Shown: piece by piece, positions 1 through 64,000 of the stretch
How positions within the stretch are numbered: position 1 is the stretch's first letter
Layout: every line of letters begins with the position of its first letter
From: Asanoa sp. WMMD1127
GTDB taxonomy: Bacteria > Actinomycetota > Actinomycetes > Mycobacteriales > Micromonosporaceae
Length of the DNA stretch: 64,000 bases
NCBI RefSeq assembly: GCF_029626225.1
Contig: NZ_JARUBP010000001.1
Location: forward strand, 4,836,001-4,900,000
Direction of reading: 5' to 3'
Made by a program: the position numbers and the translations under genes
The notes under the pieces: model-generated
The model's input: the letters and a program-made list of their open reading frames with translations, nothing else
Database searches by the model: none
Told to the model about the DNA's origin: nothing

Positions 1-1436
1 ACGGCGACGTGGCCGACTTCGTCGTGGCGGCGGTCAGCGACGACGGCGCGGACCTGCACCGCCGCGGTTCGAGCCGGGTCGGCCAGCCGTTGAGCCAGCT
101 CTACCCGAGCATGGTCGACGGGCCGCTGTGGGACCTCTACCGGCGCGTCCTTTCCACCGGCAGACCGATGGACGGCGTGGACTTCCGCTACGCGGAGCGG
201 CGGGCCGGTGTCGTCGCCGACGCGGCGTTCGAGGTCAGCGTCTATCGCGTGCTGGGCGGGCTGCTGGTCCGGTGGCAGCGGGTCGACGAGGCCCGGCAGC
301 GGCTCGAGCGCACGGAGCTGCTGGGGCGGCTCGGCTGGGCCGAGTACGACCTGGCCACCGGGCGCAGCGACTGGTCACCGGGCATGTTCCGGATCTTCGA
401 GCGCGACCCGTCGGCCGGTCCGCTGTCGCGGGCGGAGCAGGGCGCCGCGATGCTGGCGGAGGACCGCGGCGTCGCCGAGACCGCCTGGCAGACGCTCGAC
501 AGCGGCACGGCGTCCGACGTGACGGTCCGGTTCCGGGTCGGCGCCGCGATCAAGCACCTGCGGATCCTCTCCGACGTCGTCCGCGACGGCGAGGGGACGC
601 CGCTGAAGATCAACGCGGTCGTGCAGGACGTCACCGCCCGCGAGAACACCCGCTCGGCGATCGAGCTGCTGACCGACCAGCTGCGCCGGCGCGAGACGAC
701 CGCCGTGGCCGAGCACCGACTCGCCGCCCAGTTGCAGAACCTCATCCAACCGGTGCCACGCCAGCCGTTGCGGATCGGCAATTTGCGGGCGATGGTGACC
801 TACCTGCCGGCGGAGAGCGCGATGAACGTCGGCGGCGACTGGTACCACGCCGCCGCGCTCGCCGACGGTCCCGTGGTGCTCGCCGTCGGCGACGTCGCCG
901 GCCACGGCCTGCAGGCGGCCAACGGCATGGCCCACCTGCGGTTCTCGTTGATCGCCTGGCTCTCGATCGGGATCCACGATCCGGGCAGGCTGCTCGGCCA
1001 CCTCAACCGGCTCTGCGCCCAACTCAAGATCACCGCCACGGCGCTGGTCGCGGTGTACGACCCCGCGGGCTCGACCCTGACCTGGTCGCGGGCCGGGCAC
1101 ATGCCGCCGATGCTCGGCCGGGCCGGCACGGCGCACGACCTCGGTGGGCCGGCCCAGCTCCTCCTGGGCGCCGAGGACACCACGCTCTATTCGAGCGCCT
1201 CGGTGCCGCTGCGGGCCGACGACCTGGTGCTGCTCTACACCGACGGGCTGGTCGAACGGCGCGACGGTGGCACGGCCGGCCGGGTCGAGGAGCTGCGGCA
1301 GGCGCTGTCGGACGTGTCCGGTCGCGCCGAGGCCACGCGGCTCGACGGGCTGCGCGAGGTGCTCCAGGTCGCGAGCCCCGACGACGACACCTGCGCGCTC
1401 ACGGTGGAGATCCTCCCGCCCGACGTCACAGGGTGA
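1..1436 (+). CDS. PAS-domain PP2C phosphatase (RsbU/SpoIIE type), partial
   Basis: The frame is open to the left edge, so the true start lies outside the window; at least 475 residues are present. Residues about 20-215 look like PAS/PAC sensor sequence, followed by a short E/R-rich linker. Residues about 235-470 are a PP2C/SpoIIE serine phosphatase, with the metal-binding acidic positions in MNVGGDWY, AVGDVAGHG and LLYTDGL. Enzymes of this family dephosphorylate a STAS anti-sigma antagonist and thereby free an alternative sigma factor. The two genes on the opposite strand encode the matching kinase and STAS partners, and the stop codons overlap by 11 bases. The fold is clear; the partnership is inferred from position, and the sensed signal is unknown. 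Confidence 0.9.
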   Translation, partial: GDVADFVVAAVSDDGADLHRRGSSRVGQPLSQLYPSMVDGPLWDLYRRVLSTGRPMDGVDFRYAERRAGVVADAAFEVSVYRVLGGLLVRWQRVDEARQRLERTELLGRLGWAEYDLATGRSDWSPGMFRIFERDPSAGPLSRAEQGAAMLAEDRGVAETAWQTLDSGTASDVTVRFRVGAAIKHLRILSDVVRDGEGTPLKINAVVQDVTARENTRSAIELLTDQLRRRETTAVAEHRLAAQLQNLIQPVPRQPLRIGNLRAMVTYLPAESAMNVGGDWYHAAALADGPVVLAVGDVAGHGLQAANGMAHLRFSLIAWLSIGIHDPGRLLGHLNRLCAQLKITATALVAVYDPAGSTLTWSRAGHMPPMLGRAGTAHDLGGPAQLLLGAEDTTLYSSASVPLRADDLVLLYTDGLVERRDGGTAGRVEELRQALSDVSGRAEATRLDGLREVLQVASPDDDTCALTVEILPPDVTG

Positions 1437-1821
1437 GGCCGAGCCGCACCACGGTCCCGTGCGCCCCGGTCGTCGACGACACGTCGTCGCACACCCGCTC
1501 CACGATCGCCAGCCCGCGCCCCCGAACGGCGTCGGCCGGCGGCATCGCGCGGCCGAAGTCCCGCGCCGGGCCCTGGTCGAGGACCTCGCACACGAGCTGC
1601 CCGTCGCGCGCCCACACCGTGACCCGGCCGCCACCGGTGCCGTGCTGCAACGTGTTGGTCGCGAGCTCGCTGACCGCCAGCACCAGGAGATCCGCCCGGT
1701 CCGGCGCGAGCCCGTGCGCCTCCGCCCGGGTCCGTACGAACGCCCGCACCGCCGCCAGATCGCCGGCCTCGGAATAGTCGACCTCGGCGGTGTGCCCGCC
1801 GGGCCGGCGCACGTCAGACAT
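1426..1821 (-). CDS. ATP-binding anti-sigma factor kinase (RsbW-like HATPase)
   Basis: A 131-residue protein with the GHKL ATPase fold used by RsbW/SpoIIAB. The N-box is seen as SELATNTLQH near residues 52-61 and the ATP-lid region as GRGLAIVERV near 101-110. Family members bind a sigma factor or phosphorylate a STAS antagonist. Its start overlaps the end of the upstream STAS gene by 8 bases, so the two are very probably translationally coupled, and its stop runs into the 3' end of the convergent PP2C phosphatase. The three together make a partner-switching module; no sigma gene of the SigB/SigF type lies nearby, so the target is not known. Confidence 0.9.
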   Translation of the reverse strand: MSDVRRPGGHTAEVDYSEAGDLAAVRAFVRTRAEAHGLAPDRADLLVLAVSELATNTLQHGTGGGRVTVWARDGQLVCEVLDQGPARDFGRAMPPADAVRGRGLAIVERVCDDVSSTTGAHGTVVRLGLTL

Positions 1822-2149
1822 CCTCCACCCCGACGCGGCCGTCGAGCGGCGGCCGCAGCAGGTCGGCGAGCCCCGTCAGCGCCAGCACGCGGGCCACCTC
1901 GCCCGCCGCGTTGACGACATAGAGTCGGCGCCCTTTGTCACGGGCGGCGTGATGCCCGACCACCAGGCCGTGTACGCCGCTGGAGTCCATGAACCGCAGG
2001 TCGGCCAGGTCGACGACCACGACGGCGGCCTGGTCGACGGCGCCCACGAGCACCGACGTGAACTGGTCACGAACGGTCAGGTCGCACTCGCCGGAGACCG
2101 CCACGACCGTCCGGCCGGGTTCGGCGAACGTCCGCGTCTCGAACTGCAT
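1814..2149 (-). CDS. STAS-domain anti-sigma factor antagonist
   Basis: A 111-residue single STAS domain. The phosphorylatable serine is in the motif DLRFMDSSGVHGL (residues about 49-61), as in RsbV/SpoIIAA. In this family the unphosphorylated form sequesters the HATPase anti-sigma kinase. ATG is preceded by a good Shine-Dalgarno GGAGGG. It is the first gene of a two-gene operon with the kinase, and the phosphatase that would reactivate it is encoded convergently just downstream. Confidence 0.92.
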   Translation of the reverse strand: MQFETRTFAEPGRTVVAVSGECDLTVRDQFTSVLVGAVDQAAVVVVDLADLRFMDSSGVHGLVVGHHAARDKGRRLYVVNAAGEVARVLALTGLADLLRPPLDGRVGVEDV

Positions 2150-2216
2150 CGCCCTCCGTTCGCGCGCCGCCGGGCAGCGGTCGTCATCATCGCATCCAAG
2201 CCGCCCGAACTGTAGA

Positions 2217-3536
2217 TCACCGCTCGACTGCCACCCGGACAGCGTCGTCGTCGCCCACCTCGGCCGGGCCGGCGGCTGCGGTGCGCCCGTCCTGCTCGGC
2301 GGTGATCACCTTGCGCAGCGAGGCCGCCAGCACCGCCGCCGTCAGACAGCCGGCCACCGTGAGGGCCAGCCAGATCGAGCTGTGGCCGCCGCCGATCAGC
2401 GGCGCCGCGGTGATCGGGCCGACGATGCCGCTGGCGCCCCAGACCATCGAGCCGAGCGCATTGAACCGGCCGCGTAGCTCGTCGTTGGCCAGCGCGTTGA
2501 GCAGGGTCGGGTTGATCGGCGACAGCAGCGTCTCGCCGACCGCGAACACCGCGGCGCAGGCGATCACCGCCACGGCCGACGCGGCCGCGTGCCGGCCGTC
2601 GATCGCGCCGGCCACGCCGAGGATCAGCCACGACGCGGCCATGATGACGCCGACCACGGACAGCAGGATCGTGCGGCTGCGGCCCTGGATCACCCGCACG
2701 ACGAACAACTGGGCCAGCACGATGACGAGCGTGTTGGCGGTGAACGCGTAGGCCACCGTTTGTGGGCCGACCTGCGCCACGTCGATCGCGAAAGCGGTGA
2801 AGCCGACCTCGATCTGGGCGTAGCCGCTGATCGTGAGCACGATGCTGAAGGCCAGCAGCCGGCGAAAACCACGGTGGGCGAACACCTCGCGGTAGCCGGG
2901 CTGGCGTAGTCGCGTCGCCTGGTCGTCGGTCGTGGCCGGGGCGAGCCGCCGCCCGACGCCGGGCATCGTCAGGAGGTTGACGAACGGCACCAGGTAGAGC
3001 GCCGCGTCGATCAGGTAGATGACCTGGAACGTGCCGGGCCGGTCGAGGTCGACGATCGCGCCCGCGATCACCGTGCCGGTGCCGATGCCGAGGTTGAGCA
3101 GCGCGAAGTTGAGGCCGAACGTCTTCTGCCGTTCGAGGCCGTCGGTCACCGACGACAGGATCGTCGTGTTGGCCGCCCAGATCACGCCGCCGCCGGCGCC
3201 GATCAGCGTGACGGACAGGAGCGCCTGCCAGTGCGTGTGGGCGAAGCCGACGCTGCCCACGCCGACGGCCTCGACGAGCAGCATCGGCAGGACGATCCGG
3301 CGTGCGCCGAACCGGTCGACCGCCCAGCCGCCCACCGGCCCGATCACCAGCGCGCACACGGCCATCCAGGCGATGATCAGGCCCGCCGTGCTGGCCGGCA
3401 CGTCCCTGACCTTCGTCAGGTAGATGAACATGAACGGCAACGTCAGGCCGCGTCCGGTGGCCGAGAACAGGGTCGCCGCCAGCAGCCGGCGCGCCTCGGG
3501 CCGACGGGGAAGAGCATCACCGAACATGGGGCCCAT
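2217..3536 (-). CDS. MFS transporter
   Basis: A major facilitator protein of about 440 residues with roughly twelve hydrophobic segments and the MFS loop 2-3 signature as GGWAVDRFGARR. The sequence continues open to an ATG at 3569, but that would intrude on the divergent promoter; ATG at 3536 has GGA seven bases upstream and ATG at 3527 has AGGA eight bases upstream, so either of these is the better start. Substrate is not predictable: no resistance or sugar genes lie beside it. It is divergent from the DUF2255 gene and separated from the STAS gene by 67 bases. Confidence 0.88.
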   Translation of the reverse strand: MGPMFGDALPRRPEARRLLAATLFSATGRGLTLPFMFIYLTKVRDVPASTAGLIIAWMAVCALVIGPVGGWAVDRFGARRIVLPMLLVEAVGVGSVGFAHTHWQALLSVTLIGAGGGVIWAANTTILSSVTDGLERQKTFGLNFALLNLGIGTGTVIAGAIVDLDRPGTFQVIYLIDAALYLVPFVNLLTMPGVGRRLAPATTDDQATRLRQPGYREVFAHRGFRRLLAFSIVLTISGYAQIEVGFTAFAIDVAQVGPQTVAYAFTANTLVIVLAQLFVVRVIQGRSRTILLSVVGVIMAASWLILGVAGAIDGRHAAASAVAVIACAAVFAVGETLLSPINPTLLNALANDELRGRFNALGSMVWGASGIVGPITAAPLIGGGHSSIWLALTVAGCLTAAVLAASLRKVITAEQDGRTAAAGPAEVGDDDAVRVAVER

Positions 3537-3596
3537 CCTGACGTCCGGGTACGACAATCCGCCTCGCATTTACCGGCGGCGGGTAGCGTCTGGATC

Positions 3597-3971
3597 ATGA
3601 CTGCCGGTTGGTCCGCCGACGACCTGCGCCTGATCGACGCGAGCGCCGAGTTGCGGATCGCCGTGCGCGGCGTCGACGGCAGCCTGCGGCGGGCGGTCCC
3701 GATCTGGGTCGTGACGACCGGGGGACGGGTGTACGTGCGGAGCTGGCACCGCCGCGACACCGGCTGGTTCGGTCGGGCGGTGCGGTCCGGCCGGGCCCGG
3801 ATCAGCGTGCCGGGTCTGGCGGCCGACGTCACGGTGACGGACCTCGGCGACACGTCGGCCGACGTGACGGCGGCCGTCGACGCCGCCTACCGCACCAAGT
3901 ACGGCGGCGGCGCCGACTCCATGGTCACCCCCACGGCCGCGACGACCACCCTCCGCCTCGACCGCGCCTAG
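3597..3971 (+). CDS. DUF2255 family protein
   Basis: A 124-residue protein matching the DUF2255 pattern (small beta-rich proteins related to flavin-binding split barrels, function unknown): a WVVTTGGRVYVRS strand-turn-strand near residue 40 and an AAYRTKYG segment near residue 100. A TAGCGT box sits seven bases before the ATG, a leaderless promoter arrangement, which decides this start even though the frame is open further upstream. Divergent from the MFS gene. The stop codon is immediately followed by the stop of the convergent fragment at 3972. Confidence 0.8.
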   Translation: MTAGWSADDLRLIDASAELRIAVRGVDGSLRRAVPIWVVTTGGRVYVRSWHRRDTGWFGRAVRSGRARISVPGLAADVTVTDLGDTSADVTAAVDAAYRTKYGGGADSMVTPTAATTTLRLDRA

Positions 3972-4226
3972 CTAGACGTACCAGACGCGCGGGCTGGTGT
4001 AGAGGCCGTGCGGACTTCTGCTCTGCGTGTAGACCTGCACCTTCCCGACCGCCGACCCCTGGCTCGGCAGGCCCTTGCTGGTGATCGAGCAGTAGTGGCG
4101 CCCGCTGCTGCCGACGTGGCGCTGGATAGATCGGTGACAGGTCTTCGGCGGTGGTGTCGAAAGGCGGTGGGCGGCTCCGACGTAGCCGTGACCGCACAGA
4201 GGGAGGCAGGCAATGGGCAAGATCAT
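3972..4226 (-). pseudogene. orphan 3' coding fragment, product unknown
   Basis: From about 4130 down to the TAG at 3972 the minus strand has strong coding character: nearly every third base is G or C, giving about 50 residues that end in GLYTSPRVWYV and contain a single Cys in the segment HYCSITSK. Upstream of about 4130 the frame loses this bias and no convincing start or signal peptide remains (nominal ATG at 4226). It reads like the C-terminus of a small secreted protein whose 5' part has been lost; family not recognised. A very short real gene cannot be excluded. Confidence 0.4.
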
Positions 4227-4773
4227 CTACTGGGTGCACACGTCGGTGGACGGGTTCGTCGACGGGCCAAACGGGGAGTTCGACTGGCCGACGATGGGGC
4301 CGGAGCTGTCCGCGTACTCCGACGGTTTGGATCGTCGGGTCGACACGCTGCTGTTCGGGCGGCCGGTCTGGGAGATGATGGTCGGCTTCTGGCCCAATGC
4401 CGAGTCGATGTCGGACGACCCGCACGTCACCGCGTTCGCGCCGTTCTGGCGGGCGACGCCGAAGATCGTCTTCTCCCGCAGCTACGAGGGCGACGAGTGG
4501 ACCAGCCGGGTGATCAGCGGCGACCTGGCCACGGAGGTGGCGGCGCTCAAGGCCCGACCCGGCCGCGACCTGCTGCTCACCGGCGGCACCGCGCTGGCGG
4601 CCGCGCTGACCGAGCGCAGGCTGATCGACGAGTACCACGTGGCCGTGCATCCGGTGGTGCTCGGCGGCGGCCGGCCGCTGTTCGGCGCGCCCGAGCAGCG
4701 CAGGAACCTCCGGCTGGTGGAGACGCAGACTGTGGACGGCCAGGTCGTGGTGTCGCACTACCAGCTCGGCTGA
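4213..4773 (+). CDS. dihydrofolate reductase family protein (RibD C-terminal-like)
   Basis: A 186-residue protein of the DHFR/RibD-C superfamily: N-terminal MGKIIYWVHTSVDGFVDGP, mid-protein TLLFGRPVWEMM, and C-terminal DLLLTGGTALAAAL followed by IDEYHVAVHPVVLGGGRPLF, the family's NADPH-binding and core signature. These small reductases are common in actinomycetes and usually have unknown substrates; none is a housekeeping DHFR. A GGAGGCAGGCA stretch just before the ATG supplies the ribosome binding site. Single gene. Confidence 0.9.
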   Translation: MGKIIYWVHTSVDGFVDGPNGEFDWPTMGPELSAYSDGLDRRVDTLLFGRPVWEMMVGFWPNAESMSDDPHVTAFAPFWRATPKIVFSRSYEGDEWTSRVISGDLATEVAALKARPGRDLLLTGGTALAAALTERRLIDEYHVAVHPVVLGGGRPLFGAPEQRRNLRLVETQTVDGQVVVSHYQLG

Positions 4774-4779
4774 GCGTCG

Positions 4780-5580
4780 TCAGCCGAAGTGGAGGCGCAC
4801 GGTGTCGGGGTCGATCGTCGCCGTCCCGCCGCTCGTGCGCACCTCCAGGACGCACCCGTCCGGCTCGCCGCGGTCGCTCGGCCACCACACGCCCCAGATG
4901 CCGCCGCGCAGGGAGGCGGTGACCCGGAGGCCGTTGGCGAGGACGAGGTCGACGCCGGTCACGTCCGGTCCGCTCAGGCCGTACAGCTGGAAGACCTCGA
5001 GGCTGTCGACCCCGGGCTCCCGAGGTGGGTTCGCCAGGCTCGCGCCCAGCACGAGCACGTCGGCGGCGCCGGGTCGGGTGAACGGTTTGTCGTAGACGGT
5101 GGCCGCCGCCGCGCTGAGACCGCCGCGCGCCTTGATCCCGGAGAGGGCGATCAGCGGGTCCCGGGCGGTGCCGCGGCCGAGCGACACGTCGACGCAGTAG
5201 GTGAGGTCGCCGCGCCGGTCGACGAGCACCTGGCGGCGGTCCGCCTCCGCCCGGCGGGCCGGCACGCCCTCGATCGCCACGCCGCCCACGCCGAGGTCGG
5301 TGCACTGCGACGCCCACTCCTCGATGTCGTCCGACGAGCTTTCCGGCGGTGGGGCGGCCTGCGGCACGGCGGTCCAGCCGGCGTAGCTCGGCGGCGGATC
5401 CTGGGCATCGGCGAGGACGACGGACCCGGCGACGACGACCGCCGCCGCGGCGACCGTGGCCAGTCCGGCCCGCCGGTTCCGCTGCCACGCCGACACGGGT
5501 GGGGCCGATGCGGTGGTCACCAGCAGCTGCCGGATGTCGGCCTGGCGCACGGGGTCCATCCCGGACCGCAACGACGTCAT
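4780..5580 (-). CDS. membrane-anchored protein coupled to ECF sigma factor
   Basis: A 266-residue protein: about 45 cytoplasmic residues, one transmembrane segment near residues 46-66 (AGLATVAAAAVVVAGSVVLA), and an extracellular region of about 200 residues with three Cys. The ATG overlaps the stop of the upstream ECF sigma gene (ATGA), the typical arrangement of a sigma factor and its anti-sigma or sensor partner. It lacks the zinc anti-sigma HxxxCxxC motif, so the anti-sigma role is inference from gene order and topology only. Confidence 0.75.
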   Translation of the reverse strand: MTSLRSGMDPVRQADIRQLLVTTASAPPVSAWQRNRRAGLATVAAAAVVVAGSVVLADAQDPPPSYAGWTAVPQAAPPPESSSDDIEEWASQCTDLGVGGVAIEGVPARRAEADRRQVLVDRRGDLTYCVDVSLGRGTARDPLIALSGIKARGGLSAAAATVYDKPFTRPGAADVLVLGASLANPPREPGVDSLEVFQLYGLSGPDVTGVDLVLANGLRVTASLRGGIWGVWWPSDRGEPDGCVLEVRTSGGTATIDPDTVRLHFG

Positions 5581-6176
5581 GGCGTCTCCTCTCGTGGTGC
5601 CGGGCTGATCAGGTTGGGGGTTCCGCCGGCGAGCGCGTCGAGCCGGGCCCGCGCCCGCGACAGCCGCGACCGCACGGTCCCGACGGGCACGCCGAGCGCG
5701 ACCGCGGCGGCCGCGTAGCTCAGGCCCTCCCAGACGCACAGCAGGAGCACGTCGCGGTCGGCGGGCGTAAGCCGTGCGATGGCGGCGCGGAGCTGCTCCA
5801 GCCGCCGCTCGTCGTCGAGGCGGGCGGCCACGTCGTCGGCGTGGTCCGGCACGGCCGGCGCCGCGGGCAGTCGGGACAGCGCCCGCCGATGCCGCAGGGC
5901 GGTGCGCCAGCGGTGGTGGATGGTGTGGCGGGCGATGCCGTAGAGCCACGGCAGCGCGGCCCCGTCGACGAGCTCGACGTCGGCCCGCCGCCGCCAGGCC
6001 TCGAGGAACACGATCGAGACCAGGTCGTCGGCGGCGTCCAGGGAGCCGGTGCGGCGGGCGCAGAAGGCGCGTACCGCCGCGCAGTGCCGGTCGAAGAGCA
6101 CGCCGAAGCACTCGGCCTCGCCCTGGACGGCCCGCCGCCACAGCTCGCCGTCGCTCGTCTCGCTCGTGTCCGCCAC
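5577..6176 (-). CDS. ECF RNA polymerase sigma factor (SigE-like)
   Basis: A 199-residue ECF sigma factor. Region 2 spans about residues 20-85 (AADDLVSIVFLEAWRRR), and region 4 about 125-180 (LTPADRDVLLLCVWEGLSYAAAAVALGVPVGTVRSRLSRARARL). The start is GTG with AGGAGG just upstream. It is co-translated with the downstream single-pass membrane protein. The signal that frees it is unknown. Confidence 0.93.
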   Translation of the reverse strand: MADTSETSDGELWRRAVQGEAECFGVLFDRHCAAVRAFCARRTGSLDAADDLVSIVFLEAWRRRADVELVDGAALPWLYGIARHTIHHRWRTALRHRRALSRLPAAPAVPDHADDVAARLDDERRLEQLRAAIARLTPADRDVLLLCVWEGLSYAAAAVALGVPVGTVRSRLSRARARLDALAGGTPNLISPAPREETP

Positions 6177-6213
6177 ACCCTCCTATGCCCGCAGCGGCGG
6201 TCGAGTTCCCTCG

Positions 6214-7161
6214 CTAGATCCGGGCCTGGCGGCGCAGGACGAGGGTCCCGCTGACGACCAGGGCCAGCGCGCCGACGACCAGGGTCCAGAAATATCGGCT
6301 GGGGGAGCTGTCCGGCTGGTCCCAGGCGCCCAGGGCGTGGAGCCCCAGCAGGGCCAGCATGATCGGGACCAGCAGCACCCCGGCGGCGATGGTCGCGCGG
6401 GCGTCGACGGCGACCCACAGCAGGAACCCGGCCATCACGACGGCGGTGGCGGCGGGTTGCAGGCCGATCGTCACGTCGTAGTCGGTCGGCAGCAGGACCA
6501 CCGCGACCGGGACGGCGAGCAGCCACGCCCCGGGGCGGCGGGCGCCGGACGCGGGCCAGCGCAGCAGTGGCATGAGCAGCAGCGCGGCCAGCGGCAACGG
6601 CCAGATCGTCGGCTCGGTCATCACGAAGGCGCGGGTGGACGCGAACTCCGGGTAATAGCGGGCGCCGGTGACGACGTCGATGCCGACGAGGCTCAGGTGC
6701 GTGACGATCAGTGTGGCGGCGAGCGCGGCCACGGTCGCCAGCAGCCCGAGCACGTAGCGGCCTCCGGCGACCAGGACGACCGCGGCGGCGGCCAGCACTG
6801 TCGCGAGTGGATGGATGAGGTCGCTGGGGTAGGCCACGGTGCGGTCGGCGACGATGGGCACGAGGATCCTGCCGGTCTCGGCGAGGCTGCCGGCCGCGGC
6901 GTAGGCCACCAGCATCAGCACCGCCAGCCGCAGCGCCCCGCGGAAGCCCCGGCCGTCGGCGGGCAGGTCGTGTGTCCCGGCGCGGGCCTGGAGCCCACGC
7001 AGGACGAGAGCGGTCGCCTCCCGGACCGTCGGGCGTCGCTGACCGTCGCCGGCGGCCTCCATCAGCGTGCCGATCATCTCGGCGCCGCGCTCGCGCCGGT
7101 AGCGCTTCGGATAGGCTCGCAGCAGCCGCCGGTAGCGCGCCTCCAACATGTCCGCGGTCAT
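6214..7161 (-). CDS. multi-pass membrane protein in PadR operon
   Basis: A 315-residue protein. The N-terminal 50 residues (LEARYRRLLRAYPKRYRRERGAEMIGTL) resemble the soluble segment found in many PadR-associated actinobacterial membrane proteins; the rest contains about seven hydrophobic helices. Its ATG overlaps the stop of the PadR gene by 4 bases, so the two form an operon and the membrane protein is probably a target or effector partner of the regulator. No catalytic motif is visible. Confidence 0.8.
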   Translation of the reverse strand: MTADMLEARYRRLLRAYPKRYRRERGAEMIGTLMEAAGDGQRRPTVREATALVLRGLQARAGTHDLPADGRGFRGALRLAVLMLVAYAAAGSLAETGRILVPIVADRTVAYPSDLIHPLATVLAAAAVVLVAGGRYVLGLLATVAALAATLIVTHLSLVGIDVVTGARYYPEFASTRAFVMTEPTIWPLPLAALLLMPLLRWPASGARRPGAWLLAVPVAVVLLPTDYDVTIGLQPAATAVVMAGFLLWVAVDARATIAAGVLLVPIMLALLGLHALGAWDQPDSSPSRYFWTLVVGALALVVSGTLVLRRQARI

Positions 7162-7490
7162 GCCGGCTTCACCGCCCGCAACCGCCGCGCCGGCCGCTCC
7201 GTCACGACGCGGGCCGCCTCGACCATCCGGTCGGCCTCGGCACGCAGCGCGGTCACCCCCGCGTCGGTGAGGTCGTAGTAGCGTCGCGCCCGCCCGTTGA
7301 CCACCTCTTCGTCGACCACGCCGACGAGTCCCTCGGTGCTGAGCCGGTCGAGCGCCGCGTAAAGAGTGCCGGCCGCCATCCGCACCCGACCGCCCGACAG
7401 CTCCTCGGCCCGCCTGATGATCGCGTAGCCATGCAGCGGACCGTCCATCAACGAAGCCAGCGCGTAGTAGCTCTGCTCGCGCATAGTCAT
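7158..7490 (-). CDS. PadR family transcriptional regulator
   Basis: A 110-residue PadR protein: winged helix with YYALASLMDGPLHGYAI at residues 7-23, GTLYAALDRLSTEGLV in the recognition-helix region, and ARRYYDLTDAGVTALRAE in the wing and dimer helix. PadR proteins repress neighbouring transporter or membrane genes until a ligand binds. A TACTCT box lies six bases before the ATG, consistent with a leaderless transcript. First gene of the operon with the membrane protein; divergent from the methyltransferase gene with only 68 bases between the starts. Confidence 0.92.
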   Translation of the reverse strand: MTMREQSYYALASLMDGPLHGYAIIRRAEELSGGRVRMAAGTLYAALDRLSTEGLVGVVDEEVVNGRARRYYDLTDAGVTALRAEADRMVEAARVVTERPARRLRAVKPA

Positions 7491-7558
7491 GTCAACAGAG
7501 TATGCAGCCAGGCTCCCTATGGCAACGGCCCCACGCCGTGCTCCTTAAGATCCAGATC

Positions 7559-8563
7559 ATGGCCAGCGTGTACGACAGCGAGCGGCTGGCGGCCGCCTAT
7601 GCGTTCGATCGGCCTCCGTTGCATCCGCGGATCCTAGGGTCCGCCGGGCTCGCCGGCGGCGCGCGGCGGGCGTTGGACGTCGGCTGCGGCGCCGGGCTGT
7701 CGACCGCTGCCCTGGCGCCGTACGCCCGTGACGTCGTCGGTGTCGAACCCGTGCCGGCGATGCTCACCCACGCCCGGACGGTCGCGCCGCACGCCCGGTT
7801 CGTCGTCGCCGCCGCCGAGTGCCTGCCGTTCGCGTCGGGCTCGTTCGACCTGGTCACCGCGGCCGGTTCCCTCAACTACGCCGACCTTCCCGTCGCGTTC
7901 GGTGAGGCCGGCCGGGTCCTCACCCCGGATGGGCGACTCGTCGTCTACGACTTCTTCGACGCCCGCCGCACCGGCACGGGCGACGCCCTCGCCAACTGGT
8001 TCGCCGCCTTCGAGGCCCGGTTCCCGTTCCCGCCGGGTTGGCGACCGCTGGACGTCCGCGAGCTGCCCCTGACCGACTGGGGCTGGCGGCTGGTCGGCCA
8101 CACGCGGGTCGAGGCCCGACTGCCGATGACGTACGACGCGTACCTGCGCTACACCTTCAGCGGGGTCAACGTCGACGACGCCATCGCCCGTGGCGTGTGC
8201 ACCGCGCGGGAAGCGCACGAATGGTGCCGCGACACACTCGAACCGGTGTTCGCGCGCGGGGCGTTGACCGTGCTCGTCCCCGGCTACGTGGCCAGTGCCG
8301 TTAAGCTGGGCGGCGACCCGTCACCGCGAACCATCTCGGGAGAGCTCATGTCCGCCGACGACGAAGCCGCCACGCCGGACGAGACCGCTACGCCCGAAGA
8401 GGGCGCCGAGGAGGAGACGCCGGTCTTCGCCAACCGGGCCGAGCGCCGCGCCAAGGGCAAGAGCAAGGGCAGCAACCCGCGCGGCCAGGGCTCGGGCGGG
8501 TTCGTCGGCAAGGGCGGCACGTTCCAGCCGCCCCGCAACTACGGCAACCGCCGCAGCGGCTGA
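7559..8563 (+). CDS. class I methyltransferase fused in frame to a small basic protein
   Basis: The 334-residue frame has two unlike parts. Residues 1 to about 255 are a SAM-dependent methyltransferase of the Methyltransf_11 type (ALDVGCGAGLSTAAL, then VVGVEPVPAMLTHAR and AGRVLTPDGRLVVYDFF). From residue 264 the sequence changes to an acidic stretch followed by NRAERRAKGKSKG and a Gly/Arg-rich tail, resembling a small free-standing actinobacterial protein. An ATG at 8348 with GGAG five bases upstream lies exactly at this junction, so the tail may also be made separately. Start 7559 is chosen because TAAGAT sits seven bases before it. Whether a real fusion or loss of a stop codon is unresolved. 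Confidence 0.82.
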   Translation: MASVYDSERLAAAYAFDRPPLHPRILGSAGLAGGARRALDVGCGAGLSTAALAPYARDVVGVEPVPAMLTHARTVAPHARFVVAAAECLPFASGSFDLVTAAGSLNYADLPVAFGEAGRVLTPDGRLVVYDFFDARRTGTGDALANWFAAFEARFPFPPGWRPLDVRELPLTDWGWRLVGHTRVEARLPMTYDAYLRYTFSGVNVDDAIARGVCTAREAHEWCRDTLEPVFARGALTVLVPGYVASAVKLGGDPSPRTISGELMSADDEAATPDETATPEEGAEEETPVFANRAERRAKGKSKGSNPRGQGSGGFVGKGGTFQPPRNYGNRRSG

Positions 8564-9354
8564 GCGCGCTGCGCCGGCTGCTGGGCCGGCACCTGCCCGA
8601 CCTTGACGTCCGCGCGGTCCGGCCGCTGGGGGCGGGCTACGACCACGCCGCCTACGAGGTGAACGCCGAGCTGGTCGTCCGCCTCGCCCGGACGCCGGAC
8701 CCGGCACAGGTGGACCGCGAGGCCGCGATCCTGGCCGCCGTGCGTGCGGCGACCGACGTGCCGGTCCCGGAGCCGATCGTGGTGGACCCGGATGCCGGGC
8801 TGCTCGTCTACCGGAAGCTCCAGGGCGTTCCGGCGGCGACCCTGCCCGACCCGAGCCGCGTGCCGCCGACCCTGATCGCGGCGCTCCGCCGGCTCATGCG
8901 CGACATCGAAGCCATCACCGGCGCGAAGGACGACGACGCGCCGCCGAGCGAGTGGCTCGACGAGGCCCGCACCCACTACGGCGACATCCGGCACGCGATC
9001 CCGGCGACCCACCACCGCGCCGTCGAACTGTTCCTGAGCCAGGCGCCGCCACCGCCGTACGCCGGTGAGCCGGTCTTCTGCCACAACGACCTCGGCATCG
9101 AGCACGTCCTCGTCGACCCGGCGACCCGGACGCTCACCGGCGTCATCGACTGGGCGGACGCCGCCCGCACCGAGCCGGCCCACGACCTCGGCCGCCTCTT
9201 CCGGGACCTCGGCCCGCGACTCGGCACCGTCGACGACCGGGCGCTCTTCTTCGCCCGCTGCACGACCCTGGAGGACCTGCACTACGGGCTGAGCGAGAAC
9301 CAGGAGACGTACGCTAGGAACGCCCTGGCGGCGCTGGGCCGGGTCTTTCCGTAG
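8560..9354 (+). CDS. aminoglycoside phosphotransferase-family kinase
   Basis: The protein kinase-like fold is clear: HNDLGIEHVLVD is the catalytic loop and GVIDWADAARTEPAHDLGR the metal-binding segment. The first GTG (8659) would cut off conserved N-lobe sequence; the frame continues upstream through LGAGYDHAAYEVNAELVVR, the expected nucleotide-binding strands, with no ATG or GTG available. A CTG at 8560 overlapping the upstream TGA (CTGA) is the best candidate start and would give 264 residues. Family members phosphorylate aminoglycosides, homoserine-like or other small substrates; nothing here identifies the substrate. Confidence 0.8.
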   Translation: MSALRRLLGRHLPDLDVRAVRPLGAGYDHAAYEVNAELVVRLARTPDPAQVDREAAILAAVRAATDVPVPEPIVVDPDAGLLVYRKLQGVPAATLPDPSRVPPTLIAALRRLMRDIEAITGAKDDDAPPSEWLDEARTHYGDIRHAIPATHHRAVELFLSQAPPPPYAGEPVFCHNDLGIEHVLVDPATRTLTGVIDWADAARTEPAHDLGRLFRDLGPRLGTVDDRALFFARCTTLEDLHYGLSENQETYARNALAALGRVFP

Positions 9355-9414
9355 AGCGCCACGTTACGGTGGTGTCGTCCGCGCGCGTCGTCCGTGCAGC
9401 AAGGGGGCAACAGA

Positions 9415-10515
9415 ATGCAGCAGGTCCGGGGTGTGATCGCCCGCGAGAAGGGCGCGCCGGTCGAGATCGTGACGGTCAACGTGCCCGACCCCGGCCCCGG
9501 CGAGGCCGTCGTCAAGGTGCTCTCCTGCGGCGTCTGCCACACCGACCTGCACTATCGCGAGGGCGGCATCAACGACGACTTCCCGTTCCTGCTCGGCCAC
9601 GAGGCCGCCGGCATCGTCGAGTCGGTCGGTCCGGACGTCTCCGGCGTCGCGCCCGGCGACTTCGTGGTGCTCAACTGGCGGGCCGTCTGCGGTGAGTGTC
9701 GCGCCTGCAAGCGCGGCGACCTGCACTACTGCTTCGCCACCCACAACGCGAAGCAGAAGATGACGCTGGAGGACGGCACCGTGCTCTCGCCGGCCCTCGG
9801 CATCGGCGCGCTGGCGGAGAAGACGCTCGTCGCGGCCGGGCAGTGCACCAAGGTCGACCCGGAGGCGCGACCCGCGGCCGTCGGGCTGCTCGGCTGCGGC
9901 GTGATGGCCGGCATCGGCGCCGCGATCAACACCGGCGGGATCACCCGCGGCCGGAGCATCGCCGTCATCGGCTGCGGTGGCGTCGGGGTGGCCGCGGTCG
10001 CTGGCGCGGCGTTGGCCGGCGCGAGTCCCATCATCGCGGTCGACATCGACGCCCGGAAGCTGGAAACCGCCACGAAGCTCGGCGCGACGCACACCGTCGA
10101 CTCCTCCCGGGTCGACCCGGTCGCCGAGATCAAGCGGATCTGCGCGGAGACGTTCGAGGGCGCGGACGGCGCCGACGTCGTGGTCGAGGCGGTGGGCCGC
10201 CCGGAGACCTGGCAGCAGGCGTTCTACGCCCGCGACCTCGCCGGCACGCTGGTCCTCGTCGGCGTGCCGACACCCGACATGAAGGTGCCCGACCTGCCGC
10301 TGATCGACGTCTTCGGGCGCGGCGGGGCGTTGAAGTCCAGCTGGTACGGCGACTGCCTGCCGAGCCGCGACTTCCCGATGCTGGTCGACCTCTACCGGCA
10401 GGGCCGCCTGGACCTCGACGCGTTCGTCACCGAGGAGATCGGCCTGGCCGACGTCGAAGCCGCGATCGACACCATGCACCACGGCAACGCGCTGCGGTCC
10501 GTCGTCATCTTTTAG
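9415..10515 (+). CDS. mscR: S-(hydroxymethyl)mycothiol dehydrogenase
   Basis: A 366-residue zinc alcohol dehydrogenase (MDR superfamily). Catalytic zinc ligands are in [10 protein letters not shown] and GHEAAG, the structural zinc uses the four Cys of the segment [15 protein letters not shown], and NAD binding is at [20 protein letters not shown]. The combination [13 protein letters not shown] at the N-terminus and [21 protein letters not shown] near the C-terminus is characteristic of mycothiol-dependent formaldehyde dehydrogenase, which oxidises the mycothiol-formaldehyde adduct. The ATG at 9415 has AAGGGGG seven bases upstream; the earlier start at 9394 has none. The usual metallo-hydrolase neighbour is absent here. 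Confidence 0.93.
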
Positions 10516-10952
10516 AGCCGCTCCGCGCAGACGTACGTGTAGTCGCTCGTCGACGACGGCAGCAGCGGGCTGATCGTGAACGTGATGTGCCGGTCGTCGT
10601 CGGGGCACTCGGCCCGATCGCCGAGGTTGACCACCTTCCACGCGTTGGGCCGGTCGGCCATCGCCTCGCGGCACGACCGTTCGCCGTAGTTGATCCGCTC
10701 CAGCACGCCGCTCGTCGACCGGGACGTCTCGATCACGCAGTCGCCGAACACCAGCGGCGGCGTGCCGTCGCCCGGCTCCGCGCGGGGCACCGTGGTCCGG
10801 CTCGGTGTCGGGCGGCTCAGGATGCTCACACCCGGTCCCGGGGTCAGGCCGATCTCCGGGGCCGTGGCCGGCGGGTCATCGGTGGCGGAACAGGCCAGCA
10901 GCGCGCCGAGCGCCAGCGTGCCGGCGACGACCGTCGATGCGATTCGCCTCAC
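10512..10952 (-). CDS. putative lipoprotein
   Basis: A 146-residue protein starting at a GTG. A signal peptide ends in the lipobox LLAC near residue 20, followed by a Pro/Thr-rich spacer and a domain of about 95 residues with four Cys, probably two disulfides (GDCVIE, ERSC, AECPDDD, YVCAERL). Exported and lipid-anchored; function unknown. Its stop overlaps the end of mscR on the other strand by 4 bases, and it is divergent from the VWA lipoprotein gene. Confidence 0.75.
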
Positions 10953-11149
10953 CCGCGGCACCGTACCAAGCGGTGTCAAAGGTCTCGGGCCGGCGGCGTA
11001 ACGGTCTCGGCGGCGACTCGCCGCGATCACGAAAGGACACGCCCCGGTCACGGTTGTCGCGCTTGCGCAACGGCTCGGCCACAACGGGAGCGCCCGCCGC
11101 GCCTCGTTTGTCCAATGGCGAGAGTGACCACGACATGCGGGGAGGAACG

Positions 11150-12613
11150 ATGAGGCGCAGGACGATAGCGGTCGCGCTGGCGGCGTTGCTGGCACTGGCC
11201 GGCTGCACGGCCGGCGGCGGTGACGCGACGGGCCGGGAGGCCTCGGCACCGAACCACTCGACCGCCGAGCGCGACAACCAGGGCGGCGACCGCAACCCGC
11301 TCGAGGATCCACAGTCGACATTTGCGGTCGACGTCGACACCGCCTCCTACGGCTATGCCCGCCGGGTCATCACCGAGGGCAGCCTGCCCGACCCGACGAT
11401 GGTCCGGCCGGAGGAGTTCGTCAACGCCTTCGACCAGGACTATCCGGAGCCGCGCGGCGACGGCTTCGCGATCCACGCCGACGGCGCGCGTCCACCCGCC
11501 GCGCACGAAACGGGCGACGACGTGCGCATCATGCGCGTGGGCCTGCAGACCCGCGGCGAGGAGGCGGCCAGCCGCCCGGACGCGTCCCTGACGTTCGTCG
11601 TCGACGTCTCCGGCTCGATGGCCGAGCCCGGCCGCCTCGACCTGGTCCGGGACGCCCTGCACACGTTGGTCGACCAGCTGCGGCCGACCGACTCCGTCGC
11701 GATCGTGGCGTTCAGCAGCGAGGCGGACGTGCTGCGGGAGATGACCCGCGTGTCCGAGAAGGACGACCTGCACGCCGCGATCCGCCGGCTGCGGCCCGAT
11801 GCCAGCACCAACCTCGCCGCCGGCCTGACGCTCGGCTACCGGGTGGCCCGCGACGGCTTCCGCGAGGGCACGTCCAACCGGGTGATCGTCCTGTCCGACG
11901 GCCTGGCCAACACCGGCTCCACCGACGCCGACACGATCCTGCGGCGCGTACGCGACGAGGCGGCCAAGGAGATCGCCCTGCTCGGTGTGGGCGTCGGCAG
12001 CGACTACGGCGACGCGCTGATGGAACGGCTCGCCGACGGCGGTGACGGGTTCGCGGTCTACGTCAGCGAGCCGGACCAGGCCCGCGACGTCTTCGTGCAC
12101 CGGCTGCCGGCCACGCTCGAGGTGCGCGCGCTGGACGCCAAGGTCCAGGTGACGTTCGACGGGCGGACGGTGCGGGACTACCGGCTCATCGGCTACGAGA
12201 ACCGGGCGGTCGCCGACGAGGACTTCCGCGACGACCGGGTCGACGGCGGCGAGGTGGGACCGGGCCACAGCGTGACCGCGCTGTACGAGGTGCGGCTCGC
12301 CGGCGACACCGACCTGCGCGCGCCGGTGGCCACCGTCCGGGCGCGCTGGCTCGATCCGGCCACGCGCGAGCCGTCCGAGGCGTCCCGCCCCGTCACCGTG
12401 GCCGACCTCGACGCGGGGTTCGAGGCCGCGGCGCCCCGGTTCACCGTCGACTACGTGGCGGCCTACCTGGCCGTGGCGTTGCGCGGCGACCGCGGGTCGG
12501 CGATCGCCCTGGCCGAGCTGCGCCGGATCGCCGACCGGGCCGCGGACCGCACCGAGGACCCGGCCGTGCGGGAGCTGGCCGACCTGGTCGACCGGGCCGC
12601 GTCGCTCAACTGA
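11150..12613 (+). CDS. YfbK-type von Willebrand factor A lipoprotein
   Basis: A 487-residue lipoprotein: signal peptide ending in LLALAGC near residue 20, then an N-terminal von_Willebrand-type segment starting at STFAVDVDTASYGYARRVI, a VWA domain from about residue 140 with MIDAS motif DVSGS, and a C-terminal DUF3520-like region (TVDYVAAYLAVALRGD). YfbK homologues are widespread and poorly characterised, probably surface metal-dependent adhesion or assembly proteins. ATG is preceded by GGGGAGGA. The first 197 bases between it and the divergent lipoprotein gene hold the promoters. The 3' end overlaps the convergent oxidoreductase gene by 8 bases. Confidence 0.92.
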   Translation: MRRRTIAVALAALLALAGCTAGGGDATGREASAPNHSTAERDNQGGDRNPLEDPQSTFAVDVDTASYGYARRVITEGSLPDPTMVRPEEFVNAFDQDYPEPRGDGFAIHADGARPPAAHETGDDVRIMRVGLQTRGEEAASRPDASLTFVVDVSGSMAEPGRLDLVRDALHTLVDQLRPTDSVAIVAFSSEADVLREMTRVSEKDDLHAAIRRLRPDASTNLAAGLTLGYRVARDGFREGTSNRVIVLSDGLANTGSTDADTILRRVRDEAAKEIALLGVGVGSDYGDALMERLADGGDGFAVYVSEPDQARDVFVHRLPATLEVRALDAKVQVTFDGRTVRDYRLIGYENRAVADEDFRDDRVDGGEVGPGHSVTALYEVRLAGDTDLRAPVATVRARWLDPATREPSEASRPVTVADLDAGFEAAAPRFTVDYVAAYLAVALRGDRGSAIALAELRRIADRAADRTEDPAVRELADLVDRAASLN

Positions 12614-13664
12614 GGAACGGCGAGGGGCGCTCGACCGTCGTCGCGACCGGCAGTCGGGCGCCCCGGGCCGCCGCCGCGTGCACCGTCTCCATCGTGTCCA
12701 GCACGTGCAGGGCGAGCGCGGCCGACGCCCGGTGGTCGCGGCCCTCCTCGATCGCGGTGACCATCTCGGCGACGCCGAGGCCGCGGGAGTTCGCCGACCA
12801 CGGCGTGCGCAGCGGCGCCTCCCGCCAGTCGGTGTCGGCCGGGCCGCGGACGAGCACCGGTCCGCCGAAGTGGTTGGGGTCGTGCACCGCCAGCGTGCCG
12901 GAGCTCCCGTAGAGCTCGATGCCGTGCGGGATGGTCGAGGCCGGCACGTCGAAGCTGAACACGGCCGTGACCGCGGCCCCGCTCGCGAACTCGAGCACCG
13001 CGGTCACGTGCGTCGGCACCTCGACCGGGATCTCCCGGCCCTGCGGGGTCACCCGGGTCGGATAGCCGGCACCGGCCGCCGCCGTCACCGCCGCCACCGG
13101 GCCCAGCAGGGTCACCAGCGCGGTCAGGTAGTAGGGCCCCATGTCGAAGAGCGGCCCGCCGCCTGGCTGGTAGTAAAAGTCCGGCGCCGGATGCCAGTGC
13201 TCGTGGCCGGGGGAGAGCATGAACACCGAGCCGGCCAGCGGCCGCCCGATCGCGCCCTCGTCGACCAGGGCCCGGGCGGTCTGCAGGCCGGCGCCGAGGA
13301 AGGTGTCCGGCGCGCTGCCGACGCGTACGCCGTGGTGGGTCGCCGCTTCGAGCAGCTGGCGGGCGTCGGTGACCGTCAGGGCCAGCGGTTTCTCGGCGTA
13401 GACGTGCTTGCCGGCCCGCACCGCGGCCAGCCCGACCCCGACATGGGCGGCGGGGATGGTGAGGTTGACCACAAGCTCCACGGATTCGTCGGCCAGCAGC
13501 TCCTCGACCGTGCCGGCGGCGGCTATCCCGTGCCGCTCGGCCGCTTCCTTCGCCCGCGCCACATCCAGATCCGCGCAGCGTACGACCTCGGTCTGTGGCA
13601 GTCGGGTCAGGTTCTGAAAGTAGATCCCACTGATCCGCCCGCAACCCACCACACCGATCCGCAT
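12606..13664 (-). CDS. Gfo/Idh/MocA family NAD(P)-dependent oxidoreductase
   Basis: A 352-residue protein with N-terminal Rossmann motif GVVGCGRISGIY, the conserved EKP motif as GKHVYAEKPLALT near residues 91-103, and the C-terminal sheet domain containing LFDMGPYYLTALVTLLGP, where the family's DxGxH/Y catalytic position lies. Members act on sugars, inositols or their derivatives. Divergent from lpd with 33 bases between the starts; no sugar operon adjoins, so substrate is open. Confidence 0.9.
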   Translation of the reverse strand: MRIGVVGCGRISGIYFQNLTRLPQTEVVRCADLDVARAKEAAERHGIAAAGTVEELLADESVELVVNLTIPAAHVGVGLAAVRAGKHVYAEKPLALTVTDARQLLEAATHHGVRVGSAPDTFLGAGLQTARALVDEGAIGRPLAGSVFMLSPGHEHWHPAPDFYYQPGGGPLFDMGPYYLTALVTLLGPVAAVTAAAGAGYPTRVTPQGREIPVEVPTHVTAVLEFASGAAVTAVFSFDVPASTIPHGIELYGSSGTLAVHDPNHFGGPVLVRGPADTDWREAPLRTPWSANSRGLGVAEMVTAIEEGRDHRASAALALHVLDTMETVHAAAARGARLPVATTVERPSPFLS

Positions 13665-13685
13665 GGCCGGATGCTAACCCCGGCC

Positions 13686-13691
13686 TAGGCT
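13686..13691 (+). promoter_or_regulatory. -10 box of leaderless lpd promoter
   Basis: TAGGCT ends six bases before the ATG of the dihydrolipoyl dehydrogenase gene. This distance puts the transcription start at or next to the A of the start codon. The whole gap to the divergent gene is only 33 bases and contains no Shine-Dalgarno for this gene. Confidence 0.55.
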
Positions 13692-13697
13692 TCAGTC

Positions 13698-15086
13698 ATG
13701 ACAGAGCATTTCGATCTCGTCGTTCTCGGCGCGGGCCCGGGCGGCTACACCGCCGCGGTCCGTGGCGCCCAACTCGGCCTGCGGACCGCGGTCGTGGAGG
13801 AGCGCTACTGGGGCGGCGTGTGTCTCAACGTCGGCTGCATCCCCTCGAAGGCGCTGCTGCGCAACGCGGAGCTCAACCACATCTTCACGGCCGAGCGGAA
13901 GACCTTCGGCATCAACGTCACGGGCGAGGTGACGTTCGACTACGGCGCGGCCTTCACCCGCAGTCGCAAGGTCGCCGACGGGCGCGTGCGGGGCGTGCAC
14001 TACCTGATGAAGAAGAACGGCATCACGGAGATCAACGGTCGGGGTACGTTCGTCGACGCGCACACCCTGGCGGTGGGCGACCAGACCGTGACGTTCGACA
14101 ACTGCATCATCGCGACCGGCGCGTCGACCCGGCTCATCCCGGGCACCTCGCTCTCCGACCGGGTGGTCACCTACGAGGAGCAGATCCTCAGCTCTTCGCT
14201 CCCCGCTTCGATCGTCATCGCCGGCGCCGGGGCGATCGGCGTCGAGTTCGCCTACGTGCTGCACAACTACGGCGTCAAGGTCACGATCGTCGAGTTCCTC
14301 GACCGGATGCTGCCGCTGGAGGACGCCGAGGTCTCGGCCGAGCTGCTCAAGCGCTACAAGCGGCTGGGCATCGAGGTGCTGGTGTCGACCAAGGTGGAGT
14401 CGGTGTCGTCGTCGTCCTCCGGTGTCACGGTGACCGTGTCGTCGACCGAGGGGGAGACCCGGGAGCTGTCGGCCGACAAGCTGATGCAGGCCATCGGCTT
14501 CCAACCCAACGTCACGGGGTACGGGCTCGAGAACACCGGCGTGGCGCTCACTCCGCGCGGTGCGATCGCGGTCGACGGGCGTGGGCGCACCAACGTCCCG
14601 GGCCTCTATGCGATCGGTGACGTGACCGCCAAGCTGATGCTCGCGCACGCCGCCGAAAGCATGGGCATCATCGCCGCTGAGACGATCGCGGGCGCGGAGA
14701 CCATGGAGCTCGACTTCGTGATGATCCCGCGGGCGACGTTCTGCCAGCCGCAGGTGGCCAGCTTCGGCTACACGGAGGAGCAGGCGCTGGCGGCGGGGTA
14801 CGACGTGCAGGTCGCCAAGTTCCCCTTCACCGCCAACGGGAAGTCGAACGGACTGGGTGACACGGTCGGGTTCGTCAAGATCTTGTCGGACGCTCGTTAC
14901 GGCGAGCTGCTGGGCGCCCACTTGATCGGGCCCGAGGTGACCGAGCTGTTGCCGGAGCTGACGTTGGCGCAGCAGTGGGATCTGACCGTGCACGAGGTGG
15001 GGCGCAACGTGCATTCGCATCCGACGCTGAGCGAGGCGGTGAAGGAGGCGGTGCACGGTCTGGCCGGGCACATGATCAATATGTAG
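13698..15086 (+). CDS. lpd: dihydrolipoyl dehydrogenase (E3)
   Basis: A 462-residue flavoprotein. FAD binding [17 protein letters not shown] at residues 9-25, redox disulfide Cys42/Cys47 in [16 protein letters not shown] motif [17 protein letters not shown], second FAD segment [18 protein letters not shown], and catalytic His in [10 protein letters not shown] near the C-terminus. It reoxidises lipoyl groups of 2-oxoacid dehydrogenase complexes; actinobacterial Lpd also serves peroxidase systems. Length is typical. It stands alone, as is usual in actinomycetes, without E1/E2 genes beside it. Confidence 0.95.
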
Positions 15087-15123
15087 GTTCCCTCTTCCCT
15101 CGGCGCGACTCGCCGGTAGCGGG

Positions 15124-15166
15124 TTGACGCTCGGTCGCGGGGCGACTCCAATGCGAGGAGCGTCAA
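15124..15166. promoter_or_regulatory. 9-bp inverted repeat upstream of GH13 gene
   Basis: TTGACGCTC (15124-15132) and GAGCGTCAA (15158-15166) are exact reverse complements, 25 bases apart, between lpd and the pullulanase gene and ending 28 bases before its ATG. There is no T-tract, so it is more likely an operator or a long-range stem in the leader than a terminator. Confidence 0.4.
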
Positions 15167-15193
15167 TGTTGTCGCTGCCTTGGGGAGGGTCCG

Positions 15194-18187
<2,994 letters not shown>

Positions 18188-18254
18188 GCGATTGTGCTGG
18201 TTCGCTGAGCTGCCGGGGCGCGGCGAGGCGGGTGGCGGGCGTAGCCTCCCTCGC

Positions 18255-18635
18255 GTGACGGAAGACGAGTTCTTCGCCCTCCTGGCCAAGCTGGCCGACG
18301 CATGGACCGCCGGACGATCGACCGAGGCCGCCGACTGTTTCACCGACGACATCATCTACATCGAGCCGCCCGACCGGCAGCGCTACGTCGGCCGCGCCGC
18401 CATCTATGAGCTCTCCGGCGGCGACGCGCCGCCGCCGATGTGGATGACCTTGCACAATCTGGCGTTCAACGAGGCCACGCAGTCCGGCTTCGCCGAGTAC
18501 ACGTTCCGCGGCCGCCGCCAGTACCACGGCATCACCTTCGTCTCCGTCCGCGACGGGCGGATCCATCGCTGGCGCGAGTACCAGTACGCCAACGACCAGG
18601 ACTGGCCGGCCTTCGCGGGTGAACCGAAGCCCTAG
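18255..18635 (+). CDS. SnoaL/NTF2-like protein
   Basis: A 126-residue NTF2-fold protein: helix TEDEFFALLAKLADAW, then DCFTDDIIYIEPPD and WREYQYANDQDWPAF at the C-terminus. Members may be ketosteroid-isomerase-like enzymes or non-catalytic binding domains. Start is the GTG with TAGCCT seven bases upstream (leaderless type). Lies 67 bases after the GH13 gene on the same strand, but with its own promoter. Confidence 0.82.
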   Translation: MTEDEFFALLAKLADAWTAGRSTEAADCFTDDIIYIEPPDRQRYVGRAAIYELSGGDAPPPMWMTLHNLAFNEATQSGFAEYTFRGRRQYHGITFVSVRDGRIHRWREYQYANDQDWPAFAGEPKP

Positions 18636-18666
18636 CCGCCCTTCACCGTTCGGAGATGAGAGACGC

Positions 18667-19311
18667 TCACCCGAACTCGACCGGCCCGTAGCGGGTCTCG
18701 GCCGCGCCCGTGCCGAGGGCCCAGTACCGGTCGCCGTAGGACCAGTGCCACCACTCCGTCGGGTAGTTCACGAAGCCGGCCGATCGCAGCGCGGCGCCCA
18801 GGACGTAGCGGTTCCGGCGGGCGGGCGGCGAGATGTGCACGGCCGCGGTGAAGCAGGCGTTGCCGCTCGCCACCGGGCTGTCGTTGACCGCGGTGCCCAT
18901 GTCGAGCTCCCGCCCGTCCGGGCCGGCCAGCGTCAGGTCGACCGTGCCGCCGGAGCTGTGCGGGGCGACCGACGGCGGCGACACGAACTTGCTGGCCTCG
19001 ACGTGCAGCCGCTCCTCGTCCCAGTCGGGGAAGCGGGCCCGCAGCTGGTCCTGGTAATCCGAGAAGTACGCGCGTTGGAGCCGCAGCGGCCGGTACGCCT
19101 CCACGACCAGCAGCCGCAACCCGCGCGGGAGCGCCCGTTGCGCCGCCAGCAGCCGGTCGACGGCGCCGGCGCGCAGGCGGGCGTACGCGCCGGATGGATC
19201 GGCCAGCCGGTCGTCGACCCGGAGGCCCGGGACGGCGCGCAGGTCGACCAGCGGCTCACCGTTGTCGCCCACGGGCACGGCGGCGACCCGCGGATCGGAA
19301 ATCAGGATCAT
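18667..19311 (-). CDS. VanX-like D-Ala-D-Ala dipeptidase (peptidase M15D)
   Basis: A 214-residue cytoplasmic protein without signal peptide. It has the VanX/DdpX landmarks: EAYRPLRLQRAYF with the substrate-guiding Arg, zinc site PHSSGGTVDLTL, and the catalytic Glu and last zinc His in PTEWWHWSYGDRYW. The enzyme splits free D-Ala-D-Ala. No vanH, vanA or VanRS genes accompany it, so it may recycle cell-wall dipeptide rather than confer glycopeptide resistance. Divergent from the LacI gene; ATG has GGAG five bases upstream. Confidence 0.9.
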   Translation of the reverse strand: MILISDPRVAAVPVGDNGEPLVDLRAVPGLRVDDRLADPSGAYARLRAGAVDRLLAAQRALPRGLRLLVVEAYRPLRLQRAYFSDYQDQLRARFPDWDEERLHVEASKFVSPPSVAPHSSGGTVDLTLAGPDGRELDMGTAVNDSPVASGNACFTAAVHISPPARRNRYVLGAALRSAGFVNYPTEWWHWSYGDRYWALGTGAAETRYGPVEFG

Positions 19312-19417
19312 CTGGGCTCCAGTCGGTGCGGGGGGACTACCGCAAAGCTCGCAGGACCATGTCCCCGACCCATCCGCACATTGTCACGAGCCGGTAATGG
19401 CCGTGCGTGACGACCGC

Positions 19418-19472
19418 CACAGCCGTACGTCGCTGTCACATTGATCGCCGGCTGTGGCACCCTGGTCACAGC
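19418..19472. promoter_or_regulatory. paired inverted repeats before LacI gene
   Basis: Two small inverted repeats lie just before the regulator's ATG: ACAGC (19419-19423) with GCTGT (19432-19436), and GCTGTG (19451-19456) with CACAGC (19467-19472). They share the ACAGC/GCTGT arms and the second ends one base before the start codon. This fits an autoregulatory operator, though not the classic LacI-family CG-centred palindrome. Confidence 0.35.
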
Positions 19473-19473
19473 T

Positions 19474-20514
19474 ATGACGGACCTCAATGGCGGTGTGCGG
19501 ATCAAGGACGTGGCGGCGGCCGCCGGCGTCTCCGTCGGCACCGTGTCCAATGTGCTCAACCGGCCGCATCTGGTCGCCCTGCCGACCCGGCGCCGGGTCA
19601 GCGCGGTGATCAGCCGGCTCGGGTTCGTCCGCAGCGAGTCGGCCCGCCAGCTGCGCAGCGGATCCAGCCGCACCGTGGCAATGCTGGTGCTCGACGTGGC
19701 CAACCCCTACCTGACCGACGTCGTGCGCGGCGTCGAGGACGAGGTCAACGCGGCCGGCCTGGCCGTCATGCTGGCCGGCAGCGGCGGCCTGCTCGGCCGC
19801 GAGCAGCGCTATCTGGAGATGTTCCAACAGCAGCGCGTACGCGGCCTGCTGTGGAACCCCACCAACCTCGAACCGCCGGCCGCGGCGGCGTTCGACCGGC
19901 TCGGGATTCCGGTGGTTTTTCTCGATCGGCACCTGGCCCGCACCCACTCCAACGTCGCGGTCGACGACGTCGCCGGCGGCCGGATCGCCGCCGAGCACCT
20001 CCTCGCCCGCGGCCACCGCCGGATCGCCGTGGTCGGCGGCCCCGCCACGCTCGCCCAGATCGAGGACCGCCGCGACGGCGCCTACGACGCGATCCGCCGG
20101 GTCGACGACGCCGCGACCACCTTCTCGACCATCCCGACCCCCGACCTGACGCTCCGCTCGGGCCGCGGCGCCGCCGACCAGCTCCTCGCCATGCACCCGG
20201 CCAGCCGACCGACCGGCGTCTTCGCCGCCAACGACCTGGTCGCCATCGGCCTGCTGCAGGGCCTGCTGGCCCATGGCGTACGCGTGCCCGACGAGGTGGC
20301 CATCGTCGGCTTCGACGACATGGAGTTCGCCGCCGCCGCGGCGGTCCCGCTGACCTCGGTGCGGGCGCCCCGCGCGGACCTGGGCCGGCACGCGGCCCGG
20401 CTGCTGCTCGCGGAGATCGAGGCCCGCGAAACCGGCGCGCCGATCACCCCGCGCCACCTGCGCTTCGCACCCGACCTCGTGCCCCGCGCCTCCACGGCGA
20501 TCCGACGCCGATAG
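19474..20514 (+). CDS. LacI family transcriptional regulator
   Basis: A 346-residue regulator. The N-terminal helix-turn-helix and hinge are VRIKDVAAAAGVSVGTVSNVL (split here over residues about 7-27), followed by the periplasmic-binding-like domain (ARTHSNVAVDDVAGGRIAAEHLLARGHRRIAVVGG) and the conserved IVGFDDMEFA. ATG at 19474 is preferred over a TTG at 19441 because the domain begins only six residues in. Ligand unknown: no sugar-transport gene is adjacent, so it may act in trans. Confidence 0.92.
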   Translation: MTDLNGGVRIKDVAAAAGVSVGTVSNVLNRPHLVALPTRRRVSAVISRLGFVRSESARQLRSGSSRTVAMLVLDVANPYLTDVVRGVEDEVNAAGLAVMLAGSGGLLGREQRYLEMFQQQRVRGLLWNPTNLEPPAAAAFDRLGIPVVFLDRHLARTHSNVAVDDVAGGRIAAEHLLARGHRRIAVVGGPATLAQIEDRRDGAYDAIRRVDDAATTFSTIPTPDLTLRSGRGAADQLLAMHPASRPTGVFAANDLVAIGLLQGLLAHGVRVPDEVAIVGFDDMEFAAAAAVPLTSVRAPRADLGRHAARLLLAEIEARETGAPITPRHLRFAPDLVPRASTAIRRR

Positions 20515-20571
20515 CCGAGCCGGCCGCTCGCCTCGCACCGTTTTGTCGTACCTCGCTCGTAAGATGCCCGG

Positions 20572-21111
20572 GTGATCTCACGAGCCCACGTCGCCGAGGT
20601 CGTCCAGGCCTACCTCGCCCGGCATCCGCAGGAGAGCGACCGCCTGCGACCGCTCACGACCGCGCTGGCCGCCGAGGCCGACCTCACCTCACGAAAGACG
20701 TTCACGCCCGGCCACGTGACCGCCTCCGCGGTGGTGCTCGACCCCGCCGGCCGGATGCTCCACGTGCGGCACAACGTGTTCAACCGATGGCTCCAGCCCG
20801 GCGGCCACCTCGAGCCCGGCGACCCGACGCTGCTCGACGCCGCCCGGCGTGAGGTCGAGGAGGAGACGGGCATCGACCCGGCCCTGCTCACCCTGGCCGA
20901 CTACGTGCCCTGCGACATCGGCGTCCACGCCATCGCCGCCAACCCCGCCAAGGGCGAGGCCGCGCACCACCACTTCGACGTCCGCTACCGTTTCACCACG
21001 CGAGCCGATCCGGAGACGCGGGTCCAGGCCGACGAGGTGCACGGCATCGCCTGGCTGCCACCCGACGAGGTCGACCTCGACTTCCGCCACAAGGTGCGGG
21101 CCTGGGCATGA
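20572..21111 (+). CDS. NUDIX hydrolase
   Basis: A 179-residue NUDIX protein; the Nudix box is GGHLEPGDPTLLDAARREVEEETGI near residues 82-106, shown here in two parts with REVEEETG as the catalytic helix. TAAGAT lies six bases before the GTG start (leaderless type). It ends in a 4-base overlap with the DinB gene, so both are co-translated. Substrate not predictable; probably a nucleotide or nucleotide-sugar diphosphate. Confidence 0.9.
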   Translation: MISRAHVAEVVQAYLARHPQESDRLRPLTTALAAEADLTSRKTFTPGHVTASAVVLDPAGRMLHVRHNVFNRWLQPGGHLEPGDPTLLDAARREVEEETGIDPALLTLADYVPCDIGVHAIAANPAKGEAAHHHFDVRYRFTTRADPETRVQADEVHGIAWLPPDEVDLDFRHKVRAWA

Positions 21112-21677
21112 CCGTCGACTATGGACGCCTGCTGATCGGGCAGCTCGAGTTCTACTGGGACAACCGCCTGCGGCCCAGGCTCGACGGCCTCACCGACGAC
21201 GAATACCTGTGGGAGCCCGTCGCCGGCTGCTGGACGGTCCGCCGCCACGCCGACGGCCGGCGCCGCGCCGACGGGCCGTGGCCCGCGGAGCGGCAACCGC
21301 CGCCGGTCACCACGATCGCCTGGCGGCTCACCCACATCGCGGTCGACTTCCACACCCGGGTCAGCACGTTCTTCGAGGAGAACGACGACGACGCCGACAT
21401 GTTCGACCCGCGGCACGTCCCGGCCGACCTGCCGGTGACGGCCGCCGCCGCGACGCGCTTCCTCGACGACGCCTACGGCCGCTGGCACCGCGCCGTCACC
21501 GGCCTCGACGCCGACGACCTCGCCCGCCCGCTCGGGAAACGCGGCGTCTACTTCGCCGACGAGCCCATGGCCGCGCTGATCGTCCACGTCAACCGCGAGA
21601 CCATGCACCACGGCGGCGAGATCGGCGTCCTCCGCGACCTCTACCGCGCCGGTTTCGCCGGCGACACCGCCGGATAG
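21108..21677 (+). CDS. DinB family protein
   Basis: A 189-residue four-helix DinB/YfiT-type protein (TIAWRLTHIAVDFHTRVSTFF, later ALIVHVNRETMHHGGEIGVLRDLY). The three metal-binding His positions of the family appear as H in LTHIA and in MHHGGE. Such proteins often act as thiol-dependent transferases (mycothiol in actinobacteria) or are uncharacterised. Coupled to the NUDIX gene by ATGA. The last 37 bases overlap the convergent sigma factor gene. Confidence 0.87.
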   Translation: MTVDYGRLLIGQLEFYWDNRLRPRLDGLTDDEYLWEPVAGCWTVRRHADGRRRADGPWPAERQPPPVTTIAWRLTHIAVDFHTRVSTFFEENDDDADMFDPRHVPADLPVTAAAATRFLDDAYGRWHRAVTGLDADDLARPLGKRGVYFADEPMAALIVHVNRETMHHGGEIGVLRDLYRAGFAGDTAG

Positions 21678-22570
21678 CCGCACCGCGCCACCTGGTCCGC
21701 GCCCGTGAACAGCACAATCCCGGCGAGCCCGGTCGGCGTCGGCGACAGCAGCACCACCCCGAACGCCGCTCCATCGCGATAGACCACCACCGCCGGCTGG
21801 TCGTTGGCGGTGACCGGGAACATCGCCCACTCGCCGGGCGAGCCCAGCACCGACGCCAGGTAGGGCACACACGTCGCCTTGCCCGCGAACCAGGTCCGCG
21901 ACGGCACGACCTCCAGCGTCGCGTCCTTGCGCAGCGCCGCCTCCAGCGCCCGCAGATCACCGTTGACGAACGCCGACATGTAGGCAGCCAACTGTGCCCG
22001 GGCCTCCGGCGAGGAGGGATCGGACAGCGGCTCCCCACGCGCCGCCGCCAACCGGGAACGGGCCCGCTGCAACGCACTCTTCACCGCCGCCACAGACATG
22101 TCCAACATGGACGCCACCTCGGCGGCGGGAAACTCCAGCACCTCCCGCATCAACAGCACGGCCCGCTGGCGCGGCGGCAGCAACTGCAGGCTGGCCACCA
22201 ACGCCAGCCGCAGGCTCTCGCGCCGCGTCACCACATCGGCCGGATCGTCGGGCAAGGGCTGCAGCCACGGCACGGAGAGATCGACCTCGGCCGGCGCGTC
22301 GATGGAAGCGGCCGGCGCGCCGAGGCCGGACGGCAGCGGCCGCCGGGACCGCTGCGCGAGCGCGTTCAGGCAGGCGTTGGTGGCGATCCGGTAGAGCCAG
22401 ACCCGCACCGACGCCCGCCCCTCGTAGGCCGCGAAGCCCCGCCACGCCCGCAGGAACGTCTCCTGCGCCACGTCCTGCGCCTCCTCGGCCGAGCCGAGCA
22501 TCCGGTAGCAGTGCGCGACCAGCTCCCGGCGGTGCGGCTCGGCCGCCGCGGCGAACTCCGACGCGTCCAT
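21641..22570 (-). CDS. ECF sigma factor with C-terminal SnoaL-like domain
   Basis: A 309-residue sigma factor: region 2 at about 10-75 (AHCYRMLGSAEEAQDVAQETFLRAW, in two pieces), region 4 at about 130-185 (LPPRQRAVLLMREVLEFPAAEVASML), and then about 120 residues of SnoaL/NTF2-like sequence. ECF factors with this extension (SigG/SigJ and ECF41-like groups) lack a separate anti-sigma factor; the tail itself modulates activity. The start at 22570 has GGAG eight bases upstream. The gene follows the hydrolase with 2 bases between, so both form one operon. Confidence 0.9.
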   Translation of the reverse strand: MDASEFAAAAEPHRRELVAHCYRMLGSAEEAQDVAQETFLRAWRGFAAYEGRASVRVWLYRIATNACLNALAQRSRRPLPSGLGAPAASIDAPAEVDLSVPWLQPLPDDPADVVTRRESLRLALVASLQLLPPRQRAVLLMREVLEFPAAEVASMLDMSVAAVKSALQRARSRLAAARGEPLSDPSSPEARAQLAAYMSAFVNGDLRALEAALRKDATLEVVPSRTWFAGKATCVPYLASVLGSPGEWAMFPVTANDQPAVVVYRDGAAFGVVLLSPTPTGLAGIVLFTGADQVARCGYPAVSPAKPAR

Positions 22571-22572
22571 CC

Positions 22573-23454
22573 TCACCGCTCCAGTCTGGGCCGTACCCAC
22601 GACGCGAAGCGCGCGATCGCGTCATCCGCCTCCGGCGCGCGCCCGGCCGCCATCTGGAAGGTGTGCTGCTGCTCCGGGAACACGTCGCGCCGCACCTCCA
22701 CACCGAAGTCCCGGGCCTGCTTCTCCAGCATCCGGCTCTCGTCGAGCAACGTCTCGTCGGCACCGACCTGGATGTACATCGGCGGCAGCCCGGCCAGGTC
22801 CGCGTACAACGGGTTGATTGCCGGATCACGCGGGTCCCGCCCGGCGAGATACATCGCCGCCAGCCCTTCCACCACCTCCCGGTAGAAGAACCCGTCGCGC
22901 GCCGCGTTGGTGGCGAAGCTCTCCCCGCTGACCGCCATGTCCACCCACGGCGAGATCAGCAGCAGCGCGACGGGTGCCGGCAGGGCCGGTGGGGCGGCGA
23001 GAGTCGTGGTCACCGCCAGCCCACCGCCCGCCGAGTCACCGACCAGCACGACCCGATCGAAACCCTGCCCCACCAACCAGGCGTACGCGGCCAGCGCGTC
23101 CTCCTGCTGCGCCGGGTACGGATGTTCCGGTGTGTGCCGCTGGTGCGCGATCAGGGCCGGCACGCCGACGGCCTTGGCCAGATGCCCGTACAGCTTCCGG
23201 TGGGTGAACACCGACCCGCTCACGAACCCGCCGCCGTGCAGGCAGAGCAACGCGGTGCCCTCGAAGGACAGCGCCTTGGGCGCCAGCCGGAGCCCGTGCT
23301 CGACCTCGGTGTAGTCGACCCCGCGCGGCTCGGCGGTCAGGTCGCCCCAGTGGTCGTCGGTCTCCCGCGGCTCAGGCTCGGGCGGCGGGTCGCGCCGGTC
23401 CTGGGTCCAGGTCCGGTACATGCGCTCCACCGCGCGCGACTGCGTGCTGGCCAT
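22573..23454 (-). CDS. alpha/beta hydrolase, hormone-sensitive lipase family
   Basis: A 293-residue esterase of the HSL group: oxyanion motif CLHGGGFVSGS near residue 72, nucleophile elbow GDSAGGG near 138, acid in GADETLLDES and His in EQQHTFQM. Cytoplasmic; acts on short-chain esters or related substrates. Its first 83 bases overlap the 3' end of the MFS gene and it is followed immediately by the sigma factor, suggesting a three-gene transcript driven from the MFS promoter. Confidence 0.92.
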   Translation of the reverse strand: MASTQSRAVERMYRTWTQDRRDPPPEPEPRETDDHWGDLTAEPRGVDYTEVEHGLRLAPKALSFEGTALLCLHGGGFVSGSVFTHRKLYGHLAKAVGVPALIAHQRHTPEHPYPAQQEDALAAYAWLVGQGFDRVVLVGDSAGGGLAVTTTLAAPPALPAPVALLLISPWVDMAVSGESFATNAARDGFFYREVVEGLAAMYLAGRDPRDPAINPLYADLAGLPPMYIQVGADETLLDESRMLEKQARDFGVEVRRDVFPEQQHTFQMAAGRAPEADDAIARFASWVRPRLER

Positions 23455-24712
23455 CGTGCTCCTCCTTCTCGGCGCCCTCGACGTTCCCGATACCGGTGTT
23501 GACCGGTCGTGGGCCGAGAAGGAATCGGTGCGCCGGCACCAACAGCGCGGTGGTGACCGTCGTCACGCCGGCGAGCGCCACCGCCCAGCGCGGCGCGCTC
23601 AGCGCGGCGACCGCGCCGAACACCGCCGGCCCGACGCCCTGCAGCGTCATCAGGCCCGTGGACAGCAGCCCGAACGCCTGTCCACGCCCGCGTTCCGGCA
23701 CGGCGTCGACGAAGGCCCGCTGCAACCCGAGGGAGTACGCGAACCCGCAGCCACTGGCGACCATCAGCGCCGCGCACACCGCGAGCGGCGGGTCGAACGC
23801 GAAGCCGACCGGCGGCAGCCCGAGCAGCAGCACCAGCGGCGCGACCAGCCGGGTCCGCGCCTCCGGGGACACCAGCCGGCCGATCACGAGATGCCCGACC
23901 AGCATGCCGAGCGGCGAGCCGGCCATCAGCAGCCCGACCGCGCCGGCCGGGAAGCCCCGGGTCGACGCGTACGCCACCATCAGCGCCTCCGCGCCCACCA
24001 CGAACGCCGACGGCAGCCACTGCAGCAACAGCAGCCGCCGCACCCACGGGTCGGCCAGCAGCGTGGCGTTGGTCGACCAGCTCTGCCGCACCGCGCCGCC
24101 GCCGGCCGTCGGCACCGCCGGCAGGTCGGCCAGCCCGACCCGGACGATCAGAGCGGCCAGCAGGTGGCTTCCGGCGGTCACCAGCAGGGCGTGCTGCGCG
24201 CCGAGCGCCGCGACCGCGACGCCGCCGACCGCCAGGCCCAGCAGCTGCGCGCCGCCCGAGGCCATGCTGGTCAGGGAACGGCCCAGGACGTACGCGTCGC
24301 CGGTCAGCACGTCGGCGACCAGCCGGCTGGAGGCGCCGTTGAACACGGGCGTGCCGATCGCGACGGCCGCCACCAGCGCCAGCCGGGCCCACGTGGGCAG
24401 CGGCGCCAGCGCCAGCGCGAGCGCCGCCAGGCATTCGGCGCCGTAACCGGCCACGATCAGCGGCCGCGGCCGGAGCCGGTCGGAGAGCGAGCCGAACAGG
24501 GCGCCGCCGAGCACCTGCGGCAGGAAGCCGATCCCGAACGTGATCGCGGACAGCCAGGCCGACCCGGTGGCGGTGAACACCAGCACGGACAGCGCGACGA
24601 TGCGCAGCGCGTCGGCGGCGATCGCGATCGTCCGGCTGGCGAACAGGACGCGGAAGGCCGGCACCGCGAACACCTCGCGGTAGGTGGCGGTCTGGGTGCT
24701 CACACCAGGCAT
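23372..24712 (-). CDS. MFS transporter controlled by the divergent ArsR-type regulator
   Basis: About 446 residues with twelve hydrophobic segments and loop signature GSLSDRLRPRP; the profile resembles the MFS_3/enterobactin-exporter-like group of actinobacterial efflux proteins. The last 35 residues (KEEHDGQHAVARGG onward) lie in the overlap with the hydrolase gene and are probably unstructured. Start: ATG at 24712, or GTG at 24703 with AGGA eight bases upstream. The divergent gene encodes an ArsR-like regulator, and a 24-bp operator lies between them, so export of an unknown toxic compound is the likely role. Confidence 0.9.
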   Translation of the reverse strand: MPGVSTQTATYREVFAVPAFRVLFASRTIAIAADALRIVALSVLVFTATGSAWLSAITFGIGFLPQVLGGALFGSLSDRLRPRPLIVAGYGAECLAALALALAPLPTWARLALVAAVAIGTPVFNGASSRLVADVLTGDAYVLGRSLTSMASGGAQLLGLAVGGVAVAALGAQHALLVTAGSHLLAALIVRVGLADLPAVPTAGGGAVRQSWSTNATLLADPWVRRLLLLQWLPSAFVVGAEALMVAYASTRGFPAGAVGLLMAGSPLGMLVGHLVIGRLVSPEARTRLVAPLVLLLGLPPVGFAFDPPLAVCAALMVASGCGFAYSLGLQRAFVDAVPERGRGQAFGLLSTGLMTLQGVGPAVFGAVAALSAPRWAVALAGVTTVTTALLVPAHRFLLGPRPVNTGIGNVEGAEKEEHDGQHAVARGGAHVPDLDPGPARPAARA

Positions 24713-24740
24713 CCTGCGGCGACGGCTGCCAGGCTGGCCA

Positions 24741-24764
24741 ACGTTACGGCCCACACCGTAACGT
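24741..24764. promoter_or_regulatory. operator between MFS and ArsR-type genes
   Basis: ACGTTACGG (24741-24749) and CCGTAACGT (24756-24764) form a perfect 9-bp inverted repeat with a 6-bp spacer. The right arm contains TAACGT (24759-24764), which is placed seven bases before the GTG of the regulator and would be its -10 box. Bound repressor would therefore block the regulator promoter directly and also cover the start region of the divergent transporter. Confidence 0.65.
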
Positions 24765-24771
24765 CGGGGCC

Positions 24772-25761
24772 GTGCTCCGCTATCTCGTCGACCAGGCCGA
24801 CCTGCTGCACAGCCGGTTCGCGCTGTCGCCGAGCTTCGAGGTGGAGAACCTGCTGCGGCTCTTCGACGGCACCGGCCGGCACGGCCCGCTCCCCACGGGG
24901 GTGGCGGCCCGGCTGCGTCCCGCCTTCGAGCACCTCCGCCGCACCGACCCCGCGATGCGCGCCCTGCTCGCCCTGCACCACCCGCAGGGCGGCGCCGACT
25001 TCGTGGCCCCACCGCCGACCAAGGGGATGCTCCAGACCATCGACGACGACATCGCGGCGGTACGCGCGGCCCCGCTCGCCGTGGCCCGCGCCGAGATCGC
25101 CGTCAGCCTGGCCGCCCGGCCGGCCGCCGATCCCGACGCCCGCGCGATCCTGGCCTCGCCGGACGTGACCGACCTGCTCGCCGACGGCCTGCGGCGGGCC
25201 TGGGACGCCCTGCTCGCCGCCGACTGGCTGCAGCTGCGGGCGATCTGTGAGCGCGACATCGTCTACCGGTCGGGCCTGCTGGCCCGGCATGGCTGGGCGG
25301 CCGCCGTCGACGGGCTGCACTCCCGGCTGCGCTGGCGCGACGGCGGCATCGAGGTGAGCCGGATCGCCGACCGCGAGGTGGTGGTCGGCGGCCGCGGCAT
25401 GACGTTCGTCCCGTCGGTGTTCATCTGGCCCGGCATCGCGGCGCACTTCGACGACCCGTGGGACCGCTGCGTGATCTACCCGGCCCGCGGCATCGGCGAG
25501 TGGTGGGGCGCGCCGGCCGCCCCGCCGTCGTCGGCCCTGGAGGAGCTGATCGGCCGGACCCGGGCCCGGATCCTGGTCGCGTTGCGGGAGCCGGCCAGCA
25601 CCACCCAGCTCGCCCGCGCGCTGGCCCTGCCGGTCGGCTCGGCCGGCGACCACCTCCGTGCCCTGCGCCGCGCCGGCCTGCTGGACGCCGCCCGCTCCGG
25701 CCGCTCGGTGCTCTACCACCGCACGCCCCTCGGCGACCTCCTCGCCGGCGCGGGCGGTTGA
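24772..25761 (+). CDS. ArsR-type winged-helix regulator with large N-terminal domain
   Basis: A 329-residue protein, much longer than classical ArsR repressors (about 100). The C-terminal 75 residues hold the winged helix: ARILVALREPASTTQLARAL, then GSAGDHLRALRRAGLLDAARSGRSVLYHRT. The N-terminal 240 residues match the DUF5937-like domain common in actinobacteria, probably ligand binding. GTG start with a -10 box in the operator. Divergent from the MFS exporter it most likely represses. Confidence 0.88.
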   Translation: MLRYLVDQADLLHSRFALSPSFEVENLLRLFDGTGRHGPLPTGVAARLRPAFEHLRRTDPAMRALLALHHPQGGADFVAPPPTKGMLQTIDDDIAAVRAAPLAVARAEIAVSLAARPAADPDARAILASPDVTDLLADGLRRAWDALLAADWLQLRAICERDIVYRSGLLARHGWAAAVDGLHSRLRWRDGGIEVSRIADREVVVGGRGMTFVPSVFIWPGIAAHFDDPWDRCVIYPARGIGEWWGAPAAPPSSALEELIGRTRARILVALREPASTTQLARALALPVGSAGDHLRALRRAGLLDAARSGRSVLYHRTPLGDLLAGAGG

Positions 25762-25775
25762 TCAGCCGGCCCCCG

Positions 25776-26747
25776 TCACCGTGGAGAGGATGCGCGCTCG
25801 GCCGAGCTGAGCAGCTCTCGGGCCTGCTCGGGCGTCGGGAGGCCCTCGCTGTCGCCCGGCGCGGCCACCACGCCGGCCGCGAACTGGCTGCCGAGCCAGG
25901 CCGCGCCGCGGGTGCCGACGCCGGCCAGCCGGGCGGCGAGGTAGGCGCCGGCGAACGCGTCGCCCGCGCCGACCGGATCGACGACCCGCACGGCCGCGGT
26001 CGGCAGGTGCGCCGGACCGTCCTCCGTGGAGTGGTAGCAGCCGTCGGCGCCGGCCTTGAGCACCACCTCGCCGACGCCCGCCGCGCGGGCCTGGGCGAAC
26101 ACCTCGGCCGGATCCTCCGTGCCGAACAGCACCGGCGCCTCGTCCTGCCCCAGCACCAGGAAGTCGGTGTGCGGCAGCAGGCCGACCAGGGTCTCGCCCA
26201 CCGGCCGCAGGCCCGGCCGGAGGTTCGGGTCGAGCGCGACCGCGATGCCGCGCGCGTGCGCCTCCCGGGCCAGCCGCACCACCGCGCGCTCCGGACCCTC
26301 GCCGAGCGCCGCGGTCAGGCCCGACACGGCCACCAGCCGGGGCGCGACGGCCAGCGCGCGGTCGGCGTCGGCCTCGTCCATCGTGGACGCCGCCGAGCCG
26401 GCGCGGTAGTAGTGCACCCGGCGCGCGCCGTCGGGGCGCACGTCCTTGAAGTAGACGCCGGTCGGGAAGCGCTCGTCGACGGCCACCAGCTCGGTCGCGA
26501 CCCCGAGCTCGGCCGCGGCGGCGACGACCCGGCGACCGAAGGGATCGGCGCCGACCCTGCTGCAGTACGCCGCCCGCGCCCCGGCCCGGGCCGCCGCGGC
26601 CAGCAGGTTGAGCTCGGCCCCGGCCACGTGCACGGACGCCGTCGTGCAGCTGTCGAGCGGCGCGCCGTCGGACGGCTGGAAGAGCACCATCGGCTCGCCC
26701 AGACCCAGGATGTCGACGGCGGGGGCGGCATTGACCGGGTCGGGCAT
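25776..26747 (-). CDS. kdgK: 2-dehydro-3-deoxygluconokinase (PfkB family)
   Basis: A 323-residue ribokinase-family enzyme: ILGLGEPMVLFQP at the N-terminus, GAELNLLAAAARAGARAAYCSRVGADPFGRRV (substrate lid, in part), and the C-terminal catalytic signature VDPVGAGDAFAGAYLAA. It phosphorylates 2-keto-3-deoxygluconate to KDPG. The divergent gene encodes the aldolase that splits KDPG, which supports this assignment over other PfkB sugars. ATG at 26747 is chosen because the fold starts there. Confidence 0.88.
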   Translation of the reverse strand: MPDPVNAAPAVDILGLGEPMVLFQPSDGAPLDSCTTASVHVAGAELNLLAAAARAGARAAYCSRVGADPFGRRVVAAAAELGVATELVAVDERFPTGVYFKDVRPDGARRVHYYRAGSAASTMDEADADRALAVAPRLVAVSGLTAALGEGPERAVVRLAREAHARGIAVALDPNLRPGLRPVGETLVGLLPHTDFLVLGQDEAPVLFGTEDPAEVFAQARAAGVGEVVLKAGADGCYHSTEDGPAHLPTAAVRVVDPVGAGDAFAGAYLAARLAGVGTRGAAWLGSQFAAGVVAAPGDSEGLPTPEQARELLSSAERASSPR

Positions 26748-26791
26748 GCGGGTTACTTTGCCATCTCCCGCACCGCGAGACCACGGTTGAG

Positions 26792-27385
26792 ATGACGGAC
26801 TTCCCGACGCTGCTCCACGGCAGGCCACTGCTGGCCATCCTGCGCGACGTGCCGGTCGAGCGGGCGGTGGCGCTCGCCGAGACCGTCTGGGACAGCGGCC
26901 TCGGCGCCGTCGAGGTCCCGATCCAGACGCCCGAGGCGGTCGCCTGCCTGCGCGCCGTGGCGGCCGCGGCCGCCAACCGCGGCGCGGTGGTCGGCGCCGG
27001 CACCGTGGTGACGGTCGAGCAGGTGCGGGTGGCGGCCGACGCCGGCGCGGCGTTCACGGTGGCGCCGGGGCTCGACCTCGACGTCGTCGCGGCCAGCGCG
27101 GCCGCGGGCCTGCCACACCTGCCGGGGGTGGCGACGCCGTCCGAGGTGCACCACGCGGTCAAGGCGGGCTGCGGGTGGCTCAAGGCGTTCCCGGCCGCGT
27201 CGCTCGGGCCGGGCTGGTTGCGCGAGCTGCGCGGGCCGTTCCCCGACGTGCGGTTCGTGGCCACCGGTGGGATCGGCGCGCACAACGCCCGCGACTTCCT
27301 GGCCGCGGGCGCGAAGGCGGTCGGTGTCGGCGGCGCGGTGACCCGCGCGGGCGGGCTCGACGAACTGCTCGCGGCCTTGCGTTAA
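26792..27385 (+). CDS. eda: KDPG/KHG aldolase
   Basis: A 197-residue class I aldolase: catalytic Glu in LGAVEVPIQTPEAV near residue 42, Schiff-base Lys in GWLKAFPAASLG near residue 130, phosphate site GGIGAHNARDFLAAGA. It cleaves KDPG to pyruvate and glyceraldehyde 3-phosphate (Entner-Doudoroff lower half; also sugar-acid breakdown). Only 44 bases separate its start from that of kdgK on the other strand, so both are probably driven from a shared control region. Confidence 0.92.
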   Translation: MTDFPTLLHGRPLLAILRDVPVERAVALAETVWDSGLGAVEVPIQTPEAVACLRAVAAAAANRGAVVGAGTVVTVEQVRVAADAGAAFTVAPGLDLDVVAASAAAGLPHLPGVATPSEVHHAVKAGCGWLKAFPAASLGPGWLRELRGPFPDVRFVATGGIGAHNARDFLAAGAKAVGVGGAVTRAGGLDELLAALR

Positions 27386-27389
27386 GGCG

Positions 27390-27668
27390 TTAAGGCAGCA
27401 CGTCCTCGCCGGTGCGCAGGCGGCGGCCCCAGGTGAGGTAGGCGACCGCGCCGACCGGCTGCACGAACAGCGCCGGCCACCACAGGGCCTTGGGGCCCCG
27501 GACGAGGTGCTGCGGCCGGCGCATGAGGTCGAGCGCGGCGGCGGTCGTGCAGACCACCTCGAACGCGGCGAGCGTGACCACGCCGGCGCGCTGGAACGTG
27601 CCCAACCCCGCCCAGAACTCGCGCAAACCGTCGGCCTGGCTCGGGCCCAGCTCGGTGTCGTCGGCCAT
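27390..27668 (-). CDS. small membrane protein (PLDc_N-like)
   Basis: A 92-residue protein with two hydrophobic segments (AGVVTLAAFEVVCTTAAAL and LWWPALFVQPVGAVAYLTWG). The PKALWW...GAVAYLTWGRR pattern resembles the phospholipase D N-terminal membrane domain found alone in many actinobacteria. The ATG at 27668 is preferred over one at 27734, which would extend into the amidase promoter. Divergent from the amidase gene, convergent with eda. Confidence 0.72.
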   Translation of the reverse strand: MADDTELGPSQADGLREFWAGLGTFQRAGVVTLAAFEVVCTTAAALDLMRRPQHLVRGPKALWWPALFVQPVGAVAYLTWGRRLRTGEDVLP

Positions 27669-27727
27669 GTCCCGAACGTACCCCCGGATCGGCCCGCCAT
27701 CCGCCCGCTCGCGTAGTTTGGTGCCCG

Positions 27728-28924
27728 ATGGCACGCAGCGACCTGGTCCGGCCGCGGTCGTTGGGCGACCCGGTTCCGCTGGCCGCCTGGCTCGACCGCA
27801 TCGACGCCGTCGACCCGGAGGTGCACGCGTTCCTGCCCGACCCGGGACGCCGCGCCCGCGTCACCGAGGGAATGCCGCTCGGTGTGAAGGACATCTTCCG
27901 CGTCGACGGGCTGCCGACCCGGGCCGGTTCCGCGCTCCCGCCCGAGGTGTTCGAGGGCCCGGAGGCATCCCTGGTGACCCGGCTCAGGACCGCCGGCTAT
28001 GTGGTGGTGGGCAAGACCGTGACGGCCGAGTTCGCCAGCGCGGCGCCCGGACCGACCCGCAACCCGCACGACCTCGCGCACACGCCCGGCGGATCCAGCA
28101 GCGGCTCCGCCGCGGCGGTCGCGGCGGGGATGGTGCCGGTGGCGCTCGGGTCGCAGACGCTGGGCTCGGTGGTGCGGCCGGCCGCGTTCTGCGGCGTGGT
28201 GGGCTTCCGGCCGACGCACGGGCGGGTGCCGGCGGACGGGATGGTCCCGCACTCGCCGTCGCTGGACACGGTCGGCTGGTTCACCGCCGACGTCGCGAGC
28301 GCGGCCACCGTGGCGGCCATCGCCTGTCCATCGTGGACACCGGCGCCGCCGCGCGCGCCGGTGCTGGGCGTCCCGGCGCCGGCCTACCTGGAGCGCGCCG
28401 AGCCGGTGGCGCGGGCCGCGTACGACCGGACGATCGACGCCCTGCGGGTGGCCGGCTTCGACGTGCGTACCACTCAATGGTTGTCCGATGTGGACGCGCG
28501 AGCGATGTGGGTGATCAACCGGTTCGAGCTGGCCCGCACCCACGCCGAGTGGTTCGGGGCCTACGGCGACCGCTACCGCCCCCAGACCGCGGCCGCCGTC
28601 CGCGAGGGTCTCGCCCTCAGCGCGGACGACTACGCCGCCGCCCGACGCTGGCGGCGGGACTTCGTCGCGCGGTTCGACGCGACCGGCACCGACGTCTGGG
28701 TCACCCCGGCTGCGCCCGGACCGGCGCCCCGCGGCCTCGACCACACCGGCGACGCCGCCATGTCGGTGCCGTTCAGCGTCGTCGGCGCCCCCGCGCTGAG
28801 CGTTCCCGCAGGTCAGGCCGGTGGTCTGCCGCTCGGCCTCCAGCTGGCCGGCGCTCGCGGCGCCGACGAGGCGCTGCTCGCCTGGGCCGCCACGATCGCA
28901 CCGGTGGTCGCGGACCCGCTATAG
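27728..28924 (+). CDS. amidase signature family protein
   Basis: A 398-residue amidase. The Ser-cisSer-Lys triad is visible: Lys in PLGVKDIFRVDG near residue 54, cis-Ser in GGSSSGSAAAVAAG near 120, and nucleophile Ser in GSQTLGSVVRPAAFCG near 145. Substrate is not predictable; it lacks GatA context. A TAGTTT box lies eight bases before the ATG. The stop codon overlaps the proposed leader peptide start of the downstream ABC-F gene. Confidence 0.92.
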   Translation: MARSDLVRPRSLGDPVPLAAWLDRIDAVDPEVHAFLPDPGRRARVTEGMPLGVKDIFRVDGLPTRAGSALPPEVFEGPEASLVTRLRTAGYVVVGKTVTAEFASAAPGPTRNPHDLAHTPGGSSSGSAAAVAAGMVPVALGSQTLGSVVRPAAFCGVVGFRPTHGRVPADGMVPHSPSLDTVGWFTADVASAATVAAIACPSWTPAPPRAPVLGVPAPAYLERAEPVARAAYDRTIDALRVAGFDVRTTQWLSDVDARAMWVINRFELARTHAEWFGAYGDRYRPQTAAAVREGLALSADDYAAARRWRRDFVARFDATGTDVWVTPAAPGPAPRGLDHTGDAAMSVPFSVVGAPALSVPAGQAGGLPLGLQLAGARGADEALLAWAATIAPVVADPL

Positions 28925-29019
28925 TGGTCGGCGATGTGAGCCGCTGACACCACCCGCGCCCGCGACCGAGGCCCTCTGCCCGGCGGGCGAAAGCTCCCAT
29001 TTCTCCCGGTGGTGCCGCC
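28924..29019 (+). promoter_or_regulatory. possible attenuator leader of the ABC-F gene
   Basis: The 95-base gap holds a seven-codon frame (GTG at 28924, TGA at 28945-28947) followed directly by CACCACC (28948-28954), which is the exact reverse complement of GGTGGTG (29008-29014). The latter contains the only Shine-Dalgarno-like sequence, seven bases before the ABC-F ATG. A GCCC/GGGC hairpin (28977-28987) lies between. A ribosome paused on the leader would free the start site; this is inference. Confidence 0.4.
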
Positions 29020-30612
29020 ATGTCCAAGTCTCCTCTGCTCGCCCATGACCTCGTCCGCACCTACGGCGGTCGCCGCGTGCTCGACGGCGTTTCGCTGACC
29101 GCCGCTCCCGGTGACCGGATCGGCCTGATCGGTGAGAACGGCACCGGCAAGTCGACGCTGCTGCGGCTGCTCGCCGGCGTCGACGAACCGGACGGCGGCA
29201 CCGTGACCCGGCCGCCCGACCTTGGCTACCTGCACCAGGAGATGCCGTTCGACCCGGCCGCGACGATCGCCGACGTGGTCGACGACGCCCTCCGCGAGTC
29301 CCGCACGCTGCTGGCGGAGCTGGATCGGCTCAGCGCCGCGCTGGTCGACGACCCGATCGGCCCGCTGGAGGCCTACGGCGAGCTGCTCGACCACGCCCAG
29401 GAGACCGACGCCTGGGACGCCGACCGGCGGGCCGGCATCGTGCTGGCCGGCCTCGGCCTGGGCGACCTGCCGCTGGACCGCACGCTCGGCGCCATCTCCG
29501 GCGGGCAGCGCGGCCGGCTCGCGCTCGCCGCGATGCTGATCCGCCGCCCCACGGCGCTGCTGCTGGACGAGCCGACCAACCACCTCGACGACGCGGCGGC
29601 CGCGTTCCTCGAGGAGCAGCTGACCGGCCTGCCGGGCGTGGTGGTGCTGGCCAGTCACGACCGGGCGTTCCTCGACGCGGTCTGCACCGATCTGGTCGAC
29701 CTCGACCCGGCCGTCGACGGACCGACCCGGTTCGGCGGCAACTACACGGCCTACCTGGCGGAGAAGCGGGCCGAGCGCGACCGGTGGGAGCGCCGGTTCG
29801 CCGACGAGCAGGCGGAGCTGGCCGAGCTGCGCCAGGCGGTGGCGGTGACCGCGCACCAGGTCGCGCACGGCCGCCCGGCGCGGGACAGCGAGAAGATGGG
29901 CTTCGGGCGTACGACCGGCCGGGTCGAACAGCAGATCTCGCGGCGGGTGCGCAACGCCCGGGGCCGGCTCGAGGACCTGGAACGGTCGCAGGTGCGCAAG
30001 CCACCGGAGCCCCTGCGGTTCCGCGCGCCGGCGCTGGCCAGCGCGGGTGCCGATGGGTTGCTGGTCTCGGCCCGCGACCTCGTGGTGCCCGGCCGCCTGC
30101 GGCTCGACCGGCTCGACGTGTCCGCCACCGACCGGTTGCTGGTCACCGGGGCCAACGGCACCGGCAAGTCCACCTTGCTCGCCGTGCTCGCCGGGGCGCT
30201 GACCGCACAGGGCGAGCTGCACCGGCGGCGCGGCCTGCGGGTCGGACTGCTCACCCAGGACACGGTGTTCGACCGGCCGGACCGCACGGCGCTGGAGACC
30301 TATCAGGACGTCCTCGGTCCGGATAAGGCCGAGGCGGTGCCGCTGCGCGCGCTCGGCCTCGTCGGCCCGCGCGACGCGGCCCGCCCGGTCGGTGAGCTGT
30401 CGGTCGGCCAACGCCGCCGGCTCGCGCTGGCGCTGCTGCTCGCCGACCCGCCGGAGCTGCTCCTGCTCGACGAGCCGACCAACCACCTGTCGCCGCGCCT
30501 GGCCGACGAGCTGGAGGACGCGCTCGGCCCGGGCCCCGGCGCGGTCGTGGTGGCCAGCCACGACCGCTGGCTGCGCGAGCGCTGGCCCGGCCGCCGGCTT
30601 TCGCTAGATTGA
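29020..30612 (+). CDS. ABC-F family ATPase
   Basis: A 530-residue protein with two ABC domains and no membrane segments. Walker A motifs GENGTGKST (about residue 40) and GANGTGKST (about 378); signatures SGGQRGRL and SVGQRRRL; Walker B followed by DEPTNHLDD and [10 protein letters not shown] charged linker of about 80 residues, rich in R and E, joins the domains, as in ABC-F proteins that enter the ribosomal E site. Members either protect ribosomes from antibiotics or assist translation. Length and linker allow an antibiotic-resistance type, but this is not proved. Confidence 0.93.
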
Positions 30613-30616
30613 TCCG

Positions 30617-31642
30617 ATGGAGCATCGCGCGCTCGGCCGGTCGGGCCTGTGGGTCAGCGAGATCGTCTACGGCAACTGGCTGACCCACGGCGAGACCGTC
30701 GACCGGGCGGCCGCCACCGCGTGCGTGCGGGCGGCGCTCGATGCCGGGATCACCACGTTCGACACCGCCGACGTCTACGCGATGGGCGAGGCCGAGTCGC
30801 TCCTCGGCGCCGCCCTGCGCGGCACGCGGCGGGACGCGGTGGAGATCGCCACGAAGGTCTGCCTGCCGACCGGCGACGGCCCCAACGACCGCGGCCTCTC
30901 GCGCAAGCACGTGCTCGAGTCGTGCCACGCGTCGCTGCGCCGGCTCGGCACCGACCACATCGACCTCTACCAGGCCCACCGCTTCGATCCGCGTACGCCG
31001 CTGGACGAGACTTTGATCGCGTTCGACGACCTGGTCCGCCAGGGCAAGATCCGCTACATCGGCGTCTCGGAGTGGACGGCGCCGCAGATCGCGCAGGCGC
31101 TGGCCGTGGCCGACGAGCTCGGCCTGGCCCGCCGCATCGTCGCCAACCAGCCGCAATACAACATGCTGTGGCGGGTCATCGAGCCCGAGGTGCTGCCGCT
31201 GTGCCGGCGCGAGGGCATCGCCCAGATCGTTTTCCAGCCGCTGGCCCAGGGCGTCCTGACCGGCAAGTACGCGCCCGGCGCGGCGCCACCGGCCGGCTCA
31301 CGGGCGGCCGCCACCGGCCGCGCGCCGCGCTTCATCGGCCGCGTCCTCGGCGCGACGCTTCTGGAGCGGGTGCAGGCCCTGCGCCCGCTCGCCGACGAGG
31401 CCGGCCTGACGATGGCCCAGCTCGCGATCGCCTGGACACTGGCCACCGACGGCGTCAGCGGCGCCATCATCGGCGCCACCCGCCCGGAACAGGTCACGGA
31501 GAACGCGGCCGCCGCGGGCGCCCGCCTCACCCCGGACCTGCTGGCCGCCATCGACCGGACCCTCGGCGACCTGATCGACATGGACGCCACCAAGACCGCC
31601 GACATGTTCGCCGTCAAACCCGAATGGCAGGCCGCGGCCTGA
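30617..31642 (+). CDS. aldo/keto reductase (Kv-beta/YghZ-like)
   Basis: A 341-residue AKR: catalytic Tyr in [11 protein letters not shown], Lys in IATKVCLP, His in LYQAHRFDP, and the C-terminal NADPH-binding [16 protein letters not shown]. Acts on aldehydes or ketones of unknown identity. A TAGATT box six bases before the ATG lies within the last codons of the ABC-F gene, so it can be transcribed alone as a leaderless mRNA despite the 4-base spacing. Last gene before the mobile DNA. Confidence 0.92.
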
Positions 31643-31696
31643 ATCATGTGCGCCGGATCCGGTACCGAGGTGGGCGCCCTCAGATTCGTGCCCGGT

Positions 31697-31729
31697 GAGA
31701 TCTAGGTAAAGAAATGTCGCTATAGGAGC
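31697..31729 (+). repeat. left half of an imperfect palindrome, with 14-bp direct repeat
   Basis: GAGATCTAGGTAAA begins the left arm; the last 14 bases (31716-31729) are GTCGCTATAGGAGC, repeated in the same orientation at 33938-33951. Joined to the right half (33938-33970) after removal of the insertion, it gives a symmetric site of about 52 bp with CTATAG at its centre. Confidence 0.6.
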
Positions 31730-32260
31730 TGTCATGTCCCGGGAGATGTGTCAAGGGTGTGTCCCGGTTGATGTGTCACGGTTTTGATGTTGGTTGGGTT
31801 GGTTGTAGGGGGACGTAGGTTTTGCCGGGGGTCAGGGTGGCGGTGCCGATGGGGTGGCCGTCGGGGTCGTAGATGGTGGCGTGGCCGTTGTGGCGGATGA
31901 CGGTCAGGGTTTGGCCGAGACGGGCTATGCCGACGCCGATGCGGTGGGAGCCGGCGTTGATTTTTCCGTAGTCGGTGACGCGGCAGCGGTGGACGGTGGC
32001 GTCGGTCTGGATGGGCAGGGCGGCGGGTCCGCCGTGGCGGGTCGCGGAGGTCCAGGCGTGGTGTGGGGTGGTGCGGCGGGCGAGGGCGGAGTGGGCCCGT
32101 CGGGTGTGGTAGTAGTCGCGGTAGTCGTCGAGTAGGCGTTGGAGCTGCGCGATGGTGGTCGGGATGCGGTGGTGGGTGAGCCATTTCTTGAGGGTTTGGT
32201 GGTGGCGCTCGACCTTCCCGTGAGCTTGACCCGGTTTCCCGGACACTTCCGGTGTGGTGA

Positions 32261-33145
32261 TCACGCCGCGGTGGCTAGATCGGTGTGGTGTCGTTCGTAG
32301 TCGATCGGGGACAGGTTGCCAAGGGCCGAGTGCCGTCGGCGTGGGTTGTACCAGGCCTCGATCCACTCGAAGATGGCGTTGGCCAGCTCCTGACGGTTGC
32401 CCCAAGGTTGGCGGTCGAGGAGCTCGAGCTGCATCGAGCCGAAGAACGATTCGACCAGGCTGTTGTCGTAGCAGTCACCGATCGAGCCCATCGAGCCGAG
32501 CAGCCCGGCCGTGCGCAGCCGGTGCCCGAACGCCCAACTGGTGTATTGGGTGCCGTGGTCGGAGTGCACGATCGTCTGCCCGACCGCTGGCCGGCGGCGC
32601 CAGCGGGCCATGTCCAGGGCGTCGACGACCAGTTCGGTGCGTAGGTGGTCGGCGATCGACCAGCCCACGACCCGGCGGGCGAACACGTCCAGGACGACCG
32701 CGCAGTAGACCCAGCCCTGCCCGGTGCGGTGTTGGGTGATGTCGGTGACCCACAGCGCGTCTGGACGGTCGGCGACGAACCGGCGGTTGACCAGATCCGC
32801 TGAGGGTGTGGCGGCCGGATCCCTGACGGTGCAACCCCTTCGCCGCCGCCGATGCACCCCTTCGAGGCCGTCGGCGCGCATCAGCCGAGCGACCCGTTTA
32901 CGGCCGCATCGGACCCCGGCCGCCAGGCGCAGCTCGGCATGGACCCGCGGCGCGCCGTAGCTACCGCGGGACATCTGATGGATCTCGCGGATCGTGCGGG
33001 TGAGCGCCTCATCGGCCATCGCCCGCCGGCTGGGCCCACGCCGGCGCCAGTGGTGGAACCCGGCCCTCGACACGCCCAGCACCCGGCAGCACACCGCCAC
33101 CGGTATGCCGTCGGCGGTGAGCTCTACGACGACCGGGTAGATCAT
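32261..33145 (-). CDS. IS3-family transposase OrfB (DDE catalytic domain)
   Basis: A 294-residue integrase-core protein. The DDE residues are Asp in ALWVTDITQHRT, Asp in TIVHSDHGTQYTS and Glu in NSLVESFFGSMQLE, with the conserved C-terminal RRRHSALGNLSPIDYE. Its ATG overlaps the OrfA stop (ATGA). The CCCAAAA heptamer just before would allow a -1 frameshift that makes an OrfAB fusion, the active transposase in this family. Confidence 0.95.
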   Translation of the reverse strand: MIYPVVVELTADGIPVAVCCRVLGVSRAGFHHWRRRGPSRRAMADEALTRTIREIHQMSRGSYGAPRVHAELRLAAGVRCGRKRVARLMRADGLEGVHRRRRRGCTVRDPAATPSADLVNRRFVADRPDALWVTDITQHRTGQGWVYCAVVLDVFARRVVGWSIADHLRTELVVDALDMARWRRRPAVGQTIVHSDHGTQYTSWAFGHRLRTAGLLGSMGSIGDCYDNSLVESFFGSMQLELLDRQPWGNRQELANAIFEWIEAWYNPRRRHSALGNLSPIDYERHHTDLATAA

Positions 33146-33429
33146 TTTGGGAGGACGTTCTCCCGCGCGAAATAGGCCGCGGCCCGGCGCAGGATCTCGT
33201 TCTCCACCTCCAGACGCCGCTTCTCCTTACGCAGCGCGGCCAGCTCCTTGCGTTCCTCGCTGGTCAGACCCTCACGCCTGCCGGCGTCCCGGTCAGCCTG
33301 GGCCAACCAGTTACGCAGGCACGACTCGCTGATCCCCAAGCCTTTCGCAACCTGCGCGATCGGCTGCTCCCTCAACCGGGCCAACTCGACCGCACGCTCA
33401 CGGAACTCCGGCGGGTGTGGTGCAGGCAT
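33142..33429 (-). CDS. IS3-family transposase OrfA (HTH, leucine zipper)
   Basis: A 95-residue protein: helix-turn-helix FRERAVELARLREQPIAQVAK followed by LGISESCLRNWLAQ (given in two parts), then a coiled coil ALRKEKRRLEVENEILRRAA typical of OrfA dimerisation. GAGGAG precedes the ATG. Ends in the frameshift/overlap region with OrfB. Confidence 0.95.
   Translation of the reverse strand: MPAPHPPEFRERAVELARLREQPIAQVAKGLGISESCLRNWLAQADRDAGRREGLTSEERKELAALRKEKRRLEVENEILRRAAAYFARENVLPK
33145..33151 (-). promoter_or_regulatory. -1 programmed frameshift heptamer CCCAAAA
   Basis: On the minus strand the OrfA frame reads C CCA AAA TGA. CCCAAAA fits the X XXY YYZ slippery rule, and slipping back one base moves ribosomes from OrfA into the OrfB frame (CCC AAA ATG ATC) just before the OrfA stop. 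Confidence 0.6.
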
Positions 33430-33937
33430 CCGAACTCCTCCCTCAGCGACAGTGTCGCCTCAGATCAGGTGTCCGGAAAAGCGGGTCAAGCTCACCCGCA
33501 GGTTTGTGGGTGGTAGGGGCTTGAGTGGATCAATCGGGTGCCCCGGCCGTTGAGCGTGGACGCGAACTGTGACGCTGCGGTGGTGGCGCAGGACCAGGTG
33601 TTGGTGAACGCGGCGCCGTTGTCGCAGAGCACGATCGCACGTAACTTGCGGATCCACGCGTCGAGGTCCGGGCCGGCCATGCCCGGGCTGTGGTGTGGGC
33701 GGCGGGACCGTTCTCGCCACGCCCCTTCGGCGGCCACGCGGGCCTTGTGTCGGTAGAACGTCCGCGTCGTGACGCCGTTCTCACGGCACCACCGCGCCAC
33801 ATTGTCGATCTTCACGCCAGCGGCCAGGACCGCGTCCATCGCGTTCAGCATTTGACGCCGTATCGCCATCCCGCAGTCAACCCGGTGTGACACATCTACC
33901 GGGACATCAAGTGCGACAGATGTCATGGGACTGAAGA

Positions 33938-33970
33938 GTCGCTATAGGAGCAACTTTTTACCAAGATCTC
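33938..33970 (+). repeat. right half of the imperfect palindrome, with 14-bp direct repeat
   Basis: GTCGCTATAGGAGC (33938-33951) is followed by ACTTTTTACCAAGATCTC ending at 33970, which mirrors GAGATCTAGGTAAAGAAAT on the left side. In the joined site 19 of the 26 positions per arm pair. The remaining bases up to 34066 (about 100) show no coding sequence or further structure. Confidence 0.6.
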
Positions 33971-34066
33971 CATGCGTTGGCCGCGCGGCGGCGGGTCGCT
34001 CGCGACGCGGCGGTGTGCCGGGGGCCGCACCGGGCCTCCCGAGCGGACCCGGAGGGCAGAAGATCG

Positions 34067-34288
34067 TTAGGGCACGACGCGGACGGCGCGGTAGGCGTAG
34101 CCGTCCTGGCCCGGGGACTCCCAGTCGAGGCGGACCCGTTGGCCGGCGGTCAGGGCGCGGTAGCCCGGCATCTCGATCGCGCTGAAGTGGGCCCAGCAGC
34201 CGCCCGGGGTGTCGGGGGAGTCGAGGACGCCCCAGCCCTCTTCCTCGCGCCACTCGCGGGTGGTCGCCGTCGTCGTGCCCGTGCTCAC
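34067..34288 (-). CDS. cold-shock-domain-like protein
   Basis: A 73-residue protein starting at GTG. EEGWGVLDSPDTPGGCWAHF corresponds to RNP1-containing strands of the cold-shock fold, and GQRVRLDWESPGQDGYAYRAV to the C-terminal strands. Aromatic RNA-binding positions are partly replaced, so it is a divergent member. Its start overlaps the stop of the upstream adenosine deaminase homologue by 4 bases, so the two are co-translated. Confidence 0.82.
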   Translation of the reverse strand: MSTGTTTATTREWREEEGWGVLDSPDTPGGCWAHFSAIEMPGYRALTAGQRVRLDWESPGQDGYAYRAVRVVP

Positions 34289-35250
34289 GGGACGATCGTA
34301 GGTGCCCACCCCGCGATCCCGGCCAGCAGGCGGGCCTTGACGTCGGGCGGGGCGGCGCTGGCCGTCACCGCGCAGCGGGCCAGGTCGGCCTGCTCCGCCG
34401 GGTCGGCGGTGACCAGCGTGTACTGGGTCGTCAGGTCGCCCCCGAACAGCAGCGGGTCGTCGGTGCCCAGCGCGACCGGCACCCCGGCCGCGCGCAGCGC
34501 GCCGATCGGCAGGTCGGCGATCGTGGCGACACCCAGCGGGGGATAGGACGTCGGGCAGACCTCCAGCGCCACCCCGCGCGCCGCGAGCAGGTCGCGGGTC
34601 GCCGGGTCGCGCATCGCTGCCAGGCCGTGGCCGATCCGGTGCGCGCCCAGCAGCCGCACGCAGTCGGCGACGTGCGCCGGCGGCGTGTAGAAGCCCCCGT
34701 GCGGCACGATCCGCAGGCCCGCCTCGGCCGCCGCCCGGCACGCCGGCGCCAGGTCCGCCACCGTGCCCAGACGCTCGTCATTGGACAGTCCAAACCCGAC
34801 AACACCGCGCCCGGCGTACGACGCGGCGAGGCGGGCCAGGCGCAGCGCGTGGTCGGGCGGGGCGGCCCAGCTGGCCGCGACCACCACGCCGACGGGGATC
34901 GGCGCGGCCGCCGCACCGGACAGCGCCGCCTCGACCGCGCCGGCCAGGCCGCCCGCCACACCGGCGTACGACGTGGGGTCGATCTGCAGCTCGATCCAGC
35001 CGGCGCCGCAGGCCGCGTCGTCCTCGGCCGCCTCGACCACGACGCGCGCGATGTCGGCCGGGCCGCGGATCGCCGCCCGCGCCAGGTCGTAGCGCTCCTG
35101 GAAGGCCGCCCACTCGTGCACCGCGTCGGCCACGAACGGCGGCGGCAGCGGCAGGCCGTCGCGGGCCGCGAGCTCCGCCAGGGTGGCCGGTCGCATCGCG
35201 CCCGTGAGATGCAGGTGCAGGTTGGTCTTGGGTAGCGTCGCGACCGTCAC
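34285..35250 (-). CDS. adenosine deaminase homologue lacking the catalytic Glu
   Basis: A 321-residue amidohydrolase barrel of the ADA family: metal site NLHLHLTGAM near residue 12, RIGHGLA near 197, EVCPTSYPPLGV, and metal Asp in ALGTDDPLLFG. Where ADA has HAGE (or HGGE in actinobacterial relatives), with the Glu as proton donor, this protein has HGGFYTP. The enzyme may thus be inactive as a deaminase or have another reaction. It is short for the family (usually 330-350). Divergent from the aldehyde dehydrogenase gene; coupled to the cold-shock-like gene. Confidence 0.88.
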   Translation of the reverse strand: MTVATLPKTNLHLHLTGAMRPATLAELAARDGLPLPPPFVADAVHEWAAFQERYDLARAAIRGPADIARVVVEAAEDDAACGAGWIELQIDPTSYAGVAGGLAGAVEAALSGAAAAPIPVGVVVAASWAAPPDHALRLARLAASYAGRGVVGFGLSNDERLGTVADLAPACRAAAEAGLRIVPHGGFYTPPAHVADCVRLLGAHRIGHGLAAMRDPATRDLLAARGVALEVCPTSYPPLGVATIADLPIGALRAAGVPVALGTDDPLLFGGDLTTQYTLVTADPAEQADLARCAVTASAAPPDVKARLLAGIAGWAPTIVP

Positions 35251-35273
35251 CCCGCGAGCCTACGGAGGCAGTC

Positions 35274-36605
35274 ATGTCGCTAGAGAGCAGCACCGCCGCG
35301 GCCGGGGTCGCCGCGCGTGAGCTGGCCACCTGGTCCGGCGCCCGCCGCCGGGACGCCCTGCACGCCGCCGCCGACGCGCTGTCGGCCGCGGCCGATCGCG
35401 TGCTCGACGCCGCTGTCGAGGAGACGGGCCTGACCCGCCAGCGGCTCGAGGGGGAGATGGCCCGCACCACCGGTCAGCTGCGGCTGCTCGGCGACTTCGT
35501 GGCCGACGGCCGGGACCGGCCCGTGGTCCGCTCGGCCGGCGCGGCGCCGGGCGGTGGCGACATCGTCGCGGTACGCGTGCCGATCGGTCCCGTGGCCGTC
35601 TTCGCCGCCTCGAACTTCCCGCTCGCGTTCGGGGTGCTGGGTGGCGACACCGCATCGGCGCTGGCCGCCGGCTGCCCGGTGGTGGCCAAGGCCCACCCGG
35701 CGCAACCCGAGACCGCCCGGCTGATCGAGGAGGCGGTCGTGCCCGCGCTCGGCGGTCCGGCCGGCACGTTCGCCGTCGTGCACGGCGGCGCCGACGTCTC
35801 GCTGGCCCTCGTGCGCGCCCCGGAGATCCGCGCGGTCGGCTTCACCGGCTCCGCGGCCGGCGGCCGGGCGCTGATGGACGCGGCCGCCGCCCGACCCGAC
35901 CCGATCCCGGTGTACGCCGAGATGGGCGCCCTCAACCCCGTGTTCGTCTTTCCGTCGGCGCTCGACGACGAGCGCTGGCCGGCGACGCTGGCCGCTGCCG
36001 TCACCGGCTCGGCCGGTCAGCTCTGCACGAAGCCGGGGCTGGTCGTCGTGCCGGCCGGCGAGGCGGGCACCGCGTTCGCCGACAAGCTCGCCGCCGAGGT
36101 CGCCGAGACACCGGTGTTCGACCGGATGCTGACGCCGTCGATGGCCTCGGCGCACGCGGCCTGGCGGGACCGGGCCCCGGGCGCCGACGGCGAGGCGACC
36201 GCGCCCGACGGCGGGGCCGCGCCCTTCGCCGTCCGGGTCGACGGCGCCGCTCTCGACGGCGAGCTGCTGGAGGAGCACTTCGGCCCGACCGTCGTGATCG
36301 CACAGTCGACCGTGGCCGGCTACGGCGAGCTGGCCGCCCGGTTGGAGGGCAGCCTGACCGCGACCGTGCTGGCCGGCGACGGCGACGACGACGCGGTCCG
36401 CGCCCTGCTGCCGGCGCTGGTCGACCGGGCCGGTCGGGTGATCTACAACGGCGTGCCGACCGGTGTCGCGGTCGTCGACGCGATGCAGCACGGTGGGCCC
36501 TGGCCGGCGGCTTCGGGCGCCTTCACCTCGGTCGGCACCGCGTCCGTCGAGCGGTTCCTGCGCACGGTGGCGCTGCAGAACCTGCCGGAGCGGCTCGCGC
36601 CCTGA
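35274..36605 (+). CDS. aldehyde dehydrogenase, ketoglutarate-semialdehyde type
   Basis: A 443-residue ALDH. Catalytic Cys is in GSAGQLCTKPGLVVV, general base Glu in VYAEMGALNPVFVF, and the cofactor/oxyanion Asn in FAASNFPLAFG. The segment order with an early EETGLTRQRLEGEMART is typical of 2,5-dioxovalerate (alpha-ketoglutarate semialdehyde) dehydrogenases that finish non-phosphorylative sugar-acid or hydroxyproline breakdown. It is about 40-60 residues shorter than usual. ATG is preceded by GGAGG. The expected dehydratase genes are not adjacent, so the pathway is inferred from family only. Confidence 0.88.
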   Translation: MSLESSTAAAGVAARELATWSGARRRDALHAAADALSAAADRVLDAAVEETGLTRQRLEGEMARTTGQLRLLGDFVADGRDRPVVRSAGAAPGGGDIVAVRVPIGPVAVFAASNFPLAFGVLGGDTASALAAGCPVVAKAHPAQPETARLIEEAVVPALGGPAGTFAVVHGGADVSLALVRAPEIRAVGFTGSAAGGRALMDAAAARPDPIPVYAEMGALNPVFVFPSALDDERWPATLAAAVTGSAGQLCTKPGLVVVPAGEAGTAFADKLAAEVAETPVFDRMLTPSMASAHAAWRDRAPGADGEATAPDGGAAPFAVRVDGAALDGELLEEHFGPTVVIAQSTVAGYGELAARLEGSLTATVLAGDGDDDAVRALLPALVDRAGRVIYNGVPTGVAVVDAMQHGGPWPAASGAFTSVGTASVERFLRTVALQNLPERLAP

Positions 36606-36641
36606 GAGCACGGCCTTACCCAGCGGGTGGGCGGTGAAACT

Positions 36642-36675
36642 GGTTGCCGGCAAGCAATTAATTAGGGTGATTGCT
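36642..36675 (+). promoter_or_regulatory. candidate control region of the stress operon
   Basis: The 154-base gap before the LEA-like gene has an unusually A/T-rich patch. AGCAAT (36653-36658) and ATTGCT (36670-36675) form an inverted repeat around it. GGTTG (36642) and GGGTGA (36665) faintly resemble a SigB-type promoter, but the 18-base spacing is too long. Only the inverted repeat is firm. Confidence 0.25.
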
Positions 36676-36759
36676 GGCATTGATCGGCCGTGACCGGGTA
36701 CCGACCGGCAATCGGCACCCCTTCAGCACGGGTGCTCCATTCCGGAAGGGATCCCCCCG

Positions 36760-37575
36760 ATGACGGACATCGCCACCTCCCGGTCGCCGTCCGGCGATCA
36801 GGAGTCGACCACACAGAAGGCGAAGGACGAGGCCAGGGACGTGGGCCAGACGGCGGTCGCCGCCGGTGGCAACGTCGCGCAGACCGCCAAGGAGCAGGGC
36901 AAGGAGGTCGGCCGGGAGACGGCGCGACAGGCCCGCAACCTCTACGGCGAGGCCCGCGGGCACCTGCGGCAGCAGGCCGGTGACCAGCAGCGGCGGGCCG
37001 CGGGCGGCATCCGCACGCTCGGTGACGAGCTGCGGTCCATGGCCGAGAACAGCAACGGGTCGGGTCCGGCGAGCGAGCTCGCCCACCAGGCCGCCAGCCG
37101 CGTCTCCGGCGTGGCCGACTGGCTCGAGTCGCGTGAGCCCGGCCAGCTGGTCGACGAGGTCAAGCAGTTCGCGCGGCGCCGCCCGGGCACGTTTCTGGTC
37201 GGTGCGGCCGTGCTCGGCATTCTCGCCGGCCGGCTGACCCGTGGGCTGGTCGCCGACGCGCACGACCAGAGTGACGCGACGGCGGCGTATCCGACGACCG
37301 AGCCCTCCGGTGTGTACGGGAGCGGCTACCAGGCTGGTGACCCCACCGCCGCGTACCCGACGACCGCGGCCCCGACCGGCGGCGCCGCCACCACGTACCC
37401 CGGTGGCGCGGACCCGATGGTCGGTGCGCCCGCGTACCCGACGGTCGCCGACGTCGAGCCGGACAGCACCGTCTACCGTGGCTCGACCGTCGACCCCGGC
37501 GTCGTGCCGGAGCAGCCGATCGAGCGCGGCCCGTGGGACGGCGGCACCAACGGCACCACCGGGAACCGGCCATGA
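36760..37575 (+). CDS. LEA-like envelope protein with repeat tail
   Basis: A 271-residue protein. Residues 1-110 are highly charged and Ala/Gln-rich (KAKDEARDVGQTA, AAGGNVAQTAKEQGKEVG), like late-embryogenesis-abundant 11-mers; one hydrophobic segment lies near 145-160 (FLVGAAVLGILAGRL). The tail has imperfect AAYPTT repeats rich in Gly, Pro and Tyr. AAGGGA precedes the ATG. The stop overlaps the start of the holin-like gene (ATGA). The three-gene set recurs widely in actinomycetes; function unknown, desiccation or envelope stress is a guess. Confidence 0.82.
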   Translation: MTDIATSRSPSGDQESTTQKAKDEARDVGQTAVAAGGNVAQTAKEQGKEVGRETARQARNLYGEARGHLRQQAGDQQRRAAGGIRTLGDELRSMAENSNGSGPASELAHQAASRVSGVADWLESREPGQLVDEVKQFARRRPGTFLVGAAVLGILAGRLTRGLVADAHDQSDATAAYPTTEPSGVYGSGYQAGDPTAAYPTTAAPTGGAATTYPGGADPMVGAPAYPTVADVEPDSTVYRGSTVDPGVVPEQPIERGPWDGGTNGTTGNRP

Positions 37576-37979
37576 CCGCCGCTCCCGAATCACCGGCCGA
37601 ACGGTCGTTCGGTGACCTCATGGGTGAGGTCACCCGCGACCTGTCGACGCTGGTCCGGCAGGAGGTCGAGCTGGCCAAGGCCGAGCTCAAGCAGGAGGGC
37701 GCCAAGGCCGGCAAGGCCGCCGGGATGTACGGCGGCGCCGCGCTGGCGGGCTACATGGTCCTGCTGTTCCTCTCGATCGCGCTCTGGTGGGGTCTGTCCA
37801 ACGTGATGGACCAGGGCTGGGCCGCGCTCATCGTCGCCGTGATCTGGGCGGTCGCCGCCGCGGCGCTCTACGTGGTCGCTCGCAACCAGATGCGCGAGGT
37901 CCGCGGCCTGCCGCGCACGGCCGAGACCGTCAAGGACATTCCCCCAGCCCTCAAGCCCGACACGGGAGGCTACTCATGA
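37572..37979 (+). CDS. phage holin-like/YqjE family membrane protein
   Basis: A 135-residue protein: amphipathic N-terminus GDLMGEVTRDLSTLVRQEVELAKAEL (in two parts), then two transmembrane helices (YMVLLFLSIALWWGL and AALIVAVIWAVAAAALYVVA) and a cytosolic tail. This is the ACT-holin (PF07332) pattern; in chromosomes such proteins are not lytic and travel with DUF3618 proteins. Both ends overlap neighbours by 4 bases, so all three genes are coupled. Confidence 0.88.
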   Translation: MTAAPESPAERSFGDLMGEVTRDLSTLVRQEVELAKAELKQEGAKAGKAAGMYGGAALAGYMVLLFLSIALWWGLSNVMDQGWAALIVAVIWAVAAAALYVVARNQMREVRGLPRTAETVKDIPPALKPDTGGYS

Positions 37980-38626
37980 GCACCGACCCGGACCAGATCC
38001 GGCGCGAGATCGAACAGACTCGGTCCAACCTCAGTGACGACGTCGACGCGCTGGCGTACAAGGCGAGCCCACGCCGCATGGTCGACGACCGCAAACGGAA
38101 GGTCCGCAACATGTTCAGCAGCGCCCGCGACAGCGTGATGGGCACGGCGTCCCACGTGGCCGACCGCACCGGCAACGCCGCGTCGTCGCTCAAGTCGACG
38201 GCGTCGGACCAGGCGTCCACCGTCTCCGACAAGGCCTCGGACGCGGCGTCCACCGTGTCCGACGCGGTCCAGGAGGCGCCGGCCGCGATCCGCCGGCAGA
38301 CCGAGGGCAACCCGCTCGCGGCCGGGCTGATCGCGTTCGGCATCGGCTGGCTGGCCTCGTCGCTGCTCCCGGCGACCGATCGTGAGCAGCGGGCCGCCGG
38401 CGCGGTCAAGGAGAAGGTCCAGGAACACGCCGACACGATCAAGGAGGAGGCGCGCGAGCGCGTGCAGGAGGCCAAGGAGAACCTGGCCCCCACCGCGCGC
38501 GACGCGGTCGACTCCGTCAAGTCCACGGCGCAGGACGCCGCGTCGACGGTCAAGGACGAGGGCCGTTCGGCCGCCGACGACGTGAAGGTTCGTGCCCAGG
38601 AGGCTCGCGACGAGGTGCGCTCGTAA
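37976..38626 (+). CDS. DUF3618 domain protein with LEA-like repeats
   Basis: A 216-residue protein. Residues 1-50 are the DUF3618 motif (STDPDQIRREIEQTRSNLSDDVDAL, split as two pieces), followed by repeated units of the type STASDQASTVSDKASDAAS, one hydrophobic helix near 120-135 (LAAGLIAFGIGWLASSLL), and a second repeat block (SVKSTAQDAASTVKDEG). The repeats are alike in composition to the LEA-type sequences of the first operon gene. Ends 12 bases before a strong terminator. Confidence 0.88.
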   Translation: MSTDPDQIRREIEQTRSNLSDDVDALAYKASPRRMVDDRKRKVRNMFSSARDSVMGTASHVADRTGNAASSLKSTASDQASTVSDKASDAASTVSDAVQEAPAAIRRQTEGNPLAAGLIAFGIGWLASSLLPATDREQRAAGAVKEKVQEHADTIKEEARERVQEAKENLAPTARDAVDSVKSTAQDAASTVKDEGRSAADDVKVRAQEARDEVRS

Positions 38627-38638
38627 CGCGGGCTCGCG

Positions 38639-38669
38639 AGGCCGGCCACCGGTTCGGTGGCCGGCCTTT
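38639..38669 (+). terminator. rho-independent-type terminator of the stress operon
   Basis: AGGCCGGCCACC (38639-38650) and GGTGGCCGGCCT (38656-38667) form a perfect 12-bp stem with loop GGTTC, followed by a short T run. It ends the three-gene operon and insulates the exporter gene that begins 39 bases further on. Confidence 0.8.
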
Positions 38670-38707
38670 CGCGTCGTGGGCCCGGTCCCGGCAATTAGGG
38701 TGGAACG

Positions 38708-40135
38708 GTGCAGCAACTGCGCGGACGTTCGCTGCTGGTCCTGCTGATCTGCTGCTGCAGCATCTTCATCGTCGGCCTGGACACCAGCGCGCTCAACGTG
38801 GCGCTGCCGTCGATCCAGCGGGAGCTGGACGCGTCGATCCAGGGCGCCCAGTGGACGATCGACGCGTACACCCTGGTCCTCGCGTCCTTCCTGATCCTGT
38901 CGGCATCGACCGCGGACCGGGTCGGGCGCAGGCGGGTGTTCCAGGTCGGGCTGGCGGTCTTCGGTCTCGGCTCGCTGCTCTGCGGGCTCGCGCCGTCGCT
39001 CGGGTGGCTGATCGCGTTCCGGGTGCTGCAGGCCGTCGGCGGCAGCATGCTCAACCCGGTCGCAATCTCGATCATCACCAACACGTTCACCGAGCCGGGG
39101 GCGAGGGCGAAGGCGATCGGCGTGTGGGGCGGCGTCGTGGGCGTCAGCATCGCCGCCGGCCCGGTGCTCGGCGGCCTGCTGGTGCAGGCGTTCAGCTGGC
39201 GGGCGATCTTTTTCATCAACGTGCCCATCGCGCTCGCCGCGATGATCCTGGCCGGACACTTCGTCGAGGAGTCGCGGGCTGCCGGGCACCGCCGCTTCGA
39301 CCCGTTGGGCCAGCTGCTGCTGATCACCGCGGTCGGCTCGCTCACCTTCGGGATCATCGAGGCGCCGATGCGCGGCTGGGGCTCGACCGCGATCATCTCG
39401 TGCTTCGGCCTGGCCATCGCCGCCTTCGTGATGCTCGTGCTCTGGGAGCTCCGCCACCGCGAACCGTTGATCGACCTGCGGTTCTTCCGGTCTCCGCCCT
39501 TCAGCGGGGCCGCGGCCATCGCGCTGCTCGCGTTCACCGCCCAGGGCGGCTTCCTGCTGCTCAACACGCTCTACCTGCAGGACGCGCTGGGCTTCTCGCC
39601 GCTCGAGGCCGGGTTGGCCATCCTCCCGATGGCGGCGGTGATGGCCATCGTCGGACCGGTCTCCGGCCGGTTGGTGGCCCGCTACGGCCCCCGTCCCTCA
39701 CTGGCCCTGGGCGGCTCGTCGGTGCTGCTCGCCGGGCTGATCACCGTCATACCGCGCGGCGACCCGGCGTACTCCCGGCTGTTCGTGGTCTACACGCTGA
39801 TCGGGTTCGGTCTCGGCTGGATCAACGCGGCGATCACCAACACGGCCGTGGCCGGCATGCCCAACCGCCAGGCGGGCGTCGCGGCCGGCATCACCTCGAC
39901 CATGCGCCAGCTCGGCCAGACACTCGGCGTCGCGATCATCGGGTCGATCATCGCGGCGCACGTGACCCAGGTGGCGGAGACGCCCGCCTTCATGTCGGCC
40001 TACCACGTCAGCTGGGCCGTGATCGCCGGCATCGGGCTGGCCAACCTGGTCATCGGCCTGGTCACCACGTCACCGCGCGCCCAGCGGTCGGCGGCGCGCA
40101 ACGCCGATCGCATGGGCGCGGCGGCCCGGGACTAG
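38708..40135 (+). CDS. EmrB/QacA-type MFS exporter (DHA2 family)
   Basis: A 475-residue protein with about fourteen hydrophobic segments. The DHA2 hallmarks are GLDTSALNVALPSIQRELDA (residues about 19-38), the loop ASTADRVGRRRVF, motif C as GVVGVSIAAGPVLGGLL, and FFINVPIA. It probably exports drugs or metabolites by proton antiport. GTG start with TAGGGT six bases upstream. No regulator adjoins. The last 4 bases overlap the convergent secreted protein gene. Confidence 0.93.
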   Translation: MQQLRGRSLLVLLICCCSIFIVGLDTSALNVALPSIQRELDASIQGAQWTIDAYTLVLASFLILSASTADRVGRRRVFQVGLAVFGLGSLLCGLAPSLGWLIAFRVLQAVGGSMLNPVAISIITNTFTEPGARAKAIGVWGGVVGVSIAAGPVLGGLLVQAFSWRAIFFINVPIALAAMILAGHFVEESRAAGHRRFDPLGQLLLITAVGSLTFGIIEAPMRGWGSTAIISCFGLAIAAFVMLVLWELRHREPLIDLRFFRSPPFSGAAAIALLAFTAQGGFLLLNTLYLQDALGFSPLEAGLAILPMAAVMAIVGPVSGRLVARYGPRPSLALGGSSVLLAGLITVIPRGDPAYSRLFVVYTLIGFGLGWINAAITNTAVAGMPNRQAGVAAGITSTMRQLGQTLGVAIIGSIIAAHVTQVAETPAFMSAYHVSWAVIAGIGLANLVIGLVTTSPRAQRSAARNADRMGAAARD

Positions 40136-41208
40136 CGCACCCGCAGCGTGGCCTTCGCGGTGTCGGACTTCCCGTCGACGGTCAGGCGGTAGACGAAGCT
40201 GTCGTCGTGCTTCGTCGTGTTGCGATAGACGAAACCCTTGCTGGTGGTACGCACGATCGTGCCGTACGCCGGCGGGGTCACGATCTCCAGCGTGGCCGCG
40301 CTGGTGGCGGCGTCGTTGACCAGCACGCTGATCGTCTTCTGCTCGAGGTGGCGCACCTGAACCGTGTCGTCGACCGCGGTCGGCGCCTCGGTGAAGTGCC
40401 CGCGCCCGTCGCCGATGAAGTGCGACACCACATTCCCGGCGGGGTCGTAACGCTCCAGACGCACATCCAGCTTGTGGTCGCCGTTGGCGTCGAGCGCGTC
40501 GACCTCGTAGACGTCGTCGTCGCGCAGGACGATCCGCTCACCGTCGTCGAGGACGACGACCGCGCCGAAGCCCGGCGTCTCCGGCCACGCGCCGTCGAAC
40601 CCGGCGACGAGGTCGGTGGCGCCGTTGCGGTCGAAGTCGGCGAACTCGAAGTCCATCGAGATCCCGCCCTGGTGGACCGGACCCGCCACGAGCTGACCGG
40701 ACGGTGTGTTGAGCCAGGTGACGACGCCGTCGCTGTCATCGGTCCACTCGTAGACGTCGACCAGGGCGTCGGTGTTGAAGTTCTCCAGCCCGATGTAGCT
40801 CGGCCGCGTGATCGCGTCGAAGCCACCGGTCGGCGTGAAGCTCTCGAGGATGATCACGTCGCTGTCGACACCCGGCGTGCGGCCGTTGAAGTACGCCAGC
40901 AGCAGCTCGGCCGTCCCGTTGCCACCTAGATCGACGATCACGCCCAGGTCCGGGCAGTAGCCGACCTCGGACGGGTCCGGCCACGTGTATCGCGTCGCCG
41001 GGCCGAAGCCCCCGCCGGCCTGGCCGAGCTCGACGTCGACGCCGCAGTCGCCTTCGAGGTCCACGAGCGTGGCGCGGTCGGTGCGGCCATCCGCGTTGAC
41101 GTCCCCGAGCAGCGGTTCGTACTGGCCACCGGCGAACGCCGGCTGAGCCAGAACCATGGTCATCGCGGCCGCGGTCGCGCATGCCGCAAGAAGTCGCTTA
41201 GCCCTCAA
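40132..41208 (-). CDS. secreted FG-GAP/VCBS-like repeat protein
   Basis: A 358-residue exported protein. The start is TTG at 41208, with GGGAGGAA six bases upstream, and gives a normal signal peptide (KRLLAACATAAAMTMVLAQPAFA). The body has calcium-loop-like repeats (GDVNADGRTDRATLV, ADFDRNGATDLVAG, LDANGDHKLDVRLE) as in integrin-like propellers; the last 80 residues (PTAVDDTVQVRHLEQ onward) resemble a cadherin/Big_9-type Ig module. Probably an extracellular binding or adhesion protein. Confidence 0.78.
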   Translation of the reverse strand: MRAKRLLAACATAAAMTMVLAQPAFAGGQYEPLLGDVNADGRTDRATLVDLEGDCGVDVELGQAGGGFGPATRYTWPDPSEVGYCPDLGVIVDLGGNGTAELLLAYFNGRTPGVDSDVIILESFTPTGGFDAITRPSYIGLENFNTDALVDVYEWTDDSDGVVTWLNTPSGQLVAGPVHQGGISMDFEFADFDRNGATDLVAGFDGAWPETPGFGAVVVLDDGERIVLRDDDVYEVDALDANGDHKLDVRLERYDPAGNVVSHFIGDGRGHFTEAPTAVDDTVQVRHLEQKTISVLVNDAATSAATLEIVTPPAYGTIVRTTSKGFVYRNTTKHDDSFVYRLTVDGKSDTAKATLRVR

Positions 41209-41394
41209 TTCCGCTTCCTCCCCGTGACGATTCCGGCCTCTGCGGACCGGGACGATGGCGGACCGTAGCGCACTCCACGCGGCGGGTGACACCGCCCTGA
41301 CCGGATTCCGACTCCGGGCAACCGCGACCGGACATGGATGACCGTCATTGCACGCCGACCCACAGATCCGTAGCATGACGTTTACGGCTGTCAA

Positions 41395-41406
41395 TGAAAC
41401 GTTTCA
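41395..41406. promoter_or_regulatory. LacI-family operator TGAAACGTTTCA
   Basis: A perfect 12-bp palindrome with central CG, the classic LacI/GalR operator type, 41 bases before the rhamnosidase ATG. Outer arms CGGCTG (41386-41391) and CAGCCG (41407-41412) extend the symmetry imperfectly. It should repress the GH78 gene until an inducer is present. Confidence 0.7.
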
Positions 41407-41446
41407 CAGCCGAGATCCGCCCGTCCCCGGATCGGTTGGAGGAACC

Positions 41447-44400
41447 ATGCCACCCACCACACCGCGCCGCCTCGCCGGCGCGGCCACCACCCTCGTCTGC
41501 GCCGCCGCACTGCTGGTCGCGGGCGCCGCGCCCGCGCACGCCGCGCCGGTCAACCTGGCCGGCGCCAACTGGATCTGGTACCCGGAGGGCAATCCGGCCG
41601 ACAGCGTGCCGGCCGCGACCCGCTACCTGCGCCGCACGTTCACCGCACCGTCCGGTGTGGTCAGTGAGGCCCAGCTCGTCGTGACCGGCGACGACAGCGT
41701 CGACGTGTGGCTCAACGGCGTCCCGCTGGCCAGCTCGGCGCAGGCGGTCGACTCGTGGCAACGCGCGCTCTACGTCGACCTGGCCAGCGCGCTGCGGCCC
41801 GGCGCCGCCAACACGCTCGCGATCGCCGCCCGCAACACCGCCGCCGGACCGGCCGGCGTGCTCGGCCGGCTCCGGGTGGTCGCCGCGGGCGGCACCGTCG
41901 AGCTCGTCACCGACAGCGCCTGGAAGGCCGCCAACAGCGTCGGTCCGGATTGGACGGAGCCGGCGACCAGCGACGCCGCCTGGCCCGCGGCCCGGGTCGC
42001 GGCCGGCTACGGCGCGGGACCCTGGGGGAGCGCGGTCGCGGGCCCCGACGTCGCCGCCGCCTCGCCGCTGGCGGTGACCGCGCCGACCACGGAGCGCCGG
42101 GTCACGCCGATCGGCATCGACGCCGCGCGGCCGCGGTTCGGGTGGAAGGCGGGCGCGCCGGCGACCAGCGAGCTCGTGCAGGGCGCCTACCAGGTGATCG
42201 TCTCGAACACGGAGGCCGCGGTCCAGGGCGGCACCGGTGACGTGTGGGACAGCGGCCGCGTGGTGTCCGGCCGCTCGGTCGACGCGACCTACGGCGGTCC
42301 GGCGCTCGCGTCGCGCGCCCGCTACTGGTGGCGGGCCCGGGTCTGGGACACCCAGGGCCGGCAGGGCGCGTGGGGACCGGTGAGCTGGTTCGAGACCGGG
42401 CAGTACAACCCGGCCACCGGCTGGCAGGCCGCTTTCGTCGGGTCGAGCGCCGGTGCGCCGGCCCTCACCGGCGCGAGCTGGATCTGGTATCCCGAGGGCG
42501 ATCCGGGCGCGAGCGCGCCGATCGGCGCCCGCTACCTGCGGCGGACGTTCACCCTCCCGGCCGGCACGACCCGGGCCACGCTGACCGTCACCGGCGACGA
42601 CACCGCCGACGTGTGGGTCAACGGCACGCAGGTGACCACCTCGCCGCGGGTCTACGAGTCGTGGAAGAGCGCGGCCGTCGTCGACGTGACCGCCCGCCTG
42701 CAGACCGGTAGCAACACGATCGCCGTGGCGACCGAGAACACGACGGTCTCGCCGGCCGGCATGGTCGCCGCGCTCGAGGTGACCGGCGCGACGCCGACCC
42801 GGGTCGTCACCGACGGCGCGTGGAAGGCGAGCCAGACCGCGCCCGCGGGCTGGCAGAACCCCGGCTTCGCCGACGGCGGCTGGCCGGCGGCGCGGGCGAT
42901 CGCGGGCTACGGCGCCGGGCCGTGGGGAAGCCAGGTCTCCGTCGCGCGCGGTGCGCCGTACGTCCGGAAGGGTTTCTCGCTCGCCAAGCCCGTGGCCAGC
43001 GCCCGGCTGATGGTGACGGCGCTCGGGTTGCACGAGACGCGGATCAACGGCGCCAAGGTCGGCGGTGAGGCGCTCGCTCCAGGGTGGACGGACTACAACC
43101 GGCGCGTGCAGTACCGGATCCTCGACGTGACGGGGCAGGTGCGGCAGGGCGACAACGCGATCGGGGCCTACCTCGGCAACGGGTGGTACTCCGGCTCGCT
43201 CGGCATGGGCGGCAACCAGCGTTACGGGACCCAGCCCTGGTATTCGGCCGATCTGGTCGTGCGGCACACCGACGGCACCACGACGACCGTGCGGACCGAC
43301 GGGTCCTGGAAGACGGCGGCGAGCCCCATCCGATTCGACGACATCTACCACGGCGAGGAGTACGACGCCCGGAGCGCGCAAGCGGGCTGGGACCAGCCGG
43401 GCTTCGACGACGGCGCCTGGGCGGCCGTGACCGTCCGCGGTGGAGCGAAGCCGAACCTCGTCGCCGCCGTCGACCCGGGCGTCGCGGTGCAGGCGTCCGT
43501 GCCCGCCGTGTCGGTGGCCCAGCCCAGGCCGGGCGTCTGGGTGGTCGACCTCGGGCAGAACTTCGCGGGCTGGAACCGGCTGCGCGTGCGCGGTCCGGCC
43601 GGCACGACGGTGACGATGCGGCACGCCGAGGTGCTCAACCCGGACGGCACCGTCTACACCGCCAACCTGCGGGCGGCCCGGGCCACCGATCGGTTCACCC
43701 TGGCCGGCACCGACGCCGACGAGGTCTGGGAACCGCGGTTCACGGTCCACGGCTACCGCTACGTCGAGCTGACCGGGTTCCCGGGCACGCCGACATCGTC
43801 GACCGTGACCGGGCTGGCGGCGTGGACCAACGGGGCCTCCTCAGGCACGTTCACCACCTCGAACGCGTTGGTCAACCAGGTGCAGCGCAACATCCTGTGG
43901 GGACAGCGGTCCAACATGCTGACGATCCCGACGGACTGCCCGCAGCGCGACGAGCGGCTCGGCTGGACCGGTGACATCGCGGCGTTCGTGGGCACGTCGA
44001 CGTTCAACATGGACGTGCACGGGCTACTCGACAAGTTCACCGACGACCTGACCGACGCACAGCGGGCCGACGGGGCGTTCACCGACGTGGCGCCGGCGGT
44101 CTGTTGCGGCGCCGGCACGGCGGGTTGGGGCGACGCGGGCGTGATCGTCCCGTACACCGTGTGGCAGCGCTATGGCGACCTGCGCATCGTCGACGAGAAC
44201 TTCGAGGCGATGCGGCGCTGGGTCGACTTCTCCCGGGCCACCTCGGGCGCCGACCTGATCCGCAACCAGTGGACCTACGGCGACTGGCTCAACGTCAACG
44301 ACAACACCGCCAACGACCTCATCTCGACCGCGTACTTCGGCTACACCGCGCGGCTCGTCTCGCGGATGGCGGCGGCGACGGGCCGCACGGCGGAGGCGTC

Positions 44401-45154
44401 CTCCTACGGCGCCCTGGCCGACCAGGTGGCGGCGGCGTTCACCAACCGGTTCGTCGCGGCCGACGGCACGGTCTCGGGCAACACCCAGACGGGGTACGTG
44501 CTGGCGCTCTCGTTCGGGCTCGTGCCGGCGGCCCGGGTGCAGGCGGTGGCCGACAAGCTGGCCGCGAAGGTGGCCTCCCGCAGCGGGCACCTCAGCGTCG
44601 GGTTCCTGGGCGTCGAGAACCTGCTGCCGGTGCTGGCCGAGAACGGGCACCTCGCGACGGCGTACCAGGTGCTGCTGCAGCCCGACTATCCCGGCTGGGG
44701 TTACATGAGCGCGCGCGGCGGCACGACGATCTGGGAGCGGTGGGACGGGATCCGCACCGACGGGTCGTTCCAGGACGCGGGGATGAACTCGTTCAACCAC
44801 TATGGACTGGGCTCGGTCGGTGACTTCCTCTACCGGTCGGTCGGTGGCGTCGGCCCGGATCCGCGGGACCCGGGCTACCGGCGGTTGGTGATCGCGCCGC
44901 GGCCCGGTGGCGGGCTCACGTCGGGGCGGGCCGACCTCCAGACGCCGTACGGGCGGGCGTTGTCGGACTGGTCCCTCGCCGGCGGGACGCTGACCCTGCG
45001 CGTGGAGGTGCCGCCGAACAGCACGGCCACCGTCCGGGTGCCGGCGGCGTCGCCGGGGGCGGTGACGGCGCCGGCCCAGGCGGTGCCGATGGGCTACGCG
45101 TCCGGCGCGGCGGTGTTCCACGTCGCGGCGGGGTCCTACACGTTCACGGCTTGA
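41447..45154 (+). CDS. secreted alpha-L-rhamnosidase (GH78) with duplicated binding module
   Basis: A 1235-residue enzyme: signal peptide to about residue 32 (APAHA-AP); module A about 36-205 (WIWYPEGNPADS); a fibronectin-like rhamnosidase N-domain (IGIDAARPRFGWK, about 225-335); module B about 343-500 (WIWYPEGDPGAS), a copy of A; then Bac_rhamnosid N, catalytic barrel and C-terminal beta domain. The acidic catalytic motif DCPQRDERLGWTGD lies near residue 829. The enzyme releases L-rhamnose from plant or bacterial glycans. ATG preceded by GGAGGAA. Controlled by the operator at 41395. Confidence 0.93.
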   Translation: MPPTTPRRLAGAATTLVCAAALLVAGAAPAHAAPVNLAGANWIWYPEGNPADSVPAATRYLRRTFTAPSGVVSEAQLVVTGDDSVDVWLNGVPLASSAQAVDSWQRALYVDLASALRPGAANTLAIAARNTAAGPAGVLGRLRVVAAGGTVELVTDSAWKAANSVGPDWTEPATSDAAWPAARVAAGYGAGPWGSAVAGPDVAAASPLAVTAPTTERRVTPIGIDAARPRFGWKAGAPATSELVQGAYQVIVSNTEAAVQGGTGDVWDSGRVVSGRSVDATYGGPALASRARYWWRARVWDTQGRQGAWGPVSWFETGQYNPATGWQAAFVGSSAGAPALTGASWIWYPEGDPGASAPIGARYLRRTFTLPAGTTRATLTVTGDDTADVWVNGTQVTTSPRVYESWKSAAVVDVTARLQTGSNTIAVATENTTVSPAGMVAALEVTGATPTRVVTDGAWKASQTAPAGWQNPGFADGGWPAARAIAGYGAGPWGSQVSVARGAPYVRKGFSLAKPVASARLMVTALGLHETRINGAKVGGEALAPGWTDYNRRVQYRILDVTGQVRQGDNAIGAYLGNGWYSGSLGMGGNQRYGTQPWYSADLVVRHTDGTTTTVRTDGSWKTAASPIRFDDIYHGEEYDARSAQAGWDQPGFDDGAWAAVTVRGGAKPNLVAAVDPGVAVQASVPAVSVAQPRPGVWVVDLGQNFAGWNRLRVRGPAGTTVTMRHAEVLNPDGTVYTANLRAARATDRFTLAGTDADEVWEPRFTVHGYRYVELTGFPGTPTSSTVTGLAAWTNGASSGTFTTSNALVNQVQRNILWGQRSNMLTIPTDCPQRDERLGWTGDIAAFVGTSTFNMDVHGLLDKFTDDLTDAQRADGAFTDVAPAVCCGAGTAGWGDAGVIVPYTVWQRYGDLRIVDENFEAMRRWVDFSRATSGADLIRNQWTYGDWLNVNDNTANDLISTAYFGYTARLVSRMAAATGRTAEASSYGALADQVAAAFTNRFVAADGTVSGNTQTGYVLALSFGLVPAARVQAVADKLAAKVASRSGHLSVGFLGVENLLPVLAENGHLATAYQVLLQPDYPGWGYMSARGGTTIWERWDGIRTDGSFQDAGMNSFNHYGLGSVGDFLYRSVGGVGPDPRDPGYRRLVIAPRPGGGLTSGRADLQTPYGRALSDWSLAGGTLTLRVEVPPNSTATVRVPAASPGAVTAPAQAVPMGYASGAAVFHVAAGSYTFTA

Positions 45155-45179
45155 GGGGTTGCGCTTCTCCGCGAACGGC

Positions 45180-45220
45180 GTACTGTATCGATCCAGAGGC
45201 GCTCTGGATCGATACAGTAC
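45180..45220. promoter_or_regulatory. 41-bp perfect inverted repeat, double LacI operator
   Basis: Arms of 19 bp (45180-45198 and 45202-45220) are exact reverse complements around a GCG centre. Each arm contains a near-palindromic half: CTGTATCGATCCAG (45183-45196) and CTGGATCGATACAG (45204-45217), with centres 21 bp apart, two helical turns. It ends two bases before the Shine-Dalgarno of the LacI gene. Autorepression is likely; the stem could also help end rhamnosidase transcripts. Confidence 0.75.
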
Positions 45221-45234
45221 CGGAGGTGGTTGCG

Positions 45235-46299
45235 GTGCGGCCCACGTTGCAGACCGTCGCGGACGCCGTCGGGGTGTCCCGCAGCACGGTGTCCAACGCC
45301 TACAGCCGGCCGGACCAGCTCTCCGCCGACCTGCGTGACCGCATCCTGTCGGCCGCGGCCGACCTGGGTTACGCCGGTCCCGACCCCACGGCCCGGTCGC
45401 TGCGCAAGCGCCGGGCCGGGGCGATCGGCGTGCTGTTCACCGCCACCCTGTCGTACGCGTTCACCGATCCCTACGCCGTGCAGTACCTGCGCGGTCTGGC
45501 CGGCGCGGCCGAGGAGGGCCGCACCGGCCTGCTGCTCCTGCCGCTGTCGATGGACGACGAGGAGGCGGCGGTCGCGGCGGTCAACGACGCCGTGGTCGAC
45601 GGGTTCTGCGTCTACTGCATGCCGGAGTGGCACCCGGCGCTCGCCGCGATCCAGGCGCGCGGGCTGCCCGTGGTGGCGGGGCAGCGGCGCCCGGAGGACG
45701 GCCCGCAGACGTCGTTCGTCGGCATCGACGAGGCGGCGGCGACCCGGGCCGCGGGCGACCACCTGGTCGCGCTCGGCCACCGGCGGCTCGCGGTGCTGGG
45801 TGAGTACTTCACCGTGGCCCAGGTGACCGGGCCGGCGCGGATCGCGTCGCCCGGCGACGTCCCCTACTACTCCGACCGGGAGCGGCTGCGCGGCTACGCG
45901 GAGGCGCTCGCCTCGGTCGGCGTGCCGTGGTCGGCGGTCAGCACGGTCAACGCCGCCCGCAACGGCCGCGCCGAGGGCGCCGCGGCGGCCGCCCAGCTGC
46001 TCGACCGGGCGCCGCGACCGACCGCGATCGCGGCGCTGAGCGACATCCTGGCGCTCGGCGTGCTGGACGCGGTGCGGGCGCGCGGCCTGCGACCCGGGCA
46101 CGACATCTCGATCGTCGGCTTCGACGACATCCCGGACGCCGCGACCGAGGGACTGACCACCGTCCACCAACCGGCGGCCGAGCGCGGGCGGCGCTCCGGC
46201 CTGCTGCTGCTCGACCCGCCCACCGATCCCGCCGACCGCACGGTCGTGCTGCCGACGAAGCTCGTCGTCCGCGCGACCACCGGCCCGGCACCGTCCTGA
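45235..46299 (+). CDS. LacI family transcriptional regulator
   Basis: A 354-residue regulator: helix-turn-helix TVADAVGVSRSTVSNAYSRP at about residues 7-26, ligand domain with SFVGIDEAAATRAAGDHLVALGHRR (in part) and the conserved ISIVGFDDIPDAATEGLT. GTG at 45235 has GGAGG eight bases upstream. Its own control region is the 41-bp double palindrome, unlike the TGAAACGTTTCA site of the rhamnosidase, so it may not be the rhamnosidase repressor. An unusually acidic DD-rich and YFTVAQV insertion mid-protein suggests a specific ligand, unknown. Confidence 0.93.
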   Translation: MRPTLQTVADAVGVSRSTVSNAYSRPDQLSADLRDRILSAAADLGYAGPDPTARSLRKRRAGAIGVLFTATLSYAFTDPYAVQYLRGLAGAAEEGRTGLLLLPLSMDDEEAAVAAVNDAVVDGFCVYCMPEWHPALAAIQARGLPVVAGQRRPEDGPQTSFVGIDEAAATRAAGDHLVALGHRRLAVLGEYFTVAQVTGPARIASPGDVPYYSDRERLRGYAEALASVGVPWSAVSTVNAARNGRAEGAAAAAQLLDRAPRPTAIAALSDILALGVLDAVRARGLRPGHDISIVGFDDIPDAATEGLTTVHQPAAERGRRSGLLLLDPPTDPADRTVVLPTKLVVRATTGPAPS

Positions 46300-46312
46300 G
46301 AGGAGCACGCTC

Positions 46313-46522
46313 ATGTGGGAAGTGTCCGGCATGGTCCAGGCCATGAACGAGACCCGGCGCGAGGTCAACTCCGCGCGCCCGAACGCGCCCGTCGTCACAC
46401 CCCGCCAACGCGGCCAGGGCCGCGGCGACCCGTTCCGGCTGGGCGCGGCGGCCCTGCTGCGCCGCCTCGCCGACCGGGTCGAACCCCGCCGCCGCCAGCC
46501 CTGCTCGACCGCCGCGGCCTAG
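46313..46522 (+). CDS. small basic protein
   Basis: A 69-residue frame 13 bases after the LacI gene, with GAGAGGAG upstream of ATG. It starts MWEVSGMVQAMNETRREV and is rich in Arg towards the end (LLRRLADRVEPRRRQP). No domain is recognised. The good ribosome binding site and a terminator just after it support a real gene; it probably shares the LacI transcript. Confidence 0.55.
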   Translation: MWEVSGMVQAMNETRREVNSARPNAPVVTPRQRGQGRGDPFRLGAAALLRRLADRVEPRRRQPCSTAAA

Positions 46523-46537
46523 CGCGACCTGAGAACC

Positions 46538-46573
46538 AAGGAAGGGCCCTTCTCGTCGGAGGGGCCCTTCCTT
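46538..46573. terminator. bidirectional terminator
   Basis: AAGGAAGGGCCC (46538-46549) and GGGCCCTTCCTT (46562-46573) form a perfect 12-bp stem with a 12-base loop; A and T runs flank the stem on both strands. It lies between the convergent small-protein and carrier genes and can serve both. Confidence 0.8.
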
Positions 46574-46575
46574 CG

Positions 46576-47973
46576 CTAGATCGGTTCAGAAGCGGGGCGG
46601 TCCGCGGCGGTGCGTTGGGCGGCGACCACCGGCTCGCGGTCGGTGGGGGGTTCCGGGTCCTCGTCGAGCATGGTGGTCTCGTCGAAGGGGTCCTCGCCGT
46701 GCAGGACCCGGTGGGCGCGGTCCTTGTCGAGCTCGCCCGCCCAGTGGCCGACGAGGAACGTCGCGACCGCGTTGCCGGCGAAGTTGGTGAGGGCGCGGGC
46801 TTCCGACATGAAGCGGTCGATGCCGACGATCAGCCCGACGCCCTCGACCAGGTCCGGGCGGTGGGACTGGAGGCCGCCGGCCAGGGTGGCCAGGCCCGCT
46901 CCCGTCACGCCGGCGGCGCCCTTCGAGGCGATGATCATGAAGAGCAGCAGGCCGATCTGCTCGCCGACCGCGAGCGGCTTGTTGAGCGCGTCCGCGATGA
47001 AGATGGAGGCCATCGTCAGGTAGATGGCCGTGCCGTCGAGGTTGAACGAGTAGCCGGTCGGCACCGTGATGCCCACGACCGGCCGCGAGACGCCGACGTG
47101 CTCCATCTTGGCGATCAGCCGCGGCAGCGCCGACTCCGACGACGACGTCGAGAGGATCAGCAGGAACTCGCGGCCGAGGTAGCGCAGCACCGCGAAGATG
47201 TTGAGCCCCGTGACCAGCTTGAGCAGCAGGCCGAGCACCACGAACACGAAGATGAGGCAGGTCAGGTAGAAGCCCAGCATGATCTGCAGCAGCCCGGCCA
47301 GCGCCTTCCAGCCGGTCTCGCCGACCACGGCCGCGATGGCGCCGAACGCGCCGATCGGGGCCACCCACATGATCATCGCGAGGATCCGGAACACGAGCTT
47401 CTGCAGGTAGCCGACCGCCCGCAGGATCGGCTGCCCGGTCGCGCCCATCGCCTGGATCGCGAAGCCGACCAGCAGCGCCACCAGCAGGGTCTGCAGCACC
47501 TGCGAGTTGGTCAGCGCGGAGAACAGCGTGGTCGGGATGATCCCGAGCAGGAAGTCGACCGTGCCCTCGGACTCCGAGGTGTCGGGCGCCTCGCCGCCGG
47601 ACAGGTCCAGGCCGCTGCCCGGGTGCAGGATGTTGCCGACCACCAGGCCGATCGCCAGCGCCACCGTGGACATCACCAGGAAGTAGCCCAGCGCCAGCCC
47701 GCCGACCTTGCCGACCTTGGCCGCCTGCCGCACCGACCCGATCCCGAGCACGATCGTGCAGAAGATGATCGGCGAGATCATCATCTTGATCAGGTTGACG
47801 AAGCCCTCGCCGAGCGGTTTGAGCGACTCACCGACCCCGGGCGCGACCAGCCCGACCAGGATGCCGGCCAGCACCGCGACGATGACGGCGAGATAGAGGT
47901 ACTTGGTCCGGTCCGGCCGGCGCGGCGCATCAGCCTCGGGCGACTGCTGGGCGATCGACATGTGGGCATTCAT
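46576..47973 (-). CDS. dctA: dicarboxylate/amino acid:cation symporter (DctA-like)
   Basis: A 465-residue DAACS carrier with eight transmembrane helices and two re-entrant loops. Signatures: ISPIIFCTIVLGIG in the first third, the serine-rich STSSSESALPRLI (hairpin 1), GYSFNLDGTAIYLTMA (motif with the cation and substrate site) and FMSEARALTNFAGNAVATFLV (hairpin 2, in part). The substrate-selecting Arg in MSEARALTN suits C4-dicarboxylates. C-terminal 60 residues are acidic and unstructured. Single gene; uptake of succinate, fumarate or malate likely. Confidence 0.92.
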   Translation of the reverse strand: MNAHMSIAQQSPEADAPRRPDRTKYLYLAVIVAVLAGILVGLVAPGVGESLKPLGEGFVNLIKMMISPIIFCTIVLGIGSVRQAAKVGKVGGLALGYFLVMSTVALAIGLVVGNILHPGSGLDLSGGEAPDTSESEGTVDFLLGIIPTTLFSALTNSQVLQTLLVALLVGFAIQAMGATGQPILRAVGYLQKLVFRILAMIMWVAPIGAFGAIAAVVGETGWKALAGLLQIMLGFYLTCLIFVFVVLGLLLKLVTGLNIFAVLRYLGREFLLILSTSSSESALPRLIAKMEHVGVSRPVVGITVPTGYSFNLDGTAIYLTMASIFIADALNKPLAVGEQIGLLLFMIIASKGAAGVTGAGLATLAGGLQSHRPDLVEGVGLIVGIDRFMSEARALTNFAGNAVATFLVGHWAGELDKDRAHRVLHGEDPFDETTMLDEDPEPPTDREPVVAAQRTAADRPASEPI

Positions 47974-48012
47974 GCCCGCACGTGACCGCCCTCACACGCC
48001 ATACTTCAGAGG

Positions 48013-48522
48013 TCAGTCGCGGCCGGCGTCTTCGGCGCGCTTGCGCTCGGCCCGCGACTCGGCCAGGTCCAGCGCCAGCACGCCGGCCAGGATCAGCAGG
48101 TCGTTCTGCCCCGGCGCGATGTCCACGGCGTACGTGTCGCGAATCGAGAACCACTTCTTGGACACCGTTGCCACCCGCTGCCCGCCCAGCTCCACCTCGT
48201 ATTCGTGGTCGAGCAGGTCGCCCTTCATCTCCAGGTCGTCCGGGCCCGGCACGTCGATCGTGTACTTGTCGCGGAACGGCGTGAACAGCTTCTTGCGCAC
48301 CTCGGCCGCCTCTTCGCCGCCGATGCTGATGCGGTAGGTCGGCCGCAGCGCGACCAGCTTGCGGTGCACCGCCGCGACCTCGCGGCCGGACAGGTCCTCG
48401 ATGACCAGCTTGTCGCGGACGCTGAGCACCTTGCCGTCGACGTGGAGCACCTTGTTGCCCGCGTCGTCGTGGATGTCGAAGTCGTCGCCGATGTCGAAGA
48501 GCTTCTCGCGGATGAGGTACAT
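48013..48522 (-). CDS. LURP-one-related protein
   Basis: A 169-residue single-domain protein of the LOR (tubby-like, scramblase-related) fold: MYLIREKLFDIGDDFDIHDDAGN at the start, KVLSVRDKLVIEDL, VRKKLFTPFRDKYTIDV and VSKKWFSIRDTYAVDI show the repeated beta-hairpin pattern. Function in bacteria is unknown; plant relatives act in defence and scramblase relatives in membranes. ATG at 48522 has GAGG eight bases upstream. It directly follows the FMN reductase gene, so they are probably cotranscribed. Confidence 0.85.
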   Translation of the reverse strand: MYLIREKLFDIGDDFDIHDDAGNKVLHVDGKVLSVRDKLVIEDLSGREVAAVHRKLVALRPTYRISIGGEEAAEVRKKLFTPFRDKYTIDVPGPDDLEMKGDLLDHEYEVELGGQRVATVSKKWFSIRDTYAVDIAPGQNDLLILAGVLALDLAESRAERKRAEDAGRD

Positions 48523-48539
48523 GACCCCATCCTCGCGCA

Positions 48540-49154
48540 TCACTCGCCGGCCAGCAGGTCCTCGAACGAGGTCCGGAGCGCGAACGGGTCCTCCGGCGTG
48601 GCCGGGGGGCGCCGGGCGACCTCGGCCGCCAGCTCCGCCGCCGCCTGCCGTACCCGCTGGTCCAGGCGCTCCGCGGCCTCGTCGCCACCCCAGTCCTCGG
48701 GCGCCGCGAACACGCCGGTCGGCATGACGATCGACCGGGTGTACGCGAACAGGGGCCGCATCGCGTGGTCCAGCGCGAGCGAGTGCCGCGCGGTGCCGCC
48801 GGTCGCGCCGATCAGCACCGGCTTGCCGGCCAGCGTGCCGTCGGGCAGCAGGTCGACGAACGACTTGAACAGCCCGCTGTACGACGCCGTGAAGATCGGT
48901 GACACCGCGATCAGCCCGTCGGCCCTCGCCACCGTCTCGACGACGCGCGCGAAGGCGCTGGCCGGGAACCCGGTGAGCAGGTTGTCGACGATCTCGTGGG
49001 CGTGGTCGCGCAGCTCGACCGTCTCGATCTTCGGCGTCACGCCGAGCCGGGTCAGCTCCTCGCCGGCCGCGGCCGCCAGCTTGTCCGCCAGCAGCCGGGT
49101 CGACGAGGGCTGACGCAGGCCACCCGAGACCACCGCCAGGGTGCGCTCGGTCAT
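48540..49154 (-). CDS. NADPH-dependent FMN reductase (CE1759 family)
   Basis: A 204-residue flavodoxin-fold protein: SGGLRQPSSTRLLADKL (phosphate loop), SPIFTASYSGLFKSFVDLL and GKPVLIGATGGTARHSL are the FMN-binding segments. The CE1759 family is found next to CE1758-type luciferase-like monooxygenases and is thought to supply reduced FMN. Here the start overlaps the stop of that monooxygenase by 4 bases. Confidence 0.92.
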   Translation of the reverse strand: MTERTLAVVSGGLRQPSSTRLLADKLAAAAGEELTRLGVTPKIETVELRDHAHEIVDNLLTGFPASAFARVVETVARADGLIAVSPIFTASYSGLFKSFVDLLPDGTLAGKPVLIGATGGTARHSLALDHAMRPLFAYTRSIVMPTGVFAAPEDWGGDEAAERLDQRVRQAAAELAAEVARRPPATPEDPFALRTSFEDLLAGE

Positions 49155-50257
49155 GCCGTCACCGGCGCCTCGCCCGCCGTGGCGGCCGCGGCCGCGGCGA
49201 CCAGCGACTCGTGCGTGGGCGCGTCCGGCACGTCGGCCGGCCGGTTCTTGGCGAACTCCTTGCGCAGCACCGGCACGACCTCCTCGCCGAGCAGGTCGAG
49301 CTGCTCGAGCGCGGTCTTCAGCGGCAGGCCGGCGTGGTCGATCAGGAAGAGCTGCCGCTGGTAGTCGCCGACGTAGTCACGGAAGCCGAGCGTACGGTCG
49401 ATGACCTGCTGCGGGCTGCCGACGGTCAGCGGCGTCTCGCGGGTGAAGTCCTCGAGCGACGGACCGTGCCCGTAGACCGGCGCGTTGTCGAAGTACGGCC
49501 GGAACTCCCGTACCGCGTCCTGCGAGTTCTTCCGCATGAAGACCTGGCCGCCGAGGCCGACGATGGCCTGCTCGGCCGAGCCGTGGCCGTAGTGCGCGTA
49601 GCGCTCCCGGTAGAGCCCGATCATCCGCTGGGTGTGCTCCTTCGGCCAGAAGATGTGGTTGGCGAAGAAGCCGTCACCGTAGAACGCGGCCTGCTCGGCG
49701 ATCTCCGGGCTGCGGATCGAGCCGTGCCAGACGAACGGCGGCACGCCGTCGAGCGGGCGCGGCGTCGAGGTGAACGACTGCAAGGGGGTACGGAAGCGGC
49801 CCTTCCAGTCGACCACGTCCTCGCGCCACAGCTGCCGCAGCAGCGCGTAGTTCTCGATGGCCAGCGCGATCCCGTTGCGGATGTCCTGCCCGAACCACGG
49901 GTAGACCGGGCCGGTGTTGCCGCGTCCCATCATCAGGTCGACCCGGCCGTCGGCCAGGTGCTGCAGCATCGCGTAGTCCTCGGCGATCTTCACCGGGTCG
50001 TTGGTGGTGATCAGCGTGGTGGCGGTGGAGAGCAGCAGCCGCTCCGTCCGCGCCGCGATGTAGCCCAGCATGGTGGTCGGCGACGACGGCACGAACGGCG
50101 GGTTGTGGTGCTCGCCGGTCGCGAAGACGTCCAGGCCGACCTCCTCGGCCTTGAGCGCGAGGGCGACCATCGCCTTGATCCGGTCGCGCTCGCTGGGGGT
50201 CGTGCCGTTGGTCGGGTCCGGCGTCACGTCGCCGACGGTGAAGATCCCGAACTGCAT
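49151..50257 (-). CDS. LLM-class flavin-dependent monooxygenase (CE1758 family)
   Basis: A 368-residue bacterial luciferase-like barrel: MQFGIFTVGDVTPDPTNG at the start, GLDVFATGEHHNPPF, RVDLMMGRGNTGPVYPWFG and the C-terminal GGQVFMRKNSQ. ATG at 50257 has AGAGAGG upstream and is better than an earlier in-frame start at 50341. It forms the two-component system with the downstream FMN reductase; substrate unknown, oxidation of a small organic molecule is expected. Confidence 0.92.
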   Translation of the reverse strand: MQFGIFTVGDVTPDPTNGTTPSERDRIKAMVALALKAEEVGLDVFATGEHHNPPFVPSSPTTMLGYIAARTERLLLSTATTLITTNDPVKIAEDYAMLQHLADGRVDLMMGRGNTGPVYPWFGQDIRNGIALAIENYALLRQLWREDVVDWKGRFRTPLQSFTSTPRPLDGVPPFVWHGSIRSPEIAEQAAFYGDGFFANHIFWPKEHTQRMIGLYRERYAHYGHGSAEQAIVGLGGQVFMRKNSQDAVREFRPYFDNAPVYGHGPSLEDFTRETPLTVGSPQQVIDRTLGFRDYVGDYQRQLFLIDHAGLPLKTALEQLDLLGEEVVPVLRKEFAKNRPADVPDAPTHESLVAAAAAATAGEAPVTA

Positions 50258-50321
50258 GTCTGCACACCTCTCTTCGTCCGTCACCGACAACTTATTTGAC
50301 GCGGCAACTATTCCGGAGGGG

Positions 50322-50765
50322 TCAGCGGAGAGGTCCGTCACCTTCGTCGTCAGGACCGTCGACCACGTGGATCGCGGCCTCCTCGGCGCTGGCGCCCCCG
50401 GCGTCGATCCCGGCGTCCCACGCTACCGAGTCGGCCTGCTCGTCCTCGCCGAAGCCCTCGTCGTCGGCGACCAGCCGGCCGGCGCGCGGGTCCTGCTCGT
50501 AGCCCCGGCGGCTGATCTCGTCCTCGTCGTCGGCCACCTCGGCGTACGGGTCGACGTCGGGCTCCTCCTGCGCCAGGTACTGCTCGAGCGACTCGCCGGC
50601 CCGCTCCTCGGCGGCCGTGGTGCCGAAGCGGTCGGCGCCGCTCCACCGGTCGGCCGGCGCGATGCCCACGTCCAGCGGGTCGGCGACGCGGTCGTCGTCG
50701 AGCGTGTCGGACGCGTCGAGGACCCCCTCGTCCTCCACCACCTCGTACTGCGGCTCCTGGCTCAT
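50322..50765 (-). CDS. DUF5709 protein
   Basis: A 147-residue, very acidic, low-complexity protein (GVLDASDTLDDDRVADPLDVG, given in part, and RFGTTAAEERAGESLEQYLAQEEPDV) matching the actinobacterial DUF5709 family. Probably largely disordered; function unknown. Monocistronic, divergent from the membrane glycosyltransferase. Confidence 0.85.
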   Translation of the reverse strand: MSQEPQYEVVEDEGVLDASDTLDDDRVADPLDVGIAPADRWSGADRFGTTAAEERAGESLEQYLAQEEPDVDPYAEVADDEDEISRRGYEQDPRAGRLVADDEGFGEDEQADSVAWDAGIDAGGASAEEAAIHVVDGPDDEGDGPLR

Positions 50766-50858
50766 GTTTCTCCCCCAACCTCGACTGGATCGGGTGTCAG
50801 CCTAAGGACCCGGCGCGCGGTGCCCGGTCGCGGTCCGGCCGTCGGCTAGCCTGCCCCC

Positions 50859-53282
50859 ATGCCGAGGGTGATACGTCCGCTTCTGGGCTCAGTGCCCGGA
50901 ATCGTGTGGTTGATCCTCGTCGCGCACCTCGCCGTCGTGCTCTGGCACACCGCGCTGTTCCCCAACTTCCGCTCCCCGGACGAGCGGCAGCACGTCGACC
51001 TGATCGCCGCCGTCCAGCGGGGCACCGCCTGGCCGTGGCCCGATCCGGGCCGGCTGCCGGTCGCCCAGGGCAGCGCGGCGGGTGGCTTCACCGAGGCCGA
51101 CCGGATCGACCAACCGCTGGCGCTCGCGGAGCAGCCGTTGCCGCCCCGGGCGGACCGGCCGTCGTACGCCTCCGCCGGTGGCGCCGCGCCCGACCCGGAC
51201 CAGCGGGCCAACCAGCTGGTCCAGCACCCGCCGCTCTACTACCTGCTCGGCGCCGCCGCCCTGGGGCCCGGCTGGGACCGGGTTCCGTTCGACCGCGCGT
51301 ACCTGGCCCTGCGGTGGTGGAACGTGCTCTTCGCGGCCGCGTTGCCGCTGCTGCTCTGGGCGGTGGCGCGCCGGCTGGGGCTGCCCGATCCCGTGCCGGT
51401 GGCGGCCGCGCTGGTCCCGCTGGCGATCCCGGAGCTGACCCACACCGAGTCCGCGGTCAACAACGACAACCTGCTGGTGCTGCTGTTCGCCGTGCTCACC
51501 CTGCTGCTGGCCCGGGTGCTGACCGGCGACACCACCCGGCGCACCGCCCTGCTGGTCGGCGCGGTCGGCTCGCTCGCGTTGCTCACCAAGGGTTTCGCGT
51601 TGCTGACGCCGGTCTGGATCGGCCTGGCGTACGCCGTCCGCCGTGAACGGGCCGCGCTGCTCCCGCTCGCCGTCGCGTGGCTGGCCTGCCTGCCCGGGCT
51701 GGCCTGGTGGATCCGCAACCGGATCGTGTACGGGTCGGTGCAGCCACACGGTCGCTACACCGGTATTCCGGAGCTCCCCGCCCGCCACTCGTTCGCCGAC
51801 GGCGGCCCGACCTGGCTGCTGCGCCTGCTCGAACGGGTGAACACCCTGTTCTTCGTGCACGACCAGACCGGTGACCGGCTGCACCACTGGCCGTGGAAGC
51901 TGGCGGTGGTGGCCGCGCTGCTGATCGCCGCCGGCATCGCCGTGACCCTGTTCCGCCGGGTGCTGCCGCGGGGCACCACGCTGGTGCTGCTCGCGCCGAC
52001 CGTGCTCCTGCTGGCCATCGTGACCAAGGGCTCCTACGAGCAGTTCGCGGCCAGGCACAGCTACGCCGGCATGCAGGGCCGCTACCTCTACGGCGGCCTG
52101 GTCGGGTTGGCCGTGGTCGCGATGGCGGCCACCGCGCGCCTGCCGGACCGCTGGCGGCGCGCCACCCCGCTCGCGGTGCTGCTGTTCGCGGCGCTGATGC
52201 AGGCGGTCTACGTCGGATACACAGTGGACCTGTTCTGGACGCCGGCCGACGGTGACCGGGTGGCGGCGCTGGCCGCCATCGTCAGCTGGTACGCCTTCCC
52301 ACCGGCCGTGCTCGGCCTCGTGGTCGCGACGCTCCTGGCCGCGTCCGCTGCGACGCTGGTGGGCACGGTTCGCCTCCTGACGCCTCGTGGCGGCTCGGCG
52401 CGCGGAGGGTGCGGGCGCTCAGGCCGTGGCGCGTTCGGCGGCGCTGACCGCGTTGCGGAACAGCATCGCCACCGTGGTCGGGCCGACACCGCCGACCCGG
52501 GGCGTGATCGCGCCCGCGACCTCGGCGACCGACTCGTCGACGTCGGGCAGCAGCCGCCGGCCCTCGTAGCGGACGCCGCCGCCGATGACCGTCGATCCTG
52601 GACGGACGTGCTCGGGCTGGATGATGCCGGGCACGCCGGCCGCCGCGATCAGGATCTCGGCCCGCTGGGTGTAGCGGGGCCAGTCCTTGACACCCGTGTG
52701 CACGACGGTGACCGCGGCGTTGGCGGTGGGCCGCTTCTGCGCGAGCAGCATCGCCAGCGGACGGCCGAGCGTGGCGCCACGGCCGAGGATGACCACCTCG
52801 CGGCCCGAGACCGGGATCTCGTGGAAGGCGAGCAGCGCCTCGATGCCGGCCGGGGTGCAGGGCAGCGGCCCCGGCAGGCCGAGCGCGAGCCGGCCCATGT
52901 TGACCGGGTGCATGCCGTCGACGTCCTTGTCGGGATCCATGACGGCGAGGGCCTGGTCGTAGTCGAGGTGGCCGGGCACCGGGTGCTGCACGAGCAGCCC
53001 GTGCACGGCCGGGTCGCCGCTGAACTCGGCGATCACCCGTTCGAGCTCGGCCTGGGTGGTGTCGGCCGGCAGGTGCGCGTGCGGCGAGACGAAACCGAGG
53101 TCGGCCGCCTGCCGCTGCTTGATCCGGATGTAGCCGGCGCTGGCGTCGTCGTCACCGACCAGGATTGTGGCCAGGGCCGGCGTGACGCCCTTGTCGCGCA
53201 GCACGCGTACCCGGTCGGAGACGTCGGCCAGGATGCTCTCGGCGACCGGACCACCGGGCAGAAGACGCGCGGACATGCTTGA
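50859..53282 (+). CDS. ArnT/PMT-like membrane glycosyltransferase with run-on C-terminus
   Basis: Residues 1 to about 505 form a polytopic GT39/GT83-like protein: Asp-bearing first loop NFRSPDERQHVDLIAAV, helices through ALPLLLWAVARRLG, LLALMQAVYVGYTV and others, extracellular loop motifs GRYLYGG. The coding signal ends near 52380, but no stop occurs; the frame continues for about 300 codons as the pure antisense of folD to 53282, so the last third is low-complexity and unlike any domain. A TGA lies in the +1 frame at 52378, so a single-base change would end the protein at 506 residues. TAGCCT six bases before ATG. Confidence 0.78.
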   Translation: MPRVIRPLLGSVPGIVWLILVAHLAVVLWHTALFPNFRSPDERQHVDLIAAVQRGTAWPWPDPGRLPVAQGSAAGGFTEADRIDQPLALAEQPLPPRADRPSYASAGGAAPDPDQRANQLVQHPPLYYLLGAAALGPGWDRVPFDRAYLALRWWNVLFAAALPLLLWAVARRLGLPDPVPVAAALVPLAIPELTHTESAVNNDNLLVLLFAVLTLLLARVLTGDTTRRTALLVGAVGSLALLTKGFALLTPVWIGLAYAVRRERAALLPLAVAWLACLPGLAWWIRNRIVYGSVQPHGRYTGIPELPARHSFADGGPTWLLRLLERVNTLFFVHDQTGDRLHHWPWKLAVVAALLIAAGIAVTLFRRVLPRGTTLVLLAPTVLLLAIVTKGSYEQFAARHSYAGMQGRYLYGGLVGLAVVAMAATARLPDRWRRATPLAVLLFAALMQAVYVGYTVDLFWTPADGDRVAALAAIVSWYAFPPAVLGLVVATLLAASAATLVGTVRLLTPRGGSARGGCGRSGRGAFGGADRVAEQHRHRGRADTADPGRDRARDLGDRLVDVGQQPPALVADAAADDRRSWTDVLGLDDAGHAGRRDQDLGPLGVAGPVLDTRVHDGDRGVGGGPLLREQHRQRTAERGATAEDDHLAARDRDLVEGEQRLDAGRGAGQRPRQAEREPAHVDRVHAVDVLVGIHDGEGLVVVEVAGHRVLHEQPVHGRVAAELGDHPFELGLGGVGRQVRVRRDETEVGRLPLLDPDVAGAGVVVTDQDCGQGRRDALVAQHAYPVGDVGQDALGDRTTGQKTRGHA
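52419..53276 (-). CDS. folD: bifunctional methylenetetrahydrofolate dehydrogenase/cyclohydrolase
   Basis: A 285-residue FolD: catalytic Lys in GYIRIKQRQAADLG near residue 51, HGLLVQHPVPGHLD, KDVDGMHPVNMGRL, PCTPAGIEALL, and the NADP site VVILGRGATLGRPLAMLL. It interconverts methylene-, methenyl- and formyl-tetrahydrofolate for purine and C1 metabolism. Its leader carries a ZTP riboswitch, which ties expression to the purine precursor ZMP/ZTP. The entire gene is overlapped by the run-on frame of the plus-strand glycosyltransferase. Confidence 0.96.
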   Translation of the reverse strand: MSARLLPGGPVAESILADVSDRVRVLRDKGVTPALATILVGDDDASAGYIRIKQRQAADLGFVSPHAHLPADTTQAELERVIAEFSGDPAVHGLLVQHPVPGHLDYDQALAVMDPDKDVDGMHPVNMGRLALGLPGPLPCTPAGIEALLAFHEIPVSGREVVILGRGATLGRPLAMLLAQKRPTANAAVTVVHTGVKDWPRYTQRAEILIAAAGVPGIIQPEHVRPGSTVIGGGVRYEGRRLLPDVDESVAEVAGAITPRVGGVGPTTVAMLFRNAVSAAERATA

Positions 53283-53283
53283 T

Positions 53284-53380
53284 CCCCCCTCGACCGAGGG
53301 CACCCAGGCGGTCGATGCCCACGGGCGGGCTCCCCGATGGTCGATGCCATCCCGTGCCGCCAGTCGCGCTCCACTCCCAA
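53284..53380 (-). promoter_or_regulatory. ZTP (pfl) riboswitch of folD
   Basis: Read on the minus strand, the leader holds the conserved pfl-motif parts in order: CGACTGGCG (53366-53358), ATGG..CCAT stem (53350-53337), GGGGAGC (53335-53329), a variable stem, then CGCCTGGG (53310-53303), which forms the pseudoknot with the first part. Right after it CCCTCG pairs with CGAGGG (53298-53285), a hairpin that covers the Shine-Dalgarno GAGGGGGG. Ligand binding would open it, giving translational activation by ZMP/ZTP. folD is one of the standard targets. Confidence 0.85.
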
Positions 53381-53386
53381 TATGCC

Positions 53387-54781
53387 CTATCTCCGGTCGA
53401 GCGTCCGCCGGAGGGTGGCCACCGCGGGCGCGATCTCGCCGTCGGCGAGGTTGCCGTAGCCGAGGACCAGCACGGGGGCCGGACGGGTGGACGGCTCGGC
53501 CCGGTAGGCGTCCAGCGCGACCAGCTGCAGCCCGGCCCGGGCGGCGCGGCGGACCACCGCTGCGGTGTCGGTGCCGTCCGGCAGGCGCAGCAGCACGTGC
53601 AGGCCGGCGGCGGTGCCCTCCAGCCGGCCCTCCGGGATCGCCTCGCGCAGGGCGGCCAGCAGCAGGTCGCGGCGGGTGCGGAAGCGGCGGCGGGCGGCGC
53701 GGAGGTGGGCGTCGTACCAGCCGCGGTCCACGAAGGTGGCCAGGGCCAGCTGGTCGAGCACGGGCGGGGCGGTGGCCACCGGGTCGGCGGCCGCGGTCAG
53801 CCGGCCCGGCGCCAGCAGCCAGCCGAGCCCGAGGGCGGGGGAGAGGGTCTTGCTGACCGAGCCGAGCAGGGCCACCCGGCCGGGGTCGAGGCCCTGCATC
53901 GCGGCGATCGGCCGCCGGTCGTAGCGGAACTCGGCGTCGTAGTCGTCCTCCACCACGAAGCCGTCGACGGCGCGGGCCCAGCGCACCAGCGCCGCCCGGC
54001 GGGCGGGAGAGAGCACCACGCCGCTGGGGAACTGGTGCGCGGCGCCGGTGACGACCGCGCGTACGCCCGCCAGCGCGTCGACCCGCAGGCCCTCGTGGTC
54101 GAGCGGCACCGCGCGCACGTGGAGGCCGGCGCCGGCGAGGGCCGCCCGGACCCGCGGCCAGCCCGGCTCCTCGACCGCGACCGCGTCGACGCCGAGCCGG
54201 CGCAGCGCCCGGGCCACCCGGGTCAGGCCGTCGGTGATGCCGGCGCAGATCGTGACCGTGTCGGCCCTGGCCACCGCGCCGCGAGACCGCTGGAGGTATT
54301 CCGCGATGGTCCGCCGGGCCCGCGGGTGGCCGCGCGGGTCGGGCAGGCCGAGGTCCGCGACCGAGACGTCGCCCGTGACGGCCGCCACGCTGTCGGCCCA
54401 CCGGCGCCGGGGGAAGGCGCGCAGATCGGGCAGGCCCGGCGCCAGGTCTAAGCGGGGCGCGGGGGTCTTCGCCCGTTGGCGGGGCGGGCGGCGGTTCCCG
54501 GCGGGCGGGTCGTCGGGAACCCAGGCGACGCGGGTCGCCGACCCGACGCGGGCGGCCAGGTAGCCCTCGGTGACCAGCTGCCCGTACGCCTCGGTGACCA
54601 CCCAGCGCGAGCAGCCGAGCTCCTCGGCCAGCGCCCGGCTGGGCGGGACGGCGGACCCGGTGGGCAGCCGGCCGGACCGGATCGCGCCGCGCAGGGCCCG
54701 GGCCAGCCGCTGGTGGGTGGGACCGGCGCCGGAGAGGTCGAGCAACGTCGCCCACGCAGAATTGGTCTGGGAATCCGCCAC
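53387..54781 (-). CDS. MocR/PdxR-type regulator (GntR HTH plus aminotransferase fold)
   Basis: About 464 residues. Residues 20-85 are a GntR winged helix (GSAVPPSRALAEELGCSRWVV); residues 130-460 are a fold-type I aminotransferase domain with VEEPGWPRVRAAL, HQFPSGVVLSPARR and the PLP Lys in LGSVSKTLSPALGLGWLL. Such proteins sense PLP or amino-acid derivatives. GTG at 54781 has TACGCT eight bases upstream; the longer ATG at 54829 would overlap the divergent start codon. The divergent aldo/keto reductase may be its target, possibly a pyridoxal reductase. Confidence 0.9.
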   Translation of the reverse strand: MADSQTNSAWATLLDLSGAGPTHQRLARALRGAIRSGRLPTGSAVPPSRALAEELGCSRWVVTEAYGQLVTEGYLAARVGSATRVAWVPDDPPAGNRRPPRQRAKTPAPRLDLAPGLPDLRAFPRRRWADSVAAVTGDVSVADLGLPDPRGHPRARRTIAEYLQRSRGAVARADTVTICAGITDGLTRVARALRRLGVDAVAVEEPGWPRVRAALAGAGLHVRAVPLDHEGLRVDALAGVRAVVTGAAHQFPSGVVLSPARRAALVRWARAVDGFVVEDDYDAEFRYDRRPIAAMQGLDPGRVALLGSVSKTLSPALGLGWLLAPGRLTAAADPVATAPPVLDQLALATFVDRGWYDAHLRAARRRFRTRRDLLLAALREAIPEGRLEGTAAGLHVLLRLPDGTDTAAVVRRAARAGLQLVALDAYRAEPSTRPAPVLVLGYGNLADGEIAPAVATLRRTLDRR

Positions 54782-54827
54782 GACATTGGAGCGTACGGCC
54801 TGACCGATCGTCACTAGCGTCGAAGCC

Positions 54828-55769
54828 ATGATGGATCAGCTGGTACTCGGAGCGATGATGTTCGGCACGACCACCGACGAGCGGCGTGCCTTCGCGATCC
54901 TCGACCGGTTCGTCGACGCGGGCGGCCGGTGGATCGACACGGCGAACTGCTACGCGTTCTGGGCCGACGAGAGCGGCTTCGGCGGGCAGAGCGAGGCGCT
55001 GCTCGGCCGCTGGCTCGCCCGCCGCCCGGGGGTGCGCGACCGGGTCTCGATCGCCACCAAGGTCGGCTGCGAGCCGCTGGAGGCGAACCGGTTCCCGGAG
55101 ACGGCCGAGGGGCTCGGCGCGCAGACGATCAAGACCGCGATCGAGGGCAGCCTGCGCCGGCTCGGCACCGACCGGGTCGAGATGTACTGGGCGCACCGCG
55201 ACACCCGGCGCACCCCGGTCGAGGAGACCGTCGCCGCGTTCGGCGAGCTCGTGTCGGCCGGGCTGGTCGGGCGGCTCGGCTGCTCCAACTTCGCGACGTG
55301 GCGGCTCGAGCGGTCACGGCGGGCGGCGGCGGACGCGGGCGTGGCCGGCTACACGGCGGTGCAGCAGCACGCGACCTACCTGCAGCCGCGGCCCGGCACC
55401 CGCCCGACGGTGGTGCACCGGTTCGGCTTCCTCTCCGACGAACTGGTCTCCTATGTGGAGAGCCACGACGACATGGAGATCTGGTCCTACACGCCGCTGC
55501 TGTCCGGCGCCTACACCCGACCCGACAAGCCACTGGCGCCGGAGTACGACCACCCGGGCACCGTGCGCCGGCTGGCCGCCCTCGACGCCGTGGCCGCCGA
55601 GACCGGCACGACCCGCAACCACGTCGTGCTGGCCTGGCTGACCGGCGGCTGCCCGGCGATCAAGCCGATCGTCGGTCCCAGCACGGTCGCCCAGCTCGAC
55701 GACGCGATCGCCGCGATGCCCCTGCGGTTGACGGCGGCGCAGCGGTCCCTTCTGGACAGTGCGGCCTAG
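54828..55769 (+). CDS. aldo/keto reductase
   Basis: A 313-residue AKR: Tyr in TANCYAFWADES, Lys in IATKVGCEP, His in YWAHRDTRR, NADPH site KPIVGPSTVAQLDDAIAAM. TAGCGT lies seven bases before the first ATG, a leaderless arrangement. Head to head with the MocR/PdxR-type regulator. In some bacteria this pairing concerns vitamin B6, so pyridoxal reductase is possible but not shown by sequence. The last 4 bases overlap the convergent protease remnant. Confidence 0.9.
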   Translation: MMDQLVLGAMMFGTTTDERRAFAILDRFVDAGGRWIDTANCYAFWADESGFGGQSEALLGRWLARRPGVRDRVSIATKVGCEPLEANRFPETAEGLGAQTIKTAIEGSLRRLGTDRVEMYWAHRDTRRTPVEETVAAFGELVSAGLVGRLGCSNFATWRLERSRRAAADAGVAGYTAVQQHATYLQPRPGTRPTVVHRFGFLSDELVSYVESHDDMEIWSYTPLLSGAYTRPDKPLAPEYDHPGTVRRLAALDAVAAETGTTRNHVVLAWLTGGCPAIKPIVGPSTVAQLDDAIAAMPLRLTAAQRSLLDSAA

Positions 55770-56281
55770 TAGGTGCTGACGCCGTAGGTGGTGGCGGCCG
55801 CGCGGGCCGAGGCGTAGTAGCTGGTGCCGCCGGTCGTGCAGGAGCCGCTGCCGCCCGAGGTGATGCCGATGCCGACAGTGGCGGCGAACAGGGGGCCGCC
55901 ACTGTCGCCGGGCTGGCTGCAGATCGTGGTGCGGATCAGCCCGGTGACGGTGCCGTCGGCGTAGTTGACGGTCACGTTCAACGCCGTGACGGTGCCGGAG
56001 CGCACGCCGCTCGGGCCGCTGCGGTGGACCCGCTGCCCGACCGTGCCGGGCCCGAACGAGGTGATCGGTTGCAGGCCAGGGTAGGTGTTGACGGCGCTCG
56101 GCTTGGCGATCGTCGCGTTGGTGTAGCGGACCAGGGCGGTGTCGCGGCTCGGGGTCACGGCGGCGACCACGCCCAGCGGGACGGTGGCGGCGGCATCCGC
56201 GTGGACGCTGGCGCCGACCGCGCCGACGCAGTGCCGCGACGTGATGGCGGCGGTGACGGCGAGGACGCGGGCTAGGCGCAT
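55766..56281 (-). pseudogene. 5'-truncated chymotrypsin-like serine protease
   Basis: 171 residues carrying the whole S1 triad: His in ITSRHCVG (residue 17), Asp in SRDTALVRY (residue 47) and Ser in QPGDSGGPLF near residue 126. Family members of the streptogrisin/alpha-lytic type have a signal peptide, a propeptide and 20-30 more mature residues before the His; here the ATG is only 16 residues ahead of it. Without an export signal the product could not function outside the cell. A very short intact gene with a merged signal is the alternative. Confidence 0.6.
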
Positions 56282-56482
56282 ATCGATGACTATCCCTGAA
56301 TGGGCCGTCGTCCGGCAACCCTTTCGGCAGCATCGGTGCTACTTCTGCTGGGTTCGACGGAAGTTCTGTCGCATCGAAGTTTAGATATGGACAGACGAAC
56401 GGAAGACCCCTACCGTGTGCGCAACGCGGTGACCCGCGTCGATCCCCCCTTCGCTTTGTCCCTCTCCCGTCCCGGAGGAACA

Positions 56483-59400
56483 ATGAGCAGACAATTACGT
56501 CCCTTGTCCTGGTTCGCGGCGGCCGGCCTGCTCGTCGGGGGCCTGCTGATGGCGCCGACCACCGCCACGGCCGCCCCGCCTCCCCAGGAGCCCGGCGTCA
56601 CCCTGCGGGTCTTCGACGTGCAGGTGCCGCTCAACGAGATCTGTGACCTGAAACCGGGCCAGACGCCCAATGTGGACAAGCTGATGCCCACGATCAACTG
56701 GACGACGACCGCCGACTTCGGCGGGTTCAGCGACAACTTCGTCAGCCAGGTGATCGGCAACATCAACATCGCCACCGCCGGCAGCTACACGTTCCGGTTG
56801 ACCAGCGACGACGGCTCCCGGTTGCTGATCGACAACGCCGTCGTCATCGACCATGACGGGCTGCACAGCGCCCAGCCGCCCAAGGAAGGCACGGTCAACC
56901 TCACCACCGGCTACCACTCGCTGCGGATCGACCACTTCGAGCGCAGCGTCGACCAGCAGATCACGCTGGACTGGCGTACGCCCGGCTCGTCGTCGTTCGT
57001 CCTCGTGCCCAACAGCGTGCTCTCCACGGACGCCGGCGTCGTGCGGGTGACCGCGCCCGGCCGCAAGGAGTGCGAGGGCGTCACCGACGCGCCCGGCGAC
57101 GGTCTGCCGCTCACCGGCGTGCACCCCAACTACACGCTGACCAACCTGCGGCCCACCGGCTTCCAGCCGCAGGTGTCCGCGATGGACTGGCTGCCCGACG
57201 GCCGGCTGGCCATCACCACGTGGGGCGGCACCGACAACGTGCTCGGCGAGGTCTACCTGCTGTCCAACGTGCAGACCGCGACGTCCCCGTCGCAGGTGAC
57301 CTATCAACGGATCGCCACCGGGCTGCGCGAGCCGATGGGCATCAAGTACGTCGACGGCAAGCTCTACGTGTCGGAGAAGCACCGGTTGACCGAGCTCAAC
57401 GACACCAACGGCGACTGGGTGACCGACAACTACCGGCAGGTGGCGACCTGGCCGTGGGGCGGCAACTTCCACGAGTTCGCCTTCGGGCTGCTCTACCAGG
57501 CGCCGTACTTCTACCTGAACCTGTCGATCTCCATCAACTACGGCGGCGCCACGACCAACCCGCAGCCTGCGCCCAACCGGGGCAGCACGATCCGGGTCGA
57601 CAAGAACACCGGCGCGGTGCACTACGTGGCGGGCGGCCTGCGTACGCCCGACGGCATCGGTTGGGGTCCCGAGGGTGGCATCTTCGTCACCGACAACCAG
57701 GGTGACTGGCTGCCGTCGTCGAAGCTGGTGCACATCAAGCAGGACCGGTTCTTCAACCTCTACATGAACCCGGCGGGGCCGTTCCAGAGCCAGCCGGTGA
57801 CCCAGCCGGTGCTGTGGATGCCGCAGAACGAGATCGCGAACTCGCCGAGCACGCCGGTGATGGTCCAATCAGGACCGTTCGCCGGGCAGATGCTGATCGG
57901 CGACGTGACCTACGGCGGCCTCCAGCGGGCGTTCCTGGAGAAGATCAACGGTGAGTACCAGGGCGCGCTGTTCCGGCACACCCAGGGCCTCGAGATGGGC
58001 GTGCTGCGCACGTCGATCGGTCCCAACGGCGCCATCTACGTCGGTGGCCTCGGCGCGGACGGCAACTGGGGCCAGGCCGGCAAGCTGAAGTACGGCCTGC
58101 AGAAGCTGACCCCCAACGGCGGCAACGCGTTCGACATCCTGGCGATGCGGGCGGTGGCCGGCGGCTTCGAACTGGAATACACGCAGCCGCTGTCGGCCGC
58201 GACGCTCGCCTCGCTGGCCACGAAGTTCACGGTCAAACAGTGGCGCTACGTGCCGACGCAGAACTACGGCGGCCCGAAGGTCGACGAGCAGACGCTGTCG
58301 GTGACCTCCGCCACCGCGTCGGCCGACGGCAAGAAGGTGACGCTGAAGATCAACGGCCTCCAGGCCGGCCGTGTGGTGTACGTGCGCTCGCCGCGTCCGT
58401 TCACCGCCGCCAACGGTCAGGAGCTGTGGAGCACGGAGGCCTGGTACACGCTCAACGCGCTCGTCGGCGGCCCGCAGCAGCCGGGCGGCGTGCTCGAGGC
58501 CGAGTCGGCGGTGCTGAGCGGTGGGGCGTCGGTCGCCAACGACCACCTGAACTACACGGGTTCGGGCTTCGTCGCCGGCTACGGCACCCAGGGCGCCACG
58601 ACCACTTTCTCGGTGTCGGCGGCGGCCGCGGGCTCCCACAACGTGAACCTGCGCTACTCCAACGGCCCCGACGGCGGCACGGGCACCAAGACGGTGTCGC
58701 TCTACGTCAACGGCGCCAAGGTGCGGCAGGTCGCCCTGCCGACCACCAACAACTGGGACACGTGGGCGATGAAGACCGACGCGGTCAACCTCAACGCGGG
58801 GACGAACACGATCGCGTACAAGGTCGATCCTGGCGACATCGGGCACGTGAACCTGGATCACATCACGGTCACGGGCGGCCCGTCGACGGTCAACCTGGCG
58901 CTCAACAAGCCGGCGACGTCGGACAGCTCGTGCAACGCCAACGAGGGCGCGGCCAAGGCCGTCAACGGCAGCGTCACCGGTGGCAACACCGACAAGTGGT
59001 GCTCGCTGGGTTCGTCGAAGTGGATGCAGGTCGACCTCGGCGCGGCCACCTCGGTGAGCCGGGTGGTGCTCAAGCACGCGGCGACCGGTGGTGAGAACGC
59101 GGCGTGGAACACCCGCGACTTCACCGTCCAGGTGTCGACAAACGGCACCTCGTGGACGACGGTGGCGACGGTCACGGGCAACACGGCCGCGACCACGACC
59201 CACACGTTCACGGCGGTCCAGGCACGCTACGTCCGGCTCAACGTGCAGACTCCGGCCAGCGACGGCAACGGGGCGGCCCGGATCTACGAGCTCGAGGTCT
59301 ACGCCTCGGCGTCGGGCCCGACGCGGACGGTGCTCTTCGACGGCACCGCGGCGTCGATGACCGCGAACTGGCAGCACACCGACGGCCGCAACCCGACCTG

Positions 59401-59902
59401 GACCATCACGGGCGGCGGCATGCAGGTCAACGGCGGTGACATCCGCACGCGGCAGAGCTACGGGGACTACAAGCTGCACGTGGAGTTCTGGTTGCCGTTG
59501 TACGGTCCGGACGTGACCGGCCAGGCGCGCGCCAACAGCGGCGTCTACCAGCAGGACCGCTACGAGCTGCAGGTGCTGGACTCGTTCGGCGACACGTCGC
59601 TCGGCAACGACGAAGCGGCGGCCATCTACCAGAAGAAGGCGGCGGACACGAACGCGGCGACCGCACCGGAAACCTGGCAGACCTACGACATCACCTTCCG
59701 CGCGGCCCGCTTCAACGGCACGACGAAGACCGAGGACGCCCGGATGACGGTGGTCTGGAACGGCGTCACGGTGCACAACAACGTAGCGGTCAACGGACCC
59801 ACCGGCGGCGGCGCCGCCGAAGCCAACACCCCGGGCCCGATCCGCCTGCAGGACCACACGAACCCGGTCCGCTACCGCAACATCTGGATCGAACCGATGT
59901 AA
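56483..59902 (+). CDS. secreted PA14 / sorbosone-dehydrogenase-like / CBM / discoidin / DUF1080 protein
   Basis: A 1139-residue exported protein. Signal peptide 1-31 (TTATA-AP); PA14-like module about 40-170 (GSYTFRLTSDDGSRLLIDN); six-bladed propeller about 195-560 like PQQ-type sugar dehydrogenases (AMDWLPDGRLAITTWGG, DGIGWGPEGGIFVTDNQGDW); a Ig-like linker to about 660; CBM6/35-like module 670-795 (GVLEAESAVLSGG); F5/8 discoidin 800-930 (NLALNKPATSDSS); C-terminal DUF1080 (3-keto-disaccharide hydrolase) 945-1139. No CxxCH haem motif. GGAGGAA precedes ATG. Likely acts on extracellular glycosides; the exact reaction is unknown. Confidence 0.9.
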   Translation: MSRQLRPLSWFAAAGLLVGGLLMAPTTATAAPPPQEPGVTLRVFDVQVPLNEICDLKPGQTPNVDKLMPTINWTTTADFGGFSDNFVSQVIGNINIATAGSYTFRLTSDDGSRLLIDNAVVIDHDGLHSAQPPKEGTVNLTTGYHSLRIDHFERSVDQQITLDWRTPGSSSFVLVPNSVLSTDAGVVRVTAPGRKECEGVTDAPGDGLPLTGVHPNYTLTNLRPTGFQPQVSAMDWLPDGRLAITTWGGTDNVLGEVYLLSNVQTATSPSQVTYQRIATGLREPMGIKYVDGKLYVSEKHRLTELNDTNGDWVTDNYRQVATWPWGGNFHEFAFGLLYQAPYFYLNLSISINYGGATTNPQPAPNRGSTIRVDKNTGAVHYVAGGLRTPDGIGWGPEGGIFVTDNQGDWLPSSKLVHIKQDRFFNLYMNPAGPFQSQPVTQPVLWMPQNEIANSPSTPVMVQSGPFAGQMLIGDVTYGGLQRAFLEKINGEYQGALFRHTQGLEMGVLRTSIGPNGAIYVGGLGADGNWGQAGKLKYGLQKLTPNGGNAFDILAMRAVAGGFELEYTQPLSAATLASLATKFTVKQWRYVPTQNYGGPKVDEQTLSVTSATASADGKKVTLKINGLQAGRVVYVRSPRPFTAANGQELWSTEAWYTLNALVGGPQQPGGVLEAESAVLSGGASVANDHLNYTGSGFVAGYGTQGATTTFSVSAAAAGSHNVNLRYSNGPDGGTGTKTVSLYVNGAKVRQVALPTTNNWDTWAMKTDAVNLNAGTNTIAYKVDPGDIGHVNLDHITVTGGPSTVNLALNKPATSDSSCNANEGAAKAVNGSVTGGNTDKWCSLGSSKWMQVDLGAATSVSRVVLKHAATGGENAAWNTRDFTVQVSTNGTSWTTVATVTGNTAATTTHTFTAVQARYVRLNVQTPASDGNGAARIYELEVYASASGPTRTVLFDGTAASMTANWQHTDGRNPTWTITGGGMQVNGGDIRTRQSYGDYKLHVEFWLPLYGPDVTGQARANSGVYQQDRYELQVLDSFGDTSLGNDEAAAIYQKKAADTNAATAPETWQTYDITFRAARFNGTTKTEDARMTVVWNGVTVHNNVAVNGPTGGGAAEANTPGPIRLQDHTNPVRYRNIWIEPM

Positions 59903-59910
59903 CGGGACGC

Positions 59911-59945
59911 TCGGGCGCCGGTTCCGTGAAAGGGCCGGCGCCCGA
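59911..59945. terminator. bidirectional terminator
   Basis: TCGGGCGCCGG (59911-59921) and CCGGCGCCCGA (59935-59945) make a perfect 11-bp GC stem with a 13-base loop, in the 46-base gap between the convergent large secreted protein gene and the small membrane protein gene. No T-tract, as is common in actinomycetes. Confidence 0.65.
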
Positions 59946-59948
59946 CCG

Positions 59949-60740
59949 TCAACGAGGGGCGAGCGCCCAACACGTGATGTTGAAGACGGCCGACTGGCGT
60001 TCGGCGTCGTAGTCGACGAACTCCAGGATCGCGACGCGACCCTCGTCGGTCTTCACGCAGATGGCCACCGAGGACGCGAGGTCGACCGCATCGACCGGAC
60101 GCGTGCTGGGGATGGCCTGGCGACACCCCTCATAGGACACCGCGTAGACCCCGTCCGTCACCGTCGCCCGGTCGACGACCGATACGGTGACCGAAGCTTG
60201 CGCCGCTTCCAGTTGGCTGGCGCGCATCGACAGGTCGGCGCCCTTCTTCGGGTTCGCGGCACGCGTCGACGTGTCGTCGATGTCGATCGACTCGCCGTCG
60301 GCGATGGAGTGGCGCTGGCAGTCGTGTACCCGCCGTGCCGGTTCCGACTTGTATGGCTTGATCTCACACGCGCCCGGATTGGCCACTTCGGTGGTCTGTC
60401 GGTTGGCCGAGCCGAACGCGAAGCCGCCGAGGGCCGCAAGCAGCGTCGCACCCCAGACGAAGAACGTAATTGTGCGATGGCTTCTCCAGTAGAGCAGCGC
60501 CGAAGCGCCCACCGGCAGCGCGACCAACCCGCCGCACAGGACCCATTGGGTCGGTCCGAACTCCTCTGACTGGATCACGTCGAGGATCTGCAGGAAGTCC
60601 GCCGCGACGCCGAGGACGGCGATCAAGGCGAAGGCCGCGGCCAGATGTCCGGTCACCTGCCGCAGGCGTTCCGCCGCCGCGGTTGCCGGATCGGTCTGCG
60701 TCGACGTCGCCTGACCGCCGTTGGGCGGCGGGGACTGCAT
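59949..60740 (-). CDS. membrane-anchored protein, paralogue of next gene
   Basis: A 263-residue protein: about 30 cytosolic residues, three hydrophobic segments (AAAFALIAVLGVAADFL, VLCGGLVALPVGASALLYW, FFVWGATLLAALGGFAFG) and an external domain of about 150 residues with four Cys. The end (AICVKTDEGRVAILEFVDY) is clearly similar to the end of the upstream gene (TICVRSDEGRIGIIQPETV). No known family recognised. ATG at 60740 with weak ribosome binding site; cotranscription with the gene 35 bases upstream is likely. Confidence 0.7.
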   Translation of the reverse strand: MQSPPPNGGQATSTQTDPATAAAERLRQVTGHLAAAFALIAVLGVAADFLQILDVIQSEEFGPTQWVLCGGLVALPVGASALLYWRSHRTITFFVWGATLLAALGGFAFGSANRQTTEVANPGACEIKPYKSEPARRVHDCQRHSIADGESIDIDDTSTRAANPKKGADLSMRASQLEAAQASVTVSVVDRATVTDGVYAVSYEGCRQAIPSTRPVDAVDLASSVAICVKTDEGRVAILEFVDYDAERQSAVFNITCWALAPR

Positions 60741-60775
60741 AGGTATCTGCGACCCACCCGAATTGGTGGCTCGGG

Positions 60776-61369
60776 TCAACTCTTGTTCCAGACCGTGAGG
60801 CGGACGCTCGCCTGGTCGCTCCCGGCCGTGACCGTCTCCGGCTGGATGATGCCGATGCGACCTTCGTCGGACCGGACACAGATCGTGTGCCCGGGCAGTT
60901 GCGACAGGCTCAACCAATAGCTCTTCGGGAGGAGATCCGAACCGCATTTGCGGAACGTCGGTTGCTCGTCGGGATCCAACACGACGAACCAGGACCGCTC
61001 GCCGGCGGTGAGGATGCCTCGATCAGCAATCACGTCCGCGGATCGCTCGGCGTCGGGGGGATAGTCGAGATCCAGGCCGCGGTTGCGGAGTTCGACCTTC
61101 TCGCAGTCGACGAGCAGCGCGGGGTCCGTCTCGACCACCCTGATCTCGGCGCAGATGCCGTTCTCGCCGACCCCGGCGACGCCGTATGCGGGTGCGTAGG
61201 CAGGAGCGCTCGCGGACGTCCGTGGTGCCCGAGCCTCCTCGGTGTGGTTGGCGATGCGGGCGACCCAGTAGCCGGTCAGCGTCATCAGGACAGCAGCGAG
61301 TGCGGCGCCGAGGCTCGTCCATTCCTGACGGGTCGCGAACGTGCCTTGCCTGCCGTTGAGCGAACTCAC
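60776..61369 (-). CDS. single-pass membrane protein, paralogue of next gene
   Basis: About 197 residues. GTG at 61369 has GAGG seven bases upstream and is preferred to a TTG at 61396. One transmembrane helix near residues 20-38 (LGAALAAVLMTLTGYWVA), a short Pro/Ala spacer, then an external domain with four Cys (GICAEI, VDCEKV, RKCGS, TICVRSDEGR). The C-terminal 60 residues match those of the downstream protein. Function unknown; the pair looks like a duplicated sensor or binding domain. Confidence 0.68.
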   Translation of the reverse strand: MSSLNGRQGTFATRQEWTSLGAALAAVLMTLTGYWVARIANHTEEARAPRTSASAPAYAPAYGVAGVGENGICAEIRVVETDPALLVDCEKVELRNRGLDLDYPPDAERSADVIADRGILTAGERSWFVVLDPDEQPTFRKCGSDLLPKSYWLSLSQLPGHTICVRSDEGRIGIIQPETVTAGSDQASVRLTVWNKS

Positions 61370-61516
61370 TTCCCAGCCTCGGTTCTGATCATCCAAAAAG
61401 GTGCGAACGCCATGTTAACCGGCGTTCCATGGTCGAATCCGTCGTGGGTCGGACAGCTGAACGAGCCTTCACTCGTTGGGGTCAATTGATGGCGGTGAGC
61501 GGATATCGTTGCTGCC

Positions 61517-62308
61517 GTGGTGCCGGAGCGGTGGTCCGAGCGGGACGCGTACGAGGCCTATATGGGCCGATGGAGTCGGCGTGTCGCGCCGTTGTTCCTG
61601 CGGTGGTTGACCGCGCCGGTCGGGCTCTCGTGGGTCGACGTCGGGTGCGGGACCGGGGCGTTGAGCGGCGCCGTCGTCGCGGGCGCTGCGCCCGTCGAGG
61701 TGACCGGGGTCGACAGTTCACCCGCGTTCGTGACCGCGGCCGCCGAGCGGGTGGGTGATCCGCGGGCCCGTTTTCGGGTCGGTGACGCCCGTGAGCTTCC
61801 GCTCGCCGATCACGCCGTCGGCATCGCGGTCAGTGGGTTGGCGCTCAACTTCGTGCCCGAGCCCGCGCGGGCCGTCGCCGAGATGGCGCGGGTGACCGCG
61901 CCCGGTGGGACGGTCGCCGCCTATGTCTGGGACTACGGCGACGGGATGGAGATGCTGCGATATTTCTGGACCGCCGCCACCACGGTCGACGCCGCCGCGC
62001 CGGACGAGCTCGACCGGTTCTCGGCCGTGTGCCGGCCCGATCCGCTCCGGACAATGTGGACCGGCGCCGGGCTGCAAGGGGTCACCGTCGACGCCGTCTC
62101 CATTCCGACGACGTTCACCTCGTTCGACGACTACTGGACGCCCTTTCTCGGTGGTCAGGGGCCTGCGCCGGGGTTCGTCGCCCGGCTCGAGCCCGTCGAC
62201 CGCAACCGGCTCCGCGACCTCCTGCGCTCCCGGCTCCCGGCCGCTCCCGACGGCTCGATCAGGCTCACCGCCCGCGCCTGGACCGTGCGCGGTACGACCC
62301 CGGCCTGA
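61517..62308 (+). CDS. class I SAM-dependent methyltransferase
   Basis: A 263-residue methyltransferase: YEAYMGRWSRRVAPLFLRWL, motif I WVDVGCGTGALSGAV, motif II TGVDSSPAFVTAA, and MARVTAPGGTVAAYVWDYG. Typical Methyltransf_11/25 type; small-molecule or quinone-like substrate cannot be told. GTG start with TATCGT seven bases upstream. Its 3' end abuts the broken sigma factor sequence. Confidence 0.9.
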   Translation: MVPERWSERDAYEAYMGRWSRRVAPLFLRWLTAPVGLSWVDVGCGTGALSGAVVAGAAPVEVTGVDSSPAFVTAAAERVGDPRARFRVGDARELPLADHAVGIAVSGLALNFVPEPARAVAEMARVTAPGGTVAAYVWDYGDGMEMLRYFWTAATTVDAAAPDELDRFSAVCRPDPLRTMWTGAGLQGVTVDAVSIPTTFTSFDDYWTPFLGGQGPAPGFVARLEPVDRNRLRDLLRSRLPAAPDGSIRLTARAWTVRGTTPA

Positions 62309-62317
62309 CTGTCCGGA

Positions 62318-62934
62318 ACGCGGCTGCACCGGCCGGAGCTGTCGCGCGAGGCGATCCGGCTGACCCGGATGGTGCACCGGCTGCGCCCCGACGATCCGGA
62401 GGTGGCCGGCCTGCTCGCGCTGATGCTGCCCGCGCGGCCGCCGACGGCGAGCTCGTGCCGCTGGCCGAGCAGGACCGCACCCGGTGGGACCGCGGCATGA
62501 TCGCCGAGGGCACCGCGCTCGTGGACGCGGCGTTCGGGCGCGGCGCGGTGGGGGAGTACCAGCTCCAGGCCGCGATCGCCGCCCTGCACGGCCGGGCCGA
62601 CCGCGCGGCCGACACCGACTGGCCACAGATCCGCGCGCTGTACGGCGTGCTCGAACGGATGACCGGCAGTCCCGTGGTCGCGCTCAACCACGCGGTGGCG
62701 ACCGCGATGGTCGACGGGCCGCGGGTCGGCCTGGCCCGGTTGGCCCCGCTGGACGAGCGGCTCCCGGGCCACCAGCGGCTGCACGCGGTCCGCGCGCACC
62801 TGCACGAACTGGCCGGCGACGAGGCCGCCGCGCTCGACCACTACCGGGCCGCCGCGGCCCGCGCGACCAGTGCCGCGGAGCAGGGCTACCTCACCCTGCG
62901 GGCGGCCCGATTGGCTCGGCGCGCCGGTTCGTGA
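62318..62934 (+). pseudogene. remnant of an ECF sigma factor with DUF6596 domain
   Basis: The first part, in the frame of 62318, reads LSREAIRLTRMVHRL and DDPEVAGLLALMLP, which is the middle of the DUF6596-type C-terminal domain of ECF42-like sigma factors. After about 62430 the matching sequence continues in another frame: ADGELVPLAEQDRTRWDRGMI, then YQLQAAIAALHGRA, TDWPQIRALYGVLERM and HRLHAVRAHLHELAGDE, to a stop at 62934. Sigma regions 2 and 4 are absent, cut off at the methyltransferase end. Truncation plus frameshift show it is dead. Confidence 0.8.
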
Positions 62935-63007
62935 GCGGCGGCGAAATCGGATCAAATGGAGACACGACGCCCCGCCGGCGTCGCGGTAACGAACGGGGGC
63001 GGTGCGG

Positions 63008-63208
63008 ATGCAGGCGAACGGCGCGGCGAGCGATCTCCGCTGGGTCTACCGGCCACCTCGCGGCCGCCGCTCACCCGAGTCCACCCTCGCCGGCGCCCCG
63101 GTCTTCGGCGTCAGCGCCGCCGACGCGGCAGGCCTGGTCGACGTCATCCTCGCCGACGGCACCCGCCTGACCGCGCCGGCCGCCGACGTGGTCGCCGAAC
63201 CGATCTAG
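63008..63208 (+). CDS. small hypothetical protein
   Basis: A 66-residue frame with ATG 63008 and G-rich ribosome binding sequence GGGGGCGG upstream. It is moderately basic at the start and ends VDVILADGTRLTAPAADVVAEPI, a strand-like pattern. G/C at third positions is consistent with coding. No family recognised; 39 bases before the catalase-like gene on the same strand. Confidence 0.5.
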   Translation: MQANGAASDLRWVYRPPRGRRSPESTLAGAPVFGVSAADAAGLVDVILADGTRLTAPAADVVAEPI

Positions 63209-63247
63209 CGGACGCGTACGTCTCCCCGGCGGGGGTACAGACGCGGC

Positions 63248-63952
63248 ATGGGAGTCCTCGTCGCCGGTGCTTTTCGGCTGCTCGCGCGGGTGCGGCGCGG
63301 GCGGGCCGTGCATCCGAAAGGTGGCACGCACGATGCGACCGTGACCACCGTCGGCGGTCGTCGCCTCGGAGTGGCGTTGTTCGACGAGCCCCGTGAGTAC
63401 GCGGCCCTGGTGCGGCTCTCCCGCGGCGCCGGGTTGCCGCGCGGGTGGCCGGACGTCCTGGGGGTCGCGGTGCGCATCCGCGACGGTGGCGGGCCGGGGC
63501 GCGACCTGGACCTGCTGTTCTCGACCGCCGCCGGGGCCGTGCCGCTGCTGCGGCAGGTGCCGTTTCCGCGGCGGTCGCCCGTGACGTTCTACAGCAGCGT
63601 CGCCGGCTATCGGACCGCGCGGGGCCGGTACTACCTGGCCGCGCTGCCCTGGCCCGGCGTCGGGCCCGAGCAAGGGTTCCGGATCGCGGCGGCGCGGCGG
63701 TTCGGCCGGTGGCGGACCGTGGCGCTGGTGACGCTGGGCGCGCCGGTGCCCGCGGCGGTGGATCGGGCGGTCGGCTTCGACGCCGTCCGCCACGCGGCGC
63801 CGGGGCTCGACCCCGACGGCTGGCTGTGGGGAGTGCGGCGGGCGGCGTACGGGGGCAGTCGTCGCGGCCGGGACCCCGTGGCGCCCGTCGAGGACGAGCC
63901 GGGTGACGCCCCGACCCGGTGGCGCGTCCGGCCGGTAACGCGAAACCGGTGA
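63248..63952 (+). CDS. catalase-like superfamily protein
   Basis: A 234-residue protein. HPKGGTHDATVT, FDEPREYAALVRLSRGAGLPRGWPD (two parts) and VLGVAVRIRD follow the start of the haem catalase fold (KG...RFS..G.P...PD..G.AvR). The distal His of true catalases is not in its usual context and the protein is half the size, so catalase activity is doubtful; such proteins are annotated as catalase-related or phosphodiesterase-like in actinobacteria. Last full gene of the window. Confidence 0.72.
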   Translation: MGVLVAGAFRLLARVRRGRAVHPKGGTHDATVTTVGGRRLGVALFDEPREYAALVRLSRGAGLPRGWPDVLGVAVRIRDGGGPGRDLDLLFSTAAGAVPLLRQVPFPRRSPVTFYSSVAGYRTARGRYYLAALPWPGVGPEQGFRIAAARRFGRWRTVALVTLGAPVPAAVDRAVGFDAVRHAAPGLDPDGWLWGVRRAAYGGSRRGRDPVAPVEDEPGDAPTRWRVRPVTRNR

Positions 63953-64000
63953 TGGCCGCCGGGATTGCCCCGGATAATCCCATTGTGATGATCGGGCTAC
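63953..64000 (+). other. window end, possible start of another gene
   Basis: GGGATT (63961-63966) and AATCCC (63976-63981) form a small inverted repeat after the catalase-like gene. An ATG at 63988 with TAATCC just upstream could begin a further gene cut by the window edge; only a few codons are present, so nothing can be claimed. Confidence 0.15.

Follow-up and report, generated by a model that had tools for sequence, protein, structure and literature searches.

A putative ZTP riboswitch upstream of folD in Asanoa sp. WMMD1127 and its predicted mode of action

The ZTP riboswitch class (pfl motif, Rfam family RF01750) was reportedly validated by Kim et al. in 2015. ZMP and ZTP are given as its triggers in the available part of a 2020 review (PMC7266159); the accessible sections of PMC2864571 list folD and glyA as targets of the pfl motif, with folD among the five commonest genes, and excerpts of PMC10117056 report a ZTP-lacZ reporter that responds to trimethoprim. 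In the published ZTP switches, as far as the available text of PMC10085676, PMC7337938 and PMC13273304 goes, a downstream (terminator) strand displaces the P3 helix. The Clostridium beijerinckii pfl and Thermosinus carboxydivorans ZTP riboswitches, both transcriptional ON switches, are described in these excerpts as having a downstream strand that competes with P3, which the ligand-stabilised P3 and pseudoknot resist. OFF action is predicted for a tandem ZTP arrangement before moeA in the accessible part of a review (PMC9481103). Our literature search, which missed the class-founding paper, found, among the matches listed and the passages covered, no account of ZTP switches that act on translation in actinomycetes; it gave nothing for a ZTP riboswitch with folD in Actinobacteria and, among the matches listed (titles and abstract openings), nothing on point for ZMP-ZTP with Micromonospora.

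Here, we analysed the leader of folD in Asanoa sp. WMMD1127, which lies on the minus strand of a 64 kb window (the whole stretch of DNA under analysis, 64,000 nt). The leader resembles the RF01750 class in its full-model sequence and structure, in having folD as its target and in the predicted competition between P3 and a downstream strand, as in the C. beijerinckii and T. carboxydivorans switches. It differs in that the predicted competing strand is the Shine-Dalgarno (SD) stretch rather than a terminator and in its short P1, and its ligand is assigned by analogy.

The folD leader and its aptamer

The main features of the locus, in the order of transcription, are as follows.

53387–54829, minus strand: MocR/PdxR-like regulator, 480 aa, upstream, context only (NF052282.1, 345.4 bits, cut-off 320)
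53379–53386, minus strand: promoter −10-like element GGCATATT (CATATT, 53384–53379), directly after the upstream stop codon
53295–53377, minus strand: ZMP/ZTP riboswitch aptamer (pfl motif, RF01750; cmscan, full length)
53366–53369, minus strand: 5′ side of P1, short and interrupted; 53369, 53367 and 53366 pair with 53327, 53329 and 53330 (RF01750 alignment)
53358–53361, minus strand: pseudoknot strand GGCG, pairing with CGCC at 53310–53307
53337–53350, minus strand: P2 hairpin, AUGG (53350–53347) with CCAU (53340–53337) (62 leaders)
53314–53323, minus strand: 5′ arm of P3, core 53318–53314 and extension 53323–53319 (covariation, 62 leaders)
53307–53310, minus strand: pseudoknot strand CGCC, in the P3 loop (62-leader alignment)
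53295–53304, minus strand: 3′ arm of P3, core 53304–53300 and extension 53299–53295 (alignment, covariation)
53284–53291, minus strand: Shine-Dalgarno stretch GAGGGGGG (sequence)
52419–53276, minus strand: folD, 285 aa, ATG start (PF02882 and PF00763, well above cut-offs)

A cmscan search against Rfam matched RF01750 (ZMP-ZTP, pfl motif) at 53377–53295 on the minus strand with 42.1 bits (gathering score 39), and the match covers the full length of the model (positions 1–86; E = 0.0016 for the 64 kb window). It is the sole Rfam match at gathering score within the window and the sole one up to E = 1 in 53100–53500 (E = 1e-5 for this 401-base stretch). Searched with the RF01750 model alone, the whole genome returned two places, namely the folD leader (E = 4.8e-5) and 3488582–3488670. 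The pfl/ZTP pieces before folD (GCGACUGGCGG, AUGG...CCAUCGGGGAGC and CGACCGCCUGGG, on the minus strand) bear out the original prediction that all conserved pieces of the motif occur here in order, and the score exceeds the family cut-off, as that prediction had anticipated. The score is only modest because the alignment marks several of the outer pairs in the consensus P1 as non-canonical in the window leader.

The gene downstream belongs to purine/one-carbon folate metabolism: its product carries both FolD domains, and it is the sole PF02882 match in the genome, which rules out a second folD copy. The best NCBIfam model for the protein is PRK14193.1 (307.1 bits, under its curated cut-off of 401), and its four best matches are FolD proteins of Asanoa species (94–97 % identity).

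A promoter of its own probably drives the leader. GGCATnnT occurs in 63 of 75 leaders within the 22 bases ending 8 nt before GACTGGCG, whereas control stretches taken 100 nt further up have it in 0 of 75; relaxing the pattern to [TC]AnnnT gives 69 in the same 22-base stretch against 5 in the control. The −10 element of the window starts 19 bases before the conserved GACTGG, and this spacing suggests a transcript start at or just inside P1; the outer P1 pairs of the Rfam model may be missing because the transcript would start there. A consensus promoter scan that demands a −35 hexamer found no sigma-70 site; actinomycete promoters often lack this hexamer. The stop codon of the MocR/PdxR-like gene lies directly against the −10-like element (53379–53389), and the sister Asanoa leaders have a longer gap after what is apparently the same gene end.

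Conservation, covariation and distribution

Among the best 80 of 198 FolD loci of relatives, the exact motif was found in 73, ending 20–95 nt before the matched part of FolD; the genera represented include Actinoplanes, Micromonospora, Dactylosporangium, Pseudonocardia, Nonomuraea and others. These 73 loci, the window and L117 gave a set of 75 leaders, reduced to 67 by removal of identical leaders and to 62 distinct aptamer cores. In a family sample of 150 genomes, a ZTP match was present in 144 at E ≤ 0.001, with 142 over the cut-off. All six Asanoa genomes examined (that of the window included) have a ZTP match at or above the cut-off that is the folD leader, the five sister leaders scoring from 39.0 to 46.9 bits; the identification does not rest on the score alone, because the leader recurs in every one of the six.

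The structure holds across the aligned leaders. The two inner P1 pairs form in 62/62 leaders and the third in only 21/62, while P2 is paired in every cell having letters on both sides. The pseudoknot strands GGCG and CGCC are complementary and invariant in all 62, and hence show no covariation; both strands belonged to the pattern by which the leaders were collected, so their invariance alone is neutral on pairing. P3 carries the variation, with 6 of its 10 pairs changed on both sides and 85.6 % of cells paired. For the structure as a whole (62 aptamers), both sides had changed in 61 cells (26.6 in shuffles) and 90.7 % of cells were paired (87.3 % in shuffles); none of 500 shuffles reached either value, although such counts are not probabilities since the aligned sequences are related. 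With the 3′ partners shifted by one to three columns, at most 45.4 % of cells were paired. Two measures were weak: pairs with change on both sides numbered 8 against 6.1, a value reached by 35/500 shuffles, and further pair types numbered 24 against 22.2, reached by 88/500. When P3 arms were exchanged among the 67 leaders, the arm energy was −16.96 kcal/mol with the own partner and −12.87 kcal/mol with those of others, and 0/5000 permutations were as low.

A second ZTP copy in the same genome (L001, 3488582–3488670; 47.9 bits) precedes glyA (SHMT, PF00464). It is of the same class and likewise has a one-carbon target, and differs from the folD leader in its P3 loop and spacer. The earlier claim that a ZTP riboswitch controls folD is backed by this second match together with the model match, the conservation and the covariation; judged from its sequence, the locus upstream of folD is a real, ordinary ZTP riboswitch, and it adds one more locus to the known class.

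Several further observations concern the distribution of these elements. The folD and glyA copies are the only ones in the window genome (RF01750, genome-wide), and another Asanoa genome (G101) has a third ZTP riboswitch (L003, 1501–1584; 61.1 bits) before an AICARFT-domain (purH-like) gene. The folD leader of A. iriomotensis (L035/L120) is longer between P3 and the SD by about 34 bases, which include a GUGGGCA...UGCCCAC hairpin; this insertion is absent from the other five Asanoa leaders. In the DNA examined at the seven folD loci lacking the motif (L039, L057, L075, L077, L098, L103 and L107), no Rfam ZTP match was found at gathering score, so the exact-motif pattern did not simply miss them. 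Four of these loci (L039, L057, L098 and L103) have a −10-like element a few bases before the start codon (e.g. GGCATACTGGGGCGCATG in L098), which would fit loss of the leader and a folD mRNA that is now leaderless.

Predicted mode of control

A scan of 52000–54000 gave no terminator-like site, and intrinsic termination was rejected on this ground; the C. beijerinckii and T. carboxydivorans switches, in contrast, end in Rho-independent terminators according to the available text of their descriptions. The distance from the end of CCGCCUGGG to the in-frame start codon is 20–31 nt in 66 of the 67 leaders (26 in the window; the exception is L035, with 59), and a run of four T occurs in only one leader (L036). 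Because the scan of 52000–54000 showed no terminator and the core lies so close to the start codon, translational control is the better guess for the whole group.

The original prediction placed a CCCTCG/CGAGGG hairpin over the SD. The letters are present (53300–53295 and 53292–53287), but the register is wrong, since six pairs would close a loop of 2 nt. Read as five pairs, CCCUC with GAGGG around a GGUC loop, it is possible at a pair probability of only 0.04 in the window fold. RNAfold prefers another register, which covers the same SD and excludes P3.

53281–53304, minus strand: predicted SD-masking hairpin, GGU-G-CCCUC (53304–53296) with GGGGG-G-AUC (53289–53281) (RNAfold)

The predicted folds discussed here leave out the pseudoknot, ligand, magnesium and co-transcriptional order. 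In the ligand-free ensemble of the window leader, P3 has a probability of about 0.01 and the SD is unpaired at 18 % (0.18–0.28 over four start points and three end points), whereas forcing P3 leaves it unpaired at 82 %. Since forcing P3 opens the SD in this way, P3 and the SD hairpin would compete for one strand, and the two helices are predicted to be mutually exclusive in the window RNA.

The folds thereby point to translation as the level of control and to this hairpin as the ligand-free state in the window, while the ligand and the ON direction are taken from the class. The mechanism that we consider probable, with good confidence, is a ZTP riboswitch through which a shortage of 10-formyl-folate would increase FolD synthesis, and whose P3 arm would be freed in the ligand-free RNA, where translation would be poor. 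As 10-formyl-folate runs short, ZMP/ZTP would accumulate; its binding would hold the P3 helix and the pseudoknot, and FolD synthesis would rise. When no ligand is bound, the 3′ arm of P3 would be free to pair elsewhere, in Asanoa sp. WMMD1127 most likely with GAGGGGGG, and the pairing of this stretch would make for a poor translation start of folD. By analogy with the class and from the modelled folds, a ZTP-activated ON switch acting on translation is most likely.

The masking hairpin itself does not generalise. GAGGGGG is kept in all six Asanoa leaders, and pairing of the SD with the P3 arm is predicted at 0.00–0.01 in the five sister leaders. Among all 67 leaders, it exceeds 0.3 in seven, the window included; when P3 is forced, the SD opens by over 0.2 in eight and closes in two. 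P3 arms pair with their own SD at −11.12 and with the SDs of other species at −10.93, with 0.24 of 5000 permutations as low, and conservation of the SD-masking hairpin across relatives was accordingly rejected. Such a hairpin is also easy to obtain, because the C-rich P3 arm sits beside a G-rich SD: with aptamer and SD fixed, random 6-nt linkers (75 % G+C) gave SD-to-arm pairing above 0.3 in 49.9 % of 1000 trials and at least as high as that of the window in 16.6 %. A single base has a large predicted effect. U53297 faces U53321 in the P3 extension (a U-U mismatch); of the five other Asanoa leaders, four carry an A opposite the U, and in the fifth (L036) the C run is one base shorter. Placing A at 53297 in silico lowered SD-to-arm pairing in the window leader from 0.81 to 0.007. 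From these models, the hairpin looks species-specific. The predicted masking in the window thus stands, in a corrected register, but finds no support in the five sister leaders and is matched by a sixth of the random linkers, and the broader claim of translational control is plausible, given the close start codon behind P3 and the absence of a terminator-like site from 52000–54000.

Competing explanations and implications

The same aptamer and ON switch might operate with a different ligand-free state, either a UCGACC/GGUCGA hairpin or no fixed OFF hairpin at all, access to the SD then being set by overall folding and the SD hairpin being incidental. We regard this as a serious possibility, though one held at somewhat less than even chances.

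53290–53315, minus strand: rival hairpin, UCGACC (53315–53310, P3 loop) with GGUCGA (53295–53290); excludes the pseudoknot

The absence of the SD hairpin from the sister leaders, the ease with which chance produces it and the non-significant preference of P3 arms for their own SD all fit this explanation, as do the UCGACC/GGUCGA complement kept in five of the six Asanoa leaders (the window, L033, L034, L036 and L117) and its appearance in the minimum-energy fold of L117. In the window fold, however, the UCGACC/GGUCGA hairpin has a probability of only 0.004, and it leaves GGGGGG free. Loop-spacer complements of six letters occur in 6 of 67 leaders (shuffles: mean 2.0, maximum 9), and those of five letters in 17 of 67 (mean 9.0, maximum 18); five of the six longer matches are Asanoa, close relatives whose counts are not independent evidence, and none of the six is among the leaders whose start codons were out of frame in this test (L074, L079, L095, L100 and L108). 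As only one leader outside Asanoa (L112) has it among the 67, conservation of a loop-to-spacer hairpin beyond the genus was rejected. It is also conceivable, but unlikely, that the SD-masking arm is very recent, U53297 weakening outer P3 and creating the SD hairpin; in that case, folD would be more tightly off in the ZTP-free state than in the sister species.

A switch that acts on transcription, by way of Rho or of a cryptic terminator, would agree with the terminators through which the described ZTP mechanisms work in the available text of PMC10085676, PMC7337938 and PMC13273304, and with the termination evidence that excerpts of PMC12121620 give at loci including the ZMP-ZTP family. The terminator-free 52000–54000 interval, the short core-to-start distances and the near-absence of four-T runs argue against it, and we consider it distinctly improbable. 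That the aptamer has decayed and lost ligand binding is less credible still, to the point of being very improbable. The score lies just 3.1 bits above the cut-off, outer P1 pairs are non-canonical and the P3 extension contains a U-U, the corresponding pair being U-A in four of the five sister leaders; yet the P3 core and pseudoknot are complete, every column that does not vary among the 62 aligned leaders is intact in the window by definition, and the sister leaders themselves score in the same range. The reading that we prefer remains a ZTP-responsive ON switch that most likely acts on the translation of folD.

The present analysis adds a well-supported ZTP riboswitch in Asanoa, and most of the FolD loci covered (the best 80 of 198) carry the leader ahead of folD. 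The locus would matter slightly more if translational control were true of it, because the ZTP mechanisms described in the available parts of the literature are transcriptional. The Asanoa leaders are nearly identical, yet only one of the six has the predicted SD hairpin, and they are suited to studying change in the expression platform; a recent SD arm, if true, would be an example from nature of an expression platform evolving while the aptamer stays conserved.
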